Shown: positions 1 to 64,000 of the stretch, one piece after another
How the letters are laid out: each line of letters opens with the position of its first letter
Position numbering within the stretch: the first letter of the stretch is position 1
Source: Fimbriimonadaceae bacterium
Lineage (GTDB): Bacteria; Armatimonadota; UBA10988
DNA length: 64,000 bases
Direction of reading: 5' to 3'
NCBI GenBank assembly: GCA_020850355.1
Contig: JADZEX010000030.1
Location: 62,001 to 126,000 of the forward strand
The notes under the pieces: model-generated
What the model saw: the letters and a program-made list of their open reading frames with translations, nothing else
The model's database searches: none
Told to the model about the DNA's origin: nothing
Position numbers and translations under genes: made by a program

Positions 1-818
1 TACAGGAAGTTGTCGAGCATGCCGAGCCCGCGGAGGTAGTCGTAGTCGCGGCTACGGGCCCCGGCCAACTTCTCGGCCGGCAGCCACCAGTTGGCGGCCA
101 GAGTCCGCCAGAAGAGCCCAAGCAACGCGCGCGCCGCCTGCTTGCCGGCCGGTCGCTGACCGAATCGCTCGAGCAGCACCAGGTCTTCCAGGTCGACGCC
201 GGTGTAGGTCGGGCTGTTGTACTCGCTGACCCCCACCTCGGCGATGGTGGCGGTGATCTCATCGAGCCGCGCATAGCCCTCGGCGGTGGCCGCCGCGTCA
301 CCGAGTTGTTCGCCCAGCAAGATCAGGTTGCTGGCGTTCATCAGCGCGATGTTGGTGTAGGTCGGCTGGACCCGGTGCAGCGTGCAGCCGCTGATGCTCC
401 GCCGGAGGAGGTCTTCCAGCAGCTCCCGCGCCCGTGCGCTGAGGCGGTCGCGGTGGCGGATCCAGACCACCGTGCCGTTTTGCATGCAGAACTCGACCGA
501 GTTGAGATCGGTCACGGCGTCATCGCGCAGGTACCAGGTGAAATTGCCGAGGGTCGGGCTGTCGGCCGTCCGGTCCTGCTCGGCCGCGGCGACCTGGAAG
601 AGCCGCTCGCAGCGATCGAGGTTGGTGTTGGCTTCGCAGTAGATCAGTGCCGCCGCGAAGAGGTCGCGGGTGCTGTTCTCGACAGGTGGCTCGACCTGCA
701 CCCTCGTCCAGAGCCGTTCCTGCGCGGCGGCCAGTTCTTGCCAGCGGGCCGGTGGGTCGGTCAAGGCCGCCCCGGCGCCGCTGGCGGCCAGGGTCACGGT
801 CAGCAGCAGCCAGCGCAT
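1..818 (-). CDS. Secreted protein of unknown function (C-terminus off window)
   Basis: This gene is read on the complement. It begins at the ATG at 818 and is still open at base 1, so about 272 residues are visible and the C-terminus is missing. It opens with a typical Sec signal peptide (MRWLLLTVTLAASGAGA). The rest is rich in Leu, Ala and Glu and looks mainly helical, with regular Tyr, Trp and Asn positions such as ARLDEITATI and YTGVDLEDLVLLERFG, as in alpha-toroid polysaccharide lyases, but I cannot assign it to a family. It starts 11 bases after the sulfatase stop, so it is probably cotranscribed with the sulfatase and may act on the same exported or extracellular glycan. Function is unknown. 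Confidence 0.75.
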   Translation of the reverse strand, partial: MRWLLLTVTLAASGAGAALTDPPARWQELAAAQERLWTRVQVEPPVENSTRDLFAAALIYCEANTNLDRCERLFQVAAAEQDRTADSPTLGNFTWYLRDDAVTDLNSVEFCMQNGTVVWIRHRDRLSARARELLEDLLRRSISGCTLHRVQPTYTNIALMNASNLILLGEQLGDAAATAEGYARLDEITATIAEVGVSEYNSPTYTGVDLEDLVLLERFGQRPAGKQAARALLGLFWRTLAANWWLPAEKLAGARSRDYDYLRGLGMLDNFL

Positions 819-829
819 CGCGGTCTCCG

Positions 830-2218
830 TCAGGTCAGGTCGGGATCGTCGCTGGCGCGCCGCAGGGCGGTCAACCGCTCGCGGAGCTCGGCGACGACCG
901 GCTGGTGGGCCGGCGAGTCGATCAGGTTGCGGGTCTCGTGCGGGTCTTCCTGGAGGTCCAGCAGTTCCCACTCCTGGGGCTCGTCGAAGTAGTGGATCAG
1001 CTTGTACCGCTCACCGCGCACGCCGCGGTTCTTGCGGACGCTGTGGGCCCCGGGGAACTCGTAATACTCGTACAGGAAGTCGCGCCGCCAGTCGGCCGGG
1101 GTCGGGCCTGTCAGCAGTGGCACCAGGCTGCGCCCATGCTGGCGCGGCAGCGGCGGTGCACCGGCCAGGTCCAGCAGCGTCGGCGCCAGGTCGAGGTGGG
1201 TCGCCAGCGCGGTCGGGCGCTGCCCCGCGGCAATCCGGCGCGGGTAGCGCACCAGCAGCGGCACGCGCAGCGACGGTTCGTACATCAGCCGCTTGTCGAA
1301 CCAGCGGTACTCGCCGTTGAAGAAGCCGTTGTCCGAGGAGTAGACGCAGCAGGTGTCGTCGGTCAGACCAAGTTCGTCGAGGGCCCCCAACACCCGGCCG
1401 ACGTTGTCGTCGACACCGCACAGGCAGCGGTAGTAGCGGCGCATGAAGTCGTCGTAGTCACGGAAGTCCTCAAAGTCGCCGATCCGCATGTCGACTTGTT
1501 GCACGGCGCGGGGCTTGCCGCTGAGGTCGGCGTCGAAGGTCGGCGGACGCGGGAAGGTGACGTCGCGGTAGCGCGCTTCGTAGCGCGGTGCGCACTGCCA
1601 GCTGCGGTGGGGCGACTTGAACCACAGCAGCAGGCAGAACGGCTGGCGATGGTCGCGCTTCAGGAACGAGATGGCATGGTCGGTCAGGATGTCGTCCATG
1701 TAGCCGTCGTAGCGCCGGTCGGGCTCCTGGTTCTCGGCGATCGGTGGGTTGAAGTAGGCTCCTTGTCCACGGAAGCCGAAGTAGTAATCCCAGGTCCGAC
1801 CGCGCCCGAAACCGGGCGAGTGCCACTTGCCGATGAAGGCGGTCTCGTAGCCGTCGCGCCGCAGGACCTCGGGGAAGATCACTTGCTCCGGCGGCAGGCC
1901 GTTCTTCTGATCGTTCGTCCGCACGCCGTGGCTGTGGCTGTAGAGGCCGGTCAAGTTGCAGGCCCGGCTCGGCCCACAGAGTGAGTTGGTGACGAACATC
2001 CGCTGGAAGAAGGCACCCTCACGCGCCAGCCGGTCCATCTGCGGCGACTGGAAGACCGGGTGCCCGGCGCAGCTCATCGAGTCCCAGCGCTGGTCATCGG
2101 TCATCAGGAAGACGAAGCTCGGCCGGCGGTCGGCCCCGCGGGTGGCCCCGGCCAGCAACGCAGCCGCTGAAGTGCTCAGGAAGTCGCGACGTTGAAGCGA
2201 GCGCACGGGCGTCTCCAC
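830..2218 (-). CDS. Type I sulfatase (arylsulfatase family), exported
   Basis: This 462-residue protein hydrolyses sulfate esters, probably from glycans, outside the cytoplasm. A twin-arginine-type leader (RRDFLSTSAAALLAG, residues 10-24) precedes the alkaline-phosphatase-fold core. Metal ligands are visible in MTDDQ (39-43), and the formylglycine signature CGPSR is at 81-85, so this is the Cys-type enzyme that needs maturation by a formylglycine-generating enzyme or an anaerobic SME. Later landmarks are GKWH and a SSDNG metal-binding segment. The length is normal for the family. It lies between a methyltransferase (34 bases upstream) and a secreted unknown protein (11 bases downstream) in one minus-strand operon. 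The exact substrate is not predictable. Confidence 0.95.
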   Translation of the reverse strand: METPVRSLQRRDFLSTSAAALLAGATRGADRRPSFVFLMTDDQRWDSMSCAGHPVFQSPQMDRLAREGAFFQRMFVTNSLCGPSRACNLTGLYSHSHGVRTNDQKNGLPPEQVIFPEVLRRDGYETAFIGKWHSPGFGRGRTWDYYFGFRGQGAYFNPPIAENQEPDRRYDGYMDDILTDHAISFLKRDHRQPFCLLLWFKSPHRSWQCAPRYEARYRDVTFPRPPTFDADLSGKPRAVQQVDMRIGDFEDFRDYDDFMRRYYRCLCGVDDNVGRVLGALDELGLTDDTCCVYSSDNGFFNGEYRWFDKRLMYEPSLRVPLLVRYPRRIAAGQRPTALATHLDLAPTLLDLAGAPPLPRQHGRSLVPLLTGPTPADWRRDFLYEYYEFPGAHSVRKNRGVRGERYKLIHYFDEPQEWELLDLQEDPHETRNLIDSPAHQPVVAELRERLTALRRASDDPDLT

Positions 2219-2252
2219 GGCGGGCGATTCCGCGCCGCGGCCCCGGCTCCTG

Positions 2253-2996
2253 CTACGGCCGCTGCGCCAGGCAGACCACCGAGACGCCCGCCGGAAGCTC
2301 GACGTGACGCAACAACCAGGCCTCGGCCTGCAGGGTCGCCAGGCACAGCCGGTTCAGCAACGGTGGCAGCTCAATCAGCGCGCAGTGCGGCTCGCTGGGC
2401 GACCGGCGACGCAGCCGCTGGCCGAGTCGCAGGGCGACCGCCGCCGGCAGCAGCAGGCTGATGCAGTATCCCAGGCGCTGCACCCGCAGACCGGCACCTT
2501 CGACCAGCGCGCGGACCTGCCGAGCGGTGTAACGCCGGAAGTGGTCGAGCGCCTCGTCGTGCTGGCTCCACAAGAACTGGTAGGCCGGCACGGTCAGCAA
2601 GAACTGCCCCCCGGGCCGCAGCATCCGGGCGACCTCGGCGGCAGCGGCGCGGTCGTCGGCGATGTGTTCGAGGACGTCCAGCGCGGTCGCCAGATGCACG
2701 CTGCCCGCGGCCAGCGGCAGGCGGGTGGCGTCGGCCTGCACCAGGCACGGCAGCCCGCGCGACTGCGACAGCGTCAGAGCGCTGCGGAACGGGTCCACCC
2801 CGACGGCCTGGCCGTAACGCTGCAGCAGCCGCAGGGTGGCACCGCTGCCGCAACCGACGTCGACGATCCGGCGGTGGGCGAGGTCGGCGGGGGTGAGATG
2901 CTGGTCGAGCAGGCTGGCCAGGATGGCCTGACGGCCGACGAACCACCAGTAGTGGTCCTCGAACGCAAACATGCGAGCGTGTTCGGTGGGCCGCAT
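2253..2996 (-). CDS. Class I SAM-dependent methyltransferase
   Basis: This 247-residue protein carries the Methyltransf_11/23 fold. Motif I VDVGCGSG follows an N-terminal segment containing EDHYWWFVGR, which is characteristic of the subfamily often linked to glycan or surface-polymer methylation. Motif IV-like LDVLEHI and post-motif MLRPGGQFLLTVP are present. I chose the ATG at 2996 because family members begin at this point; an upstream in-frame ATG at 3077 would add 27 low-complexity residues and overlap the promoter of the divergent gene. It is the first gene of the operon with the sulfatase. The methyl acceptor is unknown. Confidence 0.88.
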   Translation of the reverse strand: MRPTEHARMFAFEDHYWWFVGRQAILASLLDQHLTPADLAHRRIVDVGCGSGATLRLLQRYGQAVGVDPFRSALTLSQSRGLPCLVQADATRLPLAAGSVHLATALDVLEHIADDRAAAAEVARMLRPGGQFLLTVPAYQFLWSQHDEALDHFRRYTARQVRALVEGAGLRVQRLGYCISLLLPAAVALRLGQRLRRRSPSEPHCALIELPPLLNRLCLATLQAEAWLLRHVELPAGVSVVCLAQRP

Positions 2997-3017
2997 CGAA
3001 TCGCCTGCGGAGGCCGC

Positions 3018-3047
3018 TTGACGCCCGCCTTCCGGGACCCGTATGAT
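3018..3047 (+). promoter_or_regulatory. Sigma-70-type promoter for the TolB-like gene
   Basis: A -35 box TTGACG at 3018-3023 and a -10 box TATGAT at 3042-3047 are separated by 18 bases. The site lies in the divergent gap between the methyltransferase and the plus-strand gene starting at 3105, pointing toward the latter. Confidence 0.6.
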
Positions 3048-3104
3048 AGGAGCGCGAGGGGTGCCTGTCAAGCGCACCGACCCGCCCCGCGCCGAGCCTA
3101 CGCG

Positions 3105-4562
3105 ATGCTCTCACGGCCTTGGATCTGCTGGCTGCTGCTGCTCTGCGCCGGGCCGTGGGCGCTGGCTGAGGCAACTCCGCCCGCCGATCCGGGCGGACCG
3201 GTGACGCCGCAGCCCCCAGCCACGCCAGCCGACCCGCCGGCCACCACACCCGCCACGCCGGCCACGCCGGCCACGCCGACGGAGCCGACGGCCACGTCGC
3301 CCGAAGCGGCCAGCGAGGCCGCGGCCGCCGGCCTGGCGCCGGACGACCTGGTGATCTTCGTGCGGCAGAGCGACCTCTGGAGCGTCCGCGGCGATGGCAG
3401 CGGCCTGCGGCAGCTCACCCGCGGCGCCGACCGCGAGGTCCGGCCGACCGTCTCGCCGGACGGCAGCCTGATCGCCTACGAAGCCTACGACCTGGCGCGC
3501 AGTGACTACGATGTCTGGACCTGTACCGCCGAGGGCGGCGCCGCCACCAAGGTGCTGACCGCCGCCCGCAGCCCGGCCTGGTCCCCCGATGGCGGACGGC
3601 TGCTGTTTGCCAGCAACCGCCGCGGCTCGCTCGACATCTGGATGGCCAACCGCCAGGGCAGTGACCTGGTGCGCGTCACCGCCTCGCGCGACAACGAGTA
3701 CCTCCCGGCCTGGAGCCCCGCCGGGGACCGCATCGCCTTCGTCCGCGACATCCGCGAGGGCGGCCAGGTGCGCTACGTGATCACCGTCCGCAACGCCGCC
3801 GGCGTGGAAGACGAAGTCGCCCAGGTGCTCGGCCGGGCGGTCACCAGCCTGAGCTGGTCACCACACCAGGAGCTGCTCTTCACGGCCCGCGGCGAAGGGC
3901 TCGACAACACCATCGACCGGATCTACCGCGTCGCCGCCGACGGTGGCCAGGTGCAGGAACTGACCAGCGGCCAGGACCCCGCCACGATGGCCATCCCAAC
4001 GCCCGGCGGCGCGGGCTTCGTGTATGTCGAGACCCGGCGCTCGCAACCGCGGCTGCTGGTCCGCGCCTGGGACGGCCGGCCCGTGACGCTGCCGGGCACC
4101 ACCGATGGCGACTCCGAGCCGACCATCTTGCCCGGCCCGCTGCGCCGCGTGCCGACCGTCTGGGTGCTCGGCCGCCGCAGCTTCTACCTGCCGACGCCCG
4201 TGCTGCTGGAGGGCGATATCCTGGTGCCCTTCGCCGAGTTGGCCAAGCAGCTTGCGCTGCAGCCCGTCACCGAAGGCGACTGGCTGATTCTGCCCGCCCC
4301 AACGCGACGGGTGGCGATCAACGCGGCAACTGGTGAGGTGAAGGTCGACAACGGCGATCCCGAACCGCTGCAGCCGGCGCCGCGGATGGTCGCCAACGTC
4401 CCCCTGGTGCCGCTCCGCGCGATTGCCGAGCGGCTCGGGCTGATTGTCGAGTGGCAGGAGCGCGCGCGGCTGCTGCGGATCGGCGGTCGGCAACCGGTCA
4501 AGGAGAAACCCGCCGATGTCCCGTCCGGACCACCGCCAGCCGCCCCAGATGCGCCCGGTTGA
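3105..4562 (+). CDS. Exported TolB-like beta-propeller with copper amine oxidase N-like domain
   Basis: This 485-residue protein has a signal peptide (residues 1-21, hydrophobic run [14 protein letters not shown]), then a Pro/Thr/Ala linker with ATP repeats to about residue 80. WD40-like PD40 repeats follow to about residue 345 ([36 protein letters not shown]). The C-terminal 130 residues match the copper-amine-oxidase N-terminal-like domain (Cu_amine_oxidN1), with duplicated '[12 protein letters not shown]' and '[12 protein letters not shown]' motifs, a domain that usually binds cell-surface polymers rather than copper. It was probably exported to the periplasm as a scaffold or binding protein. 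The 3' end overlaps the rph start by 47 bases, so the two genes form one transcription unit. Confidence 0.85.
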
Positions 4563-5232
4563 GCTCGCCGTCGGAGTCAGCCGATGGGCTGAAGGATCCT
4601 GTGAGATCACCGTCGGCGACACCCAGGTGCTGTGCCTCGCCAGCATCGAGGAGAGCGTCCCACCGTTCCGCCGCGAGACCGGCCTGGGATGGGTCCCCGC
4701 CGAGTACGACATGCTCCCCCGCGCCACCAGCGAACGGCGCCAGCGCACCGGCCGCAGCGGCAAACCCGATGCGCGGGCGCTGGAGATCAGTCGCCTGGTC
4801 GGCCGTTCGCTGCGCAGCGTGGTGGACTTCGCCGCACTCGGCTCGCGCACCATCACGGTCGACTGCGACGTCCTGCAAGCCGACGGCGGCACGCGCACCG
4901 CCAGCATCACCGGCGCCTACGTCGCCCTGGTCGAGGCCCTCAAGACCCTCCAGGCGCGCCGGCTGTTCGCCAAGCTGCCCGTCCGCGACAGCGTCGCCGC
5001 GGTCAGCGTCGGCGTGCTCGGCAACGACGAACTGCTGGACCTCTGTTACGCCGAAGACCACCGCGCCGCCGTCGACATGAATGTTGTGATGACCGGCCGC
5101 CTGCGCCTCGTCGAGATCCAAGGCACCGCCGAGGAACGCCCCTTCAGCCGCGAGCAACTCAACCGCCTGCTGGACCTCGCCGAACAAGGCATCCGCGAAC
5201 TGACCGCCCTCCAGCAAACCGCGCTTGCCTAA
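4516..5232 (+). CDS. rph: Ribonuclease PH
   Basis: This 238-residue phosphorolytic 3'-5' exoribonuclease trims tRNA 3' ends, using phosphate and releasing nucleoside diphosphates. The family signatures are in order: [10 protein letters not shown] near the N-terminus, [44 protein letters not shown], and the catalytic [18 protein letters not shown]. Length is normal. The ATG at 4516 follows AAGGAG at 4500-4505, inside the 3' end of the TolB-like gene, so translation is likely coupled. Its TAA stop is the first base triplet of a tandemly duplicated terminator repeat. Confidence 0.96.
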
Positions 5233-5340
5233 AGGGGTCAGGACCCTTTTTCGCTTGGCTGGGGTCAAACCACTTCGGCCAGCAGCCTAAAGGGGTCAGG
5301 ACCCTTTTCTTGGCTGGGGTCAGACCACTTCGGCCAGCAG
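5228..5340. repeat. Tandem duplication of a 55-58 bp unit between convergent genes
   Basis: Unit 1 spans 5228-5285 and unit 2 spans 5286-5340. They differ by a 3-base gap after the T-run and one A/G substitution. Each unit holds a near-palindrome followed by TTGGCTGGGGTC and a copy of the last 21 bases of the pduT-like gene, including its stop codon. Only unit 2 is joined to the real gene, so unit 1 carries a decayed copy of the gene end. The first unit starts on the last codons of rph. Confidence 0.9.
5231..5308. terminator. Two bidirectional hairpin terminators
   Basis: Two copies of AAAGGGGTCAGGACCCTTTT sit at 5231-5250 and 5289-5308. Each can fold as AAAGGG/CCCTTT with a 7-base loop and ends in a T-run on both strands, as expected for a bidirectional intrinsic terminator between convergent genes (rph and pduT-like). 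Confidence 0.65.
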
Positions 5341-5871
5341 CGCTGGGTGGGGGCCGCCGATCACCACGGCGTTGACGAGCAGGCCTTCCTCACGAGCGAC
5401 GGCGCGGCCGGCGTCGACGGCGGCCTGGACGTTGGAGACGCTGCCGGTGAGGGTCACGAAGGCCTTGCCACCGAGGGCCATCGCCGCGCGCAGTTCGATC
5501 AGCTCGACGTCGGCGGCCTTCACTGCGGCGTCAGCGGCCCGGATGGTGGTGACCACGCTGAAGGTCTCGAGGCAGCCGAAGGCGTCGCGCAGCACGGGGG
5601 TGGTGGCGCCGCTGAGGGCTGGGAAGACCTTCTCATGGACCCGGGCGATGACCTCGCTGTTGATCACGGCGAAGGGCTCGACCGCGGCCCCGGCTTCGAC
5701 CGACGCCGTGACGCTGGAGACGTCACCACCGACCAGGATGAGGTACTTGCCCGAGCAGATCGAGCGCGCCAGCAGCACTTCGCTGGCAGCAGCCTTGAGC
5801 ATCGCGTCGAGGGCCTGAAAGCCGCTGGCGACGCTGGTCAGTTCGAGCAGTCCAATCGCCCGATCGCTCAT
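5320..5871 (-). CDS. pduT: Tandem-domain bacterial microcompartment shell protein, PduT-like
   Basis: This 183-residue protein has two BMC domains: residues 1-90 (AIGLLELTSVASGFQALDAM) and about 95-183 (GCLETFSVVTTIRAADAAVK). Such BMC-T proteins form pseudohexameric trimers in microcompartment shells. Cys39 in the ARSICSGKY loop matches the pore cysteine of Salmonella PduT that binds a [4Fe-4S] cluster at the trimer centre, so electron transfer across a shell is likely. The start at 5871 overlaps the stop of the pduS-like gene (TGATG), so translation is coupled. An upstream in-frame ATG would add 20 unrelated residues. No other shell gene is in this window. Confidence 0.93.
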   Translation of the reverse strand: MSDRAIGLLELTSVASGFQALDAMLKAAASEVLLARSICSGKYLILVGGDVSSVTASVEAGAAVEPFAVINSEVIARVHEKVFPALSGATTPVLRDAFGCLETFSVVTTIRAADAAVKAADVELIELRAAMALGGKAFVTLTGSVSNVQAAVDAGRAVAREEGLLVNAVVIGGPHPALLAEVV

Positions 5872-7190
5872 CACGCCGTCTCCACCACGATCCGCGCCCC
5901 GACGGCCTGCACGATGCCGTCGACGCTGCAATGAACTCGCGCCCCGAGCTTACCGTCGGGGATCTCCGCCAGCACCTGCCCGCGCCGCACGCGCTCACCC
6001 GGCTGGACCCGTGGTTCGGCGGGGGCACCGACATGCGCGTTGAGCGCAAACTCCAGCACGCGGGCCGCCGGTCGCTCCGCGGTCCACGGGGCCGGCACGT
6101 TGTACTCGGCCAGGCCCAACCGCGCGACCAGCTTCTTGACCGGCAGGCGGCGGTCTTCGTGCAGCGGGTGCGGCCGCAGCTCGCGGCCGGTGCCCTGCCA
6201 GGTGATCCCCTGTGCCCGCAGGTCGGTCTTGGCCTGGTCGCAAGCCTCTTTCGGGAACAGGCTCTCGGGGCAACTGTAGAGGGTACAGATGCCGCAGGCG
6301 CAACAGAGCAGACCCCACTGGCTCCAGTTCACGCCGCCGCTGGCGGTGAACCCGAGCGTACGCATCACTTTGTGCGGCTGCACATCGTACCCCAGCAGAT
6401 AGCGCGGGCAGAGCTCGGTGCAGTAGCTGCACTGGTCGCAGGCCGACTTGCCGATGCGGTGCATCTGCGCGACCGGTTTGGTCTTGCGTTGGATCAGCGG
6501 ATGGCTCCGGTCGAGGACAATCAGCCCGCCGGTGGTGCGGGTCACCGGCTGCTGCCAGTCGTCGGTGAAGCGGCCCATCATGGCGCCACCGATCAGGGCC
6601 ACGGGGTCTGGCACCGTCGCTCCGCCGCAGAACTCCAGGAGCTCGGCGAAGCGCACCCCGACCGGCGTCAAGAAGGTCTGCGGCCGGGCCACCGCGCCGT
6701 TGATGCTGAACCACTTATCGACGGCGGGCACCCCGGCCGCGGCGTCGGCCAGCCACCACAGGCTCTCGACATTGTGGACCACGCAGCCGACCTGCAGCGG
6801 GATCCCGGCCGGCGGGATCAGCCGCCCGGTGGCAGCGTGGACCAGCTCGTACTCGTCGCCGCTGGGGTAGTAGTCGCCCAGCAGCAGCAGCTCGAGGTCG
6901 CTGCCGGTGAGCGCCGCCTGCAGCGCCGCGACGGCCGCGTGGCGCTTCTGCTTGATGCCAATCACCCCCCGCGTCGCGCCGACGGCCGCCATGCTGGCGC
7001 GCAGGCCGGCGATCATCTGCGGCGCGGCGCGGGTCATCAGCTCGGTATCTTTGTAGAGCAGTGGTTCGCACTCGGCGCCGTTGGCGATCACCGTGTCGGC
7101 CTGCGCGGAGACCTTCACATGGGTCGGGAACCCGGCCCCGCCGGCCCCGACCACGCCCGCCGCGCGGGCCAGGTCGCTGAGAGTCTGCAT
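5871..7190 (-). CDS. pduS: PduS-like cobalamin reductase / RnfC-family flavo-Fe-S protein
   Basis: This 439-residue RnfC-family protein matches PduS along its length. The N-terminal flavin/NADH region has GVVGAGGAGFPTHVK (residues 12-26) and NGAECEPLL. Next come the SLBB-like segment and two Fe-S motifs, CDQCSYCTELCP (251-262) and CCACGICTLYSCP (296-308), and a C-terminal lipoyl-like domain (VHCSVDGIVQAVG). In Pdu systems PduS passes electrons to cobalamin and partners with PduT. I chose the ATG at 7190 because the conserved N-terminus begins there. It is immediately upstream of pduT in a two-gene operon and divergent from a ceramidase-fold gene. What it reduces here is unknown. Confidence 0.92.
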   Translation of the reverse strand: MQTLSDLARAAGVVGAGGAGFPTHVKVSAQADTVIANGAECEPLLYKDTELMTRAAPQMIAGLRASMAAVGATRGVIGIKQKRHAAVAALQAALTGSDLELLLLGDYYPSGDEYELVHAATGRLIPPAGIPLQVGCVVHNVESLWWLADAAAGVPAVDKWFSINGAVARPQTFLTPVGVRFAELLEFCGGATVPDPVALIGGAMMGRFTDDWQQPVTRTTGGLIVLDRSHPLIQRKTKPVAQMHRIGKSACDQCSYCTELCPRYLLGYDVQPHKVMRTLGFTASGGVNWSQWGLLCCACGICTLYSCPESLFPKEACDQAKTDLRAQGITWQGTGRELRPHPLHEDRRLPVKKLVARLGLAEYNVPAPWTAERPAARVLEFALNAHVGAPAEPRVQPGERVRRGQVLAEIPDGKLGARVHCSVDGIVQAVGARIVVETA

Positions 7191-7264
7191 CGTCCGTCCG
7201 TCTCCGTGGGCAGGACCCGCCACCGCGGGCGCGAACGGCCGCGGCAGTCGCTGGGAGCCGCGCC

Positions 7265-8566
7265 GTGTCTGCACCACTGCTGGCGGGATTCGCCGTCGCC
7301 GACCTGACCCCTCCCCTGGGCTGCCGCCTCTACGGCTACCCCGTGGCCGACCGCGTCGCCGAGAGCATCCACGATCCTCTCTACGCGCGAGCCCTGGTGT
7401 TCGCGCAGGGCGACACCCAGGCGGTCTGGGTCGAACTCGATTGGTGCATGGTCGACCACCTCTCGACCGCCAGCCTGCAACTGGCCATCGCCGCCCGCTG
7501 TGGGATCCCGGCGGACCACGTCACGCTGTGCGCGATCCAGACGCACAGCGGCCCAGCGACGCAGACCGCCAACGGTTGGGGCGAGCGCGACGCTGCCTAC
7601 CTGGCCTGGGCCGAACCGCGCGTGGTCGACGCCGTGGCCGCGGCCGTCGCCGCGTTGCAGCCGGTGACCGTCGGGCTCGGCAGCATCGCCAGCGACGTCG
7701 GCATCAACCGCCGCGGGATCCGCGAGGACCACACGGTCGGCCTGGGCTACCATCCCTGGGGACCCTACGACCCGACGATGACCGTCGTGCGAGTGGTCGG
7801 CGCGAGCGGGCCGGTGGTCACGCTGGTGCATTACGGTGCGCATCCCACGGCCCAGGGGCCTGTGCGGTTCGTCTCGCGCGATTGGCCCGGTGTGCTGCTC
7901 GACCGGGTTGAGGCCCTGACCGGCGCGCCCGCGATGTTCATCAACGGCGCGGTCGGCGATGTCGGCCCTCGACTGGCCTGCCGCGCGACCACCGGCGACG
8001 GCGCCGCTGCGTCCGAGGAGGTCGGGCTGCGGGCCGCCAGCCACGCCATGCAGGCCTATCACAGCATCCGCGAGTTCCGCCCGCTGGAGCTGGCGGTGGC
8101 GGCCGCCGATCTGCCGTTGCCCTACGCCCCGTTGCCGGACCTGGCGACCGCGGAGCGTGAACTGGCCGCCGCCGCGTCGCGGCGCGACGAATGGGGCGCG
8201 GGCGCCTGCAACTACCGTTACTGGCAGGCCGTGATCGCCGCGCAGGGACAGCCCGTGCCGGCCGGTCGGCCGTACCGTCAGAGCCTCACCCAGCTCGGGC
8301 CGCTGGCGCTGGTGCCCTTGCCGGGCGAGCCGTTCGCCGCGATCGTGCTGCGCCTGCGCGACGGCAGTCCCTACCAGCACACGCTGGTCGCCAGCACCAG
8401 CAACGGCGCCTACGGCTACTTCGCGACGCGCGAGGCCCGCGCCCGCGGCGGTTACGAGGTCTGGGTCGCGCGGGCCTTCGGGGCCTGGTTGCCCAGCGAG
8501 ACGATTGACGACTACCTGGTGCAGGAGAACCTGCGCCTGCTCCGAGCCCTGGCCGCCGGCGGCTGA
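7265..8566 (+). CDS. Neutral/alkaline ceramidase-fold hydrolase
   Basis: This 433-residue protein starts at GTG and belongs to the Ceramidase_alk N-domain superfamily (PF04734). Landmarks are FAVADLTPPLG (9-19), QTHSGPATQ, YGAHPTAQ, FINGAVGDVGPR, PLPGEPF and SNGAYGYFATREA. The zinc-ligand histidines and the late Glu and Tyr seem conserved, but the position of the ceramidase nucleophile Ser (GDxS) is Gly (GDVG), so it is unlikely to be a true ceramidase. It has no signal peptide and is probably cytoplasmic. A second member of the family lies 0.7 kb downstream on the other strand. Substrate unknown. Confidence 0.88.
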   Translation: MSAPLLAGFAVADLTPPLGCRLYGYPVADRVAESIHDPLYARALVFAQGDTQAVWVELDWCMVDHLSTASLQLAIAARCGIPADHVTLCAIQTHSGPATQTANGWGERDAAYLAWAEPRVVDAVAAAVAALQPVTVGLGSIASDVGINRRGIREDHTVGLGYHPWGPYDPTMTVVRVVGASGPVVTLVHYGAHPTAQGPVRFVSRDWPGVLLDRVEALTGAPAMFINGAVGDVGPRLACRATTGDGAAASEEVGLRAASHAMQAYHSIREFRPLELAVAAADLPLPYAPLPDLATAERELAAAASRRDEWGAGACNYRYWQAVIAAQGQPVPAGRPYRQSLTQLGPLALVPLPGEPFAAIVLRLRDGSPYQHTLVASTSNGAYGYFATREARARGGYEVWVARAFGAWLPSETIDDYLVQENLRLLRALAAGG

Positions 8567-8638
8567 TCTTGCCGCGGCATGGCCGTCGCGAGCCGGCCCG
8601 GGGGTCAGAGTTGCTATGCCACTTGGAAGGAGGGCACC

Positions 8639-9262
8639 ATGCGCCTGGCAGGAGTCGTCGCGTTGCTGGGGTTGTCGACTGTCGTCTTGAGCGGCTGCAA
8701 CAAGTCCGCCGAGGCCCCGACGCCGGCCGGTGAGGCGGCCGCCCCATCGGAGACCGCCGCCCGGCCGGCGACCGAAGCGGCCCCGGCCGGCAGTGAGCCA
8801 CAGGCCCCCGAGCCGGCCCCCGCCCCGCCGAAGTCGCAGGAGCTGACCGAGAAGTCGATCCGCGCGGCGCTGGCGGTCGCCAAAGACCCGCAGCTCAAGC
8901 AGATCGGCGACAACCTGGAAGCCGCCAGCAAGACCTCCCTGGTCCACGGCGCGGCCGCCGCGCAACAGGTGCCCGGCGACGTCGACAAGGTCTTGCAGCA
9001 GCACGGTTTTGCCGACCTTGAGGAGTGGTCGGGCACGCTCAGCAAGCTCTACGCGGTGGCTGCCAAGTTGGGCATCGAGGAGTCCGTGGCGAAGGCCAAG
9101 GCGCAGAGCAAGGGTCTGCCGCCCGAGGCGGCGGCGCAGATGAGCGCGGCGCTGGAGGATTCGCTGAAGCAGGCCGACGCCAGTGTCGAGCAACTCGGCG
9201 GGGCCAGCGCGGCGGAGGTGAAGGCGGTCAAGAAGCTGCTGCCGGAGATTCAGAAGAACTGA
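8639..9262 (+). CDS. Lipoprotein of unknown function
   Basis: This 207-residue protein has a lipoprotein signal (VALLGLSTVVLSGC, lipobox LSGC), an Ala/Pro/Glu-rich linker to about residue 65, then a charged helical domain rich in Lys, Glu and Ala. The domain has heptad-like segments such as LTEKSIRAALAVAK and VKAVKKLLPEIQKN, which could form a helical bundle or coiled coil. The ATG at 8639 follows a strong GGAAGGAGGG site. It is 72 bases after the ceramidase-fold gene and convergent with the next gene. I do not recognise the family. Confidence 0.82.
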   Translation: MRLAGVVALLGLSTVVLSGCNKSAEAPTPAGEAAAPSETAARPATEAAPAGSEPQAPEPAPAPPKSQELTEKSIRAALAVAKDPQLKQIGDNLEAASKTSLVHGAAAAQQVPGDVDKVLQQHGFADLEEWSGTLSKLYAVAAKLGIEESVAKAKAQSKGLPPEAAAQMSAALEDSLKQADASVEQLGGASAAEVKAVKKLLPEIQKN

Positions 9263-9282
9263 AGGCCGGCTCGCGGCGGCGG

Positions 9283-10548
9283 TCAGGTGGTCTGTGACAA
9301 CTCGACCGCCGCCGCAGCGAGCAGTTCGCCAGCCCCGGGCCCGACGCGGCTGGAGCTGATGAAGGTACACTCGTAGCCGCCGCGGGCGTAGGCCTCGCGT
9401 GGGGCGACGTAGCCGACCATGCCGTTGGCGTAACCGAGCACCACCGCCCGGCGTGGGTGGCACTGCTGCTTGATGGCCAGCCCCAGCTCGACGAAGTACT
9501 CGGCGGGAATGCTCAGGAAGTCGACCGGCCCCAGCCGGAGCAACTGGACTTCCGCCGGTTGCGTGCCGCGGTCCCGGATCCGGGCCAGCAACTCGGGCAT
9601 CCCGTCGTCGTAGGCCCGCGGGTCGACGAAGCGCTGCGCCCCGCGGACCGTGCCAGCGATCTCGGCCGGGGTGGGCTCGCGGTAGGGCAACTCAACCCGT
9701 GCGCGGGCGGCGGCGGTCGGCAGGCTGGTCTGCCACTCCAGGCCAGCGAGCACCTCCTGCACGACTCCGGCCAACTGCGCGCCGATCGCCGGCATCGCCA
9801 GCGCTGGTGTGCGCGGGTCGGGGTTGCTGAAGTGCAGATTGCCGGCGGCGCCGTTGAAGAACAGGCAGTGCGGGCAGCCGGCAGCCTGCAGGGCGGCGGC
9901 GAGCTGGCCCGGCCAACCCGCCGAGACCACGCCGTCGCTGCCGTGGTGGGTCGGGTGGCAGGCGTAGTTGACCAGCACGCCGCGCAGCGCGCCGGCCGGC
10001 TCACGGACCGCCAGCACCGCCACTTCGGGATCGATGGGCCCTTCGACCGCCAGGGCGTTGGGGTGGTCGAACCGCCCGTGCGTGCGGACCGTGCCGTCGC
10101 GCTGCAGGACTCGCCGGTTGCGGGCGACGGTACACTCGAAGCCGCTGCCGAACCCGATCTCGGCCGGTCGCAGATCGGCCAGTGCCGCGCCAAAGGTCGG
10201 CAGCAGGCGATCCAGGAACCAGGCGACGTACTCGTCGTCGCGGGGCACCAGGCCGGTCTTGGCGACCGCCGGGCCGGCGTGGGTGTGGGTGGCGCCGACC
10301 AGGACTCGCGCCGCGGGGAAGCCATAGGCGGCCTGCACGCGCTGGCGGATGGTCTCGGCCGTGGTCCAGCGCACCGAGAGGTGGTCGAGCTGCACGAAGG
10401 CCAGCGGCCCGCCCTCGGCTTCGATCACCAGCACCCGGGCGTGCAGCGGGTCGGCGATCTGCGTGGCGCGCTTCTCGACCAGCCAGCCGATGATCAACGA
10501 CCCGAGCGGCGGGGTGATGTCGACCGCCGCCAGACCAGCACGAATCAT
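9283..10548 (-). CDS. Neutral/alkaline ceramidase-fold hydrolase (second copy)
   Basis: This 421-residue paralogue has the same fold: GLAAVDITPPLG near the N-terminus, GATHTHAGPAV, NYACHPTHHG, FNGAAGNLHFSN, IPAEYFVELG and NGMVGYVAPREAYARGGYE. The His, Glu and Tyr zinc ligands are recognisable, but the Ser nucleophile motif of ceramidases is replaced (GAAGNLHF). No signal peptide. Its ATG overlaps the stop of the 142-residue upstream gene by ATGA, so the two are translationally coupled. Such proteins are common in planctomycete-like genomes near glycan genes; substrate unknown. Confidence 0.88.
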   Translation of the reverse strand: MIRAGLAAVDITPPLGSLIIGWLVEKRATQIADPLHARVLVIEAEGGPLAFVQLDHLSVRWTTAETIRQRVQAAYGFPAARVLVGATHTHAGPAVAKTGLVPRDDEYVAWFLDRLLPTFGAALADLRPAEIGFGSGFECTVARNRRVLQRDGTVRTHGRFDHPNALAVEGPIDPEVAVLAVREPAGALRGVLVNYACHPTHHGSDGVVSAGWPGQLAAALQAAGCPHCLFFNGAAGNLHFSNPDPRTPALAMPAIGAQLAGVVQEVLAGLEWQTSLPTAAARARVELPYREPTPAEIAGTVRGAQRFVDPRAYDDGMPELLARIRDRGTQPAEVQLLRLGPVDFLSIPAEYFVELGLAIKQQCHPRRAVVLGYANGMVGYVAPREAYARGGYECTFISSSRVGPGAGELLAAAAVELSQTT

Positions 10549-10973
10549 GGCCGGAGTCCTCCTGCCGCATCGGGCACGACCTGCTGCACCTCGCCCTGCA
10601 ACAGCTCCAGCAGCCCGCAGGCCGCCACCTCGTCGAGTCCCGGCGGATCGCCCGGATGCCAGCGGAAGCTGAGGTCGCTGAGCCAGGCCTGCACGAGCGT
10701 CAGCAGATAGCGGTCGGCGACTCGCGCGACGCGGTCACCCGCGGCGTAGCGGCCAGCCAGGGCGGCGACCGGCAAGGCCAGGCAGCGCTGGCCGTGCTGC
10801 TCCAGCAGCAGGCCCGCGGCGGTTAGGCGCAAGCCGTAGGGTGCGGGCGGGTTGGGCCGCGCCCGCGGATCGCCGTCGGGAGCCAGGTTCACGCTCAGCA
10901 GCGGCTCGTCCTGCGGCCCGACCAGAGCCAGGCAGAGCTGCTCACACGGCGCCAGGCCGCCCACACTGGGCAT
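10545..10973 (-). CDS. Hypothetical protein coupled to the ceramidase-fold gene
   Basis: This 142-residue protein has no recognisable motif. It is neutral, Leu/Ala-rich, without signal peptide or membrane segments, with several Gly-Pro turns and a C-terminal helix (ACGLLELLQGEVQQVV). Its coding status is supported by the ATGA overlap with the downstream ceramidase-fold gene and by the lack of a competing gene. Function unknown. Confidence 0.6.
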   Translation of the reverse strand: MPSVGGLAPCEQLCLALVGPQDEPLLSVNLAPDGDPRARPNPPAPYGLRLTAAGLLLEQHGQRCLALPVAALAGRYAAGDRVARVADRYLLTLVQAWLSDLSFRWHPGDPPGLDEVAACGLLELLQGEVQQVVPDAAGGLRP

Positions 10974-11098
10974 CGCTGCGTACCTCGTCCTGGCGCCATG
11001 ATACTACGGGCAGGAGGTTTCGCGGCACGGGAGCCGAACCGCTGGCCCAGGTGTTACAGACAGGTAGCCACGGCCGGGCTGCGAGCCACCGGGGCGAC

Positions 11099-11128
11099 TT
11101 GCCGATCCGCTGAGGTCGCCGCTATCAT
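11099..11128 (+). promoter_or_regulatory. Promoter for the 11.2-12.0 kb unit
   Basis: TTGCCG (11099-11104) and TATCAT (11123-11128) are spaced by 18 bases, 34 bases before the GTG start at 11162. It stands in the divergent gap next to the 10545-10973 gene. Confidence 0.5.
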
Positions 11129-11161
11129 GGAACGCATGGGATCCGACGGAGGAGGGCCGCA

Positions 11162-11677
11162 GTGACCGGGAAGAGCTGCTCCGCAGGCTGCCTGGCGTTG
11201 TTCGGCGCCTTCTTCCTGTTCTGTGGGCTGTACAACCTGTTCAGCGAGCTGGCCGTGGGCCTGTTCCTGGCGTTCTTCGGCGCGGTGCCACTGCTCGGGG
11301 CGTGGTCGCTGCTGAAGTCCGACCGCGCCGACAACGCGGCGCGGGTGCAGCGGGTCCGCCAGCACAAAGAACGGGCGCTGCTGCAGGCGGCGGCCCAGAA
11401 CCATGGGGTGTTGACCCCGGCGATGGCGGCGATGAGCGGGGTGGTGACGGTCGCCGAGGCGAAGACGCTGCTTGACGAGTTGGCCGGCGCCGGCTTCTGT
11501 GCCGTCGACTCCGACGCCAACGGCAACCTGCACTACCGCTTCGACTTCGGCCAGAGCGCCAGCGTCAGCGGCGGGGCGAACCTCTCGCCGGAGCAGTGGG
11601 TGACGGCGATGTCGCAGCGGCGGATGACCGGCGACGCCGCGGCTGCGGGCACGGTCAGCAACTTGGGAGATCGGTAG
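11162..11677 (+). CDS. Two-TM membrane protein with winged-helix-like C-terminal domain
   Basis: This 171-residue protein starts at GTG after GGAGGAGGG. Residues 8-52 form two adjacent transmembrane helices (CLALFGAFFLFCGLYNLF; VGLFLAFFGAVPLLGAW). The cytoplasmic part has a segment resembling a small winged-helix domain (NHGVLTPAMAAMSGVV to GFCAVDSDANGNLHYRF), as found in many uncharacterised membrane-tethered proteins, followed by a Gly/Ser-rich tail. DNA binding is possible but unproven. The next gene (DUF971) starts 6 bases after its TAG stop, so they share a transcript. Confidence 0.7.
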   Translation: MTGKSCSAGCLALFGAFFLFCGLYNLFSELAVGLFLAFFGAVPLLGAWSLLKSDRADNAARVQRVRQHKERALLQAAAQNHGVLTPAMAAMSGVVTVAEAKTLLDELAGAGFCAVDSDANGNLHYRFDFGQSASVSGGANLSPEQWVTAMSQRRMTGDAAAAGTVSNLGDR

Positions 11678-11683
11678 TCGTCG

Positions 11684-12007
11684 ATGTCTTCCGCAAGCTA
11701 TCCAGTGGACCTGGCGGTCAGCCGCCAACAGGGCACCTGCACCATCACCTGGCAGGACCAGCGCGTCGCGGTGCTGGCGCTGCTCGATCTACGTAAGCTC
11801 TGCCCCTGCGCCACGTGCAACGAGCAGCGCGCCAACACCTCACCGCTGCAGGTCTTCAGCGGCCCGTTGCCGACGGCCGAGCTGCAGGCGCTGGAGGCGG
11901 TCGGGGGCTACGCGGTGCGCTTCCGGTGGGCCGACGGCCACGACGCCGGGATCTACAGCTTCACCTACCTGCGCGAGCTTTGCGAGCGGCAGGGTTGGGC
12001 TTCGTGA
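11684..12007 (+). CDS. DUF971 (GBBH-like N-terminal) protein
   Basis: This 107-residue protein is a stand-alone DUF971 domain. It has the family hallmarks: an N-terminal beta-sandwich with LLDLRKLCPCATCNEQR (the CPCAxC motif), a core GYAVRFRWADGHDAGIYSFTYLRELC, and conserved Cys and His pairs. The same domain occurs at the N-terminus of gamma-butyrobetaine hydroxylase and fused to Mrp/ApbC Fe-S carrier proteins, and probably binds zinc or iron. It is cotranscribed with the two-TM protein. Role unknown; Fe-S metabolism is a guess from the family. Confidence 0.85.
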   Translation: MSSASYPVDLAVSRQQGTCTITWQDQRVAVLALLDLRKLCPCATCNEQRANTSPLQVFSGPLPTAELQALEAVGGYAVRFRWADGHDAGIYSFTYLRELCERQGWAS

Positions 12008-12098
12008 CATCTTCCTGACGACTCCAGGTCAGGTCGCCCCCGCGACTGTGGTATGGAGTGCCGTACAATAGCAGCAGGTGCGCCGGAGTTGTGACCGC

Positions 12099-12293
12099 AT
12101 GGGCGGCAAGGTCGAGAACATCATCTGGGGCGTGGCCGGGGCCATGATCCTTGTTTGGCTGGTCGCCTGGCACAAAGGCGCCGGCATCTGGGTCCATGCC
12201 CTGCTGTTCACAGGCGTCTTGCTAATCCTGTTCGACCTGGTCGTTCAGAAGCGCGACGCTGCGCCTCAGCGGCGGCCCCGCCGGCTGCCCTGA
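12099..12293 (+). CDS. Small two-TM membrane protein (DUF5670/lmo0937-like)
   Basis: This 64-residue protein has two hydrophobic helices (IIWGVAGAMILVWLVAW and VHALLFTGVLLILFDLVV) with a short charged tail rich in Arg. The pattern Trp-Leu-Val...Ile-Trp-Val-His-Ala-Leu-Leu resembles small DUF5670 membrane proteins. The ATG at 12099 has GGAG at 12084-12087. A TACAAT -10-like box lies upstream at 12064-12069, without a clear -35. It is convergent with lptA. Role unknown. Confidence 0.55.
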   Translation: MGGKVENIIWGVAGAMILVWLVAWHKGAGIWVHALLFTGVLLILFDLVVQKRDAAPQRRPRRLP

Positions 12294-12311
12294 GCGGTCC
12301 CACCGGCAGCC

Positions 12312-13397
12312 CTACCCGGGCGCGGCAGGCGCCGGCGCGGCGGGTGCGCCGGGAGCCGGCTCGGCGGTCGGCGTGGTGGGTGGTGCTGGCTGGGAGTTGT
12401 TGTCCGGCACCGCGGGGGGACTGGTCGGTTGGCCTGGCGCCGCGTCGTCCTCGTCCAGATTCACGATCACCTGCTTGACGTTGTACCACTGCGACGAGTC
12501 CTGGTCGACGAACAGCCGGCAGACCTCGGCTACCACCTTCTGGCCGTCGTCGTCCTCGCCCTGCACTCCGCCGACCAGGTCCAAGACGTCGCCGGTCTCG
12601 GTCTCGCCGTCCTCGAAGTCGTAGAACGTCGCCATGCCCGCGGTGCCGCGGCGGGTCGCCTGCTCGAAGCGGATGGTCGTCTGCGGCAGCCGCGCCTGCG
12701 CCACCGCCTTCTTGTCGCCGGTGCGGTACCAGTAGGTCAGCCGGTCGCAGAACAGCGTCGTGGTGTCGGTCTTCGCCTTCTCCAGCTTGTCGGCGTCGGC
12801 AGCGGGGTCCTCGGGCGGGTCGTGGACCACCACCACCTTGCCATCGACGACGGCGCGCTTCTCCTTCGTGAAGACGTAGGCGATGTCGCCGGTGATCGTG
12901 TTCTCGGGAGTCGCGATCAGATCCAGGCCGTCTTTCTTGCTGAGCTTGCCGGTCAGGATCTTGAGGTCGCCGGTGAGCGTCGCGATGCCCGTCTTGTCGC
13001 CGCTGTAGTCGATCGCGTTGCAGATCAGGATCAACTCGTCGTCGGGAATCACCATCTGCAGCTTGCCCCGCGCCACGACGCTGTTCTCGGGGCCCTTGGT
13101 CTTGACGATGCTGGTCGGGTCCAGAACGTTGATGAAGGCGCGCTTGCGCTCCTTGGTAGGCTTGCCGGGGGCAGTCCGCTCCGGCTCCGGCGCTGCCTTG
13201 GCGTCGGCTGGCGGGGGCTGCAGGGCGGGTGGCGTCGCCCCCTCCGGGGGCTTGGCCCCGTCGCCGGGTTTCGCCGCGCCGGCCGGGGCGTCGCCGATGG
13301 TCTGGTTGTTGTTCGACGAGTTGCCCGCCGGGGCAGCGGGCTCGTCGGCCGCCAGGGCCAGCGTCGCACACCAGAGCAGCCAGATCGCCGTTCGCAT
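12312..13397 (-). CDS. lptA: LptA/OstA-like periplasmic protein
   Basis: This 361-residue exported protein has a signal peptide (AIWLLWCATLALA), a Pro/Ala/Asn-rich linker to about residue 85, then an OstA/LptA-type beta-jellyroll (VVARGKLQMVIPDDELILICNAI; ENTITGDIAYVFT; DTTTLFCDRLTYWYRTG; AGMATFYDFEDGET). In diderms LptA bridges the periplasm and carries LPS from LptC to LptD. The sequence is about twice the usual length because of low-complexity ends, including a C-terminal Pro/Ala tail. It starts 14 bases after the LptC-like stop. Assignment rests on the OstA pattern and context. Confidence 0.75.
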   Translation of the reverse strand: MRTAIWLLWCATLALAADEPAAPAGNSSNNNQTIGDAPAGAAKPGDGAKPPEGATPPALQPPPADAKAAPEPERTAPGKPTKERKRAFINVLDPTSIVKTKGPENSVVARGKLQMVIPDDELILICNAIDYSGDKTGIATLTGDLKILTGKLSKKDGLDLIATPENTITGDIAYVFTKEKRAVVDGKVVVVHDPPEDPAADADKLEKAKTDTTTLFCDRLTYWYRTGDKKAVAQARLPQTTIRFEQATRRGTAGMATFYDFEDGETETGDVLDLVGGVQGEDDDGQKVVAEVCRLFVDQDSSQWYNVKQVIVNLDEDDAAPGQPTSPPAVPDNNSQPAPPTTPTAEPAPGAPAAPAPAAPG

Positions 13398-13411
13398 CGC
13401 GCTCTCCCGCC

Positions 13412-14932
13412 TTACCGTCGGCCCAACTCGGCCGCCTCGCCGCGCAACAGGATCTCCGCCGCGGCCGGCGCCTCCAGCGACATCTCTTCGGTTCGCAGAT
13501 CGTACGTCAGCCGGACGCAGCGGACCTTCTCACCGTCCTTGTTGGACAGCCGCACATTACCACTCAAATCGAGTTGCTCGCGCTCGTGATCGAACCCAAT
13601 CCGATTGGCCGTGCCCCGCCGGTCGGTCTGCCGGAAGCGCGGACTGCCGGTCAGCAACGAGGCGCGCCGGCCAGCCTGCCAAACGTGTTCGAGCCGCTCG
13701 CTCTGCAGATCGACGGGCCGCTCAGCGGCGGCGTTCCGGCCACTGCCGGGCCGCGAGGTGTAGCGCAGCGTGACGCGCCCCCGGAGCACCGCCGACTCGC
13801 CCTCCAGGTCCAGCTCGGCCCGGTCGCCTGCGCCGCTGGCCTGGCCCGACCGGAAGCGCACCCGCCCGCCAGCGCTGGCGCTGCGACGGCCGGCCGGGTA
13901 CCGGTAGACCAGCCACGGCGCCGTCAACTCGAAGGTGTCGCTACCCGGCGCCCGCCGCTGCAGGCTGACCGGACCCCGGAAGTCGGCCCGCTTGGCGCTG
14001 GTCGCAATGCTGACCTCCGGCGCGGTCAGGTCGGTGGTCGGATCACTGAGCCGCACGCCGCCGCTGGCGGTGATGCGGCGGGCCGCAGCGCCGCTGTAAA
14101 CGGCCTGCTCGCAGCGCACCTCGACGCGGTCACCCGGCACCCGGACGACCACCTGCCGCTGCACCAGCAGCCCGCCGCTGCGGCCGTTGATGATCAGCAG
14201 GCCGTGCGGCCCGACCTCCAGCAGCACCCGTTTGTCGGCCCCGCTGCGGCCGCCGGTCAGCTCGAATGACCCGAGCAGCGCCAGCCGGGCTGGGCCACGC
14301 AAGGTCAGCCGGACCTGCGCCAGGTCGCCCTCGGCCGAAGCCGACTCGAGGGTGTGCGCAGCGTAACGCGCCTGCACCGCGTCGGGCAGCTCGAAGCGCT
14401 GCTGCCGCGGCCAGTAGAACAGCCGCGCGGTGTTGATCTGCGCGGGCGGCGCGGCGGGAGTGGCCGGATCCAGCCATTCCAGTTGACTCACGCCCCGCGC
14501 CACCATCTTGCCCTCGGCCTCGAACCAGTAGACCGCCCCGGCCCGGAACGAGAGGCCGCGCTTGGCTCGCACTTGCACGTTGCCCCGCACGCCGAGGTTC
14601 TGCGAGCGCGCCTCGTAGCGCGCGAGGTCGGCGACAATCTCGACTTCGGGCGACCCGGCCGAGAGGTAGACCCCGCGGGTCAGTTCGTGGATCAGGTAGT
14701 CGCCGGAGTCGAGCACGTCGACCCGCTTGCCGCGCAGCTCCCAGGCGATCTCGCCGCTCTTCAGGCGAACCCGCTCGACGTGATCGTGGAGGACCATCGC
14801 GGGGCGCCCGGTGGCGGCTGGCGCGCTGGCGGGCGCGGCCGCCTGGCTGGCCCGGGTCTGCACCCAGACCAGCGCCAGCAGCAGCGGGCCGACACTCCCG
14901 GTAACCAGCAGCAGCCAGCGCCGCGAGCGCAT
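13412..14932 (-). CDS. lptC: LptC-like protein extended by OstA-type repeats
   Basis: This 506-residue protein has an N-terminal membrane anchor (RWLLLVTGSVGPLLLALVWV), then an LptC-like domain (GEIAWELRGKRVDVLDSGDY; GVYLSAGSPEVEIVADLARY; LGVRGNVQVRAKRGLSFRAG). Several more OstA-like strand repeats follow (QVVVRVPGDRVEVRCEQAVY; GDRAELDLEGESAVLRGRVT; GFDHEREQLDLSGNVRLS). Normal LptC is about 190 residues, so this is LptC fused to an LptA/OstA-like array. I chose the ATG at 14932 before the signal anchor. It precedes the LptA-like gene by 14 bases, as in lipopolysaccharide export loci. Confidence 0.72.
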   Translation of the reverse strand: MRSRRWLLLVTGSVGPLLLALVWVQTRASQAAAPASAPAATGRPAMVLHDHVERVRLKSGEIAWELRGKRVDVLDSGDYLIHELTRGVYLSAGSPEVEIVADLARYEARSQNLGVRGNVQVRAKRGLSFRAGAVYWFEAEGKMVARGVSQLEWLDPATPAAPPAQINTARLFYWPRQQRFELPDAVQARYAAHTLESASAEGDLAQVRLTLRGPARLALLGSFELTGGRSGADKRVLLEVGPHGLLIINGRSGGLLVQRQVVVRVPGDRVEVRCEQAVYSGAAARRITASGGVRLSDPTTDLTAPEVSIATSAKRADFRGPVSLQRRAPGSDTFELTAPWLVYRYPAGRRSASAGGRVRFRSGQASGAGDRAELDLEGESAVLRGRVTLRYTSRPGSGRNAAAERPVDLQSERLEHVWQAGRRASLLTGSPRFRQTDRRGTANRIGFDHEREQLDLSGNVRLSNKDGEKVRCVRLTYDLRTEEMSLEAPAAAEILLRGEAAELGRR

Positions 14933-15086
14933 CGCACCGCCCCAGGGCCGGTCGCCAGCGGCCCCCAAACCAGATGCCGCGGGGCACCAGACGCGTACTG
15001 CGCCGGGCCGCCGCGGCACCCGCAATGACCTCACCAGGCACCCCGCGACAGCCGGCCGAGCGGCCGCCTCAGGACGCCAGCCGACC

Positions 15087-15524
15087 TCAGAGCGAGTCGA
15101 AGTCCGGCGGGGGCGGCGGCTGCGTGATGTCGCCGACGCTGCCACCCGAGGGCTGCATCTGCACGTTCTGGGTGGTCTGAGCGGTGTTGGTGATGTCGAC
15201 GGCGACGGTGGTGAAGCCGGTGGCCGTGAACGTCATCGTGATCGTGCCGGTGTTCGGCAGACCGCTCAGGGTGTAGTTGCCGTCGCTGGTGGTGGTCGTG
15301 GTCTGCCCCGCAGCAGCCACGGCGACGCCGTTCAGCGCCGCGCCGGTCAGGGCGTTGGTAACCCGGCCGCTGATAGCGCGGGTGCCGCCGCCGCCACCGC
15401 CGCCACCGCCGCCACCGCCGCCGCCACCCCCACCGCCGCCGCCGCAGGCGACCAGCAGCATGGCCGCGGTCAGGGCGCCCAACAGCGCCAGCCGCCGCAA
15501 CTTCTTACCGCACCGCTCAAGCAT
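15087..15524 (-). CDS. Poly-Gly lipoprotein with carboxypeptidase-regulatory-like domain
   Basis: This 145-residue lipoprotein starts at the ATG at 15524 behind AGGAGG. The signal ends with lipobox LVAC, and the Cys is followed by 20 consecutive Gly residues that form a flexible surface tether. Next comes one CarboxypepD_reg-like beta-sandwich (SGRVTNALTGAALNGVAV; TTTTTSDGNYTLSGLP) and an Asp/Pro tail. These domains are typical surface adhesion or scaffold modules. It is the last gene of the exported-protein operon, but it also has its own likely promoter at 15586-15615. Role unknown. Confidence 0.85.
   Translation of the reverse strand: MLERCGKKLRRLALLGALTAAMLLVACGGGGGGGGGGGGGGGGGGGGTRAISGRVTNALTGAALNGVAVAAAGQTTTTTSDGNYTLSGLPNTGTITMTFTATGFTTVAVDITNTAQTTQNVQMQPSGGSVGDITQPPPPPDFDSL
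15384..15443 (-). repeat. Trinucleotide CCG/CCA tract encoding 20 Gly
   Basis: Sixty bases of near-perfect GGC/GGT codons directly follow the lipobox Cys codon at 15444-15446. Because the unit is three bases, changes in copy number would alter tether length without a frameshift. Confidence 0.9.
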
Positions 15525-15585
15525 GCTCTCGTCCTCCTGGGCGTGCTGAGGAACTGATCGCCCCCACGGCCTGGGGGCCGTCGGG

Positions 15586-15615
15586 ATTGTAGCACATCCG
15601 CCCTTCGCATCGCAA
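15586..15615 (-). promoter_or_regulatory. Promoter for the poly-Gly lipoprotein gene
   Basis: On the complement, TTGCGA (15610-15615) and TACAAT (15586-15591) are separated by 18 bases. A GCCCCC/GGGGGC hairpin (15560-15578) lies between it and the start codon and could act on the leader. Confidence 0.5.
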
Positions 15616-15637
15616 CTGACGTCCACCGCGCCGGCCC

Positions 15638-16861
15638 CTAACCCGTCTGCAGGGTCAGGTCAACCTGCGTCCGCAGATCCTGTGACAAGACCGCCACCCC
15701 CGCTCGCTGACCGGTCGCGCCGGCGGCGGTCGCGGTGATGGTGTAGGTGCCCACTGGCAGGAACAGGCGGTACCGGCCGTCGCTGCCGGTGGTCGTCCGA
15801 GCCGCCTCGGTCTCACCGACCATCGCCCGCACCAGGGCCCCGGCGACGGGTCCACCGGTTGGGAGTCTCACGATCCCGAAAACGTTGCCGGGAACTTCCG
15901 CTGGGGGCGTCAAGAGCGCCACGATCCGCACCGGCAGGCTGGCCGTTTGGCCCTGCGAGGTGGCCCGAATGGTGCCCTCACCACCCGCCACGCCAGCGGT
16001 GAACAGCCCGCCGGCGGTGACCGTGCCGAGCGCCGTCGGGATCACCTCCCAGGTCGCCGTGGCCGCCGTGGTGTTGCCGCTGATGTCCCGCACGAAAGCC
16101 CGGAACTGGCGCTGCGTGCCAGCCTCGACCTGCACTGGATTACCGGTCGGCGTGATCGACAAGCCGACCACGCTGCCGACCGTCACGACCGTCGCCGTGG
16201 CGACCGGCGCCAGCCCGACGCGGGCCTCGAGGGTGGCCGTCCCGGCCGACCGCCCGGTGAAGACGCCGGTCCGCGTGACGCTGCCGGTGGTGCCGACCAG
16301 CCGCCAATCGACCAGCACGTTGGGCACCGGGTCGTTGAAGAAGTCGATCGCGCTGGCCGTGAAGGTGGTCGACTCGCCGGCCAGCACGCTCGCCTCGCCC
16401 GGCGTGATCTCGACCCGCTGGATCGGCCGCACCACCAGCAGGGGCACCTGCAGCTCCAGGCCGGCGGAGGTCTCCCGGACCACCAGCGCGCCGACCAGGC
16501 CCTCTTCGGCGTCGGCGCCGACCGTCAGCTCGCCCGCGGCGCTGACTGCGGCGAAGCGCCGCGCCAGCTCGTCGGCGCTGAGGTTGAGCGCCTGCAGGCT
16601 GGCCGGTGGGACCACGGTGTAGGTGTAGGCCGGGGTCGTGACGTTGGTCACGGCCGGCACGAAGGTCAGGCTCTGTTCGGCTTCGACCGACGCCTGGTTG
16701 GGCGTCACGCTGAGCGTGCGAGTGACGCTGCCACCACCCCCGCCGCCGCCCCCGCCGTTGTTGTTGTCGCCGCCCCCCCCGCCGCCGCCTCCGCTGCAGG
16801 CGGCCAGGGCCAGCACCAGCAACGCGCCGCCCGCCGTGCCGAGCCGTCGTGTCAGCTTCAT
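15638..16861 (-). CDS. Surface lipoprotein with Ig-like domains
   Basis: This 407-residue lipoprotein has signal peptide GGALLVLALAACSGG with the lipidation Cys in LAAC. Two poly-Gly blocks separated by DNNN follow. Then several Big-type/Ig-like repeats appear (VTRTLSVTPNQASVEAEQ; RVEITPGEASVLAGESTTF; GLSITPTGNPVQVEAGTQ), and a C-terminal CarboxypepD_reg-like domain (NVFGIVRLPTGGPVAGALV; YRLFLPVGTYTITATAAG). The ATG at 16861 has GGAG 8 bases upstream; a GTG at 16867 overlapping the upstream stop is an alternative. It is coupled to the giant exported protein gene and probably forms part of the same surface assembly. Confidence 0.85.
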   Translation of the reverse strand: MKLTRRLGTAGGALLVLALAACSGGGGGGGGDNNNGGGGGGGGGSVTRTLSVTPNQASVEAEQSLTFVPAVTNVTTPAYTYTVVPPASLQALNLSADELARRFAAVSAAGELTVGADAEEGLVGALVVRETSAGLELQVPLLVVRPIQRVEITPGEASVLAGESTTFTASAIDFFNDPVPNVLVDWRLVGTTGSVTRTGVFTGRSAGTATLEARVGLAPVATATVVTVGSVVGLSITPTGNPVQVEAGTQRQFRAFVRDISGNTTAATATWEVIPTALGTVTAGGLFTAGVAGGEGTIRATSQGQTASLPVRIVALLTPPAEVPGNVFGIVRLPTGGPVAGALVRAMVGETEAARTTTGSDGRYRLFLPVGTYTITATAAGATGQRAGVAVLSQDLRTQVDLTLQTG

Positions 16862-16863
16862 CT

Positions 16864-19800
16864 TCACCGCTCCACCCGCACCACGCGCGTGCTGCGCACC
16901 TGCCGGCCATCGTCGCCGACGGCGATCAGTTCCAGCCGATAGAGCCCGTTGGGCAGCGGGCGACCGTTGGCGTCGACGGTCTCGAAAGTCACCAGGTCAC
17001 TCCCGGCGGCACTGGCGCGGTGCGCCGTCAGCGTCCGCAACAGGCGACCGCTCGAACCGTGCAGGTTGACGGTCACCGCCGCCGGCTGGCTGAGCGTGTA
17101 GCCAACCTGGCGGCTGTTGCCCCGACCGGCGCGCAGCTCCAGGCTCAGGACCGCCAGCGCGCCGCCGCTGTCGCGGCTGGCGGTCAGCCGCAGCCGTCGC
17201 GCACCGCTGGCGCCCATCCGGAAGGTGTACCCCGCGGTCGAGCGCAGGAAGCGGCTCCGGCCCGTCTCCAGGTCGGTCAGCGTCAGCGCCAGCCCGGCCG
17301 GTGCGCGCGCCACGTCGGGCCATTGCAGGGTCACCTCGCGCGGGCCGAGGTTGCTCTCGACCAGCACGTCCCAGCTCTGCTGCGCCGCGGGTTCGCGCAG
17401 GTCGACCGCATACCGGCCGCTCGACGCGCCGCCCGGGGGCTCCAAACTGAGCAGCAGCATCGACCCGTAGGCCGGTGGCTTGGCGACGTCCAGTCGGGTC
17501 ACCCCGAGGCCCGCGCCGGGCGCCACGCCGAACCGCGCCGCACTGTCGGTGCGGCCGTCACAGCTTGCCCGCAGGCCGACCTGCCAGCGCAGCGGATCCG
17601 CCGCCCGCCCCCGTTGGCGCGCCGCGCCCCGGGCGCCGGCGATCTGGTTGGGGTAGACAATGGTCGCACCGCGGCTGTCGAGGATGTTGATCCAGAAGCC
17701 CTCGAACGGCGTCAGCACGTCGTCGGGATCCAGCAACGCGTAGCCCCCGGCGGTGCGGTCGTAGCGGAAGACGCCGCTGGAGACCAGCCCGCGCGACTGC
17801 GCCTCGGCCAGGGTCAGCGCGGCCGTGCCGTCGACCGCCTGAATCTGCAGGTGCTCGAGGCGGATGTTGAGGTCGTTGTAGGGGTTGCCGATCTGCGCCC
17901 AACCCGGCGGGTAGTGCTGACGGAAGGGCCGGTCGCGGTTGGCCTCGACGCCCTGGAAGTTGACCGTCAAGGGCGTGCCGGTCTGCACCCAGTAGGCGTA
18001 GCCGGGCCGGAACGCCGGGACATCGGGCCAGAGGCGGTAGATGCTGCTGAAGCGGAACGGCTGGAAGCTGGTCACGGCGCCGTCGGCGCGCGCCAACAGA
18101 AGCTGGTCGGCGTCGACGCCGAGCACCTGCGCTTCGTTGATGCGCTGCGCGAAGGCCGGGATGGTGATCATGCTGAGCCCGGCCGGAATCGTCTGGGCCA
18201 GCGGCCGCAGCACCTCGGGCGGGGTCTCGAAGACGATCACGGCGTCACCGTTCTCGACGTCGAGCCCGGTGCCGATGGGCCCCAGGAACATCACGTTGCG
18301 CTGCGCCTGATCGCCGCTGGAGCCGCCTGAGGAGTCCGGGGTCCAGGTGAAGGTGGCCCGCGCCGGGACCGGCAGGCCGCCGGGCACCTTGACCTTGAAG
18401 GCGCCCTGGATGACGTTGGTTTCGAGCGGGTCGCGGCCGTCGATGGCGATGTTGACGGTGCCCTGGAAGCCGTTGGTGACCAGCCCGTAGATGTGGTTCT
18501 TGACCTGCGTATCGTCCACCGCCACGTCATTCGGGAACCAGACCTGGCGCTCGATGCCGTTGCAGGTCGCCCGCACCTCGATCCGCTGCATCTGCTGGCC
18601 CTGGTCGCCCGCGATGTTGAAGAACAGCGGCACCGCACTGCCGATGCCGGCGGGGTTGCCGGCCTGTCCGACGCGCGCCTCGATCCCAGCCTGGCCCGAG
18701 GCTCCCTCGACCGCCGGCGTCAGGTCGAAGCCGTCGTAGGCGGTGTACTCCAGGTCGACCGTGCCGGTCAGCGGGATCTGCTCGTTGCTGGAGCTGACCT
18801 CAAAGTGGTAGATGTTCATCGGCAGCGAGTTGGTCGGCTCGCCCGTGATGAAGTCTTTCTGGGGGATGTTGAAGACGTAGAGCTTGGCGCCGGGGATCAC
18901 CGCGGTGTCCAGGACATACTGCCGGCGGTACCAGTCGTCCAGCGCCAGCCCTTCGACCTGCGGCACGACCTGCTCCAGCAGGTGCTTCAAGAGCGGCACG
19001 TTGCCATTGCTGCCGGGCGTCGTCTGGAGCTGGCTGTAGTAGGCCTCGTTGAAGTCGGCGAAGACCGTCGGGCTCTCGGCATAGACCTTCAGCCAGGCCG
19101 CCTGCGCCAGGTAGGCTCGAATCGTACCCAGCGCGTCGCGCATCGTCTCGGCGTCGTTGCTGCCGTCGGCGCCGCGGAAGGTGGGGCTCTCCAGACCCGG
19201 CTGGTTGAGCACGTCGTAGGCCGTGAAGAGCAGGTTGAAGTCACGCCCCAGGAACCCGAACTCGGGCAGCGCCTCGGCCACGGTCAGCAACTGCGCGGCG
19301 CGCGCCATGCCGTCTTCCCAGGCGTCGTAGAAGACCAGCGCATCGTCGCGCCAGGCCTTCGCCAGGGCGAAGGTGAGCGTGTAAAGGTCGTAGGAGTCGA
19401 TCGCCGTGGTGGTCGGGTTGGCGCTGTCGACGTCGCGCAGCAGCTCGAGGCGGATCTGGTTGGCGCTGGCGTCGTAGGCGACCATGTTGAGACTGTTGAG
19501 GCTCGGGTCGTGCAGCACCTTGACCGTCAGGTTGAAGGCCGGCGGACCGTAGAGTCGCCGCAGAATCGGTTCGATGGTCGCGAGGTTGTTACGGAACGTG
19601 GTCTCCTGGCTCGCCGACCAGGCCACCGCCGTGGCCTCGCCGGTCGGCAAGGTAAAGTCGAAGCTCAGCCGGTTGGTGTCCTGGCCGAGGGTGCCGGCCT
19701 GCCGCGTGCGGCTCAGCTCCGGCAGCAGCAGGCGGCCCTGGTGGCGTTGCACCACCGTCAGCGGCAGAATCGGCGCGGGCTGATTGGCCGGCAGCAGGCC

Positions 19801-20043
19801 GCGCTGCTGGAGCAGCTTGAACCAGGCCGGCACGCTGCGCCCGGCCGCCCGGTGCGCCGTCGGTCGCAAGCGCGTCGCCCGCTCGACCGGCTGCGCCGGG
19901 TCCGCCACATCGACCACCGCCGCGCCCAGCGGGCCGTCGGCCACCGTCGCATAGGGCGTGTTGACGACATTGCGGTAGCCGTTTTCCGCCCAGCTTGCGC
20001 GACACGCCGCCAGGATCCCGACCCAGACCAGCACTCGTCGCAT
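16864..20043 (-). CDS. Very large exported protein with FlgD-like C-terminal Ig domain
   Basis: This 1059-residue protein has a signal peptide (RRVLVWVGILAACRASWA), starting at ATG 20043. The N-terminal half (about residues 60-430) is a globular region of unknown type with no protease HExxH motif that I can see. A beta-rich middle follows with cohesin/Ig-like strands (ATFTWTPDSSGGSSG), and a C-terminal region ends in a FlgD/T9SS-type Ig motif (LPNGLYRLELIAVGDDGRQ). Such C-terminal domains often serve in secretion or anchoring. It heads the operon with the two lipoproteins; all three are probably displayed or secreted together. No enzymatic function can be assigned. Confidence 0.8.
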   Translation of the reverse strand: MRRVLVWVGILAACRASWAENGYRNVVNTPYATVADGPLGAAVVDVADPAQPVERATRLRPTAHRAAGRSVPAWFKLLQQRGLLPANQPAPILPLTVVQRHQGRLLLPELSRTRQAGTLGQDTNRLSFDFTLPTGEATAVAWSASQETTFRNNLATIEPILRRLYGPPAFNLTVKVLHDPSLNSLNMVAYDASANQIRLELLRDVDSANPTTTAIDSYDLYTLTFALAKAWRDDALVFYDAWEDGMARAAQLLTVAEALPEFGFLGRDFNLLFTAYDVLNQPGLESPTFRGADGSNDAETMRDALGTIRAYLAQAAWLKVYAESPTVFADFNEAYYSQLQTTPGSNGNVPLLKHLLEQVVPQVEGLALDDWYRRQYVLDTAVIPGAKLYVFNIPQKDFITGEPTNSLPMNIYHFEVSSSNEQIPLTGTVDLEYTAYDGFDLTPAVEGASGQAGIEARVGQAGNPAGIGSAVPLFFNIAGDQGQQMQRIEVRATCNGIERQVWFPNDVAVDDTQVKNHIYGLVTNGFQGTVNIAIDGRDPLETNVIQGAFKVKVPGGLPVPARATFTWTPDSSGGSSGDQAQRNVMFLGPIGTGLDVENGDAVIVFETPPEVLRPLAQTIPAGLSMITIPAFAQRINEAQVLGVDADQLLLARADGAVTSFQPFRFSSIYRLWPDVPAFRPGYAYWVQTGTPLTVNFQGVEANRDRPFRQHYPPGWAQIGNPYNDLNIRLEHLQIQAVDGTAALTLAEAQSRGLVSSGVFRYDRTAGGYALLDPDDVLTPFEGFWINILDSRGATIVYPNQIAGARGAARQRGRAADPLRWQVGLRASCDGRTDSAARFGVAPGAGLGVTRLDVAKPPAYGSMLLLSLEPPGGASSGRYAVDLREPAAQQSWDVLVESNLGPREVTLQWPDVARAPAGLALTLTDLETGRSRFLRSTAGYTFRMGASGARRLRLTASRDSGGALAVLSLELRAGRGNSRQVGYTLSQPAAVTVNLHGSSGRLLRTLTAHRASAAGSDLVTFETVDANGRPLPNGLYRLELIAVGDDGRQVRSTRVVRVER

Positions 20044-20188
20044 GCGTCCTGCTCCTACGCCGTCGCTGGGCGGTGCGTCGACTCGCGCTCTACAACGCGA
20101 CGGCGCACGCCCTTCTTCAAACAGCGCAGCCCGTAGTTTCACGTGCCACAGCACCCGCGGGACTGCGGTGTCAGCCTACTCTGAAGCC

Positions 20189-20989
20189 ATGGTACCGGAT
20201 CCGCCAGGAATCGACCAACAATCGCCCTGCTGCGCCTTGGTGCTGGCTGCCCACGGCAGCCATCGCAGCGCTGCCAGCAGTGCCCCGGCGCGCCGGCAGG
20301 CCGCGCTGCTGGCGCGCGACGGACGTTTCAGCCAGGTCGTCGCGGCGTTCTGGAAGGAGTTCCCGGCGCTGCGCGACGTGCCCTTCCTGGTCGACGCCCC
20401 AGAGGTCTACGTCGTGCCGCTGTTCATGGCGGAGGGCTACTTCACGGCCCGCGTGGTGCCCCGCGAGTTGGGGCTGGAAGGCCCGTTGACCAGCCGCGGC
20501 GGGCAGCGCTGGCACTACACCGCGCCAGTCGGTACGGCCCCTGAACTCAGCGCGGTGATCGCCGCCCGTGCTCGCGAGACCAGCGGCGCGGTCGACCCGG
20601 CCCAGACCGCGCTGGTGCTGGTCGGTCACGGCACCGTGCAGAACCGGCAGTCGAAGCAGGCCGTGCTCGATCACGTCGCGCGCCTGCAGCAGGCGGGCGA
20701 GTTTGCCGAAGTCGCCGCGGCGTACATGGAAGAGGCACCGCTGGTGGCCGACATCAGCTCCCTGGTCACCGCGCCGCGGATCGTGGTGGTGCCGCTGTTC
20801 GTCGCCGACGGGCTACACACCGCCGAGGACATCCCCCGCGACCTCGGCCTGCAGCGCCGGGCGGACGGCTGGGAGCAGCCCGGGCTGGTGGGCGGCAAGC
20901 AGCTCTGGTACACCTCCTCGGTGGGCACCAGCGATGCCCTGACGGCGGTGATCCGAGCGCGTGTCACCGCCGCCGGAGGGCCGCTCTGA
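20189..20989 (+). CDS. cbiX: CbiX-type sirohydrochlorin chelatase, two-domain
   Basis: This 266-residue protein has two CbiX/SirB halves: LVLAAHGSHRSAASSAPAR near residue 15 and LVLVGHGTVQNRQSKQ near residue 150, each followed by VVPLFMAEGYFTA or VVPLFVADGLHTAEDIP. It should insert cobalt or iron into sirohydrochlorin for cobamide or siroheme synthesis. The ATG at 20189 was chosen just before the first chelatase motif. Its stop overlaps the next start (TGATG), so it is coupled to a DR2241-like Fe-S partner. No other tetrapyrrole gene is near. Confidence 0.9.
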   Translation: MVPDPPGIDQQSPCCALVLAAHGSHRSAASSAPARRQAALLARDGRFSQVVAAFWKEFPALRDVPFLVDAPEVYVVPLFMAEGYFTARVVPRELGLEGPLTSRGGQRWHYTAPVGTAPELSAVIAARARETSGAVDPAQTALVLVGHGTVQNRQSKQAVLDHVARLQQAGEFAEVAAAYMEEAPLVADISSLVTAPRIVVVPLFVADGLHTAEDIPRDLGLQRRADGWEQPGLVGGKQLWYTSSVGTSDALTAVIRARVTAAGGPL

Positions 20990-21636
20990 TGCCTGCCTGG
21001 GCGACCACCTTTCTGGCCTGGCTGGAGGCCGCGCCGCTCCCCCTGCCGTGGCTGCAGGTGCGCCTCAACCGCACGGCCGGCGGCTTCGGTCTGCGCCACG
21101 TCGACGGCGCTGACGACGACCCCAGCGTCGGACTCGACGAGTTGGCCGAGCTGGTGCGGACCACCGCCAGTGGGCGCTACCGGCCGTTGCCCTACGCTCC
21201 TACCCTGCGTGCCGGTTGGCAGCTTCGCGACCTCAGCGGCGCGTCCCTGGTGGCTGCCCTCGAAATCGTCTACCCGGCGGCTTTGGCGCTCTGGGCAGCG
21301 GAGCGCGCCGGGCGTTTGGAGCCGCACGCCTGGAGCCAGGTGGCGCGCCGCCAGACCGGGCAGCAGGGCCTCCTCAAGCGTCTTGCGCCCGCCGACGTGC
21401 AGGCGGCGGTCGAGGTCTACTGTGGGCCGGGGTGTCTGCGCCGGATCACCTGGGGGCTGGCCCCCGGGCAGCCGCTCGCGACGCCCCCCCTGGATTCGCC
21501 GGTGCCCTGCTACGAGGCCTGTAGTCTGCTGCAGTCATTCCTTCGCCGGGCGATCGGCTGGCGCCGCGGGGAGGAGCCCAGCCTCGACCCGCGGCTCCAG
21601 GAGTGGATCGCCCGCGTCGGACCCTCAGACTCGTAG
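20989..21636 (+). CDS. DR2241-like [4Fe-4S] partner of CbiX
   Basis: This 215-residue protein resembles the stabilising and 4Fe-4S domains that are fused to CbiX in Deinococcus DR2241. The predicted cluster ligands are Cys145 and Cys149 in YCGPGCLRRI and Cys174 and Cys178 in PCYEACSLL, a CX3C...CX3C pattern. The N-terminal half (VGLDELAELVRTTASGRYRPLPY) is likely the stabilising part. Here it is a separate gene, one base overlapping the chelatase, so the two probably work as a complex. Its 3' end overlaps the convergent DUF1501 gene by 12 bases. Identification is from motif and neighbour, not a search. Confidence 0.72.
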   Translation: MPAWATTFLAWLEAAPLPLPWLQVRLNRTAGGFGLRHVDGADDDPSVGLDELAELVRTTASGRYRPLPYAPTLRAGWQLRDLSGASLVAALEIVYPAALALWAAERAGRLEPHAWSQVARRQTGQQGLLKRLAPADVQAAVEVYCGPGCLRRITWGLAPGQPLATPPLDSPVPCYEACSLLQSFLRRAIGWRRGEEPSLDPRLQEWIARVGPSDS

Positions 21637-22887
21637 CAGGTCCAGCGTCGGGAAGGCCTTGCCGAGGACCGGCAGCGGGTCGCAGCGCAGCCATTGCTGC
21701 AGGGCGGTGGCGTAGACGCTGCGGAAGTCGACCGTGTGCTTGAGGTCGCCGCGCTCCAGGTCGGTCAGGCTCGGTGCCCCACCGTGCAGCCCCGGCCGGG
21801 CCGGTCCGCCCGCAGTGAACAGCAGCCCGGCCGCGCCGTGGTCGGTTCCGTCGCTGCCGTTCTCGGCGACGCGGCGGCCGAACTCGCTGAAGGCGATCAC
21901 CAGGACCCGCTCGCGATTGCCCTGCGCCGCGAGGTCTTTCAGAAATGCCTCCAGACCCGTCGCGAAGGTCTCCAGCAGGTCGCCGTGCTGCTTCGCCTGC
22001 TGGGCATGGGTGTCGAACCCGCCGTGGCTGGCGTAGTAGACCCGCGAGCCGAGATTGCCGGCGATCATCTGGGCGATCACCTTGAGGTCTTGCGCGAACT
22101 CGGTGTCGGGGTAGCTGACGCTGCTGCGGTACTTCAGCGCCAGGTCGATCACCTGGGCGGAGCTGACATTGGCGTTGAGCGCCGTGCGCTGCAGGAAGTC
22201 GAGCGTCGGGTTGGCGCCCGTGGTCGGCTCCGCCAGCGCCTTGAACAGCTCCACCTGCCGCACATAATCGCGGGCCGAAGGGCGCCAGCGGTAGGTGTCC
22301 GGACGCTGCAGGCTGACGCCCAGCGAGTGGCTGTTGCCAAACGCCTGAGGTGCCTGTCGGCCCACCGCCAGGCCGACCAGGGAGCCCTCCGCGGCGCCGA
22401 CGCAGTGGTTGTCGAAATAGCGGCCGACCCAGCCGTGGCGGAGGTACTGGTTGCTGTCCGCGGCGGTCTCCCAGATCTCCATCGAGCGGAAGTGCGACCG
22501 GTCGGGGTTCGGGTAGCCGACCCCGCGCACGATCCCCAACAGGCCCTGGTCGTAGAGCCCCTTGAGCGCCGGCAACTGCGGGTGCAGGCCCCACTGGTCG
22601 TCGATCTTCAGGACCTGCTCAGCCTTCAGGCCCAACGTCGGCCGGGCGCGGTGGTAGGCCTCGTCGGTGTAGGGCACCAGCGTGTTCAGCCCGTCGTTGC
22701 CACCGGCCAACTGCACGATCACCAAGATCGGCTGCGCCTGCGGCCGCCCTGCCGGAGTCGTTGCGGGGTTGTCGGCGGCCAGCGCCGTGCGGTCCACGAA
22801 GGTCGGCACCGTCGCGGCTGCCGCGGCCAGGGTCAGGCCGCGCTGCAGAAACTCGCGGCGGGTCTTCACCTTGTCAAGCGGATTCAT
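21625..22887 (-). CDS. DUF1501 exported protein
   Basis: This 420-residue protein carries a twin-arginine leader (RREFLQRGLTLAAAAATVP) and the DUF1501 core, an alkaline-phosphatase-like fold: VQLAGGNDGLNTLVPY, GGFDTHAQQAKQHGDLL, VIAFSEFGRRVAENGSDGTDH and GLHGGAPSLTDL. DUF1501 proteins pair with DUF1800 in planctomycete-like bacteria, and the function of the pair is unproven. Here the DUF1800 gene ends 22 bases upstream of this start, so the two form an operon read on the complement. Confidence 0.95.
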   Translation of the reverse strand: MNPLDKVKTRREFLQRGLTLAAAAATVPTFVDRTALAADNPATTPAGRPQAQPILVIVQLAGGNDGLNTLVPYTDEAYHRARPTLGLKAEQVLKIDDQWGLHPQLPALKGLYDQGLLGIVRGVGYPNPDRSHFRSMEIWETAADSNQYLRHGWVGRYFDNHCVGAAEGSLVGLAVGRQAPQAFGNSHSLGVSLQRPDTYRWRPSARDYVRQVELFKALAEPTTGANPTLDFLQRTALNANVSSAQVIDLALKYRSSVSYPDTEFAQDLKVIAQMIAGNLGSRVYYASHGGFDTHAQQAKQHGDLLETFATGLEAFLKDLAAQGNRERVLVIAFSEFGRRVAENGSDGTDHGAAGLLFTAGGPARPGLHGGAPSLTDLERGDLKHTVDFRSVYATALQQWLRCDPLPVLGKAFPTLDLLRV

Positions 22888-22909
22888 CGCACTCTCCTCA
22901 GGGCCGCCG

Positions 22910-24388
22910 TCAGCAGACCTGGTAGTTCGGGGTGCTCAGCAGCACGTGCAGCGCCTGGCGGCAGGTCTCGGTGGCCGGCGTGCGCTGCCGCTGCAGCTCT
23001 TCGACGAAAGCGGTCAGGGCACGGCGCTGGGCGGTGTCGAGACCCACCGCCAGGTACTGCTCTTCCAGGGTCGCTACCAGCTCCGCGGCGGTCTTGGCGG
23101 CCGGCGGCTGCAACGGCGCCGGGGGCAGCGCCCCACCCCGCTGGCGCGGGCCCTGGCCGCCTCGCGGGCCGCCCGGGCTGCCGGTCAGCAGCGCCCCAAT
23201 GAAGTTGTAGCGTTGCAGCAGCGTCGACGTGTTGATCCACTCGCGACCGCCGGCCCACCCGGCGACATTCGGCGGGTCGAACAGATCCTGCCCGACCCCG
23301 CGCAGCATCGTCGCGACGACGGTCGCCTGCTCCACCGTCGGCTGCAGCCCGAGCTTGCGGAGGGTGCCGACCACCAGCTCGCAAGGCGACTTGATGTGCG
23401 CCCCGATCCGCCGCTCGGCGTAGAACTGCTCGCTCAGGAAGACCGTCTCCAAGACCGGCTCGAGCTGGTAGCCGCAGGCCCGGAAGACGTTGGCGACCTT
23501 GGTGAGGTCCGCTTCCTCGGTCGGATCGAGCTCGTCGTGGACGAAGAAGCGCCACAGCTTGCGGACCAGGAACGGCGCACAGGCCGGCTGCTGCAGCAGC
23601 ACGTCGATCACCTGCTCGCCGTTCAGGTTGCCAGTCGCGCCGAGCACCGTCTTCGATCCGTCGTCGTGGTTGCGCGGATTGAACAGAAACTCCGCCTGCT
23701 CCAGGAACTGCCCGCCGCGCGCCCCGAGCAGCGTCCAGCCGGTGAAGGCCCGCGCCACCTCGCTGACGTCCTGCTCGGTGTAGTGGCCGATCCCTAAGCT
23801 GAACAGCTCCATCAGCTCCCGCGCGTAGTTCTCGTTCGGCCGGCCGCGCACGTTGAGGTGGTTGTCGAGGTAGATCAGCATCGCCGGATCTTTGGAGATG
23901 CCGAGCAGCAAGTCGCGAAATGGAGCCTTGGCGAGGCGGCGCAGGAGCTGGTGCTGGCCGTACATCATGTTCGGGCCTTTGACCTTCTGCGCCTCGGTGG
24001 CGAAGTGGCCGTGCCAGAACAAGGTCAGCTTCTCCTGCAACGGCGTTGGCGTGGCGACCATCCGCTGGAGCCACCAGGCCTTCAGGGAGTTCATCCCCTG
24101 GCGTCGCTGGCGCAGGATGTCCAGCAGCCGCAGTTGCCGCTCTCGTTCGGTGCCCTGCCGCAACTCGGCCCAATCGTACTCGATCTTCAGGAACTCGGGC
24201 TGCGGCTCGTCGCCCGGCGGGTCAAACCGCAGCAGCTTCTGGACCGCTTCGCGCGGGCCCAGCGCCACCAGTTCATCGACCTCCGCGACCCCGCCCCCGA
24301 AGCCGGCCCGTTCCAACAAGTGGCGCGCCAGCCGGCGGTCCCAAGGCCGCGTCCGGGTCGGCTGGAAGAGCGTCAAGACGGTCGCCAT
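22910..24388 (-). CDS. DUF1800 protein
   Basis: This 492-residue protein matches DUF1800: RHLLERAGFGGG near residue 25, WWLQRM and KLTLFWHGHFAT around 105-130, YLDNHLNVRGRPNENYAREL (172-191), DVSEVARAFTGWT, and the late VAGWAGGREWINTSTLLQR. No clear signal peptide is seen, though many relatives are exported. A Pro/Gly-rich insert (GGPRGGQGPRQRGG) near residue 400 is not part of the core. It is cotranscribed with DUF1501. Biochemical role unknown. Confidence 0.95.
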   Translation of the reverse strand: MATVLTLFQPTRTRPWDRRLARHLLERAGFGGGVAEVDELVALGPREAVQKLLRFDPPGDEPQPEFLKIEYDWAELRQGTERERQLRLLDILRQRRQGMNSLKAWWLQRMVATPTPLQEKLTLFWHGHFATEAQKVKGPNMMYGQHQLLRRLAKAPFRDLLLGISKDPAMLIYLDNHLNVRGRPNENYARELMELFSLGIGHYTEQDVSEVARAFTGWTLLGARGGQFLEQAEFLFNPRNHDDGSKTVLGATGNLNGEQVIDVLLQQPACAPFLVRKLWRFFVHDELDPTEEADLTKVANVFRACGYQLEPVLETVFLSEQFYAERRIGAHIKSPCELVVGTLRKLGLQPTVEQATVVATMLRGVGQDLFDPPNVAGWAGGREWINTSTLLQRYNFIGALLTGSPGGPRGGQGPRQRGGALPPAPLQPPAAKTAAELVATLEEQYLAVGLDTAQRRALTAFVEELQRQRTPATETCRQALHVLLSTPNYQVC

Positions 24389-24466
24389 CGCGTTCTCCCC
24401 GACCGGCGCCCAGGCCGCCGGTCCTGCACTCTGGTGCGCCGATGGACGCGGTCTGGCGACGGCGGT

Positions 24467-24832
24467 TCAGCGCGGGGGCAACAGCGCGGTTACGGTTTCC
24501 AGCAACACCCGCTCGGTGAAGGGCTTCGCCAGGACCGCCACCACCTCGCCCGGCACCTCAGCGGGCGGCGCGCCGCTGGTCAGCACGCAGACCACGCAGG
24601 GCCAGACCGTCGTGACCTCACCGACCACCTCGAGCCCCTCCCCGTCGGGCAGGGTGCCGTCGAGCAGCAGCAGGTGGCACTCGGCAGCCGTCGGCAGGGC
24701 CTGCCGCAATGCGCCGCAGGTCGGCCAGACGACCACCTCGTAGCCCTGGCGAGCCAGCAGGCGGGCGGTCAGCCGCGCCAGCGCGGCGTCGTCTTCGAGG
24801 ATCCCGATGCGGTATGGCGCGGCGGGTTCGAT
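24467..24832 (-). CDS. Stand-alone response-regulator receiver protein, probable AUC start
   Basis: This protein of about 121 residues has a CheY-like receiver fold: acidic pocket ILEDD near residue 10, phosphoacceptor Asp in LLLLDGTLPDGEG, conserved Thr in LTSG and Lys in LAKPF. No ATG, GTG or TTG occurs between the upstream PhyH stop and the acidic motif. An ATC codon at 24830-24832 sits 6 bases after an AGGAG site at 24839-24843, which suggests an AUC start or a base error in an ATG. The stop of PhyH is immediately upstream, in the same frame. No histidine kinase is present in the window. Confidence 0.75.
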   Translation of the reverse strand: MEPAAPYRIGILEDDAALARLTARLLARQGYEVVVWPTCGALRQALPTAAECHLLLLDGTLPDGEGLEVVGEVTTVWPCVVCVLTSGAPPAEVPGEVVAVLAKPFTERVLLETVTALLPPR

Positions 24833-24835
24833 GAG

Positions 24836-25624
24836 CTACTCCTGGCCGCCGGGCGCCGCCGCCGCCAGCAACGCCCCTGGGCCGAAGACTCGAGGGAACT
24901 CCCCGCCATCGCTGCGCCGCCGCGTGGCGGCGTCCATGTAGACGACACTGAAGGCCCGCCGGGGACGACTGGTGGTGTTCACTCCAGAGCGATGCAAGAC
25001 GTAGTTATGCAACAGAATCGCTTCACCCGCGCGGCACTCCAGGTAGACCGCGTCCTCTTCGCGACAGAGAGTCGCCTCTTGCTCGGCCGTGATGGTGTGA
25101 CCCCGCTCCGAGAGCAGCCCCAGTTGGTGACTCCCTGGGATCACCTGCACGCAGCCGTTGGCGATGCTGGCGTCGTCCAGGGCAGTCCAAACGGTGACGA
25201 AGTTCTCGCGGTCGAGGCCCCACTGCGAGCCGCCGTCCTGGTGGTATGGCAAGACCGTCCCACGGCCGGCCGGCTTGTTCATGAACATCGCCCGGAAGAC
25301 GCTGATCTCGGCGGCCACCAGACTGCGGGTGAGCCCCCGGAAGAGCGGGTGTTGGAGGTACTGCAAGAACAGCGGGTCGCGCTCCAGGTCCTGGATCTTG
25401 CGGTAGGCCAAGGTTGGGCCGACCCAGCCATCGGCGCGCAAGTCGCCGTAGCTGCCGGACTCGGTGTCGGCCTGAAAGAACATGCCGGGGTAGACGACCT
25501 GGCCCAACATGATGGCATCGATGCGTTCTTGCAGCGCCGCCAGTTGGTCGTCGCTGGCCACCTGACCGAGCCTCACGAAGCCGTCGTGCTCCCACTGCGC
25601 GCGCTGCGCCGCCGTCAACTCCAC
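24836..25624 (-). CDS. Phytanoyl-CoA dioxygenase (PhyH) family oxygenase
   Basis: This 262-residue Fe(II)/2-oxoglutarate dioxygenase has the facial triad HxD in LPYHQDGGSQWG and a distal His in LHNYVLHRSGVN, plus the 2-oxoglutarate-binding Arg near the end. The length is typical. Family members hydroxylate diverse small molecules and lipids, and they are abundant in planctomycete-like genomes. The ATG at 25624 opens the gene after a low-GC intergenic region that includes a dyad. The receiver gene follows at once. Substrate unknown. Confidence 0.92.
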   Translation of the reverse strand: MELTAAQRAQWEHDGFVRLGQVASDDQLAALQERIDAIMLGQVVYPGMFFQADTESGSYGDLRADGWVGPTLAYRKIQDLERDPLFLQYLQHPLFRGLTRSLVAAEISVFRAMFMNKPAGRGTVLPYHQDGGSQWGLDRENFVTVWTALDDASIANGCVQVIPGSHQLGLLSERGHTITAEQEATLCREEDAVYLECRAGEAILLHNYVLHRSGVNTTSRPRRAFSVVYMDAATRRRSDGGEFPRVFGPGALLAAAAPGGQE

Positions 25625-25702
25625 GCTGGTCGCTCCATCCGTCCTCAGTATGGTGCAGCGCGGCGAGCCGCCGCCGACCAGCGGTCAGTTGACCTTCGGA
25701 GT

Positions 25703-25730
25703 GCGCAATAACAGGCAACTGTCAGTGCGC
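25703..25730. other. 28-bp imperfect dyad in divergent intergenic region
   Basis: GCGCA-ATA-ACAG-GCAA-CTGT-CAG-TGCGC forms two nested inverted-repeat arms around a 4-base centre. It sits about 80 bases upstream of PhyH, in the only clearly lower-GC patch (25690-25770) of the window, and could be an operator. The 293-base gap 25625-25917 holds no gene. Confidence 0.4.
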
Positions 25731-25866
25731 TACCACGGTTTCAATGTTCACAGATCTCAACTGAACCTTGGAAGGCCACCGTCACAGCCGCTTGCTGGCG
25801 CCTGGCGCCTGACGCCAGCCGACGCTGCTCGCCCGCGGCTCACGGTCCGCGCGGAGGGCCGCCGTC

Positions 25867-25896
25867 TTGACGCCGAGCGGCTCCCGGGGCTAGAGT
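25867..25896 (+). promoter_or_regulatory. Promoter for the DUF6599-DUF362 operon
   Basis: TTGACG (25867-25872) and TAGAGT (25891-25896) are 18 bases apart. The expected start is about 25903, just before the GGAG at 25906-25909, so the leader would be very short. Confidence 0.55.
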
Positions 25897-25917
25897 GCCC
25901 GCAGTGGAGCTGTGGCC

Positions 25918-27060
25918 ATGAGTGCGGACCGGACGACGAGCCCCCGACCCCGGCGCGGTCAGGATGTGCGGCCGATTGGCCCGCGCGAGCACTACAGCGG
26001 CATCGCCATTCTGGCGCTGGTGATGCTGCTCTGCACCTGGGTGCTGGTCCGCGGGCTGGCGCCGCGGGGCGTGCTCTGGGGCGCCTACGATCCGAGCCTG
26101 TTCGCCGGGCCCGCGGCCACGGCGCCCGCGGGCAGCAGTCCAGTCGAGGCGGGGGCCGATCCCGGCGAGGACCAGGGCGGCGCGCCGGCCCCGGCGGGCG
26201 GTGGCGACGACCATGGCGGCAGCGCGGCCGTGCCGGCCAGCGGTCCGGCGCCGGGCGCGCAGGCGCTACCGGTCGCGGCGCCCGCAGGCTGGACCGCCGG
26301 GGCCGTCGAGACCTTCGACCCGGTGACCCTCTCCAACAAGATCGACGGCCGCGCCGAGGCTTACCTCGCCTACGGGTTCCAGCGCCTTGAGACGGTCAGC
26401 CTGAAGCAGGGCGAGGAGACCTGTGATCTCTTCGTCTTCGACATGGCCACGCCGTTGCAGTGTTTTGGCATGTTCGGGAGCGAGCGCTCCGGCGGCGAGC
26501 CGACCGTGTCGATCGGCGAGGACAGCTACCGCTCCGGGGCCAGTCTCTACTTCCGGCAGCAGCAGTACTACGTCCAGGTGGTCGGCACCAGCGAAGCCGA
26601 CGCGGCCGCCGCGGCGCGGCTGGCGGTCGCCCAGGCCATCGCCGCGAAGCTGCCAAGCGGCCGGAGCGAGTTCGTCGGCGTCGGCTGGTTCCCGCCCCAG
26701 AACCTCAAGTCGGGCGGCATCGGCTACGTCATCAAGGGCGCGCTCGGGCAGCCATGGCTGGGCGATGTCTGGACCGCGCGGTACCAGATCAAGGACACCG
26801 AGCTGATGGCCTTCATCGCCCAGCGCACCGATCCGGCCGCGGCCAAAGCCGATTGCGCAAAGTACGCCGAGTTTCTGAAGACCTCTGGCAAGCTGTCAGG
26901 CAAGGCCGTCCAGGGCGTGACCCTGCAGGTGGCCGACCAGAATGGCATGTACGACGTGATCGCCCAGGTCGGGCGCTACTTCCTGGGCGTCAGCTACACC
27001 GACCAGCGCGCCGCCGCCGAAGCGTTGGTGGTCAGCATTGCGAAGGGCCTGCCACAATGA
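25918..27060 (+). CDS. DUF6599-like membrane-anchored protein
   Basis: This 380-residue protein has one N-terminal membrane anchor (SGIAILALVMLLCTWVLV), a Gly/Ala/Pro/Asp-rich linker to about 120, then a globular domain with FDPVTLSNKIDGRAEAYLAY and SGASLYFRQQQYYVQVVG, which resembles DUF6599 proteins encoded beside DUF362 and Fe-S operons. The ATG at 25918 has GGAG 8 bases upstream. Its TGA overlaps the DUF362 start (ATGA). It may be an accessory subunit of a membrane-bound redox complex. Function unknown. Confidence 0.7.
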   Translation: MSADRTTSPRPRRGQDVRPIGPREHYSGIAILALVMLLCTWVLVRGLAPRGVLWGAYDPSLFAGPAATAPAGSSPVEAGADPGEDQGGAPAPAGGGDDHGGSAAVPASGPAPGAQALPVAAPAGWTAGAVETFDPVTLSNKIDGRAEAYLAYGFQRLETVSLKQGEETCDLFVFDMATPLQCFGMFGSERSGGEPTVSIGEDSYRSGASLYFRQQQYYVQVVGTSEADAAAAARLAVAQAIAAKLPSGRSEFVGVGWFPPQNLKSGGIGYVIKGALGQPWLGDVWTARYQIKDTELMAFIAQRTDPAAAKADCAKYAEFLKTSGKLSGKAVQGVTLQVADQNGMYDVIAQVGRYFLGVSYTDQRAAAEALVVSIAKGLPQ

Positions 27061-28091
27061 GCACACTGCCGGCGGTTGACCGCCGCGAGGCGCTGCGCCG
27101 GATCGGCCTCACCGCTGGCGTCGCCGCGGGCTTCACCGCGGCCGGCTTTGCGCTGCACGACCGCCGCAGCGGGGGCGCCTACTTCCGCGACCTGGCCAAC
27201 GCCGAGGTCGTCACCCTCGGCGACTACCGCGTGCCGCTCAAGGAAGGCACCCCGCCGTTGGCCATCGCCCACGGCGACGACCCGGCGCGGCTGGTCGAGG
27301 CGGCGGTCGCGGCGCTCGGGGGGATGGCCCACTTCGTCAAGCCGGGCGACGTTGTGATCCTGAAGCCGAACGTCGCCTTCGACCGCGCGCCAGCGCTCGG
27401 CGCGACGACCTCCCCGGCGGTGCTTGGGGCGGTCGCCAAGATGGTCCGCTCGTGCGGCGCGCGGCGCATCCTGGTGATCGACAATCCGATCAACCAGCCG
27501 GAAGGCTGCTTCCACAAGTCGGGCATCGCCGCCGCCGCCGCCGCCGCGGGCTGCGAAGTGGTGATGCCTACCCCGGCCCGCTTCGCGACACTCGCCGTAG
27601 GGCGGTTCCGCGGCGCCGACGGCCAGCTCAGCGGCCAGCGGGGCGACGCGCTCGATACCTGGCCGCTGTTCTACGATCCATTCAAGACCGCCACCAAGGT
27701 GATCGGCATCGCGCCCTGCAAAGACCACAACCTCTGCGGCGCGTCGCTCACGATGAAGAACTGGTACGGCCTGCTGGGTGGCCGGCGGAACCAGTTCCAC
27801 CAGCAGATCCACGGTATCATCAGCGACTTCCCGTTGTTGATGCGCCCGACCCTGGTGGTGCTCGATGCCACCAGCATTCTGATGAAGAACGGCCCGACCG
27901 GCGGCAGCACCGCCGATGTCAAACCGGGCCGCACGGTGGTCGTCGGGACCGATATGGTGGCCGTCGACAGCTACGGCTACACGCTCTTCGAGCGCCGCAC
28001 GCCAGCGCCGGAGTACCTCGCGCGAGCGACTCAGCGGGGGCTTGGCAACGCCGACTGGCAGAGCTTGCAACCGACCGAGTTGACCGTCTAG
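27057..28091 (+). CDS. DUF362 protein, Tat-exported
   Basis: This 344-residue protein has a twin-arginine-type leader (RREALRRIGLTAGVAAG). The DUF362 core follows with GDVVILKPNVAFD, ATTSPAVLGAVAKMVRSCGA, and KDHNLCGASLTMKNWYGLLGG. DUF362 domains occur with ferredoxin domains in Fe-S proteins, and this one lacks CxxC motifs itself, relying on the polyferredoxin next door. It is translationally coupled to the gene before it, and the polyferredoxin starts 21 bases after its TAG. Confidence 0.9.
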   Translation: MSTLPAVDRREALRRIGLTAGVAAGFTAAGFALHDRRSGGAYFRDLANAEVVTLGDYRVPLKEGTPPLAIAHGDDPARLVEAAVAALGGMAHFVKPGDVVILKPNVAFDRAPALGATTSPAVLGAVAKMVRSCGARRILVIDNPINQPEGCFHKSGIAAAAAAAGCEVVMPTPARFATLAVGRFRGADGQLSGQRGDALDTWPLFYDPFKTATKVIGIAPCKDHNLCGASLTMKNWYGLLGGRRNQFHQQIHGIISDFPLLMRPTLVVLDATSILMKNGPTGGSTADVKPGRTVVVGTDMVAVDSYGYTLFERRTPAPEYLARATQRGLGNADWQSLQPTELTV

Positions 28092-28112
28092 CGGCCCGCC
28101 TGGAGTCCCGGG

Positions 28113-29669
28113 ATGCGCATCACAACCGTTCGGGTGATCGTCCAGAGCGTCTCCTTCACGCTCTTCCTGGCCCTCCTGCTGCTGACCTGCTTCAGCGGCC
28201 TGCGGGGCTTCCCGGTCAGCCTCTTCTTGGAGCTTGACCCGCTGACCGCCGTCGCCAGCAGCATCGCCAGCCGGACCGTCTACCAGAACGTGATCTGGGC
28301 GCTCTTCCTGCTGTTGCCGACGCTGCTGTTGGGCCGCTTCTTCTGCAACTGGCTGTGCCCCTTCGGCATTCTGCACCAGCTCACCGGCTGGCTGGCCCGC
28401 CGCCGGACGCCCGACAAGCAGCGCCTCGAGACCAACCGCTACCGGCCGCTGTACGGTCTGAAGTACGCGCTGTTGGTGTTCATCCTGGTGGCGGCCGTGT
28501 TTGGCTCGCTGCAAAACGGGTTGCTGGACCCGGCGCCGACCATCTACCGCTCCTTCACCGTCGCGGTGCTGCCGGTGGTCGATGCGACCGTCGGCGGGGT
28601 CTACGTGCGCCCGCACTACCACCAGGCGGCCTGGCTGGTGGGGGCGCTGTTCCTGCTGTTCCTGGGTCTCAACCTGCTGATCCCCCGCTTCTACTGCCGC
28701 GTGCTCTGCCCGCTCGGCGCCTTCCTGGGCTGGCTGGCGCGCTTCAGCCTGTTCCGCATCGAACGCAATGTGGCGCGCTGCACCGACTGCGATCTCTGCC
28801 TGAAGAGCTGCGAGGGCGCCTGCGACCCGCACTCCGCGCTGCGTAAGGCCGAGTGCTTCGTCTGCTTCAACTGCATCGAAGACTGTCCCGAAGACGCGCT
28901 CCGCTTCGCCTGGCTGCCGCCGATCCGGCCCGACGGCGACCGCGGCGGCGAGGTCACCGCAGCCCAGCCGACGCGTCGGCAACTGGCCTTCGGGGCGCTG
29001 GCCGGGGCGCTGTTCGTCGGCTGGGCCCGCAGCAGCGGTGAGACCAGCGAGAACTTCCGCCCGAGCTGCATCCGCCCGCCGGGCGCTGTACCGGAGCACG
29101 ACTTCCTGGCCCGCTGCATCAAGTGCGACCAGTGCATCCGGGTCTGCCCCACCAACGTGCTGCAGCCGGCGCTGCTCGAGGCCGGGTTGGAGGGGCTCTG
29201 GACCCCGGTCATGAACATGCGCCTGGGCTACTGCGAGCTGAACTGCACGCTCTGCGGCCAGGTCTGCCCGACGGGGGCGATTCAGCGGCTGACGCTGGAC
29301 GAGAAGCACGGCCACGGCGCCTTCGAGGGCCGCGGACCGGTGCGTAGCGGCACCGCCTTCTACGACCGCGGACGCTGCCTGCCGTGGGCGATGGACACCA
29401 GTTGCGCGGTCTGTGAGGAAGTCTGCCCGGTCTCGCCGAAGGCCATCTTCACACGCCACGTTGACATCGTTGACCGGCAGGGGCAACCGCAGACCATCAA
29501 GCGGCCGTACATCGATCCGACCCGCTGCATCGGCTGCGGGATCTGCGAGCACGAGTGCCCGGTGGTCGACCTGCGCGCCGTGCGGGTCAGCGCGGTTGGT
29601 GAGTCGCGTTCGAAAGAGCGCTCGCTGTTGCTACAATCTGGCAACGCGGAGGTCTCCGCGCCAAGCTAG
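28113..29669 (+). CDS. Membrane polyferredoxin, NapH-NapG/MauM-like fusion
   Basis: This 518-residue protein has about four to five transmembrane helices in its N-terminal half with NapH motifs NWLCPFG and CRVLCPLGAFLGWL. Next are CTDCDLCLKSC and CFVCFNCIEDCP clusters. A twin-arginine segment and hydrophobic stretch (TRRQLAFGALAGALFVGWA) then lead to a NapG/MauM-like part with CIKCDQCIRVCP, CELNCTLCGQVCP, CAVCEEVCP and CIGCGICEHECP. Up to six [4Fe-4S] clusters are expected. It probably moves electrons between the quinone pool and a periplasmic acceptor such as the DUF362 protein. It is the last Fe-S gene of this operon. Confidence 0.92.
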   Translation: MRITTVRVIVQSVSFTLFLALLLLTCFSGLRGFPVSLFLELDPLTAVASSIASRTVYQNVIWALFLLLPTLLLGRFFCNWLCPFGILHQLTGWLARRRTPDKQRLETNRYRPLYGLKYALLVFILVAAVFGSLQNGLLDPAPTIYRSFTVAVLPVVDATVGGVYVRPHYHQAAWLVGALFLLFLGLNLLIPRFYCRVLCPLGAFLGWLARFSLFRIERNVARCTDCDLCLKSCEGACDPHSALRKAECFVCFNCIEDCPEDALRFAWLPPIRPDGDRGGEVTAAQPTRRQLAFGALAGALFVGWARSSGETSENFRPSCIRPPGAVPEHDFLARCIKCDQCIRVCPTNVLQPALLEAGLEGLWTPVMNMRLGYCELNCTLCGQVCPTGAIQRLTLDEKHGHGAFEGRGPVRSGTAFYDRGRCLPWAMDTSCAVCEEVCPVSPKAIFTRHVDIVDRQGQPQTIKRPYIDPTRCIGCGICEHECPVVDLRAVRVSAVGESRSKERSLLLQSGNAEVSAPS

Positions 29670-29679
29670 ACTGACGAAC

Positions 29680-30132
29680 ATGAACGAGCAGGCCCAACCG
29701 GCAGCAGCGGCCAGGAGGTCGACCGACGCGTCCTTCCATGCCGCGGTCGGCGTCGGGACGGTGGTCACCGCCGCCCTCGCCTGCACTTTGCTGTTCCGCC
29801 TCGCCGGCGGCGCCTTCTGGGCCCCGCTGCTGGCCTGGCTGCTCGCCGGGGCGGTCGCCGGCAGTTTCATCCGGCGTCGCTCGCCGGCCATCAAGGTGGC
29901 GGTCGTGGCAACCGTCTCGGCCGGCCTGGTGACGTCGCTGGTCAACAGCCAGCAAGATGTCGGCCGGCTGGCGCTGAAGCACCTGCCGCGCGACAGCGGC
30001 CCGTCCTGGGCCCAGATGATGGCCGCCACGGCGGTCTGCTCGCTGGCCTGCGTGCTGGGGGCGGCGGCGGTGGTCGAGCTGCAGCGCTGGCGCGACTCGC
30101 CGGCTCGCCGGGTACCTCCGACCGAACGCTAG
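29680..30132 (+). CDS. Hypothetical membrane protein, four helices
   Basis: This 150-residue protein has about four hydrophobic helices (VGTVVTAALACTLLFRLAGG; FWAPLLAWLLAGAVAGSF; VAVVATVSAGLVTSLV; ATAVCSLACVLGAAAVVEL) with a charged C-terminus. No family is recognised. Its ATG at 29680 has no clear ribosome site, so the exact start is uncertain. It follows the polyferredoxin gene by 10 bases and may belong to the same unit. It is convergent with kdsB. Confidence 0.6.
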   Translation: MNEQAQPAAAARRSTDASFHAAVGVGTVVTAALACTLLFRLAGGAFWAPLLAWLLAGAVAGSFIRRRSPAIKVAVVATVSAGLVTSLVNSQQDVGRLALKHLPRDSGPSWAQMMAATAVCSLACVLGAAAVVELQRWRDSPARRVPPTER

Positions 30133-30142
30133 CCCGTGCTAC

Positions 30143-30868
30143 TCATTCGGCCAGCATTCGCCGGACGCGCTCCAGGTCGGCGGGCGTGTCGACCCCAATC
30201 GCCGGGTGCGGCGTCAGCGGACACTTGATCCGGTAGCCGTGCTCCAGCGCGCGCAGTTGCTCCAGCCCTTCGGCCAGTTGCAGCGGCGTCGGCGCCAGGG
30301 CCGCGTAGGTCAGCAAGAAGTCGCGCCGGTAGACGTAGAGTCCGAGGTGCCGCCAGCGGCTGGCCCCGGCGTCGGCGTTGCGGATGTAGGGGATCGGCGC
30401 CCGCGTGAAGTAGAGCGCCCAGTCGTCGGTGTCGACGACCACCTTGACGCAGTTCGGGTCCTGCAGATCGCCGGGATCCACCAGCCGCTCGCGCAGGGTG
30501 CTCATCACCACGTTGGGATCGTGCCGGAACGGTTCGAGGGCGATCTGAATGCTGGCCGGCGCGATCAGCGGCTCGTCGCCCTGGACGTTGACCACCAGGT
30601 CCGCGGCCAGGTCGCGGGCGACCTCGGCCAAGCGGTCGGTGCCGGTGGTGTGCTCCGGCGAGGTCATCCGGGCCTGGCCGCCAAACGCCGCGACGGCGTC
30701 GGCGATCCGCTGGTCGTCGGTGGCCACCAGCACCTCATCGACGCCCGGCGTGGCGGCCGCCCGCTCGTAGACGTGCTGCACCATCGGCTTGCCGGCGATG
30801 TCCACCAGCACCTTGCCGGGCAGCCGAGTGGCCGCGTAGCGCGCCGGGATGATGGCGACGGTCCGCAT
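30143..30868 (-). CDS. kdsB: 3-deoxy-manno-octulosonate cytidylyltransferase
   Basis: This 241-residue enzyme makes CMP-Kdo from Kdo and CTP for lipid A/core assembly. Signatures are IPARYAATRLPGK, VNVQGDEPLIAP, APIPYIR, GLYVYRRDFL and EGLEQLRALEHGYRIKC. The ATG at 30868 has AGAGAGGGG upstream; an upstream ATG would add 12 residues without homology. It lies 32 bases after secF in the same minus-strand unit. It supports a Kdo-containing outer membrane, with the LptC/LptA-like genes. Confidence 0.95.
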   Translation of the reverse strand: MRTVAIIPARYAATRLPGKVLVDIAGKPMVQHVYERAAATPGVDEVLVATDDQRIADAVAAFGGQARMTSPEHTTGTDRLAEVARDLAADLVVNVQGDEPLIAPASIQIALEPFRHDPNVVMSTLRERLVDPGDLQDPNCVKVVVDTDDWALYFTRAPIPYIRNADAGASRWRHLGLYVYRRDFLLTYAALAPTPLQLAEGLEQLRALEHGYRIKCPLTPHPAIGVDTPADLERVRRMLAE

Positions 30869-30900
30869 GTCGCCCCTCTCTTGGAGCGGCCGGGCCGGCA

Positions 30901-32115
30901 TCAATGCCGGCGCTTGCGCTTCTGCTGGCTGCTGGCCGCGGTCTTGCCCACCGCCGGCGCGGCGGTCTTCGGCTCGCTGGCCACCTCGGTCCCAGGGCTG
31001 CTGGGCGCGGCGGTGGTCGCCGGCTTCGGGCCGGCCGCTGGCGTGGTCGGCCGCGGGCGCGCCGCCGGGACCGCCCGTTGGGGCGCCATCTGGCCGCTGG
31101 CGACCTGCTTCCGTAGGAAGCGCTGGTAACCCAGCGAGAACAGCGGCGCGGCGGTGAAGATGGAGCTGTAGCCGCCGGAGATCACCCCGACGAGCAGCGA
31201 AAAGGCGAAGTTGCGGATGTTCACCCCGCCAAACAGGAACAGCGTGGCGAGCGGCAGCAGGGTACAGACCACGGTCACCACCGACCGGCCCATGACCTGC
31301 CAGAGGCTGGTCTCGAGCTGCGTCTCGACCACGCTGAAGGTCTTGCGCTGCGTCGGGTCCAGCTTGCCGAGGTTCTCGCGAATGCGGTCGAAGATGATCA
31401 CCGTGTCGTTGATGGAGTAGCCCACCACGGTCAGCACGGCGGCCACGAAGTTGGTGTTGACCTCGACGCGGAACCAGGCGTAGACCGCGACCATCACCAG
31501 CACGTCGTGGATCATCGCGATGATCGCCGACAGGCCGAAGAGGTGGCCGGCGCCGATGCCCTTGATGTTGTAGCGCGCCCAGATGTAGATGGTCACGCCG
31601 AGGCAGCCCCAGAACAGCGCCCAGAGCGCCATCCGGCGGAGGTGCTCGCCGACCACCGGGCCGACCAGCTCGCTGCCGACCAGCTCGACGTCCTTGAACT
31701 TGCCCTGCAGGGCGGTTAGCAGGGCCTGTTGCTCGGCCTGCTTATCGGCCTGCGCGGTCTGCTGCCGGTTGCGGTCGGAGCCGGTGGCGGTGGTGATCGA
31801 CACCCCGCCGTCGGTGAAGACCTGCACCAGCGGGTCGACGACGCTCTGACCGTTGCCCCACTTGGCCCCGGCGACTGCCTCGCGGATGATCTTGCTGTTG
31901 GCCGCCGAGTCGGTGCCGCCGGGCAGTTGCGCGAACTTGAACGTGTAGGCGGCGCCGCCGGTGAAGTCGATGCCGTAGTTCAGCGCCGAGCCGGTGCGGG
32001 ACTTGTTGATCCCCATCGCCACGAAGCCCGACAGGATCACCAGCAGCGAGACCCCGAACCAGAGGTTCCGCCGGGTCACGATTGCGAAGGGGTGGTTTGC
32101 GGTTGCCGCGTTCAT
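30901..32115 (-). CDS. secF: Protein translocase subunit SecF
   Basis: This 404-residue inner-membrane protein has the SecF pattern: first TM near residue 18, GIDFTGGAAYTFKF, then five TMs with GYSINDTVIIFDRIREN and GRSVVTVVCTLLPLATLFLFGG. It works with SecD to drive late steps of protein export with the proton or sodium gradient. The C-terminal 75 residues form a Pro/Ala/Lys-rich tail ending in QKRKRRH, longer than usual and probably cytoplasmic. It starts 30 bases after the SecD stop. Confidence 0.94.
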   Translation of the reverse strand: MNAATANHPFAIVTRRNLWFGVSLLVILSGFVAMGINKSRTGSALNYGIDFTGGAAYTFKFAQLPGGTDSAANSKIIREAVAGAKWGNGQSVVDPLVQVFTDGGVSITTATGSDRNRQQTAQADKQAEQQALLTALQGKFKDVELVGSELVGPVVGEHLRRMALWALFWGCLGVTIYIWARYNIKGIGAGHLFGLSAIIAMIHDVLVMVAVYAWFRVEVNTNFVAAVLTVVGYSINDTVIIFDRIRENLGKLDPTQRKTFSVVETQLETSLWQVMGRSVVTVVCTLLPLATLFLFGGVNIRNFAFSLLVGVISGGYSSIFTAAPLFSLGYQRFLRKQVASGQMAPQRAVPAARPRPTTPAAGPKPATTAAPSSPGTEVASEPKTAAPAVGKTAASSQQKRKRRH

Positions 32116-32145
32116 CTCAGGCCTCCAGTGCGCGGTGCGTCCGCG

Positions 32146-33318
32146 TCAACCCCGGTACCAACGGCGGTTCTGGCCGATCTTGGTGGCGGCCACCAGGTTC
32201 TGCCAGGTCCGCGTGACGTAGAGCGCGCTGACCATCGAGACCCAGGTGCCGATGAACAGCGTCACGCCGAACCCCTTGATGGGACCGGTTCCCAGCGCCA
32301 TCAACACGGCGGCCGAGATGATGGTGGTGATGTTGCCATCGAAGATGGCGTCGAACGATAGCTCGTACGAGTTGCGGATGCACTGCGCAATCGGCCGGGC
32401 GCGGCTCTCGCGGAGTTCTTCCTTGAGCCGCTCGAAGCTGATCACGTTGCCGTCGACCGCCATGCCGACGCTGAGGATGAAGCCCAGGATGCCCGGCAGG
32501 GTCAGCGTGAACTCCAGCACCGTCATGATCGCCAGGACGATCATGCCGTACTCGATCAGCGCGAGGGTCGCCAGGAAGCCCGGCATGCGGTACAGCGCGA
32601 CCATCGTCAAGAGGATCAGGATCAGCCCGGCGACCGCCGCGCGGCGGCTCTGGTTGACCGAGTCGGCACCCAGCGTGGCGCTCACGGTGCGCTGCTCGAC
32701 GACGTCCACCGGCACCGGCAGGGCGCCGGCTTCCAGCAGAATCTTCAGCTCCTTAGCCTCGCGCGGCGTGGCGAACCCGCCGGTCAGCAGGACCTTGCCG
32801 CCGTAGTGCCGTTCCTTGAGGCTCCGCACGTCGATGCAGCGGCGGTCCAGGAACATCGCGATCAGCTTGTTCTGGTTCTCGCTGGCAAAGGCGTCGAAGC
32901 GCGCCGAGCCTTCGCGGTTCAGCTCCAGGCTGATCGCCGGCTTGTTCTCCTGGTCGAAGGTCACGATCACGCTGTTGCTGCCGAGATGGCTGCCGACCAG
33001 GACGTTCTTGTCACCGTTGAACTCGGGCGCCTCGTAATAGACGATCTGGTGCGGCACCAGCTTGTCGGGGGCGGACTTGTCCTTGAAGGTGATCACGTTC
33101 CGGCCGCCCGGCCCGGGGTTGGTGTCGTACTCGTACTTCTCGGGCACCTTGCGGAACTCCATCCGCGCCGTGGTCCCGAGAATGCGGACCGCCTCTTCGG
33201 GGTCCTTGACACCGGGCAGCTCGACCACCACGCGGTCGTTGCCCTGGCTGCGGACGTCGGTTTCACTGACGCCCAGGCGGTTGATGCGCTCGCTGACGAT
33301 CCGGGCGACGTCGTCCAT
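32146..33318 (-). CDS. secD: SecD, C-terminal part (after in-frame amber codon)
   Basis: This 390-residue open frame carries the rest of SecD: P1 head segment SERINRLGVSETDVRSQGND, RVVVELPGVKDPEEAVRILG, the P1 base and the five C-terminal TMs with GILGFILSVGMAVDGNVISF and FDAIFDGNITTIISA. The first half is in the same frame upstream, separated only by a TAG at 33391-33393 and 24 sense codons. The ATG at 33318 follows AAGAAGG at a spacing of only two bases, so independent initiation would be weak. Confidence is high for identity and low for this start. Confidence 0.85.
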   Translation of the reverse strand: MDDVARIVSERINRLGVSETDVRSQGNDRVVVELPGVKDPEEAVRILGTTARMEFRKVPEKYEYDTNPGPGGRNVITFKDKSAPDKLVPHQIVYYEAPEFNGDKNVLVGSHLGSNSVIVTFDQENKPAISLELNREGSARFDAFASENQNKLIAMFLDRRCIDVRSLKERHYGGKVLLTGGFATPREAKELKILLEAGALPVPVDVVEQRTVSATLGADSVNQSRRAAVAGLILILLTMVALYRMPGFLATLALIEYGMIVLAIMTVLEFTLTLPGILGFILSVGMAVDGNVISFERLKEELRESRARPIAQCIRNSYELSFDAIFDGNITTIISAAVLMALGTGPIKGFGVTLFIGTWVSMVSALYVTRTWQNLVAATKIGQNRRWYRG

Positions 33319-33390
33319 CGCCTTCTTGTCGTCGATCTTCAGGTCCTGCGGGTCGCCGATCTGCTTGGCGCCCTTGAAGACCCGCTGCAG

Positions 33391-34581
33391 CTAGCCGAGG
33401 ATCATCCGCGCGTGCTCGGCCATCTGCTGCTGCGCCTGGGCCTCGCTCATCTCGACCCGCGTGCGGAAGACCACCGTCTGCGACGAGACCACTTCGGCCA
33501 TCACCTGGCCGTCGCGCTCGGCGTACTTCTGCTTGATCTGCACGACGATTTCGTTGATTCGCGACTCGACCTGCTCCATCAGCGCTTCGTCGGCCCAGGC
33601 CACGGCGTCCTCGGAGGTCACTTCTTCCTCGGTCAGCGTGGTCGGCTCGGCGTCTTTGGCGGTCTCGCCGCCCGCGGCCGGGGCGGCGTCCTTGGCCTCG
33701 CTCGACTTGCTGTCCGCGTCCTCGACTGGCTCGGCGCCCTTGACCGGCGCAGTGCCCTCGGCCGGCGGCGCCTGGGCGATCCGGATCGGTTCCCCACCGT
33801 CGGGCTGCTTGCCTTCAGTGCCGGCCTTGGCGTCCTTGGCTTCTTCCTTGGCGGGCTCGGCCTTGGCGTCCTTGGCCTCTTCCTTGGCGGGCTCGGCCTT
33901 GGCGTCCTTGGCCTCTTCCTTGGCGGGCTCAGCCTTGGCGTCCTTGGCTGCTTCCTCGGCGGGCTCTGCCGGCGCAGTGCCTGCAGCGGCTGCCAGGGCG
34001 GCGCGCAGCTCGGCCGGCGTCTGGGCCAGCTTGAACTCGTACTGCACGTTCTGCGTGCGGGCCTGCAGCACCAGGTGGACACCGCCCTGGATGTCCAGAC
34101 CCAGCTTCATGTGCAGCCGCGGTCGGAAGATCCCGAGCGGGCCGAGCTTGGCCAGCGGCTGGTCGGGGAAGCCCGAGAGGTCTTCGCGCGGCTCGCCGAC
34201 CTGCTTGCCGTACTTGGTCCCGAGCTCCTTGTCCAACAGCTTCAGAATCTGCTTCTTGAACTCCGCGGCTTCGGCAGCGTCTTTGGCGGGCACCTTCACC
34301 TTGAGGTCGTTGGCGGCGGGGAAGCTGACATCACAGTCGGCCGGCAGGTTCCAGGACGCGAACTTCGAGCTGAGGGCGGCCCGCAACTCGTCTTTGGCGC
34401 GATCACTGGTCCCGAACGACTGCTCGTAGCGGAAGGTGAAGTAGACGTCGGAGAAGGTCTTCTCGTCGATCAGGCGGATCGGCTTGAAGCAGATCAGCGC
34501 GCAGATCACGAAGACCAGGGCATAAACCGCCAGCCGGATCTTGTCGCGGCGCAGATCGGCGGTGGCGACGCTCGAAGCCAT
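33391..34581 (-). CDS. secD: SecD, N-terminal part (ends at amber codon)
   Basis: This 396-residue frame starts at the ATG at 34581 with GGAG upstream. It has the first TM (IRLAVYALVFVICALICF), a P1-type region and the SecD signature MKLGLDIQGGVHLVL near residue 160. A low-complexity Ala/Lys/Glu insert with four 12-residue repeats (205-252) is followed by a helical stretch (EALMEQVESRINEIVVQIKQ). It ends with ARMILG and TAG at 33391-33393. The frame continues without shift into the C-terminal half. Either SecD is translated through the TAG, it is truly made as two chains, or one base is wrong. Confidence 0.88.
   Translation of the reverse strand: MASSVATADLRRDKIRLAVYALVFVICALICFKPIRLIDEKTFSDVYFTFRYEQSFGTSDRAKDELRAALSSKFASWNLPADCDVSFPAANDLKVKVPAKDAAEAAEFKKQILKLLDKELGTKYGKQVGEPREDLSGFPDQPLAKLGPLGIFRPRLHMKLGLDIQGGVHLVLQARTQNVQYEFKLAQTPAELRAALAAAAGTAPAEPAEEAAKDAKAEPAKEEAKDAKAEPAKEEAKDAKAEPAKEEAKDAKAGTEGKQPDGGEPIRIAQAPPAEGTAPVKGAEPVEDADSKSSEAKDAAPAAGGETAKDAEPTTLTEEEVTSEDAVAWADEALMEQVESRINEIVVQIKQKYAERDGQVMAEVVSSQTVVFRTRVEMSEAQAQQQMAEHARMILG
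33826..33969 (-). repeat. Four 36-bp repeats in secD
   Basis: Four tandem units encode AEPAKEEAKDAK (the first is AEPAEEAAKDAK), residues 205-252 of the SecD N-terminal part. The units are nearly identical at DNA level, indicating recent slippage or selected charge. The insert is not typical of SecD. Confidence 0.9.
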
Positions 34582-34685
34582 GCGTTGCTCCCATCGGAGG
34601 AGGACAGCAGCAGTCCGGCGACCCATGCGGGGCTGCTTGCCGGCCGTCCCTCATCGCGACCGTCAAGGAACGGCCACAGCCGCTC

Positions 34686-34715
34686 AGGATACCTGACAGC
34701 AGCGCATTATGTCAA
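34686..34715 (-). promoter_or_regulatory. Promoter of the secD-secF-kdsB operon
   Basis: Consensus TTGACA (complement of 34710-34715) and TATCCT (34686-34691) with an 18-base spacer read toward secD. It is the closest match to a sigma-70 promoter in the window. The leader is about 100 bases. Confidence 0.7.
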
Positions 34716-34742
34716 CGGCTCCAGGCAGGGCGCACCCGCCCC

Positions 34743-35738
34743 TCAGGCCGGGCGGAGGACCACCTTGAGACAGTCCTCGGGCGGCGGCAGCAGGCTCTCG
34801 AAGGCCGCCTGGCCCGCGGCCAGCGGCAGGCTGCGGCACCACGGCTGCAGCTCGGCCGACAGTTCGCCGGCCAGCCGCTGGGCCGTCGCGAAGTCGTCGG
34901 CAGTGAACCCGTAGCTGGCCTGCAAGCGCAACTCGCGGCGCACCACGTCCTTGAAGTCGAGCGTGGTCTCGGTGGCGGTGGTCCCCAGCAGCAACACGCT
35001 GCCGCCGGGCGCCGTCACCCCAACCGCCTGCTGCCGCGCCGGGCTGACGCCGGTGCAGTCCAGACTCGCCCCGACCGGGCCACCGAGGGCCGCCGTGAGA
35101 CCCGGCGTGACCGGATCGACCGCCACCTCGGCGCCCAGCGCCAAGGCGATCTGCCGGCGCCCGGCCGACGGCTCGATCACCGCCACGCGGTAACCCAGCC
35201 GCCGTGCCACCGCCAGAGTCAGCCCGCCGAGCGTGCCGCAGCCGAACAGCGCCAGCCGGGCCAGCGGTGGCAACGGCACCAGCCGCAACAGGTGTACCGC
35301 GCAGGCCAGCGGCTCGATCAGGCAGGCGACCGCGTCGGGCACTGCGCTGTCCAGCGCGAACACGTTGCCCGCCGCGACCGTCACCTGCTCCGCCAGCGCC
35401 CCGGGCACCTCGTCGAGGCCGATCAGGTAGCGCTGCGGGCAGACGTTGCTCTGCCCCCGCAGACAGGTCTCGCAGCAGCGGCAGGGATGGAACGGGTTGA
35501 CCGCCACCCGCGTCCCGATCGCCAGGGTCGGGTGCGGCGAGGCGATCCGCCCGACGCATTCGTGGCCCAGGCAGAGCCCCGGCCGCCGGCGCGGCTCCTC
35601 GCCCAGGAAGCCATGCAGGTCTGAGCCGCAGATCCCGCAGGCGTCGATCTCGAGCACCACCTCACCCGGCCCGGCGACCGGCGCCGGACGCTCCAGCAGA
35701 CTCACCTCGCGCAGTCCCGTCAAGACCAGTGCCCGCAT
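34743..35738 (-). CDS. Zinc-dependent alcohol dehydrogenase (MDR family)
   Basis: This 331-residue protein has the catalytic-zinc motif CGICGSDLHGF (residues 34-44), GHECVGRI, a structural-zinc lobe CRCCETCLRGQSNVC, and a Rossmann NAD(P) site (LALFGCGTLGGLTLAVARRLG). It oxidises an alcohol or sugar alcohol; substrate unknown. The ATG at 35738 starts the first MDR strand. It is divergent from the radical SAM gene. It is distinct from the phosphonate-linked dehydrogenase at 49.8 kb. Confidence 0.92.
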   Translation of the reverse strand: MRALVLTGLREVSLLERPAPVAGPGEVVLEIDACGICGSDLHGFLGEEPRRRPGLCLGHECVGRIASPHPTLAIGTRVAVNPFHPCRCCETCLRGQSNVCPQRYLIGLDEVPGALAEQVTVAAGNVFALDSAVPDAVACLIEPLACAVHLLRLVPLPPLARLALFGCGTLGGLTLAVARRLGYRVAVIEPSAGRRQIALALGAEVAVDPVTPGLTAALGGPVGASLDCTGVSPARQQAVGVTAPGGSVLLLGTTATETTLDFKDVVRRELRLQASYGFTADDFATAQRLAGELSAELQPWCRSLPLAAGQAAFESLLPPPEDCLKVVLRPA

Positions 35739-35903
35739 CGGCCGCTCCCAAGCATCGCCGGCAGCGTACACCGCCGCGCCGACGCCGCCAACCTCCGGAC
35801 TCCGCCGCGGCCGCTGGATCCGTGCTACACTGGCCCGGTATGCAGCGCCCCAGAGGGATCGTCGTTGGCGTCCGCCCTCCCGCCGCGCCGCTGGAGTGGC
35901 TCC

Positions 35904-37601
35904 GTGACGACTGTCTCGCGCCTGCCGGTTCGGACCCGTGTGATCACTCGCATCGCCTGGGTCGAGCCTTCGCGGCTCCCCTACGGTTACGACGACCAGA
36001 ACATCTACAGCGGCGTGCTGTTCCCCCGGGCCGGCCCGAAAATGGCCGCCGTGCTGCAGGATCTGGGCTACCAGGTCGACGTGATCAGCGGCGAACTCTC
36101 GCCGCTCGACGAAGAAGAGCTGGCGACACGCTACGATGTCGTCTGCATCTCGGTGCTTTCCAACACCGCGCCCCACGGGCTGATCCTCGGCCGGCGCCTG
36201 GTCGAGCGCGGGGCGATGGTGGTCGCTGGGGGCTACCAGTTTGCCCACCAGGCGACCAACCGCGAGGCCTTCGCGACGACGGAGGAGGCCCTCGCTTTCG
36301 TGCCCTACGTGATCCGCGGCGAGGGCTACCAGTCGCTGCCGGCGCTGTTGCAGGCACTGGTCAGCGGCGACGGCTTCGAGCAGGTCGGCGGGCTGAGCTG
36401 GTGGGGCCACGACGGCGAGATCGTCCACAATCCGTCGGCCACGCTGCTCGAACGCGGCACGCTCAACGAGCTGCCGCTGCCGGACTGGACGGTCGTCCGC
36501 GACCGCCAGCAGCTCAAGGTGGTGGCGGTCCACGGCATGCAGGGCTGCCCTCGCGAGTGCAGTTGGTGCGCCGTCTGGGCCCGCGACGGCCGGACCAACC
36601 GCAACCTCGACCCGATCCGCTTCGTCGACGAGCTGGCCGCGACGATGGCGCAGACCGACTGCTGGCACGTCTTCTTCAGCGCCGACAACTTCCCGGCGCG
36701 GCGCTCCTGGGCCAAGGCAGTTTGCGAGGAGATCCTGGCCCGCGGGCTGCAGGTCTCCTGGTCCTGCCAGGCCGAGGTTGGCGCGGCGCGCGACACCGAG
36801 CTGGTCGACCTGATGGTCCGCGCCGGCTGCGTGCGCTGGTGTCTCGGCCTCGAGAGCATCAACGCCGCCAGCCTGGAAGGCAGCCAGAAGCGGCAGTCGC
36901 AGGAGACGATGGAGCATTGCATCGCCGAGCTGCACCGCCGCGGCGTGCAGATCCATGGCATGTTCATCGTCGGCCTGCCCGACGACGATCCGGAGGGCGT
37001 CCGCCGGACCGTCGCCTGGTCCGAGCAGCAGGGCCTCGAGACGGTGCAGTTCCTCTGTCTGGTGGACCTCCCCGGCTCGCGCGATTACGAGACGCGGGAC
37101 CTGGCGAAGCGCTCCTTCCGGCCCTTCGCCGGACCGTACGAGACCCTCAACTGGATCTTCGTGACGGGCCACTACGCGCGGCTGGCCAATGAGCTGATGG
37201 ACCTGGCGACGGTCCAGGCCGAGACGATCCGCGCGATGGTGCGGTTCTATAGCCTGCGCCGCGCCCTGGCCCCGCTGCTGCGCCCGCTCGACCTGGCGCA
37301 CTGGCGCACCGCGCGGGCCAACGGCCGCAGCCTCTGGACCGCCACCGTGAAGGCCTGGCAGCACAACCTGACCACCGCCGTGCTCCGCCTGCGGGGCTGG
37401 ACCAACACCCGGCGCTGGCTGCGGTCGCCCTTCAACAAGGCTTACCAGGCGCTGCTCAGCGCCGAGGGCGCGCGGGCCGAACAGCTCAAGCAGGAGCTCT
37501 TGCGGCACCTGCCGAGCGACTGGCTGGAGGCGCTCGAAGAGGTCTACACCGAACGCGTCGCGGCCTACCATCGCCGCCACCCGGCGGTCTCCAGCGCCTG
37601 A
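35904..37601 (+). CDS. B12-binding radical SAM protein
   Basis: This 565-residue protein begins with a B12-binding domain (ISVLSNTAPHGLILGRRLVE; VAGGYQFAHQ) and continues with a radical SAM domain with Cys triad QGCPRECSWCAVW. Further radical SAM strands are seen (WHVFFSADNF, WCLGLESINAASLEG, HGMFIVGLPDDDPEGV). Such proteins perform methylation or other radical chemistry on lipids, hopanoids or natural products. The GTG at 35904 has GGAG 7 bases upstream; a GTG at 35940 is an alternative. No product-defining neighbour is seen. Confidence 0.9.
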   Translation: MTTVSRLPVRTRVITRIAWVEPSRLPYGYDDQNIYSGVLFPRAGPKMAAVLQDLGYQVDVISGELSPLDEEELATRYDVVCISVLSNTAPHGLILGRRLVERGAMVVAGGYQFAHQATNREAFATTEEALAFVPYVIRGEGYQSLPALLQALVSGDGFEQVGGLSWWGHDGEIVHNPSATLLERGTLNELPLPDWTVVRDRQQLKVVAVHGMQGCPRECSWCAVWARDGRTNRNLDPIRFVDELAATMAQTDCWHVFFSADNFPARRSWAKAVCEEILARGLQVSWSCQAEVGAARDTELVDLMVRAGCVRWCLGLESINAASLEGSQKRQSQETMEHCIAELHRRGVQIHGMFIVGLPDDDPEGVRRTVAWSEQQGLETVQFLCLVDLPGSRDYETRDLAKRSFRPFAGPYETLNWIFVTGHYARLANELMDLATVQAETIRAMVRFYSLRRALAPLLRPLDLAHWRTARANGRSLWTATVKAWQHNLTTAVLRLRGWTNTRRWLRSPFNKAYQALLSAEGARAEQLKQELLRHLPSDWLEALEEVYTERVAAYHRRHPAVSSA

Positions 37602-37605
37602 CCGC

Positions 37606-38355
37606 TCAGGCCGCAGGCTGCACCGCGCGGCGCCAGTCGGCGATGGTCAGCGGAATGAAGACCGCCGCGAAGGCTAGCCAGCCGACGGCGATGGCCCCGC
37701 CCAGGCCAAGCTGCTGCTGGGTCAGGCGGCAGGCGATCAGCAGCGGTGTGATGGTCAGCAGCACCACCGGGAACTGCCGCGTCAGCGTCCAGAGGCTGTG
37801 GCGCGCCTCGTACGCGCCGATGGTGCCGACCATCGGAAACAGCGTCATGAACCCACCCAATGTGTTCTTGAGCAGCACCAGGCCGGTGATGATGCCAGCC
37901 AGGATGGGCAGCTTGAGCACCACCGGCAGCGGGCTGCGGTAGGCCTGCTCCTGCCGCGGCGGCAGCCGGTAGAGCAGCCAGGCGCCCCACAGCAAGGTGA
38001 CCAGGCAGGACAGCCAGAAGACCAGGTCGGTGTCGGGCATCAGGCTCGCCAGGCTGGCGCCGACCACCAGGTAGAGCAGGTCACCTAGCACAATCGCACA
38101 GACGATGGGCCAGCCCCAGTCGCTGTGCAGCCGCCGGACCGTCGCGGCGTAGAGGTAGAGCACCAACAGCCCCTGCACGTTGGTCGGCCCGACCGGCCGG
38201 CCCAACGCCAGCGCCGCGGTGGTGAACGGGATCGGCAATGAGAAGACCGCCGCCTTGTGGCGCGGCTCGCGGACGTAAGCCAAGACCGTGACCTGCGCCG
38301 AGACGGCGGCGATCATCACCAGGTCCGGCGGGCCGAAGAAGCGCATCAGCAGCAT
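37606..38355 (-). CDS. Multi-pass membrane protein of unknown family
   Basis: This 249-residue protein has about seven hydrophobic helices (LVMIAAVSAQVTVLAYV; VFSLPIPFTTAALALG; IVCAIVLGDLLYLVVGASL; LVFWLSCLVTLLWGAWLLY; LPILAGIITGLVLLKN; FPVVLLTITPLLIAC; AIAVGWLAFAAVFIPLTIA). The layout suggests a transporter or permease, but I do not recognise a motif. The ATG at 38355 was chosen before the first helix. It overlaps nothing and is convergent with the radical SAM gene by a 4-base gap. Confidence 0.75.
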   Translation of the reverse strand: MLLMRFFGPPDLVMIAAVSAQVTVLAYVREPRHKAAVFSLPIPFTTAALALGRPVGPTNVQGLLVLYLYAATVRRLHSDWGWPIVCAIVLGDLLYLVVGASLASLMPDTDLVFWLSCLVTLLWGAWLLYRLPPRQEQAYRSPLPVVLKLPILAGIITGLVLLKNTLGGFMTLFPMVGTIGAYEARHSLWTLTRQFPVVLLTITPLLIACRLTQQQLGLGGAIAVGWLAFAAVFIPLTIADWRRAVQPAA

Positions 38356-38426
38356 CGACCCGACGGCGTGCCCGGGTGGAGGCTCCGTTTGGCCGGTCGG
38401 CCGGGCAGTCCTGCTGGCCGTGGCGG

Positions 38427-39389
38427 TTAGAAGGGCATGATTCGGCGGCGGTTGCCGCTGTACTCGTCCGGCGAGACGTCGAGGACCACCTTGTAGATCA
38501 GCACCTGCCACAAGCCAAAGGCGTAGCCCCCCAGCCGGGGCGCTCCCAGCGCGTTGCACACCGTGCCCGCCGCGATGCCGCCCGCCAGCAGCGCCGGGGT
38601 CACCCGCAGCAACTGCGCGAAGGCCTGGAACGAGGACAGCTCTGGCCGGGAGTCGTTGACCTTCCAGACGATTTCGAGGAAGAACAGCATGGCCAGCGTG
38701 TAGCCGGGCCACAGGAACAGCACGGCGAACAGCCCTGGAACTGCCATCTCGGGCAAGCCGGCCAGCACCAGGCCGACCGACCAGAACAGGGCCGCCGCCA
38801 CCACGCCGAGAGCGGTGATCCAGAGGGGCATGCCGCACAGGATCCACTGCAGCCAGGGCTGGCCCGGAGCACGTTCGGCCCACCGCAGGCCCCACACCGG
38901 AGCGTGGCCACCGTCGGGCTCCCAGGCATCTTCGTCTGGCTCCGGCAGCGCGTAGTCGTCTGGCCGTGGCCGCACCTGGGTGGATGGCGCTGGCCCGCCG
39001 GTCTGCCAGGGCGCCAGCGGGGCGGCCGGCAGCAGAGTCGCCGGGGAGACCTTGGCGTGGAGGGCCCGCAACTGGCCCGCCCGGAAGAAGATCCGGCCGC
39101 ACGGCTGACAGGCGGCCAGTTCCAGGTCCGGCGCGGCGGGGAAGCGGCGCGGCTGCAGTTCACCGCCACAGCCGGCACACTCCAGGCCCTGCCGCGTCAG
39201 CGGCGGCTGTCCCCCACGGTCCGGCCAGGCATCGTCCAGTGGCGCCAGCCGCTCGGGGTGCTCCCTGGCCAGCGCCGTCAGAGCCGCGGCGGTGGCCCAC
39301 TTGCCGCCACAGTCGCGGCAAACGTCAACCGCCTCCCCGGCCGAATCGACGGGGGTCAAGAGCTGATCGCAGTACGGACAGTTGCCCAC
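38427..39389 (-). CDS. Double zinc-ribbon membrane protein
   Basis: This 320-residue protein starts at GTG 39389 after a GGAGG site. The N-terminus has two zinc ribbons, CPYC...CRDCGG (residues 4-29) and CAGCGG...CQPCGR (about 71-97), of zf-TFIIB type, then an acidic linker. The C-terminal half has about four transmembrane helices (LWITALGVVAAALFWSVGLV; VPGLFAVLFLWPGYTLAMLFF). It may be a membrane-linked metal- or nucleic-acid-responsive protein. It starts about 20 bases from a dyad in the divergent gap. Confidence 0.75.
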   Translation of the reverse strand: MGNCPYCDQLLTPVDSAGEAVDVCRDCGGKWATAAALTALAREHPERLAPLDDAWPDRGGQPPLTRQGLECAGCGGELQPRRFPAAPDLELAACQPCGRIFFRAGQLRALHAKVSPATLLPAAPLAPWQTGGPAPSTQVRPRPDDYALPEPDEDAWEPDGGHAPVWGLRWAERAPGQPWLQWILCGMPLWITALGVVAAALFWSVGLVLAGLPEMAVPGLFAVLFLWPGYTLAMLFFLEIVWKVNDSRPELSSFQAFAQLLRVTPALLAGGIAAGTVCNALGAPRLGGYAFGLWQVLIYKVVLDVSPDEYSGNRRRIMPF

Positions 39390-39409
39390 TTCACCACCTC
39401 CCTGCTGAG

Positions 39410-39443
39410 CTTACCAACCGGAACGAACGCCCGGTAGCGTAAG
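39410..39443. other. Interrupted inverted repeat in divergent gap
   Basis: CTTAC/GTAAG and ACCGG/CCGGT arms surround a 9-base centre. It lies between the zinc-ribbon gene (start 39389) and the URO-D-like gene (start 39554) and could be an operator or leader hairpin. The rest of the 164-base gap shows no gene. Confidence 0.35.
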
Positions 39444-39553
39444 TTCCACACTCGGCGGACCTCACTCGCCGTGCTTCAACCGCTGCGCGGGCCACGCGGC
39501 GCGACAGGATCGGCCTGCTGGTTGGCGTACCTGCCGGGAGTCAGGAGCAGCGC

Positions 39554-40684
39554 ATGGAGCAGGCGCTGGTGGGCGGGGCGCGGTTGGCCTGGCGGGTGCT
39601 GGCGGGCGAGCCCACCACGGGGGTGCCGGCGTGGATGCTGCACGTGATGGAGCACGCCCACCTGGAGCGCCTCGCCGGACGCGCGCCGGGTGACTACCGG
39701 CGGCAGCCTGAGGCGGTCTACCTGGCCGCGCAGCGGGCCGCGGGCTGCTGCCTGATCGACCAGTGGATCCCCCACAATCCGCTGACGATGGAACCCGACG
39801 GCTACCACGGTCACCAGCGCGGGGCCACCACCGGCGGCGCGGCGGTCGAGTTGGACGGCCTGCCGATCGATTCGCCCGAGGCGGTCTGCGAGCACCTCGA
39901 GCGGTTCACCTTCCCACGCCTGACGGCGGCCGTGACCGCCTTCGACGCCGCCGCCACGACCGCCGCGGCGGTGGCCGGCGAGGCCGCCACGCAGGCGCTG
40001 CTGGGTCCGGACATCCTGAAAGCCGGCTACGGCCTGCTGCGCTTCCCGACGCTGGCCTACGGCACCTACGGCTATGTGCCCTACCTCTCGGCCACGGCGC
40101 TCTACCCGGAGGTGATCGCCACGCACTTCCGACTGCAGGCCGACCTGGCGCTGCTTCACAATCGGGCCGTGGTGGCCGCTTACCAGCAAGGCGGCTGGCC
40201 GCGGCTGCATCGCCTGGACCACGACCTCGCCGACTCGCGCGGGCCGCTGATCCAACCGCGGCTGTTGCACGAAGGCTGGCTGCCGCAGGTTGCCCGGGCG
40301 CTGCAGCCGGCCCTGGCCGCCGGGATCCGGCTGATCTGGCACTGCGACGGCAACCTCAGCAGTCTGGTTGACCCGCTCCTGGAGCTCGGCCTGGACGGCT
40401 TTCAGGGCTTCCAGTACGAAGCTGGCATGGACTACCCGGCGATCGGCCGACGCCGCACCCGCGACGGGCGACCGCTGCTGATCGTGGCCGGCGTCTCGGT
40501 CACCACCACCCTCGCCCACGGCACGCCGGCGCAGGTGCGCGACGAGCTGCGCTGGCTGGTCGAACACGGCCCGCGCGGCAGCCTGCTGCTGGGCGCCAGC
40601 AGCTCGATCTGCCCCGGCGTGTCGTGGGACAACCTGGCGACGCTGGTCGAGGGGCTGCACTGGTACCGCCGCCATTCAGCCTGA
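39554..40684 (+). CDS. Uroporphyrinogen decarboxylase-like (URO-D family) protein
   Basis: This 376-residue protein resembles the URO-D/MtaA family barrel: TYGYVPYLSATALYPEV, HCDGNLSSLVDPLLELGLDG (the conserved His-x-Asp-Gly), FQYEAGMDYPAIGR and SVTTTLAHGTPAQV. In heterotrophic planctomycete-like bacteria most copies are not heme enzymes but methyltransferases or unknown enzymes, so tetrapyrrole decarboxylation is doubtful. The ATG follows GGAG. It precedes the FAD-dependent oxidoreductase gene by 40 bases, and both may be co-expressed. Confidence 0.82.
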   Translation: MEQALVGGARLAWRVLAGEPTTGVPAWMLHVMEHAHLERLAGRAPGDYRRQPEAVYLAAQRAAGCCLIDQWIPHNPLTMEPDGYHGHQRGATTGGAAVELDGLPIDSPEAVCEHLERFTFPRLTAAVTAFDAAATTAAAVAGEAATQALLGPDILKAGYGLLRFPTLAYGTYGYVPYLSATALYPEVIATHFRLQADLALLHNRAVVAAYQQGGWPRLHRLDHDLADSRGPLIQPRLLHEGWLPQVARALQPALAAGIRLIWHCDGNLSSLVDPLLELGLDGFQGFQYEAGMDYPAIGRRRTRDGRPLLIVAGVSVTTTLAHGTPAQVRDELRWLVEHGPRGSLLLGASSSICPGVSWDNLATLVEGLHWYRRHSA

Positions 40685-40724
40685 GCCAGAAGGGAGACCC
40701 CACCGCCCCGGCCAATGCCACCCC

Positions 40725-42509
40725 ATGAACGTGTCGTGGCGGCTGGTGGTCGCCCTGCTGGGAGCAGTGAGTACCATGTCCGAGGCTGCTGAACGGGCGC
40801 CGCAGACCTTCGACCTGGTCGTCGTGGGTGGCACGCCGGGCGGGATCATGGCCGGCATCGCCGCCGCGCGGCTGGGTCGCAGCGTGGTGATCCTGGAACG
40901 CACCGCGCATCTTGGCGGGCTGCCGGCCAATGGCCTGGGAGCCACCGACATCAGCACTCGCGGCTGCGGCGGGGGGCTCTTCCGGCAGTTCGTCAACCGC
41001 GTCAGGCAGCACTATGTCGACACCTACGGGGCGACTTCGCCCCAGGTTGCCGACTGCAGCGACGGCTATCACTTCGAGCCGCACGTCGCCGAGCAAGTGC
41101 TGCTGGCGATGGTCGCCGAGCAGCCTGGCATCACGGTGCGGTTGCGCCGCCAGTTCGACGCCCTGCCCGCCAATGTCACGGTCGTCGAGCGGCGCCTGAC
41201 CGCGCTGCGGGTCACCGCGCGCGACAGCGGCGAGGTGGAATCCTACCAGGGCGGCGTGTTCGTTGACGCCACCTACGAGGGCGACCTGGCCGCGGCGGCG
41301 GGCTGCCGCTTCAGCACCCGGCGCGAGGGCCACGCCGAGTTCCTCGAGCCGCTGGCCGGCCGGGTCTACAAGAGGTGGGGCACGGCACCGACCGAGCTGG
41401 GCGAGGGCAGCACCCTGCAGGGTGACGACACCATTCAAGCCTACAACTACCGCCTCTGCCTGACCGCCGACCCGTCCCGCCGGGTGCCCCTTGCGCAGCC
41501 ACCAGGTTACGACCGCAGCGAGTACGCCGGCCTGGCCGACGATGTCCGCCTCGGCCGCTGGACCGGCCTCAAGGGCGGGCCGGCGGTCGGCCTCGAGCGG
41601 GTCGTCAACTCGGTCAAGCTGCCCAACGGCAAGACCGACAGCAACAACCAGCACCACGCCTTCATCTCGACCGACTTGCCTGAAGAGAACTACCCCTGGC
41701 CGACGGCCGACTGGGCCTGGCGCGACCGCTTCGCCGCGCGGCTGCGCCATTACACCCTGGGGCTGCTCTGGTTCGCGCAGCACGACGACGCGCTGCCCGC
41801 GGAGTTCCGCGCCGCCGCCGCGCGGTGGGGGCTGACCGGCGACGAGTACGCCGACAATGGCCACTTCCCGCGCCAGGTCTACGTCCGTGAGGGGCGCCGG
41901 ATCCAGGGCGAGTACCAGTTCACCGCCCACGACGCCCTGCCCGTCGTGGGCGGCCGGCCGCCGGTCCACGCCACCAGCATCACCGCCAGCCACTACGCCA
42001 TCGACAGCCACGCGCATCGCAAACGCGAGCCCGACCGGGTCCACCTCGACGGCTTCCTGAGCCACCCGACGAAGCCCTACACGGTGCCCTACGGGGTGAT
42101 TGTCCCGGCCGATGTCGATGGCCTGTTGACGCCGGTGCCGGTCTCGGCGACGCACCTCGGCTTCGGCACCCTGCGCATGGAGCCGTGCTGGATGGCGATG
42201 GGCGAAGCCGCCGGGGCCGCGGCGGCGCTCAGCCTGGCGGCCGGCTGCGCTCCCCGCGCGGTGAAGCTGCTCGACCTGCAACGCGAGCTGCTGCGCCGCG
42301 GCGCCGTGTTGCTCTACTATCAGGACGCCCAGCCGGGCGAGCCGCACTACGAAGCGCTGCAACTGCTCGGGCTGCGCGGCCTGGTGGCCGGCTGGAAGGC
42401 CAACCTGGCGGCGCCGCTGGCAGCCGCCGAGGCCGCCCAGCTCGGCGTGCCGCTGGGCACCCCGCGAGGCGCGGCCCTCGACCGCGCAGCCGACGGCTTG
42501 CGGGAGTAG
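40725..42509 (+). CDS. FAD-dependent oxidoreductase (FAD_oxidored family), exported
   Basis: This 594-residue protein has a probable signal peptide (WRLVVALLGAVSTMSEAA) and a dinucleotide-binding motif VVGGTPGGIMAGIAAARLG near residue 34. Family blocks follow: ERTAHLGGLPANGLGATDI, YHFEPHVAEQVLLAMV, VDATYEGDLAAAAGC, PYGVIVPADVDGLLTPVPVS, and MEPCWMAMGEAAGAAAALS. It probably oxidises a small molecule or glycan-related substrate in the periplasm. Its TAG stop is followed in frame by TTG GCG ATG of the next gene. Confidence 0.9.
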   Translation: MNVSWRLVVALLGAVSTMSEAAERAPQTFDLVVVGGTPGGIMAGIAAARLGRSVVILERTAHLGGLPANGLGATDISTRGCGGGLFRQFVNRVRQHYVDTYGATSPQVADCSDGYHFEPHVAEQVLLAMVAEQPGITVRLRRQFDALPANVTVVERRLTALRVTARDSGEVESYQGGVFVDATYEGDLAAAAGCRFSTRREGHAEFLEPLAGRVYKRWGTAPTELGEGSTLQGDDTIQAYNYRLCLTADPSRRVPLAQPPGYDRSEYAGLADDVRLGRWTGLKGGPAVGLERVVNSVKLPNGKTDSNNQHHAFISTDLPEENYPWPTADWAWRDRFAARLRHYTLGLLWFAQHDDALPAEFRAAAARWGLTGDEYADNGHFPRQVYVREGRRIQGEYQFTAHDALPVVGGRPPVHATSITASHYAIDSHAHRKREPDRVHLDGFLSHPTKPYTVPYGVIVPADVDGLLTPVPVSATHLGFGTLRMEPCWMAMGEAAGAAAALSLAAGCAPRAVKLLDLQRELLRRGAVLLYYQDAQPGEPHYEALQLLGLRGLVAGWKANLAAPLAAAEAAQLGVPLGTPRGAALDRAADGLRE

Positions 42510-42515
42510 TTGGCG

Positions 42516-44297
42516 ATGCCCTGGCAGGTCGGCCTCCCGCGCGCGGTGCAACTGGTGATCGACGATGTCGGCTGGCGCGAGGGCTGGTCGCTGGCCAACG
42601 GCGGCGGCCCCTGGCGCGCCGGCCTTGACCGGCTGTTGGGCCCGGCCGATTACCAGGCCATCGCCGACTTGGGCGCGCAGCTCGGGATCCGGCCGCAGGC
42701 GGCGCTGGTGCTCTGCGAGTGGGACCCCGCGGCCCTATGCGCGCGGCAGCCGACCGCGACGCAGGCGGGCGCGGCCTGGGACAACCGGCGGCTGGCCGGG
42801 GACTGGACCAGTCAGGCGGCACGGATCCTGGCCGAACGGGCCGCCGATCTGGAGCTGACCCTGCACGGTGTCGGCCACGAGCATTGGGATCACGGCCTGC
42901 GCAGCCGCGCCGAATGGTACGGCCGAACGTCCGACGGCGGCCGAAAGTGGGCCTGGTCCGACCTGCAGGGTCACCTCGAGCTGTTCGGCGACCTGCTCGA
43001 CGCCCATGGCCTCGGACCGGCCGCCGGCCACGGCTTCCCGCGCTCGTTTGTGCCCTGCGCGTTCAACTACCTCTGCGACGCCGCCGACCCGCACGACACC
43101 GGCGCGCTGGCGGCCGGCGCCGGCTGCCGCTGGGGCTCGACGCCGTTCAGCTCGCTGGACCGCCGGACGCCGCTCGCGGCCGACCAGGGCGGGCTGGACC
43201 ACGGTCTGCTGCTGCTCGACCGCGGTCAGAGCGGCGTGCCCTGGGACGCCGTGGACACGCTGCCCCCGCCGCTGGCGGCCGACGAGCTGTCGCCGGTCCT
43301 GGCCGACCTGGCGGCGGCCACCGCCACCTGCGTGCCAGCGGAGTTGCGTCGACTGCTGGAGCGCCGGGGCGACCACCTCGACGAGCTGGTCGCCGTCTAC
43401 CTGCCGCTGGTCAGCGCCCAGGTCCGCCTGCACGCCGGTCGCGGCATCGCGGCGGCAGAGCTGGCGCAGCACGGCCAGCGGGCGCTGCGCGAGGTTTTGC
43501 AGCACTGGTTGCCCAGCAGCGGGGTGGAGCTCGACACCCTGGCCGAGGCCCACATCGCCAGCAGCCTGCGCGAGCGGATTGCCAACGCCGGGCCGGCGCC
43601 GCGCCACAGCGCCTCGCCCGGCAGTATTGTCGGGATCCACTGGCCGAACCTGCTGGCGGCCGATCCGGCCGCCAACGACCAGGCCGTGGCGCGTTGGACA
43701 GCCTGGCTGCGGACCGTTGCCACGCTGCCGGGGCATCTGCTGGCAGCCAACACCCGGCAGTGCTTCGCGCAGTGGGCCTGGCAGCAGTTCGGCACGGTGT
43801 GCGGCGACGACGCTGGCTTCACGCTCGACCTGCGCGCGGTACCGGCCGAGCTGCGGGAGTTCCTCGCGGAGGAGCCGGTGATCGTCGAGATCGGTGACTA
43901 CCAGCGCCTCGGTCAGCAGTGCGGCGGCGAGCTGCGACCGGTCTGGTACCAGCGGGCCGGCGATCGCGCCTTCCTGGCGGTTCGCCTGCCCGCGAGCGGT
44001 GTCGGCAGCCTGCGGTGCGATCAGACCGGTCCGCTGCAGCCGATTGTCTTGCGCAGCGGCAGCCTGCACGTCACCGACCTGCGCCAGACGGCCAGCGGCC
44101 TGGAGTTGGAGCTGGAGGTCTACGGCACGGCCACGCTGGAGCTGGCCCCGGGCTTTGAGCCGCGGGCGGTGGAGGTGGCTCACGGGCGCCTGGCGATTGT
44201 GGCGCGCCGCGACCAGCCAACGTTGGGGCTGACGCGCCTCCGCCTGCAAGGCGCCGACCTGCAGGGCGCGCCGGCGACCTTGCGGCTGTTGCGTTGA
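42516..44297 (+). CDS. Unknown enzyme with deacetylase-like N-terminal motif
   Basis: This 593-residue protein starts at ATG 42516 behind GGGAG. Near the N-terminus VIDDVGWREGWS and later LHGVGHEHWDHGL resemble the Asp and His motifs of NodB-type polysaccharide deacetylases, but no full domain can be confirmed. A C-terminal beta-rich part (ELEVYGTATLELAPGF; LGLTRLRLQGADL) is likely a jellyroll. No signal peptide. It is cotranscribed with the FAD oxidoreductase and convergent with the AAA ATPase. Family not recognised with confidence. Confidence 0.65.
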   Translation: MPWQVGLPRAVQLVIDDVGWREGWSLANGGGPWRAGLDRLLGPADYQAIADLGAQLGIRPQAALVLCEWDPAALCARQPTATQAGAAWDNRRLAGDWTSQAARILAERAADLELTLHGVGHEHWDHGLRSRAEWYGRTSDGGRKWAWSDLQGHLELFGDLLDAHGLGPAAGHGFPRSFVPCAFNYLCDAADPHDTGALAAGAGCRWGSTPFSSLDRRTPLAADQGGLDHGLLLLDRGQSGVPWDAVDTLPPPLAADELSPVLADLAAATATCVPAELRRLLERRGDHLDELVAVYLPLVSAQVRLHAGRGIAAAELAQHGQRALREVLQHWLPSSGVELDTLAEAHIASSLRERIANAGPAPRHSASPGSIVGIHWPNLLAADPAANDQAVARWTAWLRTVATLPGHLLAANTRQCFAQWAWQQFGTVCGDDAGFTLDLRAVPAELREFLAEEPVIVEIGDYQRLGQQCGGELRPVWYQRAGDRAFLAVRLPASGVGSLRCDQTGPLQPIVLRSGSLHVTDLRQTASGLELELEVYGTATLELAPGFEPRAVEVAHGRLAIVARRDQPTLGLTRLRLQGADLQGAPATLRLLR

Positions 44298-44298
44298 A

Positions 44299-45777
<1,479 letters not shown>

Positions 45778-45814
45778 CCGAACCGGCTCCAAGCCCCTGA
45801 TTGTACACCGCGGC

Positions 45815-45843
45815 TTGACGGCCACCGCGCCCGTTGCGACACT
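45815..45843 (+). promoter_or_regulatory. Possible promoter of the 45.9 kb gene
   Basis: TTGACG (45815-45820) and GACACT (45838-45843) have a 17-base spacer and precede the ATG at 45861, which has GGAG at 45850. The -10 is weak. Confidence 0.35.
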
Positions 45844-45860
45844 CGGCGTGGAGCGACGCG

Positions 45861-47228
45861 ATGCAGTTGGCGGTTCGCGAGGTCTATATGCCGGCGCACT
45901 TCGGGAACTCCTGGGAGTGCTTCGGCCGGCGCGAGATGCGGGAGTACCTGGCCGAGAGCGCCTGGTGGGGGTTCAACCGCTACAGCGACTGGTTCGACAC
46001 CATCGACCTCAGCGACCCCTATGCGCAGCGGCAGCACTACCAGATGGCGCACGCCCTGTGGGACCGCAAGCGGGCGGCCTTTCAGGCGGCGCAGGCGGCG
46101 GGGCTGGAGTGCGGCCTGGTGATCACGCCGAACCATGTGTGCGTCGATCAGGTCAGCCCGCAGACGGTTGCCGAGAAGGCCCATCCGGAAGTCTTCGGGC
46201 AGTTGGTCTGCCCCAGCAAGCCGGGAGTGCGGGAGCTGATCCTGCGGTTGTACGAGCACCTCTTCGCCGACCTGGCGGCCTGCGGAGTGCGGCTACGGGC
46301 CATCTCGCCTTGCCCCTACGACTACGGCGGCTGCACCTGCGCGCGCTGTCAGCCCTGGATTCTGACCTTCGCGGCGCTCTGCCGTGATCTGCTGGCGCTG
46401 GCCCGACGGCGGCATCCGGAGTGTGAGCTGCACCCGGTCGGCTGGTGGTGGAAGGAAGCCGAGCACGACCAGTTCGCCGACTGGTGCGACCGCGAGATGC
46501 CCGGTGCCGTGGCCTCGATCGCGCTGCACATCCCCTACGGCCAGCGCCAGCCGCCGCAGCGGATGTTGCCCTCCAACAGCCGCCTGCGCGCCTTTGTCCA
46601 CAACGGCTACGCCGACGCGGCCGAGCCGCGGGACGTCTACGGCAAGTGGGGGCCGGTGATCGCTCCGACCCGCCTGCCGGCGACCCTGCAGGCGCTCGCC
46701 GAGCGCGGTGCCAGCGGCTTCATGGCCTACAGCGAGGGCGCCTACGAGGATGTCAACCGCGCCATCCTGGCGGCGCTCTCGAGCGGCCGGGCGAGCGACG
46801 TGCCGGCGGTCCTGCGGGAGTACGCGCGGCGCTACTTCGGCGCCTCGGCGGCGGCGGCCAGCGAATGGGCCGAGTGGCTGCCAGCTTGGGCCGAGCCCTG
46901 GCGGGCCGACCCCACCACGCTGCGGCCGGTCTTCGAGGGGCTCGCCAAGGCCGCGCCGGATTCCTGGCGGCTGGCGCAGTGGCGCTGCAAACTGCGCCTC
47001 TTCGAGTTGCACCACGTGATCGGCGATGGTCCGGGCTGGTCGGCCGCCCGACGGGCCCTGGCGGCGGAGTGGCTGGACGTCACCGAAGAGCTGCAGCGCT
47101 GGGTCTGGCGCCTCGGGCCGCAGCGCCACATTTTCGGCGAGAAGTTCCTGATGCCGGGCTGGTTCGGCAGTTACCGCCAGGCGGTCGGCCTGCCAGGCGA
47201 GACCGGCGCCGTTGGCCGCGAGGTGTAG
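45861..47228 (+). CDS. DUF4838/glycosidase-like protein
   Basis: This 455-residue protein resembles the glycoside-hydrolase-like barrel of DUF4838 or alpha-glucuronidase relatives: WGFNRYSDWFDTID, ECGLVITPNHVCVDQ, PYDYGGCTCARCQPW (a characteristic Cys-x-Cys-x2-Cys loop) and SGFMAYSEGAYEDVNRAIL. No signal peptide. I chose ATG 45861 over an upstream ATG at 45834. It probably acts on a carbohydrate. It ends 46 bases before a DUF6807 gene, and the two likely share a pathway. Enzyme activity not assignable. Confidence 0.68.
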   Translation: MQLAVREVYMPAHFGNSWECFGRREMREYLAESAWWGFNRYSDWFDTIDLSDPYAQRQHYQMAHALWDRKRAAFQAAQAAGLECGLVITPNHVCVDQVSPQTVAEKAHPEVFGQLVCPSKPGVRELILRLYEHLFADLAACGVRLRAISPCPYDYGGCTCARCQPWILTFAALCRDLLALARRRHPECELHPVGWWWKEAEHDQFADWCDREMPGAVASIALHIPYGQRQPPQRMLPSNSRLRAFVHNGYADAAEPRDVYGKWGPVIAPTRLPATLQALAERGASGFMAYSEGAYEDVNRAILAALSSGRASDVPAVLREYARRYFGASAAAASEWAEWLPAWAEPWRADPTTLRPVFEGLAKAAPDSWRLAQWRCKLRLFELHHVIGDGPGWSAARRALAAEWLDVTEELQRWVWRLGPQRHIFGEKFLMPGWFGSYRQAVGLPGETGAVGREV

Positions 47229-47274
47229 CCCGAACGGCCCGGCCGGGCTATGATGACCGCGCGGAGTCGTTGCC

Positions 47275-48105
47275 ATGCCTATCTGCCGCTATGAGCCCCG
47301 TCGCCTGCAGATCGTCGACCATCGCGGGCAGCCGTTGTTGGTGCAGCACGCCCCCGGCGGCGGGCGCCCCTTCATCCATCCGTTGGCCCCGCCCGACGGC
47401 CGGGGCTGCCTGACCGAGGTGATGCCGGCGCACCACCTCTGGCAGATGGGGCTCTACACCGGCCTGCACGGCGTCAACGGCGTCGACTTCTGGACCGCCG
47501 GCCTGAGCAGCGCCGGCCTGGAGCACGACGGCACCTTCCACCCCGAACCGCTCAGTACGCCGCAGGTGAGCGGCGACTCCGTGGCCTGGACGGTGATCTG
47601 CGGTTGGCGGGCCCCCAGCGGGCAGTTGCTGCTGGTCGAGCGGCAGCACTGGTGCTGGCAGCCGCGCGGTGCGCAGACTCACCTCGATCTACGCTGGACG
47701 CTCAGCGCGGCGTGCGACGTGAGCTTCGACCAGTGCAGCTACGGCGGCCTGTTCCTGCGGCCGCCCTACCGCGACGGCCTGCCGGCGGTGGCGGTCGACA
47801 GCGCCGGACGCGACCGCGCCGCGGCCGAACAACAGCGCAGCCGCTGGGTCGCCGTGGCGCTGCCGCTAGACGGTCGCGACGACTTGGCGGGCGTCGCGAT
47901 CCTCGACCATCCGAGCAACCCGGCGCACCCGGTGCCCTGGCGCGTCGATGCGCAGTATGGGGTCAGCCCCAGCCGCTGCATCGCCGGCGGCTGGAGCCTC
48001 GCGCGCGGCAGCGCGGTGACCGAACGCTACCGCCTGGTGCTGTTCGCCGGCAGCCCGCAACCGGCCAGCCTGGCAGAGACCTGGCAAGACTGGGCGACCG
48101 CCTGA
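47275..48105 (+). CDS. DUF6807 (PmoA-like) family protein
   Basis: This 276-residue protein matches DUF6807: RPFIHPLAPPDGRGCLTE, HHLWQMGLYTGLHGVNGVDFW (split here), CSYGGLFLRPPYRD and VAILDHPSNPAHPVPW. The family is common in planctomycete-like bacteria near sugar-oxidation genes and has been called PmoA family by similarity only; methane oxidation is not implied. It is cytoplasmic, without signal peptide. A TATGAT box at 47249-47254 could be its -10. Its partner is the DUF4838-like gene upstream. Confidence 0.78.
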   Translation: MPICRYEPRRLQIVDHRGQPLLVQHAPGGGRPFIHPLAPPDGRGCLTEVMPAHHLWQMGLYTGLHGVNGVDFWTAGLSSAGLEHDGTFHPEPLSTPQVSGDSVAWTVICGWRAPSGQLLLVERQHWCWQPRGAQTHLDLRWTLSAACDVSFDQCSYGGLFLRPPYRDGLPAVAVDSAGRDRAAAEQQRSRWVAVALPLDGRDDLAGVAILDHPSNPAHPVPWRVDAQYGVSPSRCIAGGWSLARGSAVTERYRLVLFAGSPQPASLAETWQDWATA

Positions 48106-48159
48106 CCCACCCAGCCCCCTCCCCGCTCCGCTGCGATTCCTGTCACACCGCGGGAACTT

Positions 48160-48175
48160 ATACCCCACGGGGTAT
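48160..48175. promoter_or_regulatory. CsoR/CstR-type operator candidate
   Basis: ATACCCC-AC-GGGGTAT is a perfect 7-bp inverted repeat with AT-rich flanks, the type of G-tract palindrome bound by CsoR/CstR/FrmR-family repressors. It overlaps a possible -10 (TATACC, 48159-48164) and lies 29 bases before the DUF6132-thioredoxin start. No cognate repressor gene is present in the window. Confidence 0.6.
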
Positions 48176-48204
48176 GTTTGGGAGATCAGAGACGAGGGAC
48201 GGCG

Positions 48205-48774
48205 ATGACGAAACTGCTGGCCGGGGTGCTGGTGGGCGCGCTGCTAGGCTGGCTGTGGCACAAGGCCACGCTGCGCTGGACCGGCGGCGGTTGTCCGCTG
48301 CTCTGCTCGCCGTGGCGGGCGCTGCTGTTGGGCGGCCTGCTCGGTGCGTTGTGGAGCGGCGCCGGAACACCGCCGGCAGCGGTTGGCCGGCAGTTGGTCG
48401 CACCGCACCCGCAGGAGCAAGTGGCGATGACGACAACCAAGGCGGCGCCGGGGGTTCCGGTGCATGTCAACGAAAGCAGTTTCGAGCAGTTGGTGCGCAG
48501 CAGCAAGCAGCCGATCTTGCTGGACGCCTACGCTGACTGGTGCGGCCCCTGCCGGGTGCTGGCGCCGCAGTTGGAGACGGTGGCCAAGAACCTGGCAGGT
48601 GCGGCGGTGGTGGCGAAGTTCGACGTCGACGCCAACCCGCGGCTGGCCCAGCAGCTCGGCATCCGCAGCATTCCGGCGTTGTTCGTGATCCGCGACGGCA
48701 CGGTGGTCGACGGCTGGAACGGCGTCTCCGACGCGGCCGACCTCGAGGCCCGTGTCCGGCGGCACCTGCCGTAG
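48205..48774 (+). CDS. DUF6132-thioredoxin fusion protein
   Basis: This 189-residue protein has an N-terminal DUF6132 region of two membrane segments with Gly/Cys motif (VLVGALLGWLWHKATLRW; GCPLLCSPWRALLLGGLLG), a short Pro/Gln linker, then a thioredoxin domain (residues about 85-189) with active site WCGPC and the cis-Pro loop RSIPALFV. It would be a membrane-tethered thiol oxidoreductase. An internal ATG at 48427 has GGAG upstream and would produce the soluble thioredoxin part alone. It stands behind the CsoR-like operator and before a strong terminator. Confidence 0.88.
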   Translation: MTKLLAGVLVGALLGWLWHKATLRWTGGGCPLLCSPWRALLLGGLLGALWSGAGTPPAAVGRQLVAPHPQEQVAMTTTKAAPGVPVHVNESSFEQLVRSSKQPILLDAYADWCGPCRVLAPQLETVAKNLAGAAVVAKFDVDANPRLAQQLGIRSIPALFVIRDGTVVDGWNGVSDAADLEARVRRHLP

Positions 48775-48788
48775 CGCGCGGCCCGCTG

Positions 48789-48827
48789 CCGGCCCGTCGC
48801 CCCGTGGCGACGGGCCGGTGTTGTTTG
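48789..48827 (+). terminator. Intrinsic terminator after the thioredoxin gene
   Basis: A perfect 13-bp stem (48789-48801 with 48806-48818) closes a CCGT loop and is followed by TGTTGTTTG. It ends the DUF6132-thioredoxin transcript and insulates the ROK kinase gene. Confidence 0.85.
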
Positions 48828-48881
48828 GGGGGGCAGGGATCAGCCGCGGTCTGACCAACCCGCGATGAAGGTAGCAGGCAG

Positions 48882-49817
48882 ATGGCAGACAGATGCGTCG
48901 CGGCGGTCGACATCGGTGGTTCGCGGCTGAAGTTGGGTGTGGTCAACAGCGCTGGCGAGTTGCTGACGTCGGCCCGGGCGCCAGCGGCCGCCGAGGCGCC
49001 GGGGTTGCTCGGTCGGGTGGCCGACCTGCTGGCGCCGGCGGTCGCCGAGTACCAGCCGGCCGCGATCGGAGTCGCCACGGCGGGGGTGGTGGACCAGACC
49101 AGCGGCACGGTGATCGGCGGCACCGACAACTTGCCCGGCTGGCCCGGCACCGCGGTCGGGCCGGAACTGAGCGCCCGCTTCGGGGTGCCGGTGACGGTCG
49201 ACAACGATGTCAACGCGGCGGCCCTCGGCGAGTTCTGGCAGGGCGCCGGCCAGGGCGCCGATCCGCTGCTGGTGGTGCTGCTCGGCACCGGCCTCGGCGC
49301 CGGGCTGGTGTGCGGCGGACGCGTTTTTCGAGGGGCCCACGGCGCGGCGCTGGAAGCCGCCTACGAGGCCCTGCCGAACGTCCCGCCAGGTTATCTGCCC
49401 AATCCGCACGCGGCGGAGTGCTGCCTCGGCATCAACGGCCTAAAGCTGCTGATCCGCGAAGCCCGCGGCGTGGGGCGGCAGACCTACCTCAACGACTCGC
49501 TGTTCCGGATCGGCGACCTGTTCGCCTTCTCGGCGCAGGGCGACCAGTTGGCGCTGCAACTGCACTCGCAGATGGTCGCCGCGCTGGTGACGCTGCTGGC
49601 CAATCTCACCTACACCCTCGACCCGGCGCAGATTCTGCTGGGCGGCGGCGTGGTCGAAGCCGGCGGCGCGCCGCTCCTGCGGGCAGTCGAAACCAGCCTG
49701 CGCAAGCGGCTGACACCACCACGGCAGGAGTGGCTGCGGCTGGGCAGCGTCGAGCTGGGCGAAATGGCCGGCGTCTACGGCGCGGCGCGGCAGGCGCTTG
49801 ACCTGCTCGGCGGCTGA
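48882..49817 (+). CDS. ROK-family sugar kinase
   Basis: This 311-residue protein has the ROK ATPase fold: phosphate loop VDIGGSRLKLGVV, VATAGVVDQTSGTV, catalytic Asp in VDNDVNAAALGEFW and GTGLGAGLVCGGRVFRGAHG. The cysteine zinc motif CxCGxxGCxE of most ROK kinases is absent; CCLGINGLKLL occupies the place. It may phosphorylate glucose, N-acetylmannosamine or another sugar. It ends 2 bases before the convergent alcohol dehydrogenase. Substrate unknown. Confidence 0.88.
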   Translation: MADRCVAAVDIGGSRLKLGVVNSAGELLTSARAPAAAEAPGLLGRVADLLAPAVAEYQPAAIGVATAGVVDQTSGTVIGGTDNLPGWPGTAVGPELSARFGVPVTVDNDVNAAALGEFWQGAGQGADPLLVVLLGTGLGAGLVCGGRVFRGAHGAALEAAYEALPNVPPGYLPNPHAAECCLGINGLKLLIREARGVGRQTYLNDSLFRIGDLFAFSAQGDQLALQLHSQMVAALVTLLANLTYTLDPAQILLGGGVVEAGGAPLLRAVETSLRKRLTPPRQEWLRLGSVELGEMAGVYGAARQALDLLGG

Positions 49818-49819
49818 GC

Positions 49820-50860
49820 CTACCCGGCAATCAGCGGTCGCACGGCGCCACGGCAGTCGAACGCCCCGGGCGCCGCGGCCAACGGCAGCACCGGGCCGAG
49901 CAGTCTGCTGAAACCCCAGTGCCGGTCGCGTTGAGCAAGGTAGTCGACGGCGGTCGCCAGATCGCTCGGGTGGTAGTTGTGGAGGCCATCCAGCCGGCGG
50001 CAGCGGCGGACGAGCTGCTCGGCCGAGACTTCCAGCGGCGGCGCCGGGAAGACCGCGCCGACCCAGATGGTCTGCCCCCCAAGCCGCGGCAGCGCCAGGC
50101 TGGCCGCGACCGCCGTCGGGTGGCCACTGAAGTCGATGGCCACGTCGGCCCAGTCCGGCAGGTCGCTGGTCACCGCGGCCAGCGCCTGGCTGGCGCCAAA
50201 GCGGGCAACTTGCTCGCGGCGTGCCTCGTCTGGCTCGACAACGATCACCACCGCGCCGGCATCGGCGGCCATGGCGCTGGCCAGCAGACCCAGCATCCCC
50301 GCTCCGAACAGCAGCAGCCGCCGCCCGGCGAGGTCACCAGCCAGGCGCAGCGCGCCGGCGACCGTGCCGCCGGCGCAGGCCGCGGCGGCGCCCAACTCGT
50401 CCGGCAGACCCGCCGGCAACGCGACCAGCGCACTGCCGCCGCGCAGATGCACATGGGTCGCCAGCCCGCCGCTCAGACCCCACTCCGACGTCAGTGCGGC
50501 GTGGCCGTACTTGAACAGGCGGTCGCACTTCTGCGGCAGCCCGGAGTGGCAGTACCGGCACTCCCCACACGAGGCACAGAGCCCCCAGGTCAGCCGCTCA
50601 CCGACACCGACGGCGGTGCCATCGAGGTACCGCGGCGCCGGCTCGCCGACCGCGATCACCTCGCCGGCGGTCTCGTGCCCCAGAATCGTCGGCACGGGCG
50701 TCGGCCGCCGGCCGTGTCGCGTGTGCAGGTCGCTGCCGCAGAGCGTCGCGGCGGTGACCCGCACCAGGGCCTCGCCGGCGCCGAGCCGCGGCCAGTCGAA
50801 CTCGACCGCCCGCAGCGGCTGCTCCGGACCGTCGAAGACCCAGCCCCACGGTGGACGCAT
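49820..50860 (-). CDS. Phosphonate-catabolism-associated alcohol dehydrogenase (HpnZ-type)
   Basis: This 346-residue MDR dehydrogenase has a catalytic zinc motif TLCGSDLHTRHG, GHETAGEVI and structural-zinc CASCGECRYCHSGLPQKC, and a Rossmann site LLFGAGMLGLLAS. It resembles the TIGR03366 family of alcohol dehydrogenases that sit in phosphonatase operons. The ATG at 50860 has GGAGGAG before it. It follows phnW by 34 bases, so it probably handles a phosphonate-derived alcohol or aldehyde, for example in 2-hydroxyethylphosphonate use; the reaction has not been shown. Confidence 0.85.
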   Translation of the reverse strand: MRPPWGWVFDGPEQPLRAVEFDWPRLGAGEALVRVTAATLCGSDLHTRHGRRPTPVPTILGHETAGEVIAVGEPAPRYLDGTAVGVGERLTWGLCASCGECRYCHSGLPQKCDRLFKYGHAALTSEWGLSGGLATHVHLRGGSALVALPAGLPDELGAAAACAGGTVAGALRLAGDLAGRRLLLFGAGMLGLLASAMAADAGAVVIVVEPDEARREQVARFGASQALAAVTSDLPDWADVAIDFSGHPTAVAASLALPRLGGQTIWVGAVFPAPPLEVSAEQLVRRCRRLDGLHNYHPSDLATAVDYLAQRDRHWGFSRLLGPVLPLAAAPGAFDCRGAVRPLIAG

Positions 50861-50894
50861 CGTCTCTGCTCCTCCGGACGCAGCCACCGACCTG

Positions 50895-52010
50895 TCAGGC
50901 CGCCAAATCGTGGAACGTCTGGGCCAACGCGTCCAGCAGACGTTCGATGTCTTCGGCGAAGAGGTGGCCGATGGTGCCGATCCGGAAGGTCGGCGCCGCG
51001 CTCACTTTGCCAGGGTAGATCACAAAGCCGCGCTGCTTCAGCGCCGCGTAGAAGCGCTCGAAGGTGTAGCTCGGCCAGTCGGGCTCACGGAAGGCGGTGA
51101 TCACCGGGGAATGCAGCTCCGGCGGCAGCAGGGCCGCCACGCCGAGCGCGGCCAGCCCCGCCACCAGCCGCTGCTGGTTGGCACGGTAGCGGGCATGCCG
51201 GGCGGTGACCCCGCCCTCGGCCTGCAGCTCGGCGACCGCCTGCGCCAGCGCCCGGACCACGTGGGTCGGCGAGGTGTAGCGCCACTTGCCGTGACCGTCC
51301 TCCATCTCGCGCCACTGGTCCCAAAGGTCCAAACTGAGCGACCGTGCCCAGCCTGCGGTGGCAGCCAGGCGCCCGCGGCGAGCTAGCACGAACGCGCAGC
51401 CAGGCACCCCCTGCAGGCACTTGTTGGCCGACGCAATCAGGTAGTCGGCCTGCAACCCGTCCATCGACAGCGGCAGCCCGCCGAATGAACTCATCGCGTC
51501 AACGATGAAGCAGCGGCCGTGGCGCGCGACCACCTCGCCGACGGCGGCCGCCGGGTTGAGCATCCCGGTGGTGGTCTCGCAGTGCACCAGCGCCACGTGC
51601 GAGAGCTGGGGATCCGCGCGCAGCGCGGCGTTGATGTCGGCCGGGTCGACCGGGCAGGTCTCCGCGTAGCGCAGCACCTGGTGTACGATCCCCAGCCGCG
51701 CCGCGATCTCGCCGATCCGGCGGCCATAGGCCCCGTTATCGAGCACCAGCAGCTTGCCGTCGGGCGGGACGACGCTGCCGACCGTGGCCTCGACGGCGAA
51801 GGTCCCACTGCCCTGCAGCAGCACGGCGGTCACCTCGGCGGAGTCGCTGGCCAGCGCCACCAGGTCGGCGCGGAGCTGTTGCACCAGGTCGTGGTAGTCG
51901 CGGTCCCAGGTACACCAATCGCGCAACATCGCCGCCTTCACGGTCGGCGAGGTGCTGGCCGGGCCGGGGGTCAACAGCAGGTACGGCGCAGGCGGCACCA
52001 GGTCGCTCAC
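50895..52010 (-). CDS. phnW: 2-aminoethylphosphonate--pyruvate transaminase
   Basis: This 371-residue class V PLP enzyme converts 2-aminoethylphosphonate and pyruvate to phosphonoacetaldehyde and alanine. Motifs: LLTPGPASTSPTVKAAML near the start, GSGTFAVEATVGSVV, HCETTTGMLNP, DAMSSFGG, the PLP Lys in SANKCLQGVPG, and FRIGTIGHL at the end. It starts at GTG 52010, which overlaps the phnX stop (GTGA). Position between phnX and the alcohol dehydrogenase supports the assignment. Confidence 0.95.
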   Translation of the reverse strand: MSDLVPPAPYLLLTPGPASTSPTVKAAMLRDWCTWDRDYHDLVQQLRADLVALASDSAEVTAVLLQGSGTFAVEATVGSVVPPDGKLLVLDNGAYGRRIGEIAARLGIVHQVLRYAETCPVDPADINAALRADPQLSHVALVHCETTTGMLNPAAAVGEVVARHGRCFIVDAMSSFGGLPLSMDGLQADYLIASANKCLQGVPGCAFVLARRGRLAATAGWARSLSLDLWDQWREMEDGHGKWRYTSPTHVVRALAQAVAELQAEGGVTARHARYRANQQRLVAGLAALGVAALLPPELHSPVITAFREPDWPSYTFERFYAALKQRGFVIYPGKVSAAPTFRIGTIGHLFAEDIERLLDALAQTFHDLAA

Positions 52011-52816
52011 GGACGTTCTCCTTGCGCGACGCGCTCGGCCAGCAGCGGCAGCAGCAACGGCAGGTCGGCCACGGAGTCGATCACGGCGTGCGCGCCGGCC
52101 GCTGCGAGGGTCTCGGCCACGGCCGCCTGGCGCGTCTCGCGCTCGGCCGGCGTGAGGGCCGCGTACTCCCCGACGGTGCAGCCGACATCGTTGCTGGTGG
52201 CGGTCACCCCGATGCTCCAGCAGCCGGCGTTGAGCCCCTCTTCGATGTCGTGGATGGTGTCGCCGACCTTCACCACGGCGGCCGGCGGGTAGACCGCGAA
52301 CTGGCGCATCGCCTGGTGGATCATCCACGGCGCGGGCCGGCCGGCCGGGAAGTCGTCGGGGCAGAGCGGCAGGTCGGGACCGTAGCCCCGCGCGGCCAGC
52401 TCCGCATAGACGACGTCGGCCGCGGCGCGGAAGTAGCCGGTGGTGGTGGCGACGCGGATGCCCTGCGCCCGCACCCAGGCCAGCGTCTCCGGCCAGCCGG
52501 GCACCGCGTCGCAGTAGCGTCGCACCACGCTGAGCTGCCGCGGCACGAACTCGGTCTCGTAGAGCCGCTGGAGGTCGTCCTGATCGGGCTCCCGATGGTG
52601 CGCCGCGCGGAACTGCTCACGGGCTGCTGGCAGCGCCAGCAACGCCGCCAGATGGTCCTTCTTGGAGAGACCCATCGGTCCGCGGACGGTGGCATCGTCC
52701 AGCCTCATGCCAGCCGCCGCCAGCGTCTCGGCGAAGGCTGCCACGGGGGCACAGCAGCCATGGTCGATGGTCGTCCCGGCCAGGTCGCAGACCAGCAGAC
52801 GCAACGGACCAGCCAT
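52007..52816 (-). CDS. phnX: Phosphonoacetaldehyde hydrolase
   Basis: This 269-residue HAD enzyme cleaves the C-P bond of phosphonoacetaldehyde to acetaldehyde and phosphate. Motif I is VCDLAGTTIDHG with nucleophile Asp11, and the Schiff-base Lys52 lies in MGLSKKDH. Later motifs are TTTGYFRAAAD and KVGDTIHDIEEGLNAGCW. The ATG at 52816 overlaps the transporter stop by one base, and the stop overlaps phnW. Nothing in the sequence suggests loss of activity. Confidence 0.95.
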   Translation of the reverse strand: MAGPLRLLVCDLAGTTIDHGCCAPVAAFAETLAAAGMRLDDATVRGPMGLSKKDHLAALLALPAAREQFRAAHHREPDQDDLQRLYETEFVPRQLSVVRRYCDAVPGWPETLAWVRAQGIRVATTTGYFRAAADVVYAELAARGYGPDLPLCPDDFPAGRPAPWMIHQAMRQFAVYPPAAVVKVGDTIHDIEEGLNAGCWSIGVTATSNDVGCTVGEYAALTPAERETRQAAVAETLAAAGAHAVIDSVADLPLLLPLLAERVAQGERP

Positions 52817-54147
52817 CAGGTAACCTCCGCGCCGGGCAGGTTGGCCGCGCGCCAACGTCCTTCCTGCCGCCGCCAGTAGAGCAGGCCGGCAGTCAAGGTG
52901 ACCACCGCCACGCCGGTCAGCACGCCGAAGGCGGCCGACCAGCCGTGGTGTTCGGCGATCGTGCCGAGCCCGGCCCCGGCCAGCAGACCGCCGCAGTAGC
53001 CAGCGGAATCGACCAGCCCGGTGGCGGTCCCGGCACCGTGCTTGCCGCCGAGGTTCATCGCCACCACCCCCGAGAAGAGGGTGTAGGGACCAATCAGGAA
53101 GAACGACACGACGCACGTCAGCACCACCGCCAGGGCCGGTGCTCCCTCGGTCGGGGCCAGCGTCAGGACCAGCAGGCTGATGGCCAGCCCCACCAGCGAT
53201 GGCACCAGCACCCGGTGCAGCCGGCCGGGCAGCCGGTCGCCGCAACGGCCGGTGACCAGCGACGCCACCGCCCCAGTCAGTGGGAACAACATGCTCAGCA
53301 CCGCCGAATCGCCGGCCTGTTGGCCGGTGTGCTCGTACAGGAAAGTCGGCTGCCACTCTCGGAAGGTCTCGCGGATCAGCGTCAGGCCGAAGTTCATGAC
53401 GCCGATCATCCAGAACTCGGGACTGCGCAGGAAGGGCTGCACCAGGGCCCACCAGCCGCGCGGGTGCTCGTCGAGCGCGTACAGATGCTCCGCCGCTTCC
53501 GGCGGCACCTCGGCCCCCACTTCGTCGGGCGCATCGCGCAGCAGGCGGCTGACCAGCAACCCAATCCCCGCGAAGGTGACTGCCGCCAGCAGCATCACGG
53601 CCACCCAGTTGGCGCCGAGCTTGATGAAGATGCCGAGGTAAGCCTGGGCCAGGGCATCGCCCAAGAGGTAGCTGAGCGAGATCACGCCCATCACGCCGGC
53701 CAGTTGAGCCGGCGGGAACCAGCGCGCCGAGACCCCGGCCAGGGCCACCCAGCCCATCGACTGGACGTACCGGTTGGCCGCCCAGACCAGCGTCCAGCCG
53801 GTCAGCAGCACACCCAGCCCGTAGGCCGCCAAGGGCCCCAGCGCAGCGAACGCGACGGTGCAGGCGACCGAGCTGAAGATGCCCACCAGGAACATCCGCC
53901 GGCCGCCGAGCAGGTCGGCCGAGAGTCCATTGGTGACCTTGCCGATCGCATAGACCAACGTGCCGAGGGTCCCGATCCAGCCCAACGCCGCCTTGTCGAG
54001 CCCGAGCGGACCGTACTGCTCCAGCAGCAGCGGCTTGATCACACTGAAGTTGGACCGGCAGATGTAATAGCCGGCGTAGCCGATCAGCAGGGCGAGCAGC
54101 GTCTGCCGTCGCCAGCGGGCAGTGACTTCAGCGTTGAGACCCTCCAT
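52816..54147 (-). CDS. OPA-family MFS transporter, probable phosphonate uptake
   Basis: This 443-residue protein has 12 TMs with OPA/GlpT-like motifs: YAGYYICRSNFSVIKPLLL (Arg in TM1), GLSADLLGGRRMFLVG, RYVQSMGWVALAGVSARWFP and GPYTLFSGVVAMNLGGKHGAGTA. OPA carriers exchange organophosphates for phosphate; first in an operon with phnX and phnW, it likely imports 2-aminoethylphosphonate or phosphonoacetaldehyde precursors. ATG 54147 has GGAG six bases upstream; ATG 54165 is an alternative. Confidence 0.88.
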   Translation of the reverse strand: MEGLNAEVTARWRRQTLLALLIGYAGYYICRSNFSVIKPLLLEQYGPLGLDKAALGWIGTLGTLVYAIGKVTNGLSADLLGGRRMFLVGIFSSVACTVAFAALGPLAAYGLGVLLTGWTLVWAANRYVQSMGWVALAGVSARWFPPAQLAGVMGVISLSYLLGDALAQAYLGIFIKLGANWVAVMLLAAVTFAGIGLLVSRLLRDAPDEVGAEVPPEAAEHLYALDEHPRGWWALVQPFLRSPEFWMIGVMNFGLTLIRETFREWQPTFLYEHTGQQAGDSAVLSMLFPLTGAVASLVTGRCGDRLPGRLHRVLVPSLVGLAISLLVLTLAPTEGAPALAVVLTCVVSFFLIGPYTLFSGVVAMNLGGKHGAGTATGLVDSAGYCGGLLAGAGLGTIAEHHGWSAAFGVLTGVAVVTLTAGLLYWRRQEGRWRAANLPGAEVT

Positions 54148-54210
54148 GGCAAGCTCCACGACCATCCTCTTGCGAGGGCGTCACTGCCGTTTGAGGACGA
54201 CGTTTGGGTT

Positions 54211-54241
54211 GTGCGAGCAAGCGAAGTCGCCGGGCTCGCAC
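54211..54241. other. Inverted repeat in the divergent phn intergenic region
   Basis: GTGCGAGC (54211-54218) and GCTCGCAC (54234-54241) are perfect 8-bp arms 15 bases apart. They lie between the phosphonate operon and the saccharopine-dehydrogenase-like gene and could be a shared operator. Confidence 0.45.
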
Positions 54242-54283
54242 GATCTGCACGCACTGCCAGCACACTGGGGCTGGGAGTGGGCG

Positions 54284-55453
54284 ATGCGCTTGTTCGTCCT
54301 CGGCGGTGCCGGCCGGATCGCGCGGGAAGCGGTCCGTGATCTGCTCGATTACGCTCCCGTCGCCGAGCTGGTGCTGGCCGACCTGGCGGCCGAGGCGCTG
54401 CACGAGGTGGCCGCCTGGCTCGACGACGCCCGTGTTCAGCCCTTCGTGGTCAGCAGGCCCGAGGCGGTCGTCGAGCGGATGCGGGGCGCCGACCTGGTCC
54501 TCGACGGCACACCAATCTCGAGCAACAGCGCGACATTGGAGCAGATTCTGGCCGCCGGCTGCAGCGGACTGAACCTCAACGGGCTGGGCACCGAGTGGGC
54601 CAGCGACACGGCCTTCCGCAACGCCGGTCACTGGTTCCTGCCGGGTTTCGGGATGACTCCGGGCCTTACCAACTTGCTCGCCAAAGCCGCCGCAGCCGAG
54701 CTCGAGACCGTCGACACGGTGCGCGTCAGCCACGGCGCCTACCGCCCGTTGGCCTTCTCACGCGCCATCTGCGAGACCACGATGGTCGAGTACGACCCTC
54801 ACCTGGCGAGCCGCACGGTCTTTGAGGACGGCCACTTCGTGCCCGTGCCACCGTTCGCGCGGCCGCGCGAAGTGGAGCTGCCGCCGCCCTTCGGCAGCGC
54901 CACGCAGTACATCATCCCGCATCCCGAGACGCAAACGCTGGCGCGCTATCTGGCGCCCCAGGGCGTGCGGCTGATTGAGGTGCGGGGCACCTGGCCGGCT
55001 GCCAACATGCAGTTGCTCCGAGCGCTCTCCGACTGGGGGATCCTGCGGAACCCGACGGTGCTCTTCGAAGGCCGGCCGACACCTGTGCTGGACGTGCTGG
55101 CCGAGTACCTGTTGGCATCCCCGCAAGGTACCACCACCCCGCTCTATGGCTACGCCCTGCACGTCGATGTCGAAGGCCACGTCGGTCGGGAGCGGCGGCG
55201 CCTGATCTACACGACCACCCACCCCGCCGCGGACGGCAGCGTGCCCGACTGGGCCGACTTGCGGGCCTACACCCGCAGTGTGGGCATCCCGTTCGCCATC
55301 GGCGCAGCGCTGCTCGCCTCCGGCCAGGCCCAGCCGACGGGCGTCGTCGCGCCGGAAGAGGTTTTCGACCCAGCCGAGGTCTTCGCTGAACTGGCACGGC
55401 GCCAGATCCTGGTGCATCGCCGGGAGGCTCCACCGGAAGGTCCGTCAGTCTGA
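54284..55453 (+). CDS. Saccharopine dehydrogenase-like NAD(P)-binding protein
   Basis: This 389-residue protein starts at ATG 54284 with GGGAG. It has a Rossmann site (MRLFVLGGAGRIAREAVRDL), a DLVLDGTP segment, and GFGMTPGLTNLLAKAAA, typical of saccharopine dehydrogenase and carboxynorspermidine-synthase-like enzymes (Sacchrp_dh_NADP and C-terminal domains). It probably reduces an imine from an amino donor and an aldehyde or keto acid. Its divergent location from the 2-aminoethylphosphonate operon is suggestive but not proof of a link. Confidence 0.85.
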   Translation: MRLFVLGGAGRIAREAVRDLLDYAPVAELVLADLAAEALHEVAAWLDDARVQPFVVSRPEAVVERMRGADLVLDGTPISSNSATLEQILAAGCSGLNLNGLGTEWASDTAFRNAGHWFLPGFGMTPGLTNLLAKAAAAELETVDTVRVSHGAYRPLAFSRAICETTMVEYDPHLASRTVFEDGHFVPVPPFARPREVELPPPFGSATQYIIPHPETQTLARYLAPQGVRLIEVRGTWPAANMQLLRALSDWGILRNPTVLFEGRPTPVLDVLAEYLLASPQGTTTPLYGYALHVDVEGHVGRERRRLIYTTTHPAADGSVPDWADLRAYTRSVGIPFAIGAALLASGQAQPTGVVAPEEVFDPAEVFAELARRQILVHRREAPPEGPSV

Positions 55454-55852
55454 CCGGAGCGCCAGAATGCTGCACGCCTGGATCGGCCGCAGCCCGAGCT
55501 TCGCCGCCGCGGCCAGCAACTCCTCGGACTCCGCGCCCGGGTTGACGTAGAACTCGTCCGGCCAGACCGCGGCAATGTCGGGCAGCACCCGCAGCCCGAT
55601 CGCCGGCGGCAGGTAGAGCGTCACGCGGACCAGGCGTTCGGGGACCTGCAACAGGCTGGGCCGGCTGCGCAGCCCGGCGATCTCGCGCGCCGAGGGGTGG
55701 ATCGGGTAGACCTCCCAGCCGTCCCGGAGGTAGGCCAGCACAGCGCGGTGGCCCCACCTGGTCGGGTCGGTCGACGCCCCGACCACCGCCACTGTCGGCT
55801 TGATGGCCGGCGCGGGCGACTTCGCGGCGCAGAAGCGCGGCAGGCGACTCAT
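55445..55852 (-). CDS. CoA-binding domain protein
   Basis: This 135-residue protein is a stand-alone CoA_binding_2 domain: TVAVVGASTDPTRWGHRAVL, VYPIHPSAREIAGLRSRPSL and LPPAIGLRVLPDIAAVWPDEF with a Rossmann-like fold as in succinyl-CoA synthetase alpha. Single-domain versions are widespread and of unknown function. Its ATG overlaps the stop of the lipoprotein gene (ATGA), and it is convergent with the saccharopine-dehydrogenase-like gene, overlapping it by 9 bases. Confidence 0.9.
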   Translation of the reverse strand: MSRLPRFCAAKSPAPAIKPTVAVVGASTDPTRWGHRAVLAYLRDGWEVYPIHPSAREIAGLRSRPSLLQVPERLVRVTLYLPPAIGLRVLPDIAAVWPDEFYVNPGAESEELLAAAAKLGLRPIQACSILALRSD

Positions 55853-56607
55853 CTCCCGGCACGCCCGCGGCGGAAGACGATATCGTCATCGGTCGGGTCG
55901 CCAGCGGTGTCGGGCGGATCGCCACCGCTGCCCCAGTCGGGCGGCACCCAGCTCGGCGGATCGGGATCCACCGGCGGCGACCAGTCGACCTCGTCGGTCC
56001 AACTGTCGTCCGGATCGCTACCACCGCCGCTCGGGTCGTCGTACCACCAGGGCAGGTTGTAGCTGTAGTCGTCGTACCACGGATCGTAGCTGTCGTAGTG
56101 GTCGGGATAGTAGTAGTGGTAGCCCGGCGGCCAGATCTGGTGCCAGCCTTCGAAGTCGCCCGTGCGGCCGTCCGGGGCGCGCCAGAGGCCGACCCAGTGG
56201 ACGCCGCTGGTGAAGCGGTCGTTCGGATCGAGCGGGTGCGGCGCGCCGACGAAGTAGCCGTCCAGCCGCAGTTCGGCGTGCTCGACCGTCAGGAACCGCG
56301 CGGTGTCGATCCCGCCGTCGAGCTGGATCTGCCGCCCGCTGGTCTCGAAGCGCACCAGCGCGAAGGCACTGCCATCGCGGTCGACCGACAGGAGCACGGT
56401 CAGTGGCTCGGAGTAGGTGCTGATGGTGGCGTCGTAGAACCCGACCAACGGCAGGGCCCGGCCGCCTGGGCGCGTGTCGCCGTCCAGCTCGATCACGTCG
56501 CGCGGGTCGCGGTCGAGCACCACGTAGTAACGTTGGCTATAGCCGCCACTGCAGCCGACCAGCAGCACTGCGGCGAGCTGCAGCAGCCGGCGGGTGGCTC
56601 GCATCAT
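55849..56607 (-). CDS. Lipoprotein with Tyr/Trp/Asp-rich tail
   Basis: This 252-residue lipoprotein has signal RRLLQLAAVLLVGCSGG (lipobox LVGC). A beta-rich domain follows (RYYVVLDRDPRDVIELDG; HWVGLWRAPDGRTG). The last 90 residues are rich in Tyr, Trp, Asp, Pro and Gly (YYYPDHYDSYDPWYDD), suggesting an extended surface segment. Either of two adjacent ATGs (56607 or 56604) could start it, behind GGGAG. It precedes the CoA-binding gene by overlap. Family not recognised. Confidence 0.8.
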   Translation of the reverse strand: MMRATRRLLQLAAVLLVGCSGGYSQRYYVVLDRDPRDVIELDGDTRPGGRALPLVGFYDATISTYSEPLTVLLSVDRDGSAFALVRFETSGRQIQLDGGIDTARFLTVEHAELRLDGYFVGAPHPLDPNDRFTSGVHWVGLWRAPDGRTGDFEGWHQIWPPGYHYYYPDHYDSYDPWYDDYSYNLPWWYDDPSGGGSDPDDSWTDEVDWSPPVDPDPPSWVPPDWGSGGDPPDTAGDPTDDDIVFRRGRAGR

Positions 56608-56671
56608 GGGAGTCTCCCGGGTTGTGTCGATCGGTGACGCGCCGCCGCCGGGTCGTGTCAACCCGCCGCGG

Positions 56672-58162
56672 TCAGGGCGCCTCAGGCAGCGTCCGAGCCC
56701 AGATTCGGCTGGCCGGCACGACGCCGCGGAAGGTCAGGTTGGCGTCGCCGGCCAGGTCAGGCACGCGGCCGCGGCCGGTCGGCGTGCGCCACAGGTGCGC
56801 GCTGCCGCTGAGCGGGCCGCGCGGATCGTGCAGCACGCGGTCGTGGCAGCTCTCGAAGCTGATCGCGCCGTCGAAGTCGTAGATCCGCTCCGGCAGTAGG
56901 ATGTGCAGGCCTCGCTCGGCGGCCCGGCGGCTGTACAGGGCGCGCTCCTCGTCGCTCATCGACGGACGACCTTCGCCACCCACCTGCCGGGTCTCGGGGA
57001 CCTCGTCGCCGACCAGCGCGTAGACCCATTGCGCCTCGGTCGGCAACTGCTTGTCGTGCGCCGCGACGTAGGCCCGGGCCGCCTGGTAACTGACCCCGGT
57101 GACCGGCTCCCCGGCCTGCTGCGCGGCCGGCGCGTCGCCGACCCAGCTCGGCAGGTAGGCGTCGCGGTCGACCGCATGGACGCTGACCCGGCTGGGTAGC
57201 CACTGGCGCTGCCGCTGGCTGAAAGCGGCGAACTGCGCCTGCGTCACCGGCCGCCGGTCGATGAAGAACGCCGGCAGGTGGACCCGCTGCTTCACGAAAA
57301 CGAAGCCCTCGCTCGGACGCCAGGCGGGCTTGCGCCAGGGGTAACCGTGGCGATAGGCCTCCTGGCGCTGCATGAAGGCGTTCAGGAAGAGCCGTTGTCC
57401 GCGCGGGGTGAGCTGCAGAAAGAACCGCTGCAGGTCGCGCGGGGCGTCCTTCTTGAAGGCCTCCAGCCGCGTCGGCATGTCGCGGTGGTCGAGCACCTCG
57501 GTCAACGAGACCGGCAGCGGCAGCTCGTACTCGCCACCCGAGATGAACATCATCGAGGCGCCGTCGGCGGCCTGGAAGTCGCCAGTGACGAGGCGGAACC
57601 GCTCGGTCTGGCGCGCCAGCTCCTCGGTGTCGCGGGCGGCCGTGCAGACGGCCTGCGCCAACAGCCAGCGGCCGTAGGGCGACAGCACGTCGGTGCTGTG
57701 GTGCATCAGCTCGAAGGTCGCCCGCACCGCCTCGGCGGCCCGGCGACCGCCCTGGGCGCACCAGGTCGGCAGATGCGCCGCCAACAACCGGTAGCGCAGC
57801 ATCGGCACCGGCGCGGTGCCGGCTCGCAGCAGCTCGGCCGGCGTCGCCGCCCGGCCGGTGAGGGTGCGGTAGAGCCGCTCCGCCAGCGCCTGTTCTTCGG
57901 GCAGCACCGCACTGTAGGCGGGCTCGCGCGAGGGGTCGTACCAGGCCGCGGCGGCTTTCGCCTCGTCGACTCGAAACCAGGCGAGCGGCAGCTCCTCGAG
58001 CTGCTGCGCGTCGACCACGCTCCGCAGGTCGAGCAGCGCCTGGCTCAGCGCGTCGCCCTGGGCGCGTCGGCCGAGACCCCGCAAGGGGGCGCGGCGCGCC
58101 GACCGCGGGACCGGCCGGCCCCGCAGGAGGAAGCGCATCCGACGCCAGAAGGTCAGCCTCAC
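56672..58162 (-). CDS. FGE-sulfatase-like domain protein
   Basis: This 496-residue protein has an N-terminal helical region of unknown type (to about 210) and a C-terminal FGE/SUMF1-type fold: MMFISGGEYELP, FFIDRRPVTQAQFAAFSQR, GEPVTGVSYQAARAYVAAHD, LPTEAQWVYAL and a final LTFRGVVPASRIW. The cysteine pair of true formylglycine-generating enzymes is not visible, so it is probably not a sulfatase activator. It starts at GTG 58162, 4 bases after the TPR gene stop; ATG 58138 is an alternative. It could be a regulatory or binding protein. Confidence 0.8.
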   Translation of the reverse strand: MRLTFWRRMRFLLRGRPVPRSARRAPLRGLGRRAQGDALSQALLDLRSVVDAQQLEELPLAWFRVDEAKAAAAWYDPSREPAYSAVLPEEQALAERLYRTLTGRAATPAELLRAGTAPVPMLRYRLLAAHLPTWCAQGGRRAAEAVRATFELMHHSTDVLSPYGRWLLAQAVCTAARDTEELARQTERFRLVTGDFQAADGASMMFISGGEYELPLPVSLTEVLDHRDMPTRLEAFKKDAPRDLQRFFLQLTPRGQRLFLNAFMQRQEAYRHGYPWRKPAWRPSEGFVFVKQRVHLPAFFIDRRPVTQAQFAAFSQRQRQWLPSRVSVHAVDRDAYLPSWVGDAPAAQQAGEPVTGVSYQAARAYVAAHDKQLPTEAQWVYALVGDEVPETRQVGGEGRPSMSDEERALYSRRAAERGLHILLPERIYDFDGAISFESCHDRVLHDPRGPLSGSAHLWRTPTGRGRVPDLAGDANLTFRGVVPASRIWARTLPEAP

Positions 58163-58166
58163 AGCG

Positions 58167-58862
58167 CTAGCCTACCCAACTCCGAAACGTCTCAACCCGG
58201 TCCGGCAACAGCTCCTGCACCCAGCCCAGCGCCGTCGGCACACCAACCACGCTGGCCGCCTTGAGGTACAGCTCCAGCACCGCCTCGGGCGGCAGCCCGC
58301 GTTGCAGCATCGCGGCGCCCTGCAAATAGAGCGCCTCCCCGCAGCGGGCGTCTTGCGCGATCGCCTCCAGCGCGTAGCGGTAGGCCGGCAGGCCCTGGCC
58401 GGCTTCCAGGTTCGCCCTCGCCAACACCAGGAGCAGCGCCAGTTCGTACTCGGCGTCGACCTGCTGCTCCTCATCGATCAGAATCTCGCGCAGGGCGCTG
58501 CGCAGCAGCGGATCGCGGAGCCGGCTGAGCGCCGTGGCGAAATGCTCGACCGCCGCCCGCGGCTCGCCCAGCGTGCGCCAGGCGTCGCCCAGCAGGCGGT
58601 TGATCTGCACCACGCGCGTGCCGTCGATCTGCCAGTGCGGCAGCAGTTGCGCCCGCACCTCGGCGGCCAGTTCGCGGGTCAAGCCGGACGCGGCGAGCTG
58701 CCGGGCCTTGAGGTAGTCCTTTTCGGCGACCAGTTCGGCCGCGGACTCGCCGAGCACCCCCGGCCCGTGCGCCGCGACATAGCGACCGGCCTTGTCAGCG
58801 CCCTCGGCCGCCTTGGCGACGACGTCCTCCGCGGCCTTCTTGAGGCGGTCGAACCAACTCAT
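58167..58862 (-). CDS. TPR-like helical repeat protein
   Basis: This 231-residue protein is almost all helix: an N-terminal amphipathic segment (MSWFDRLKKAAEDVVAKAAE), then TPR-like helix pairs (KDYLKARQLAASGLTRELAA; QINRLLGDAWRTLGEPRAAV; ALYLQGAAMLQRGLPPEAVL). It probably mediates protein interactions. ATG 58862 follows GGAG. It ends 4 bases before the FGE-like gene, and the two are probably expressed together. No function assignable. Confidence 0.78.
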   Translation of the reverse strand: MSWFDRLKKAAEDVVAKAAEGADKAGRYVAAHGPGVLGESAAELVAEKDYLKARQLAASGLTRELAAEVRAQLLPHWQIDGTRVVQINRLLGDAWRTLGEPRAAVEHFATALSRLRDPLLRSALREILIDEEQQVDAEYELALLLVLARANLEAGQGLPAYRYALEAIAQDARCGEALYLQGAAMLQRGLPPEAVLELYLKAASVVGVPTALGWVQELLPDRVETFRSWVG

Positions 58863-58926
58863 CACCTGCTCCGCCGGGGCTCATTATAGTCCGGCCCGGT
58901 CGCCACTGCGGCGCCGCAACCGAAAC

Positions 58927-59259
58927 TCAACACGCCGGATCGGCCGGCGTGGCCGGCGCCCGACGCGGCGTCAGCTCGGCGAACCGCGTCATCGAGCCGA
59001 TCAGCGCCCCGAGCGGCAGGCCCCGCAGGCTGTAGAACCAGACGTTGGCCTGGTCCAACTCGCGCAGCCGCGGCACCAGGGCCACCAGTGCGGTCCAGGC
59101 GCAGAACACCAGCCAGGCGCTCCGGTGCGGGAAGCGCTGCCGCCGGAACAGCGCCTGGCAGCAGGCGAAGCTGGCGATCGCCAGCAGCAGCAGCAGCGCC
59201 GTGGCGGTGTGCTGGTCGGCGACCAGTTCCTGCGCCGCCAAGAGACTCAGATCGTCCAT
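58927..59259 (-). CDS. Small membrane protein
   Basis: This 110-residue protein has two to three hydrophobic helices (ATALLLLLAIASFACCQALF; WLVFCAWTALVALVPRL; FYSLRGLPLGALIG) and a Pro/Ala tail. It starts 6 bases after the HAD gene's stop, which supports translation. No family recognised. Confidence 0.62.
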   Translation of the reverse strand: MDDLSLLAAQELVADQHTATALLLLLAIASFACCQALFRRQRFPHRSAWLVFCAWTALVALVPRLRELDQANVWFYSLRGLPLGALIGSMTRFAELTPRRAPATPADPAC

Positions 59260-59265
59260 CGCGTG

Positions 59266-59985
59266 TCAACCATCCAGCAACGGCAGCAACTCCGGCAGGC
59301 TGCCGATCTGCGGCACGCCCGGCCAACTGCCGGGACGGAGCAAGACCGGTCGCAGGCCCGCCGCCAGCGCCCCGGCCGCGTCGGCCGCCGGCTCGTCGCC
59401 GAGGTGCCAGACGGTCTCCGGTGGCACCGCCAGGGCGGCCAGCGCCTGGTCCCAGGTCCGCGGATCGGGCTTCGCCGCACCGACCACCGCCGAGGCGGTG
59501 ACCTGGCAGAAGGCGTCGGCCAGGCCGAGCTGTGCCAGAATCGTCGCCAGGCTGCAGTCCCAGTTGCTGACCACCGCTAGCCTGACACCACGCGCCCGCA
59601 GCGACTGCAGGCCGGCGGCGACCCCGGGCAGCAGCCGGAAGGCCAGGCTGGCCAGCAACAGCTCGCCCCAGGCCTCGTGGCTCCAGCTCAAGTCGGGCGG
59701 CAGCTCCGGCTGCAAAGCGGCGCGCAGCACCGCGGCACAGCGCAGTCGCAGGTCGTGCAAGCGGGCGGCATCGCTGCCGGCGAGGTGCTCTTGGCGGTAG
59801 TACCTCGCCTCGGCCAGGAAGGCCCGCGCCGCCAACGCGGTCGAGACCGGCAGGCCCCGCGCGGCGAGCGCCTGCTGCAGCCGGCCGACCGGGTCGTCGA
59901 GCGTCAGCAGCGTGTCGTAGGCGTCCAGGCAGACCGCTTCAGGCGCCCCGCTTCCGGAGGGCCAGCTCCCGCTCGACATGCTCAC
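59266..59985 (-). CDS. HAD-superfamily hydrolase
   Basis: This 239-residue protein has HAD motif I CLDAYDTLLTLDD (nucleophile Asp), motif II in AVVSNWDCS, motif III Lys in AAKPDPRTWDQAL and motif IV GDEPAADAAGALAAGL. It is a haloacid dehalogenase- or phosphatase-type enzyme with a helical cap. It probably starts at GTG 59985 with GGGTGG upstream; ATG 59979 is an alternative, and the start overlaps the end of the HD-GYP gene. Substrate unknown. Confidence 0.85.
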   Translation of the reverse strand: MSMSSGSWPSGSGAPEAVCLDAYDTLLTLDDPVGRLQQALAARGLPVSTALAARAFLAEARYYRQEHLAGSDAARLHDLRLRCAAVLRAALQPELPPDLSWSHEAWGELLLASLAFRLLPGVAAGLQSLRARGVRLAVVSNWDCSLATILAQLGLADAFCQVTASAVVGAAKPDPRTWDQALAALAVPPETVWHLGDEPAADAAGALAAGLRPVLLRPGSWPGVPQIGSLPELLPLLDG

Positions 59986-61195
59986 GAATCGCCACCCATT
60001 CCGCCTCCGGCACCGTGCTGAACGCCTCCACCACCAGCGGGTCGAACTGACTTCCCGCGCAACGCACGATCTCCTCGCGAGCGCACTCGTAGGGCAGCGC
60101 CTTGCGGTAGGGGCGGTCGGAGGTCATCGCGTCGAAGGTGTCGGCGACGGCGAAGATCCGCGCTCCGGCGGGAATCCCCTGCCCGGCCAGCCCGGCTGGG
60201 TAGCCGCCGCCATCGTAGCGCTCGTGGTGGTGGAGCACAATCGGCGCCGCCTGGCTCAGGAAGCGGATGTTGCGGATCATCGCAAAGCCCAGGTGAGGGT
60301 GCGTTCGCATCACCGCCCACTCTTCGTCGGTCAGCTTGGCCGGCTTCAGCAGAATCGCGTCCGGCACGCCGATCTTGCCAATGTCGTGCATCAGCGCGCC
60401 GCGTTCGATGTCGACGAGTTCCTGCGCCGTGCAGCCCAGCGCCTGGGCGATCCGCACACTGAAGCGGGTGACCCGCCGGGCGTGCCCCTCGGTCTCGTTG
60501 TCCCGCAGGTCCAAGGCCCCCGACAGCGCCGCCAGGGTGTCGTCGTAGGTCGACTTCAACTCGTCCAGCGCCGCGGCCAGGTCGGCGGCGTGCTGCTGCG
60601 CGCTCTGAAACAGCCGCGAGTTCTCGATGGCCACGCCGACCTGCGCGGCAATGGTCTCGAGCAGCAACTGGTCGTTGGTGCTGAAGCCGACGGCGTTGGC
60701 CTTGTCGAGCACGTGGACCGCACCGATCAACCGGCCGCCGGCGCGCAGCGGGCTGGTCACCAGGTTGCGGGTGCCGTTGACCGAGCCCACCGGCAGCTCG
60801 GCGAGGTCGTTCAAAATCAGGCTGCGGTCGCGCTCGACGACCTGCGCCGTGGCCCAGTCGATCAGCGGCCGCACGCAGGACCGGCAGCCGCGTTGCCCGA
60901 GCACCTGCTGCGCCACCCCGGCGGCAGTCTCGGCGGCCAGACAGACGACCCCGTCGCCGGCCTCCAGCAGCTCGACGATCCGCGCGATGGCGCGGTCGGC
61001 GATGTCGGCGGGGTCCAACGAGGCGGCGATCTCGCCGCCGACATCGTAGAGCACCATCATCTCTTCGTAGACCTGCGCCAGGTGACTGGTGATCTGGTCC
61101 AGTTCGGACTCATAGCGCTCGGTCAGGCGCTGGCAGACGGCCTGCGCCGCGGGATCCAGGTGGGCCAGTTGCGCGATCTGCTCGACACTGCTCAT
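59939..61195 (-). CDS. GAF-HD-GYP phosphodiesterase
   Basis: This 418-residue protein has a coiled N-terminal region, a GAF sensor (about 55-205; VGVAIENSRLFQSAQQH at its end) and an HD-GYP domain: catalytic HD in LMHDIGKIGVPD, HHHERYDGGGYPAGL, and AVADTFDAMTSDRPYR. It should hydrolyse cyclic di-GMP in response to a GAF ligand. A hairpin at 61209-61231 precedes its ATG and includes the GAGGTGG ribosome-site-like sequence, so translation may be controlled by folding. It overlaps the HAD gene start. Confidence 0.93.
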   Translation of the reverse strand: MSSVEQIAQLAHLDPAAQAVCQRLTERYESELDQITSHLAQVYEEMMVLYDVGGEIAASLDPADIADRAIARIVELLEAGDGVVCLAAETAAGVAQQVLGQRGCRSCVRPLIDWATAQVVERDRSLILNDLAELPVGSVNGTRNLVTSPLRAGGRLIGAVHVLDKANAVGFSTNDQLLLETIAAQVGVAIENSRLFQSAQQHAADLAAALDELKSTYDDTLAALSGALDLRDNETEGHARRVTRFSVRIAQALGCTAQELVDIERGALMHDIGKIGVPDAILLKPAKLTDEEWAVMRTHPHLGFAMIRNIRFLSQAAPIVLHHHERYDGGGYPAGLAGQGIPAGARIFAVADTFDAMTSDRPYRKALPYECAREEIVRCAGSQFDPLVVEAFSTVPEAEWVAIREHVERELALRKRGA

Positions 61196-61208
61196 GGTGC
61201 GAATCCAG

Positions 61209-61231
61209 CCACCTCGACCGGGGCGAGGTGG
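61209..61231 (-). promoter_or_regulatory. Leader hairpin of the HD-GYP gene
   Basis: CCACCTCG/CGAGGTGG forms a perfect 8-bp stem with a 7-base loop, ending 13 bases before the ATG. The right arm contains GAGGTGG, resembling a Shine-Dalgarno sequence. It could mask initiation. No T-run follows, so it is a poor terminator. Confidence 0.4.
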
Positions 61232-61280
61232 TGCTACCTATCCATCGGCCACGGCGAGAGGGGTCTTTACTGCCAGACGG

Positions 61281-63344
61281 TTACGCGCTGGAGGTGGGCA
61301 GCACCGCGGTCAGCACGCGAATCGCTTCGGACTCGCTGAGTCGGCGGAGCCGGTCGAGCAGTTCCAGCTCCTCGGCGGCGATCTCCTCGAGCGCCGCGCG
61401 CCCCTCGGCATCGACGTTGCGGGCGGCCATTTCGGTCAGTACGCGATACGTCTCGAGCTCTTCGCGCAGCGCGGCGTCGAGCACTTCCAGCGGCGGCAGG
61501 CCCGGATCCGGAGGCTCCACCGGCGGCTCCGGCTCGGGGCTGGGCGCCGCGGACTCGGGCGCCAGCAGGTCGAGTCGGCGCTGCAGGTCGCGCAGCCGGC
61601 GGTCCTCTTCAGAGCGCAACACGCGGTAGAGCGCCGCGCTGTCGCTGTCGTCGGCGGCGGTGGCCGCGTGCTGGTAGTAGTCGCGCGTCGATCGCGAGGC
61701 CTCCAGGACCATTGCAATCGCTTCGGGAGCCGCCAGCTCCAGCGGCAGCGGGCCCTCGACGGCGGCGCTCGGGGCGGTCGCCGGACGCAGGTTGGCGCTC
61801 AGGTCGCGACCGGTCATGTCGGGCGCCGGCGGCACCTGCAGCAGCGCCAGGACCGTCGCCGTGACGTCGGCCAGGCCCGCCTGCGGCAACCGCGGGATGC
61901 GGTACCCTTTGAGCCGGTCGTCGATCAGAATGAAGGGCACGGGGTTGGCGGTGTGCGCCGGATTCGGCCGTGCGCCGTGGGACAGCTCCAACTCCTCGAC
62001 ATTGCCGTAACAGGCCGTCAGGAGCATCGTCGCGCCGGCCCGGCGGGCCGATCGCACCAGCGGTGAGAGCGCCGAGTCGAGCGCCTCGATGGCCTGCTGC
62101 GCCGGCCCCGCCTGGCCACAATGGCCCACCAGATCGGCCGTCACGTAGTCGGCCACAATCAGCTCGTGGTCGGCCGCCGTCAGCAGTTCGACCGCCGCCG
62201 CGGTGATCGCCTCGGTCGCCCGCGCCGGCTGCTCGCAGGTCTGGTGGAGCGGCGGACTGGGGATCAGCCGCCAGTCGACCCGCTCGGCGCGAGCCCCGGA
62301 GACCAGCAGCCGCAGGTGGCTCTCCATCAGGCTTTCGCCGACCAGCGCCACGCGCTTGCCCGCCGCGGCCAGCAGGGCGCCCAGGCCGGGCGGCCGCTCC
62401 GGACTGGCGCAGGCAGCGGTCAGCCCCAGCTCGGGGCCGTAACGGTAGCCGGTCAGGCTGACAGCCTCGATGGCCAGCGGCCGCTCGCGCCCGAAACCGC
62501 GGAAGCCGTCTTGCAGCAGGGCCCGCAGCAGCCGTTCCAGCCCTTCCTCGCGGTGGTTGAAGCAGAGCACCAGATCACCGTCAGCGAGCCGCCCCAGCGG
62601 CAGGCCATCGGTCCCGAGCATCACCGCCGGGCTCAGCGTAATGTCGTCCTCGCCGCGGCTGTAGCCCGCCTGGATGGCCTGAATCGCCGACGGCACCAGC
62701 CGACCGACGCCGTTCACCAGCGCCGCCCAGGCGCGCTCGGTGGCCTCCCAGCCGCCGGTCTGGGCCATCCCCCAGTTGCGCCCCAGCAGCGTCGCGACCC
62801 GCCCCACACCAGTCCGCATCATCTCGGCGGTGAGCCGCGCCAGGTAATGGATGCCCGACTTCGGCGGCGTGTCGTAGCCGTCCAGAATGCCGTGCACCAG
62901 GACCTTCTGCCCCGGCACCCCGGCGGCGGCCAGGAGATGCAGCAAGGCGAAGTAGTGGCGCTCGGCCGAGACGACCTGCCCGTCGGAGACCATCCCCAGC
63001 AGATGCAACCGCGCGGGCGTCTCGCGCACCCGGCGGGCGAGGTCGGCAAACACCGGGCTGGCGGCGAAGCTGCCCTCGGCGTGAGCCCGGTCGAGCAACA
63101 GCGGCGGCTGCTCCACCGGTCGGCCGGCCGCCAAGGTCGCGAAGCCGGCGGCGGCGCTGCCGACGGTCCCATCGCTGAGCCCAACCGCCGGCCCCGAGGC
63201 GGCCAGCAGGGCGTGCGGGTAAGCCTCCCAGAGCTGGTCCCAGTTGGGCACCTCGGCGCTGTGAATCGCGTTGCCGAAGGGCTCGGAGCGGTAGCCCCAG
63301 CCATCGAAGATGACCAGCAGCACCGGGCCCTGGGTAGCGTTCAC
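61281..63344 (-). CDS. Degenerate phosphoglycerate mutase (GpmI-like) with ferritin-like tail
   Basis: This 687-residue protein begins with a GpmI-like alkaline-phosphatase fold (VIFDGWG, NAIHSAEVPNWDQLWEAYP, AASGPAVGLSDGTVG). The catalytic Ser motif GNSEVGH is GSAAAGF at residues 62-68, MDRD is MAQT, and the late TADHGN is TACYGN, so phospho-Ser and most metal ligands are lost. The C-terminal 200 residues are helical and resemble rubrerythrin/ferritin-like helices (APEAIAMVLEASRSTRDYYQ), but lack the iron ligand pattern. It starts at GTG 63344, overlapping the dehydrogenase stop (GTGA). Confidence 0.82.
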   Translation of the reverse strand: MNATQGPVLLVIFDGWGYRSEPFGNAIHSAEVPNWDQLWEAYPHALLAASGPAVGLSDGTVGSAAAGFATLAAGRPVEQPPLLLDRAHAEGSFAASPVFADLARRVRETPARLHLLGMVSDGQVVSAERHYFALLHLLAAAGVPGQKVLVHGILDGYDTPPKSGIHYLARLTAEMMRTGVGRVATLLGRNWGMAQTGGWEATERAWAALVNGVGRLVPSAIQAIQAGYSRGEDDITLSPAVMLGTDGLPLGRLADGDLVLCFNHREEGLERLLRALLQDGFRGFGRERPLAIEAVSLTGYRYGPELGLTAACASPERPPGLGALLAAAGKRVALVGESLMESHLRLLVSGARAERVDWRLIPSPPLHQTCEQPARATEAITAAAVELLTAADHELIVADYVTADLVGHCGQAGPAQQAIEALDSALSPLVRSARRAGATMLLTACYGNVEELELSHGARPNPAHTANPVPFILIDDRLKGYRIPRLPQAGLADVTATVLALLQVPPAPDMTGRDLSANLRPATAPSAAVEGPLPLELAAPEAIAMVLEASRSTRDYYQHAATAADDSDSAALYRVLRSEEDRRLRDLQRRLDLLAPESAAPSPEPEPPVEPPDPGLPPLEVLDAALREELETYRVLTEMAARNVDAEGRAALEEIAAEELELLDRLRRLSESEAIRVLTAVLPTSSA

Positions 63345-64000
63345 GGCGCGGCGATCTGGTCGAGTGTCTGCCGCAACACGCGCCCCGAGTTGACCATCGC
63401 CTGCTCCTCTTTGGCCCACAACCGCGGCGCCACCTGCGTGCTCCAGCCGGCCCGCCCGACCACCGTCGGCAGGCTGTAGCAGACGTCGCGCACGCCCAGC
63501 AGGCCGTCCTGCAAGGTCGCGATCGGCAACACTGCCTGCGCGTCGGCCAGCACCGCCGCGACCACTTCGGCGATCGCCAGGCCGACTGCGTAGCCCGCCC
63601 CGCCCTTGAGCTGGATCACCTGCGCGCCACTGCCCTTGGTCTGCGCGGCGACCTCCTCCAGCAACCGCGGGGTGGCCTGCGGCAGGCTCTCCAGCGGCGT
63701 GCCGTTGACCGTCGCGGTGGACCAGATGGGCACCTGCGAGTCGCCGTGCTCGCCCAGAATCAGCGCCTGCACCTGCCGCGGGTCGACCGCCAGGGCCGCC
63801 GCCAGGTGGCTCCGCAGGCGCAGCGTGTCGAGCACCGTGCCGAGGCCGTAGATCCGGTGGGGGTCCAGGTCGGTCTCGCGGCAGGCCAGGTAGGTCAGCA
63901 CGTCGACCGGGTTGGCGACCACGAAGAGCTGTGCCCCGGGCGCCAGCTCGACCTGCCGCAGCTCGGCCAAGATGGCCCGGAAGAGCGCCACATTGCGGTG
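63341..64000 (-). CDS. Lactate/malate dehydrogenase, C-terminal part (5' end off window)
   Basis: The visible 219 residues are the C-terminal two thirds of an LDH/MDH-family NAD-dependent 2-hydroxyacid dehydrogenase: VVANPVDVLTYLACR, IYGLGTVLDTLRLRSHLA, the catalytic His in GEHGDSQVPIWS, and a C-terminal helix. The NAD-binding start and substrate-specificity loop lie beyond base 64000, so lactate versus malate cannot be decided. It is translationally coupled to the degenerate mutase. Confidence 0.9.
   Translation of the reverse strand, partial: HRNVALFRAILAELRQVELAPGAQLFVVANPVDVLTYLACRETDLDPHRIYGLGTVLDTLRLRSHLAAALAVDPRQVQALILGEHGDSQVPIWSTATVNGTPLESLPQATPRLLEEVAAQTKGSGAQVIQLKGGAGYAVGLAIAEVVAAVLADAQAVLPIATLQDGLLGVRDVCYSLPTVVGRAGWSTQVAPRLWAKEEQAMVNSGRVLRQTLDQIAAP

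Follow-up and report, generated by a model that had tools for sequence, protein, structure and literature searches.

A lone in-frame amber codon in secD of a draft Fimbriimonadaceae genome, probably a consensus error or strain-level variant

The secD gene (minus strand, 32146..34581) was found to be one reading frame broken by a single in-frame TAG, at codon 397 of 811 (33391..33393, minus strand; CTA on the plus strand). This stop is probably a consensus error or a strain-level variant (probability about 0.6). The organism would possess an ordinary single-chain secD beside an intact secF, and the assembled consensus would differ by one nonsense base, either through a base error or through a minority-strain variant that became fixed in the consensus of this draft, metagenome-type genome, while the organism's own secD carries a sense codon. 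The window, i.e., the whole stretch of 64,000 nucleotides that was analysed, represents bases 62001-126000 of contig 31. The genome is a draft of 6.67 Mb in 117 contigs, estimated to be 95.3% complete and 2.1% contaminated, and at least one conserved locus is absent from the assembly.

Translation of the minus strand from 34581 to 32146 gave MASSVATADLRR...HARMILG*LQRVFKGAK...RRWYRG*, with no frameshift and one internal stop; the initial annotation had therefore been correct in placing both halves of SecD in the same frame with the TAG as their sole break. When read across the TAG, the 811-residue product scored 344 bits against the TIGR01129 secD model (cut-off 244.4; model positions 1-395 of 397), while the piece beginning at ATG 33318 scored 336.8 bits alone. 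Codon log-odds averaged 0.50 over the 60 codons before the stop and 0.58 over the 50 codons after it. The description of coding-quality SecD on both sides was upheld by these scores and by alignment to relatives, in which both halves matched single-chain SecD; a chance open reading frame was rejected on this ground. The 414 codons past the TAG contained no further stop and no frameshift. A search of the whole genome with PF02355 returned only the secD and secF proteins, making this the sole secD in the assembly, and secF was intact and directly downstream (30901..32115, minus strand; TIGR00966, 253.5 bits, cut-off 160).

The part before the TAG (33394..34581, minus strand), delimited by translation, hydropathy and identity to the relative G002, comprised TM1 (residues 12-40), the LGLDIQGG strand (near residues 175-183) and a linker rich in A, E, K and P; searched by itself, it matched no family. 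The part after the TAG (32146..33390, minus strand) contained the P1 domain and TM2-TM6, according to PF21760, PF22599, PF02355 and identity to G002. This order of TM1, LGLDIQGG, P1 (PF21760 and PF22599) and TM2-6 (PF02355), the position of secF directly downstream and the score above the curated cut-off are all shared with TIGR01129 SecD, the type belonging to separate secD-secF operons. However, TIGR01129 SecD is one uninterrupted chain, which the assembled sequence is not. The present gene differs also in its long linker with a 36-bp tandem repeat (33822..33970, minus strand; 4.1 copies, 94% matches), encoding a 12-residue unit rich in A, K, E and P that contains KAEPAKEEAKDA. Long linkers are common to the family relatives, where A/P/K-rich stretches of other sequence occupied the same site. 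Residue 397 fell within this variable linker, beyond the LGLDIQGG strand and 25 residues short of residue 422, where PF21760, the first of the conserved P1 domains, begins. Hence, the TAG does interrupt SecD as first described, but outside the conserved P1 core and not in the middle of P1.

The first possible start codon past the TAG was an ATG (33316..33318, minus strand), 24 codons downstream and exactly at the beginning of PF21760. This coincidence and the linker position of the stop would suit a SecD of two chains, the first ending at the TAG and the second reinitiated at ATG 33318, but such an arrangement is extremely improbable. The sequence upstream of the ATG offered only a weak and too closely spaced purine run (AAGAAGG-CG-ATG). 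The SecD P1 domain works outside the cytoplasmic membrane; since hydropathy identified no hydrophobic segment before residue 645 (full-length numbering) in the protein initiated at ATG 33318, its P1 domain would lack an export signal and would stay in the cytoplasm. Moreover, the 24 codons from the TAG to the ATG would go untranslated in such an arrangement, whereas coding statistics persisted there (0.69 over the first 20 codons), as would not be expected of an untranslated gap. No relative was split at this site.

Four relatives from the same family or order (G001-G004) showed 42-50% identity overall. The codon aligned to the TAG was GAG, GCG, GAG and GCC in these genomes respectively, and the frame was uninterrupted in each; the alignment of secD from related genomes that had been proposed at the outset thus returned a sense codon in four cases out of four. 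With sense codons at the aligned site, the stop is, on this alignment, neither conserved nor positioned at a constrained residue. In G002, a single frame of 859 codons was 37% identical to the part before the TAG and 54% identical to the part after it. In an alignment-based scan, Armatimonadetes metagenome-assembled genomes came out as the nearest named relatives, and two of these derived from groundwater; a scan of named genomes with the single protein produced no match. The relatives searched included no other genome from this species or genus.

Stop codon usage was evaluated across 936 kb (~14% of the genome): the whole of contig 31, the greater part of contigs 15, 22, 86 and 96, and a portion of contig 38. 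A codon log-odds score was built from long frames, and stops that closed coding frames 60 codons or longer were listed. There were 642 such stops: 403 TGA, 189 TAG (~29%) and 50 TAA. In a smaller first sample, the mean coding score past the stop was similar for TAG (-0.25) and TGA (-0.32). Where coding extended to both sides of a stop elsewhere in the 936 kb, this reflected adjacent genes that share a frame, the next start codon lying 0-11 codons past the stop. Four TAG-separated frames, at window positions 28089 and 42507 and contig positions 4901 and 35953, were considered individually and dismissed as ordinary neighbouring genes with starts 0 to 8 codons past the stop. The secD TAG was the only stop inside continuous coding in this sample, its first start lying 24 codons away; the break is a singular event, with the pattern of a rare, random one. 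Given that TAG terminates so many coding frames with no coding beyond, it is a normal terminator in this genome, and RF1 activity would be expected in the organism.

Release factor RF1 is the factor that reads TAG, and a search of the genome for RF1 (prfA) produced no match over the cut-off, while RF1 exceeded the cut-off in 55 of the 61 genomes searched. The best match was RF2 (G000:C86:191185-192219), whose frame contained RISPFDG with its SPF motif and which was the sole full-length class I factor found; the second was a short GGQ protein, which we take to be of ArfB type. These results would agree with a genome-wide reassignment of TAG following RF1 loss, but the probability of this is close to negligible when 189 of 642 coding frames end in TAG with coding beyond only at secD, when no tRNA-CUA was found, and when the neighbours of prfA were missing too, as expected for an unassembled locus. 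The initial annotation had judged global reassignment unlikely, and the frequency of TAG terminators sustains that judgement despite the missing RF1. In the same search across genomes, a prfA match (G053:C121:10871-11935) and an RF2-level match to the prfA model (G031:C12:42927-43946) each contained one TAG.

The neighbourhood of prfA was examined through L31, DUF1385 and prmC. In G003, prfA directly adjoins both rpmE (L31) and a DUF1385 gene; in G001, its neighbour is the DUF1385 gene. A search of the present genome for L31 gave no match, and the prfA-linked DUF1385 gene was not found in it, the only DUF1385 match being a weak paralogue beside argS. This locus (L109 1171-2466, G000:C64) encodes a DUF1385-like membrane protein with apparent N-terminal CBS repeats, and is apparently a paralogue of the prfA-linked gene. 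Because L31 and DUF1385 were absent together with prfA, the simplest reading is that the rpmE-DUF1385-prfA locus as a whole is missing from the assembly as one unassembled piece. Similarly, tRNA-Ile(GAT) and tRNA-Ala(TGC), which often sit in rRNA operons, were not found among the 44 tRNAs of the genome, a sign of assembly gaps that would be expected if rRNA operons had remained unassembled. The failure to find RF1 in this assembly resembles the condition of RF1-less TAG-recoding bacteria and pyrrolysine users; here, in contrast, TAG is a common working stop, neither a suppressor tRNA nor PylS was found, and the in-frame TAG is single.

Functional readthrough, in which a near-cognate or suppressor tRNA would decode the TAG at some rate and so yield full-length SecD, might be suggested by the strong coding past the stop, by secD being the sole copy and by the absence of RF1 from the assembly. 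Yet it is improbable. The search for an amber suppressor tRNA or pylS that the initial annotation had recommended was carried out and found neither: no anticodon CUA was read among the 44 tRNA genes, and PylS (TIGR02367) had no match in the genome. The known leaky context for readthrough is of the UAG-CARYYA type, which the secD stop (GGC-UAG-CUG-CAG) did not match, and TAG followed by C was the commonest TAG context in the genome (71 of 160) and so nothing special. The RNA fold downstream of the TAG was not unusual (z = -0.54). Programmed readthrough is characterized by a stop conserved in relatives and by a stimulatory context, and the secD TAG displayed neither.

Alternatively, the TAG could be a real and recent nonsense allele, full-length SecD having been lost by one substitution in a population that manages on SecYEG-SecA together with SecF or a shortened SecD. 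This is somewhat unlikely, although TAG is one substitution away from several sense codons. SecDF is an accessory factor, and secDF can be deleted without loss of viability in several bacteria, Bacillus cereus among them (PMC4118872). In the part after the TAG, two SecD motifs that are near-invariant in the relatives read differently here, with IDVR for ISAP and VDGN for VDAN, and these changes could hint at weaker constraint on SecD, the first suggesting some laxity. They count against a consensus error, and the evidence would look the same under a true nonsense mutation of recent origin as under an error. Constraint was measured by taking positions where all other relatives agree and counting changes in this genome: 28 of 162 positions had changed in SecD after the TAG (17%), compared with 18 of 108 in SecF (17%) and 25 of 165 in RF2 (15%). 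By this measure, the genome lies on a somewhat long branch, and SecD after the TAG appears not to be decaying faster than SecF or RF2; relaxed selection on this part was unsupported relative to these proteins. A single substitution past the TAG creates a stop in around 2.6% of cases, which gives even odds of a second stop after ~27 random substitutions. As no second stop has arisen in 414 codons, the TAG would have to be very recent if biologically real. With SecF intact and changing at the same relative pace, and with no second defect in secD, a real nonsense allele must be very young.

A consensus error or strain-level variant is favoured because relatives carry sense codons, secD has no second defect and no extra decay, the gene is the sole copy, the stop is unique in 936 kb and the draft is incomplete. 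It is documented that base miscalls introduce artefactual internal stops into low-coverage assemblies (PMC11017572), and the spurious pseudogenes of draft bacterial assemblies described there are of the same kind: a conserved gene is interrupted by a single stop but otherwise intact, such cases are rare per megabase, and the draft is incomplete. From the position and uniqueness of the stop, the sense codons of relatives, the ordinary use of TAG and the absence of a suppressor, all of which were observed, we infer that the base itself is wrong. A search of the literature on SecD with premature stops returned nothing relevant by title or abstract. Among the options that the initial annotation had listed, a wrong base or a fresh nonsense mutation are those now favoured, while readthrough, suppression and a two-chain SecD are disfavoured by the sense codons of relatives, the uniqueness of the stop, the lack of a suppressor and the lack of a P1 export signal. 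Even taken jointly, functional readthrough, a SecD of two chains and a recoded TAG are unlikely. It is very improbable that the TAG is real and read through at a useful rate in a lineage whose RF1 activity is weak or lost, such that truncated and full-length SecD would be made from one gene.

The combination of a broken gene and a missing RF1 in one draft genome mimics recoding, and calls for caution; in this instance, stop usage over 936 kb and the genes missing near prfA indicate that the code is ordinary and the assembly incomplete. Were the TAG real, either a free-living bacterium would have lost its full-length SecD or the amber codon would be functionally decoded.
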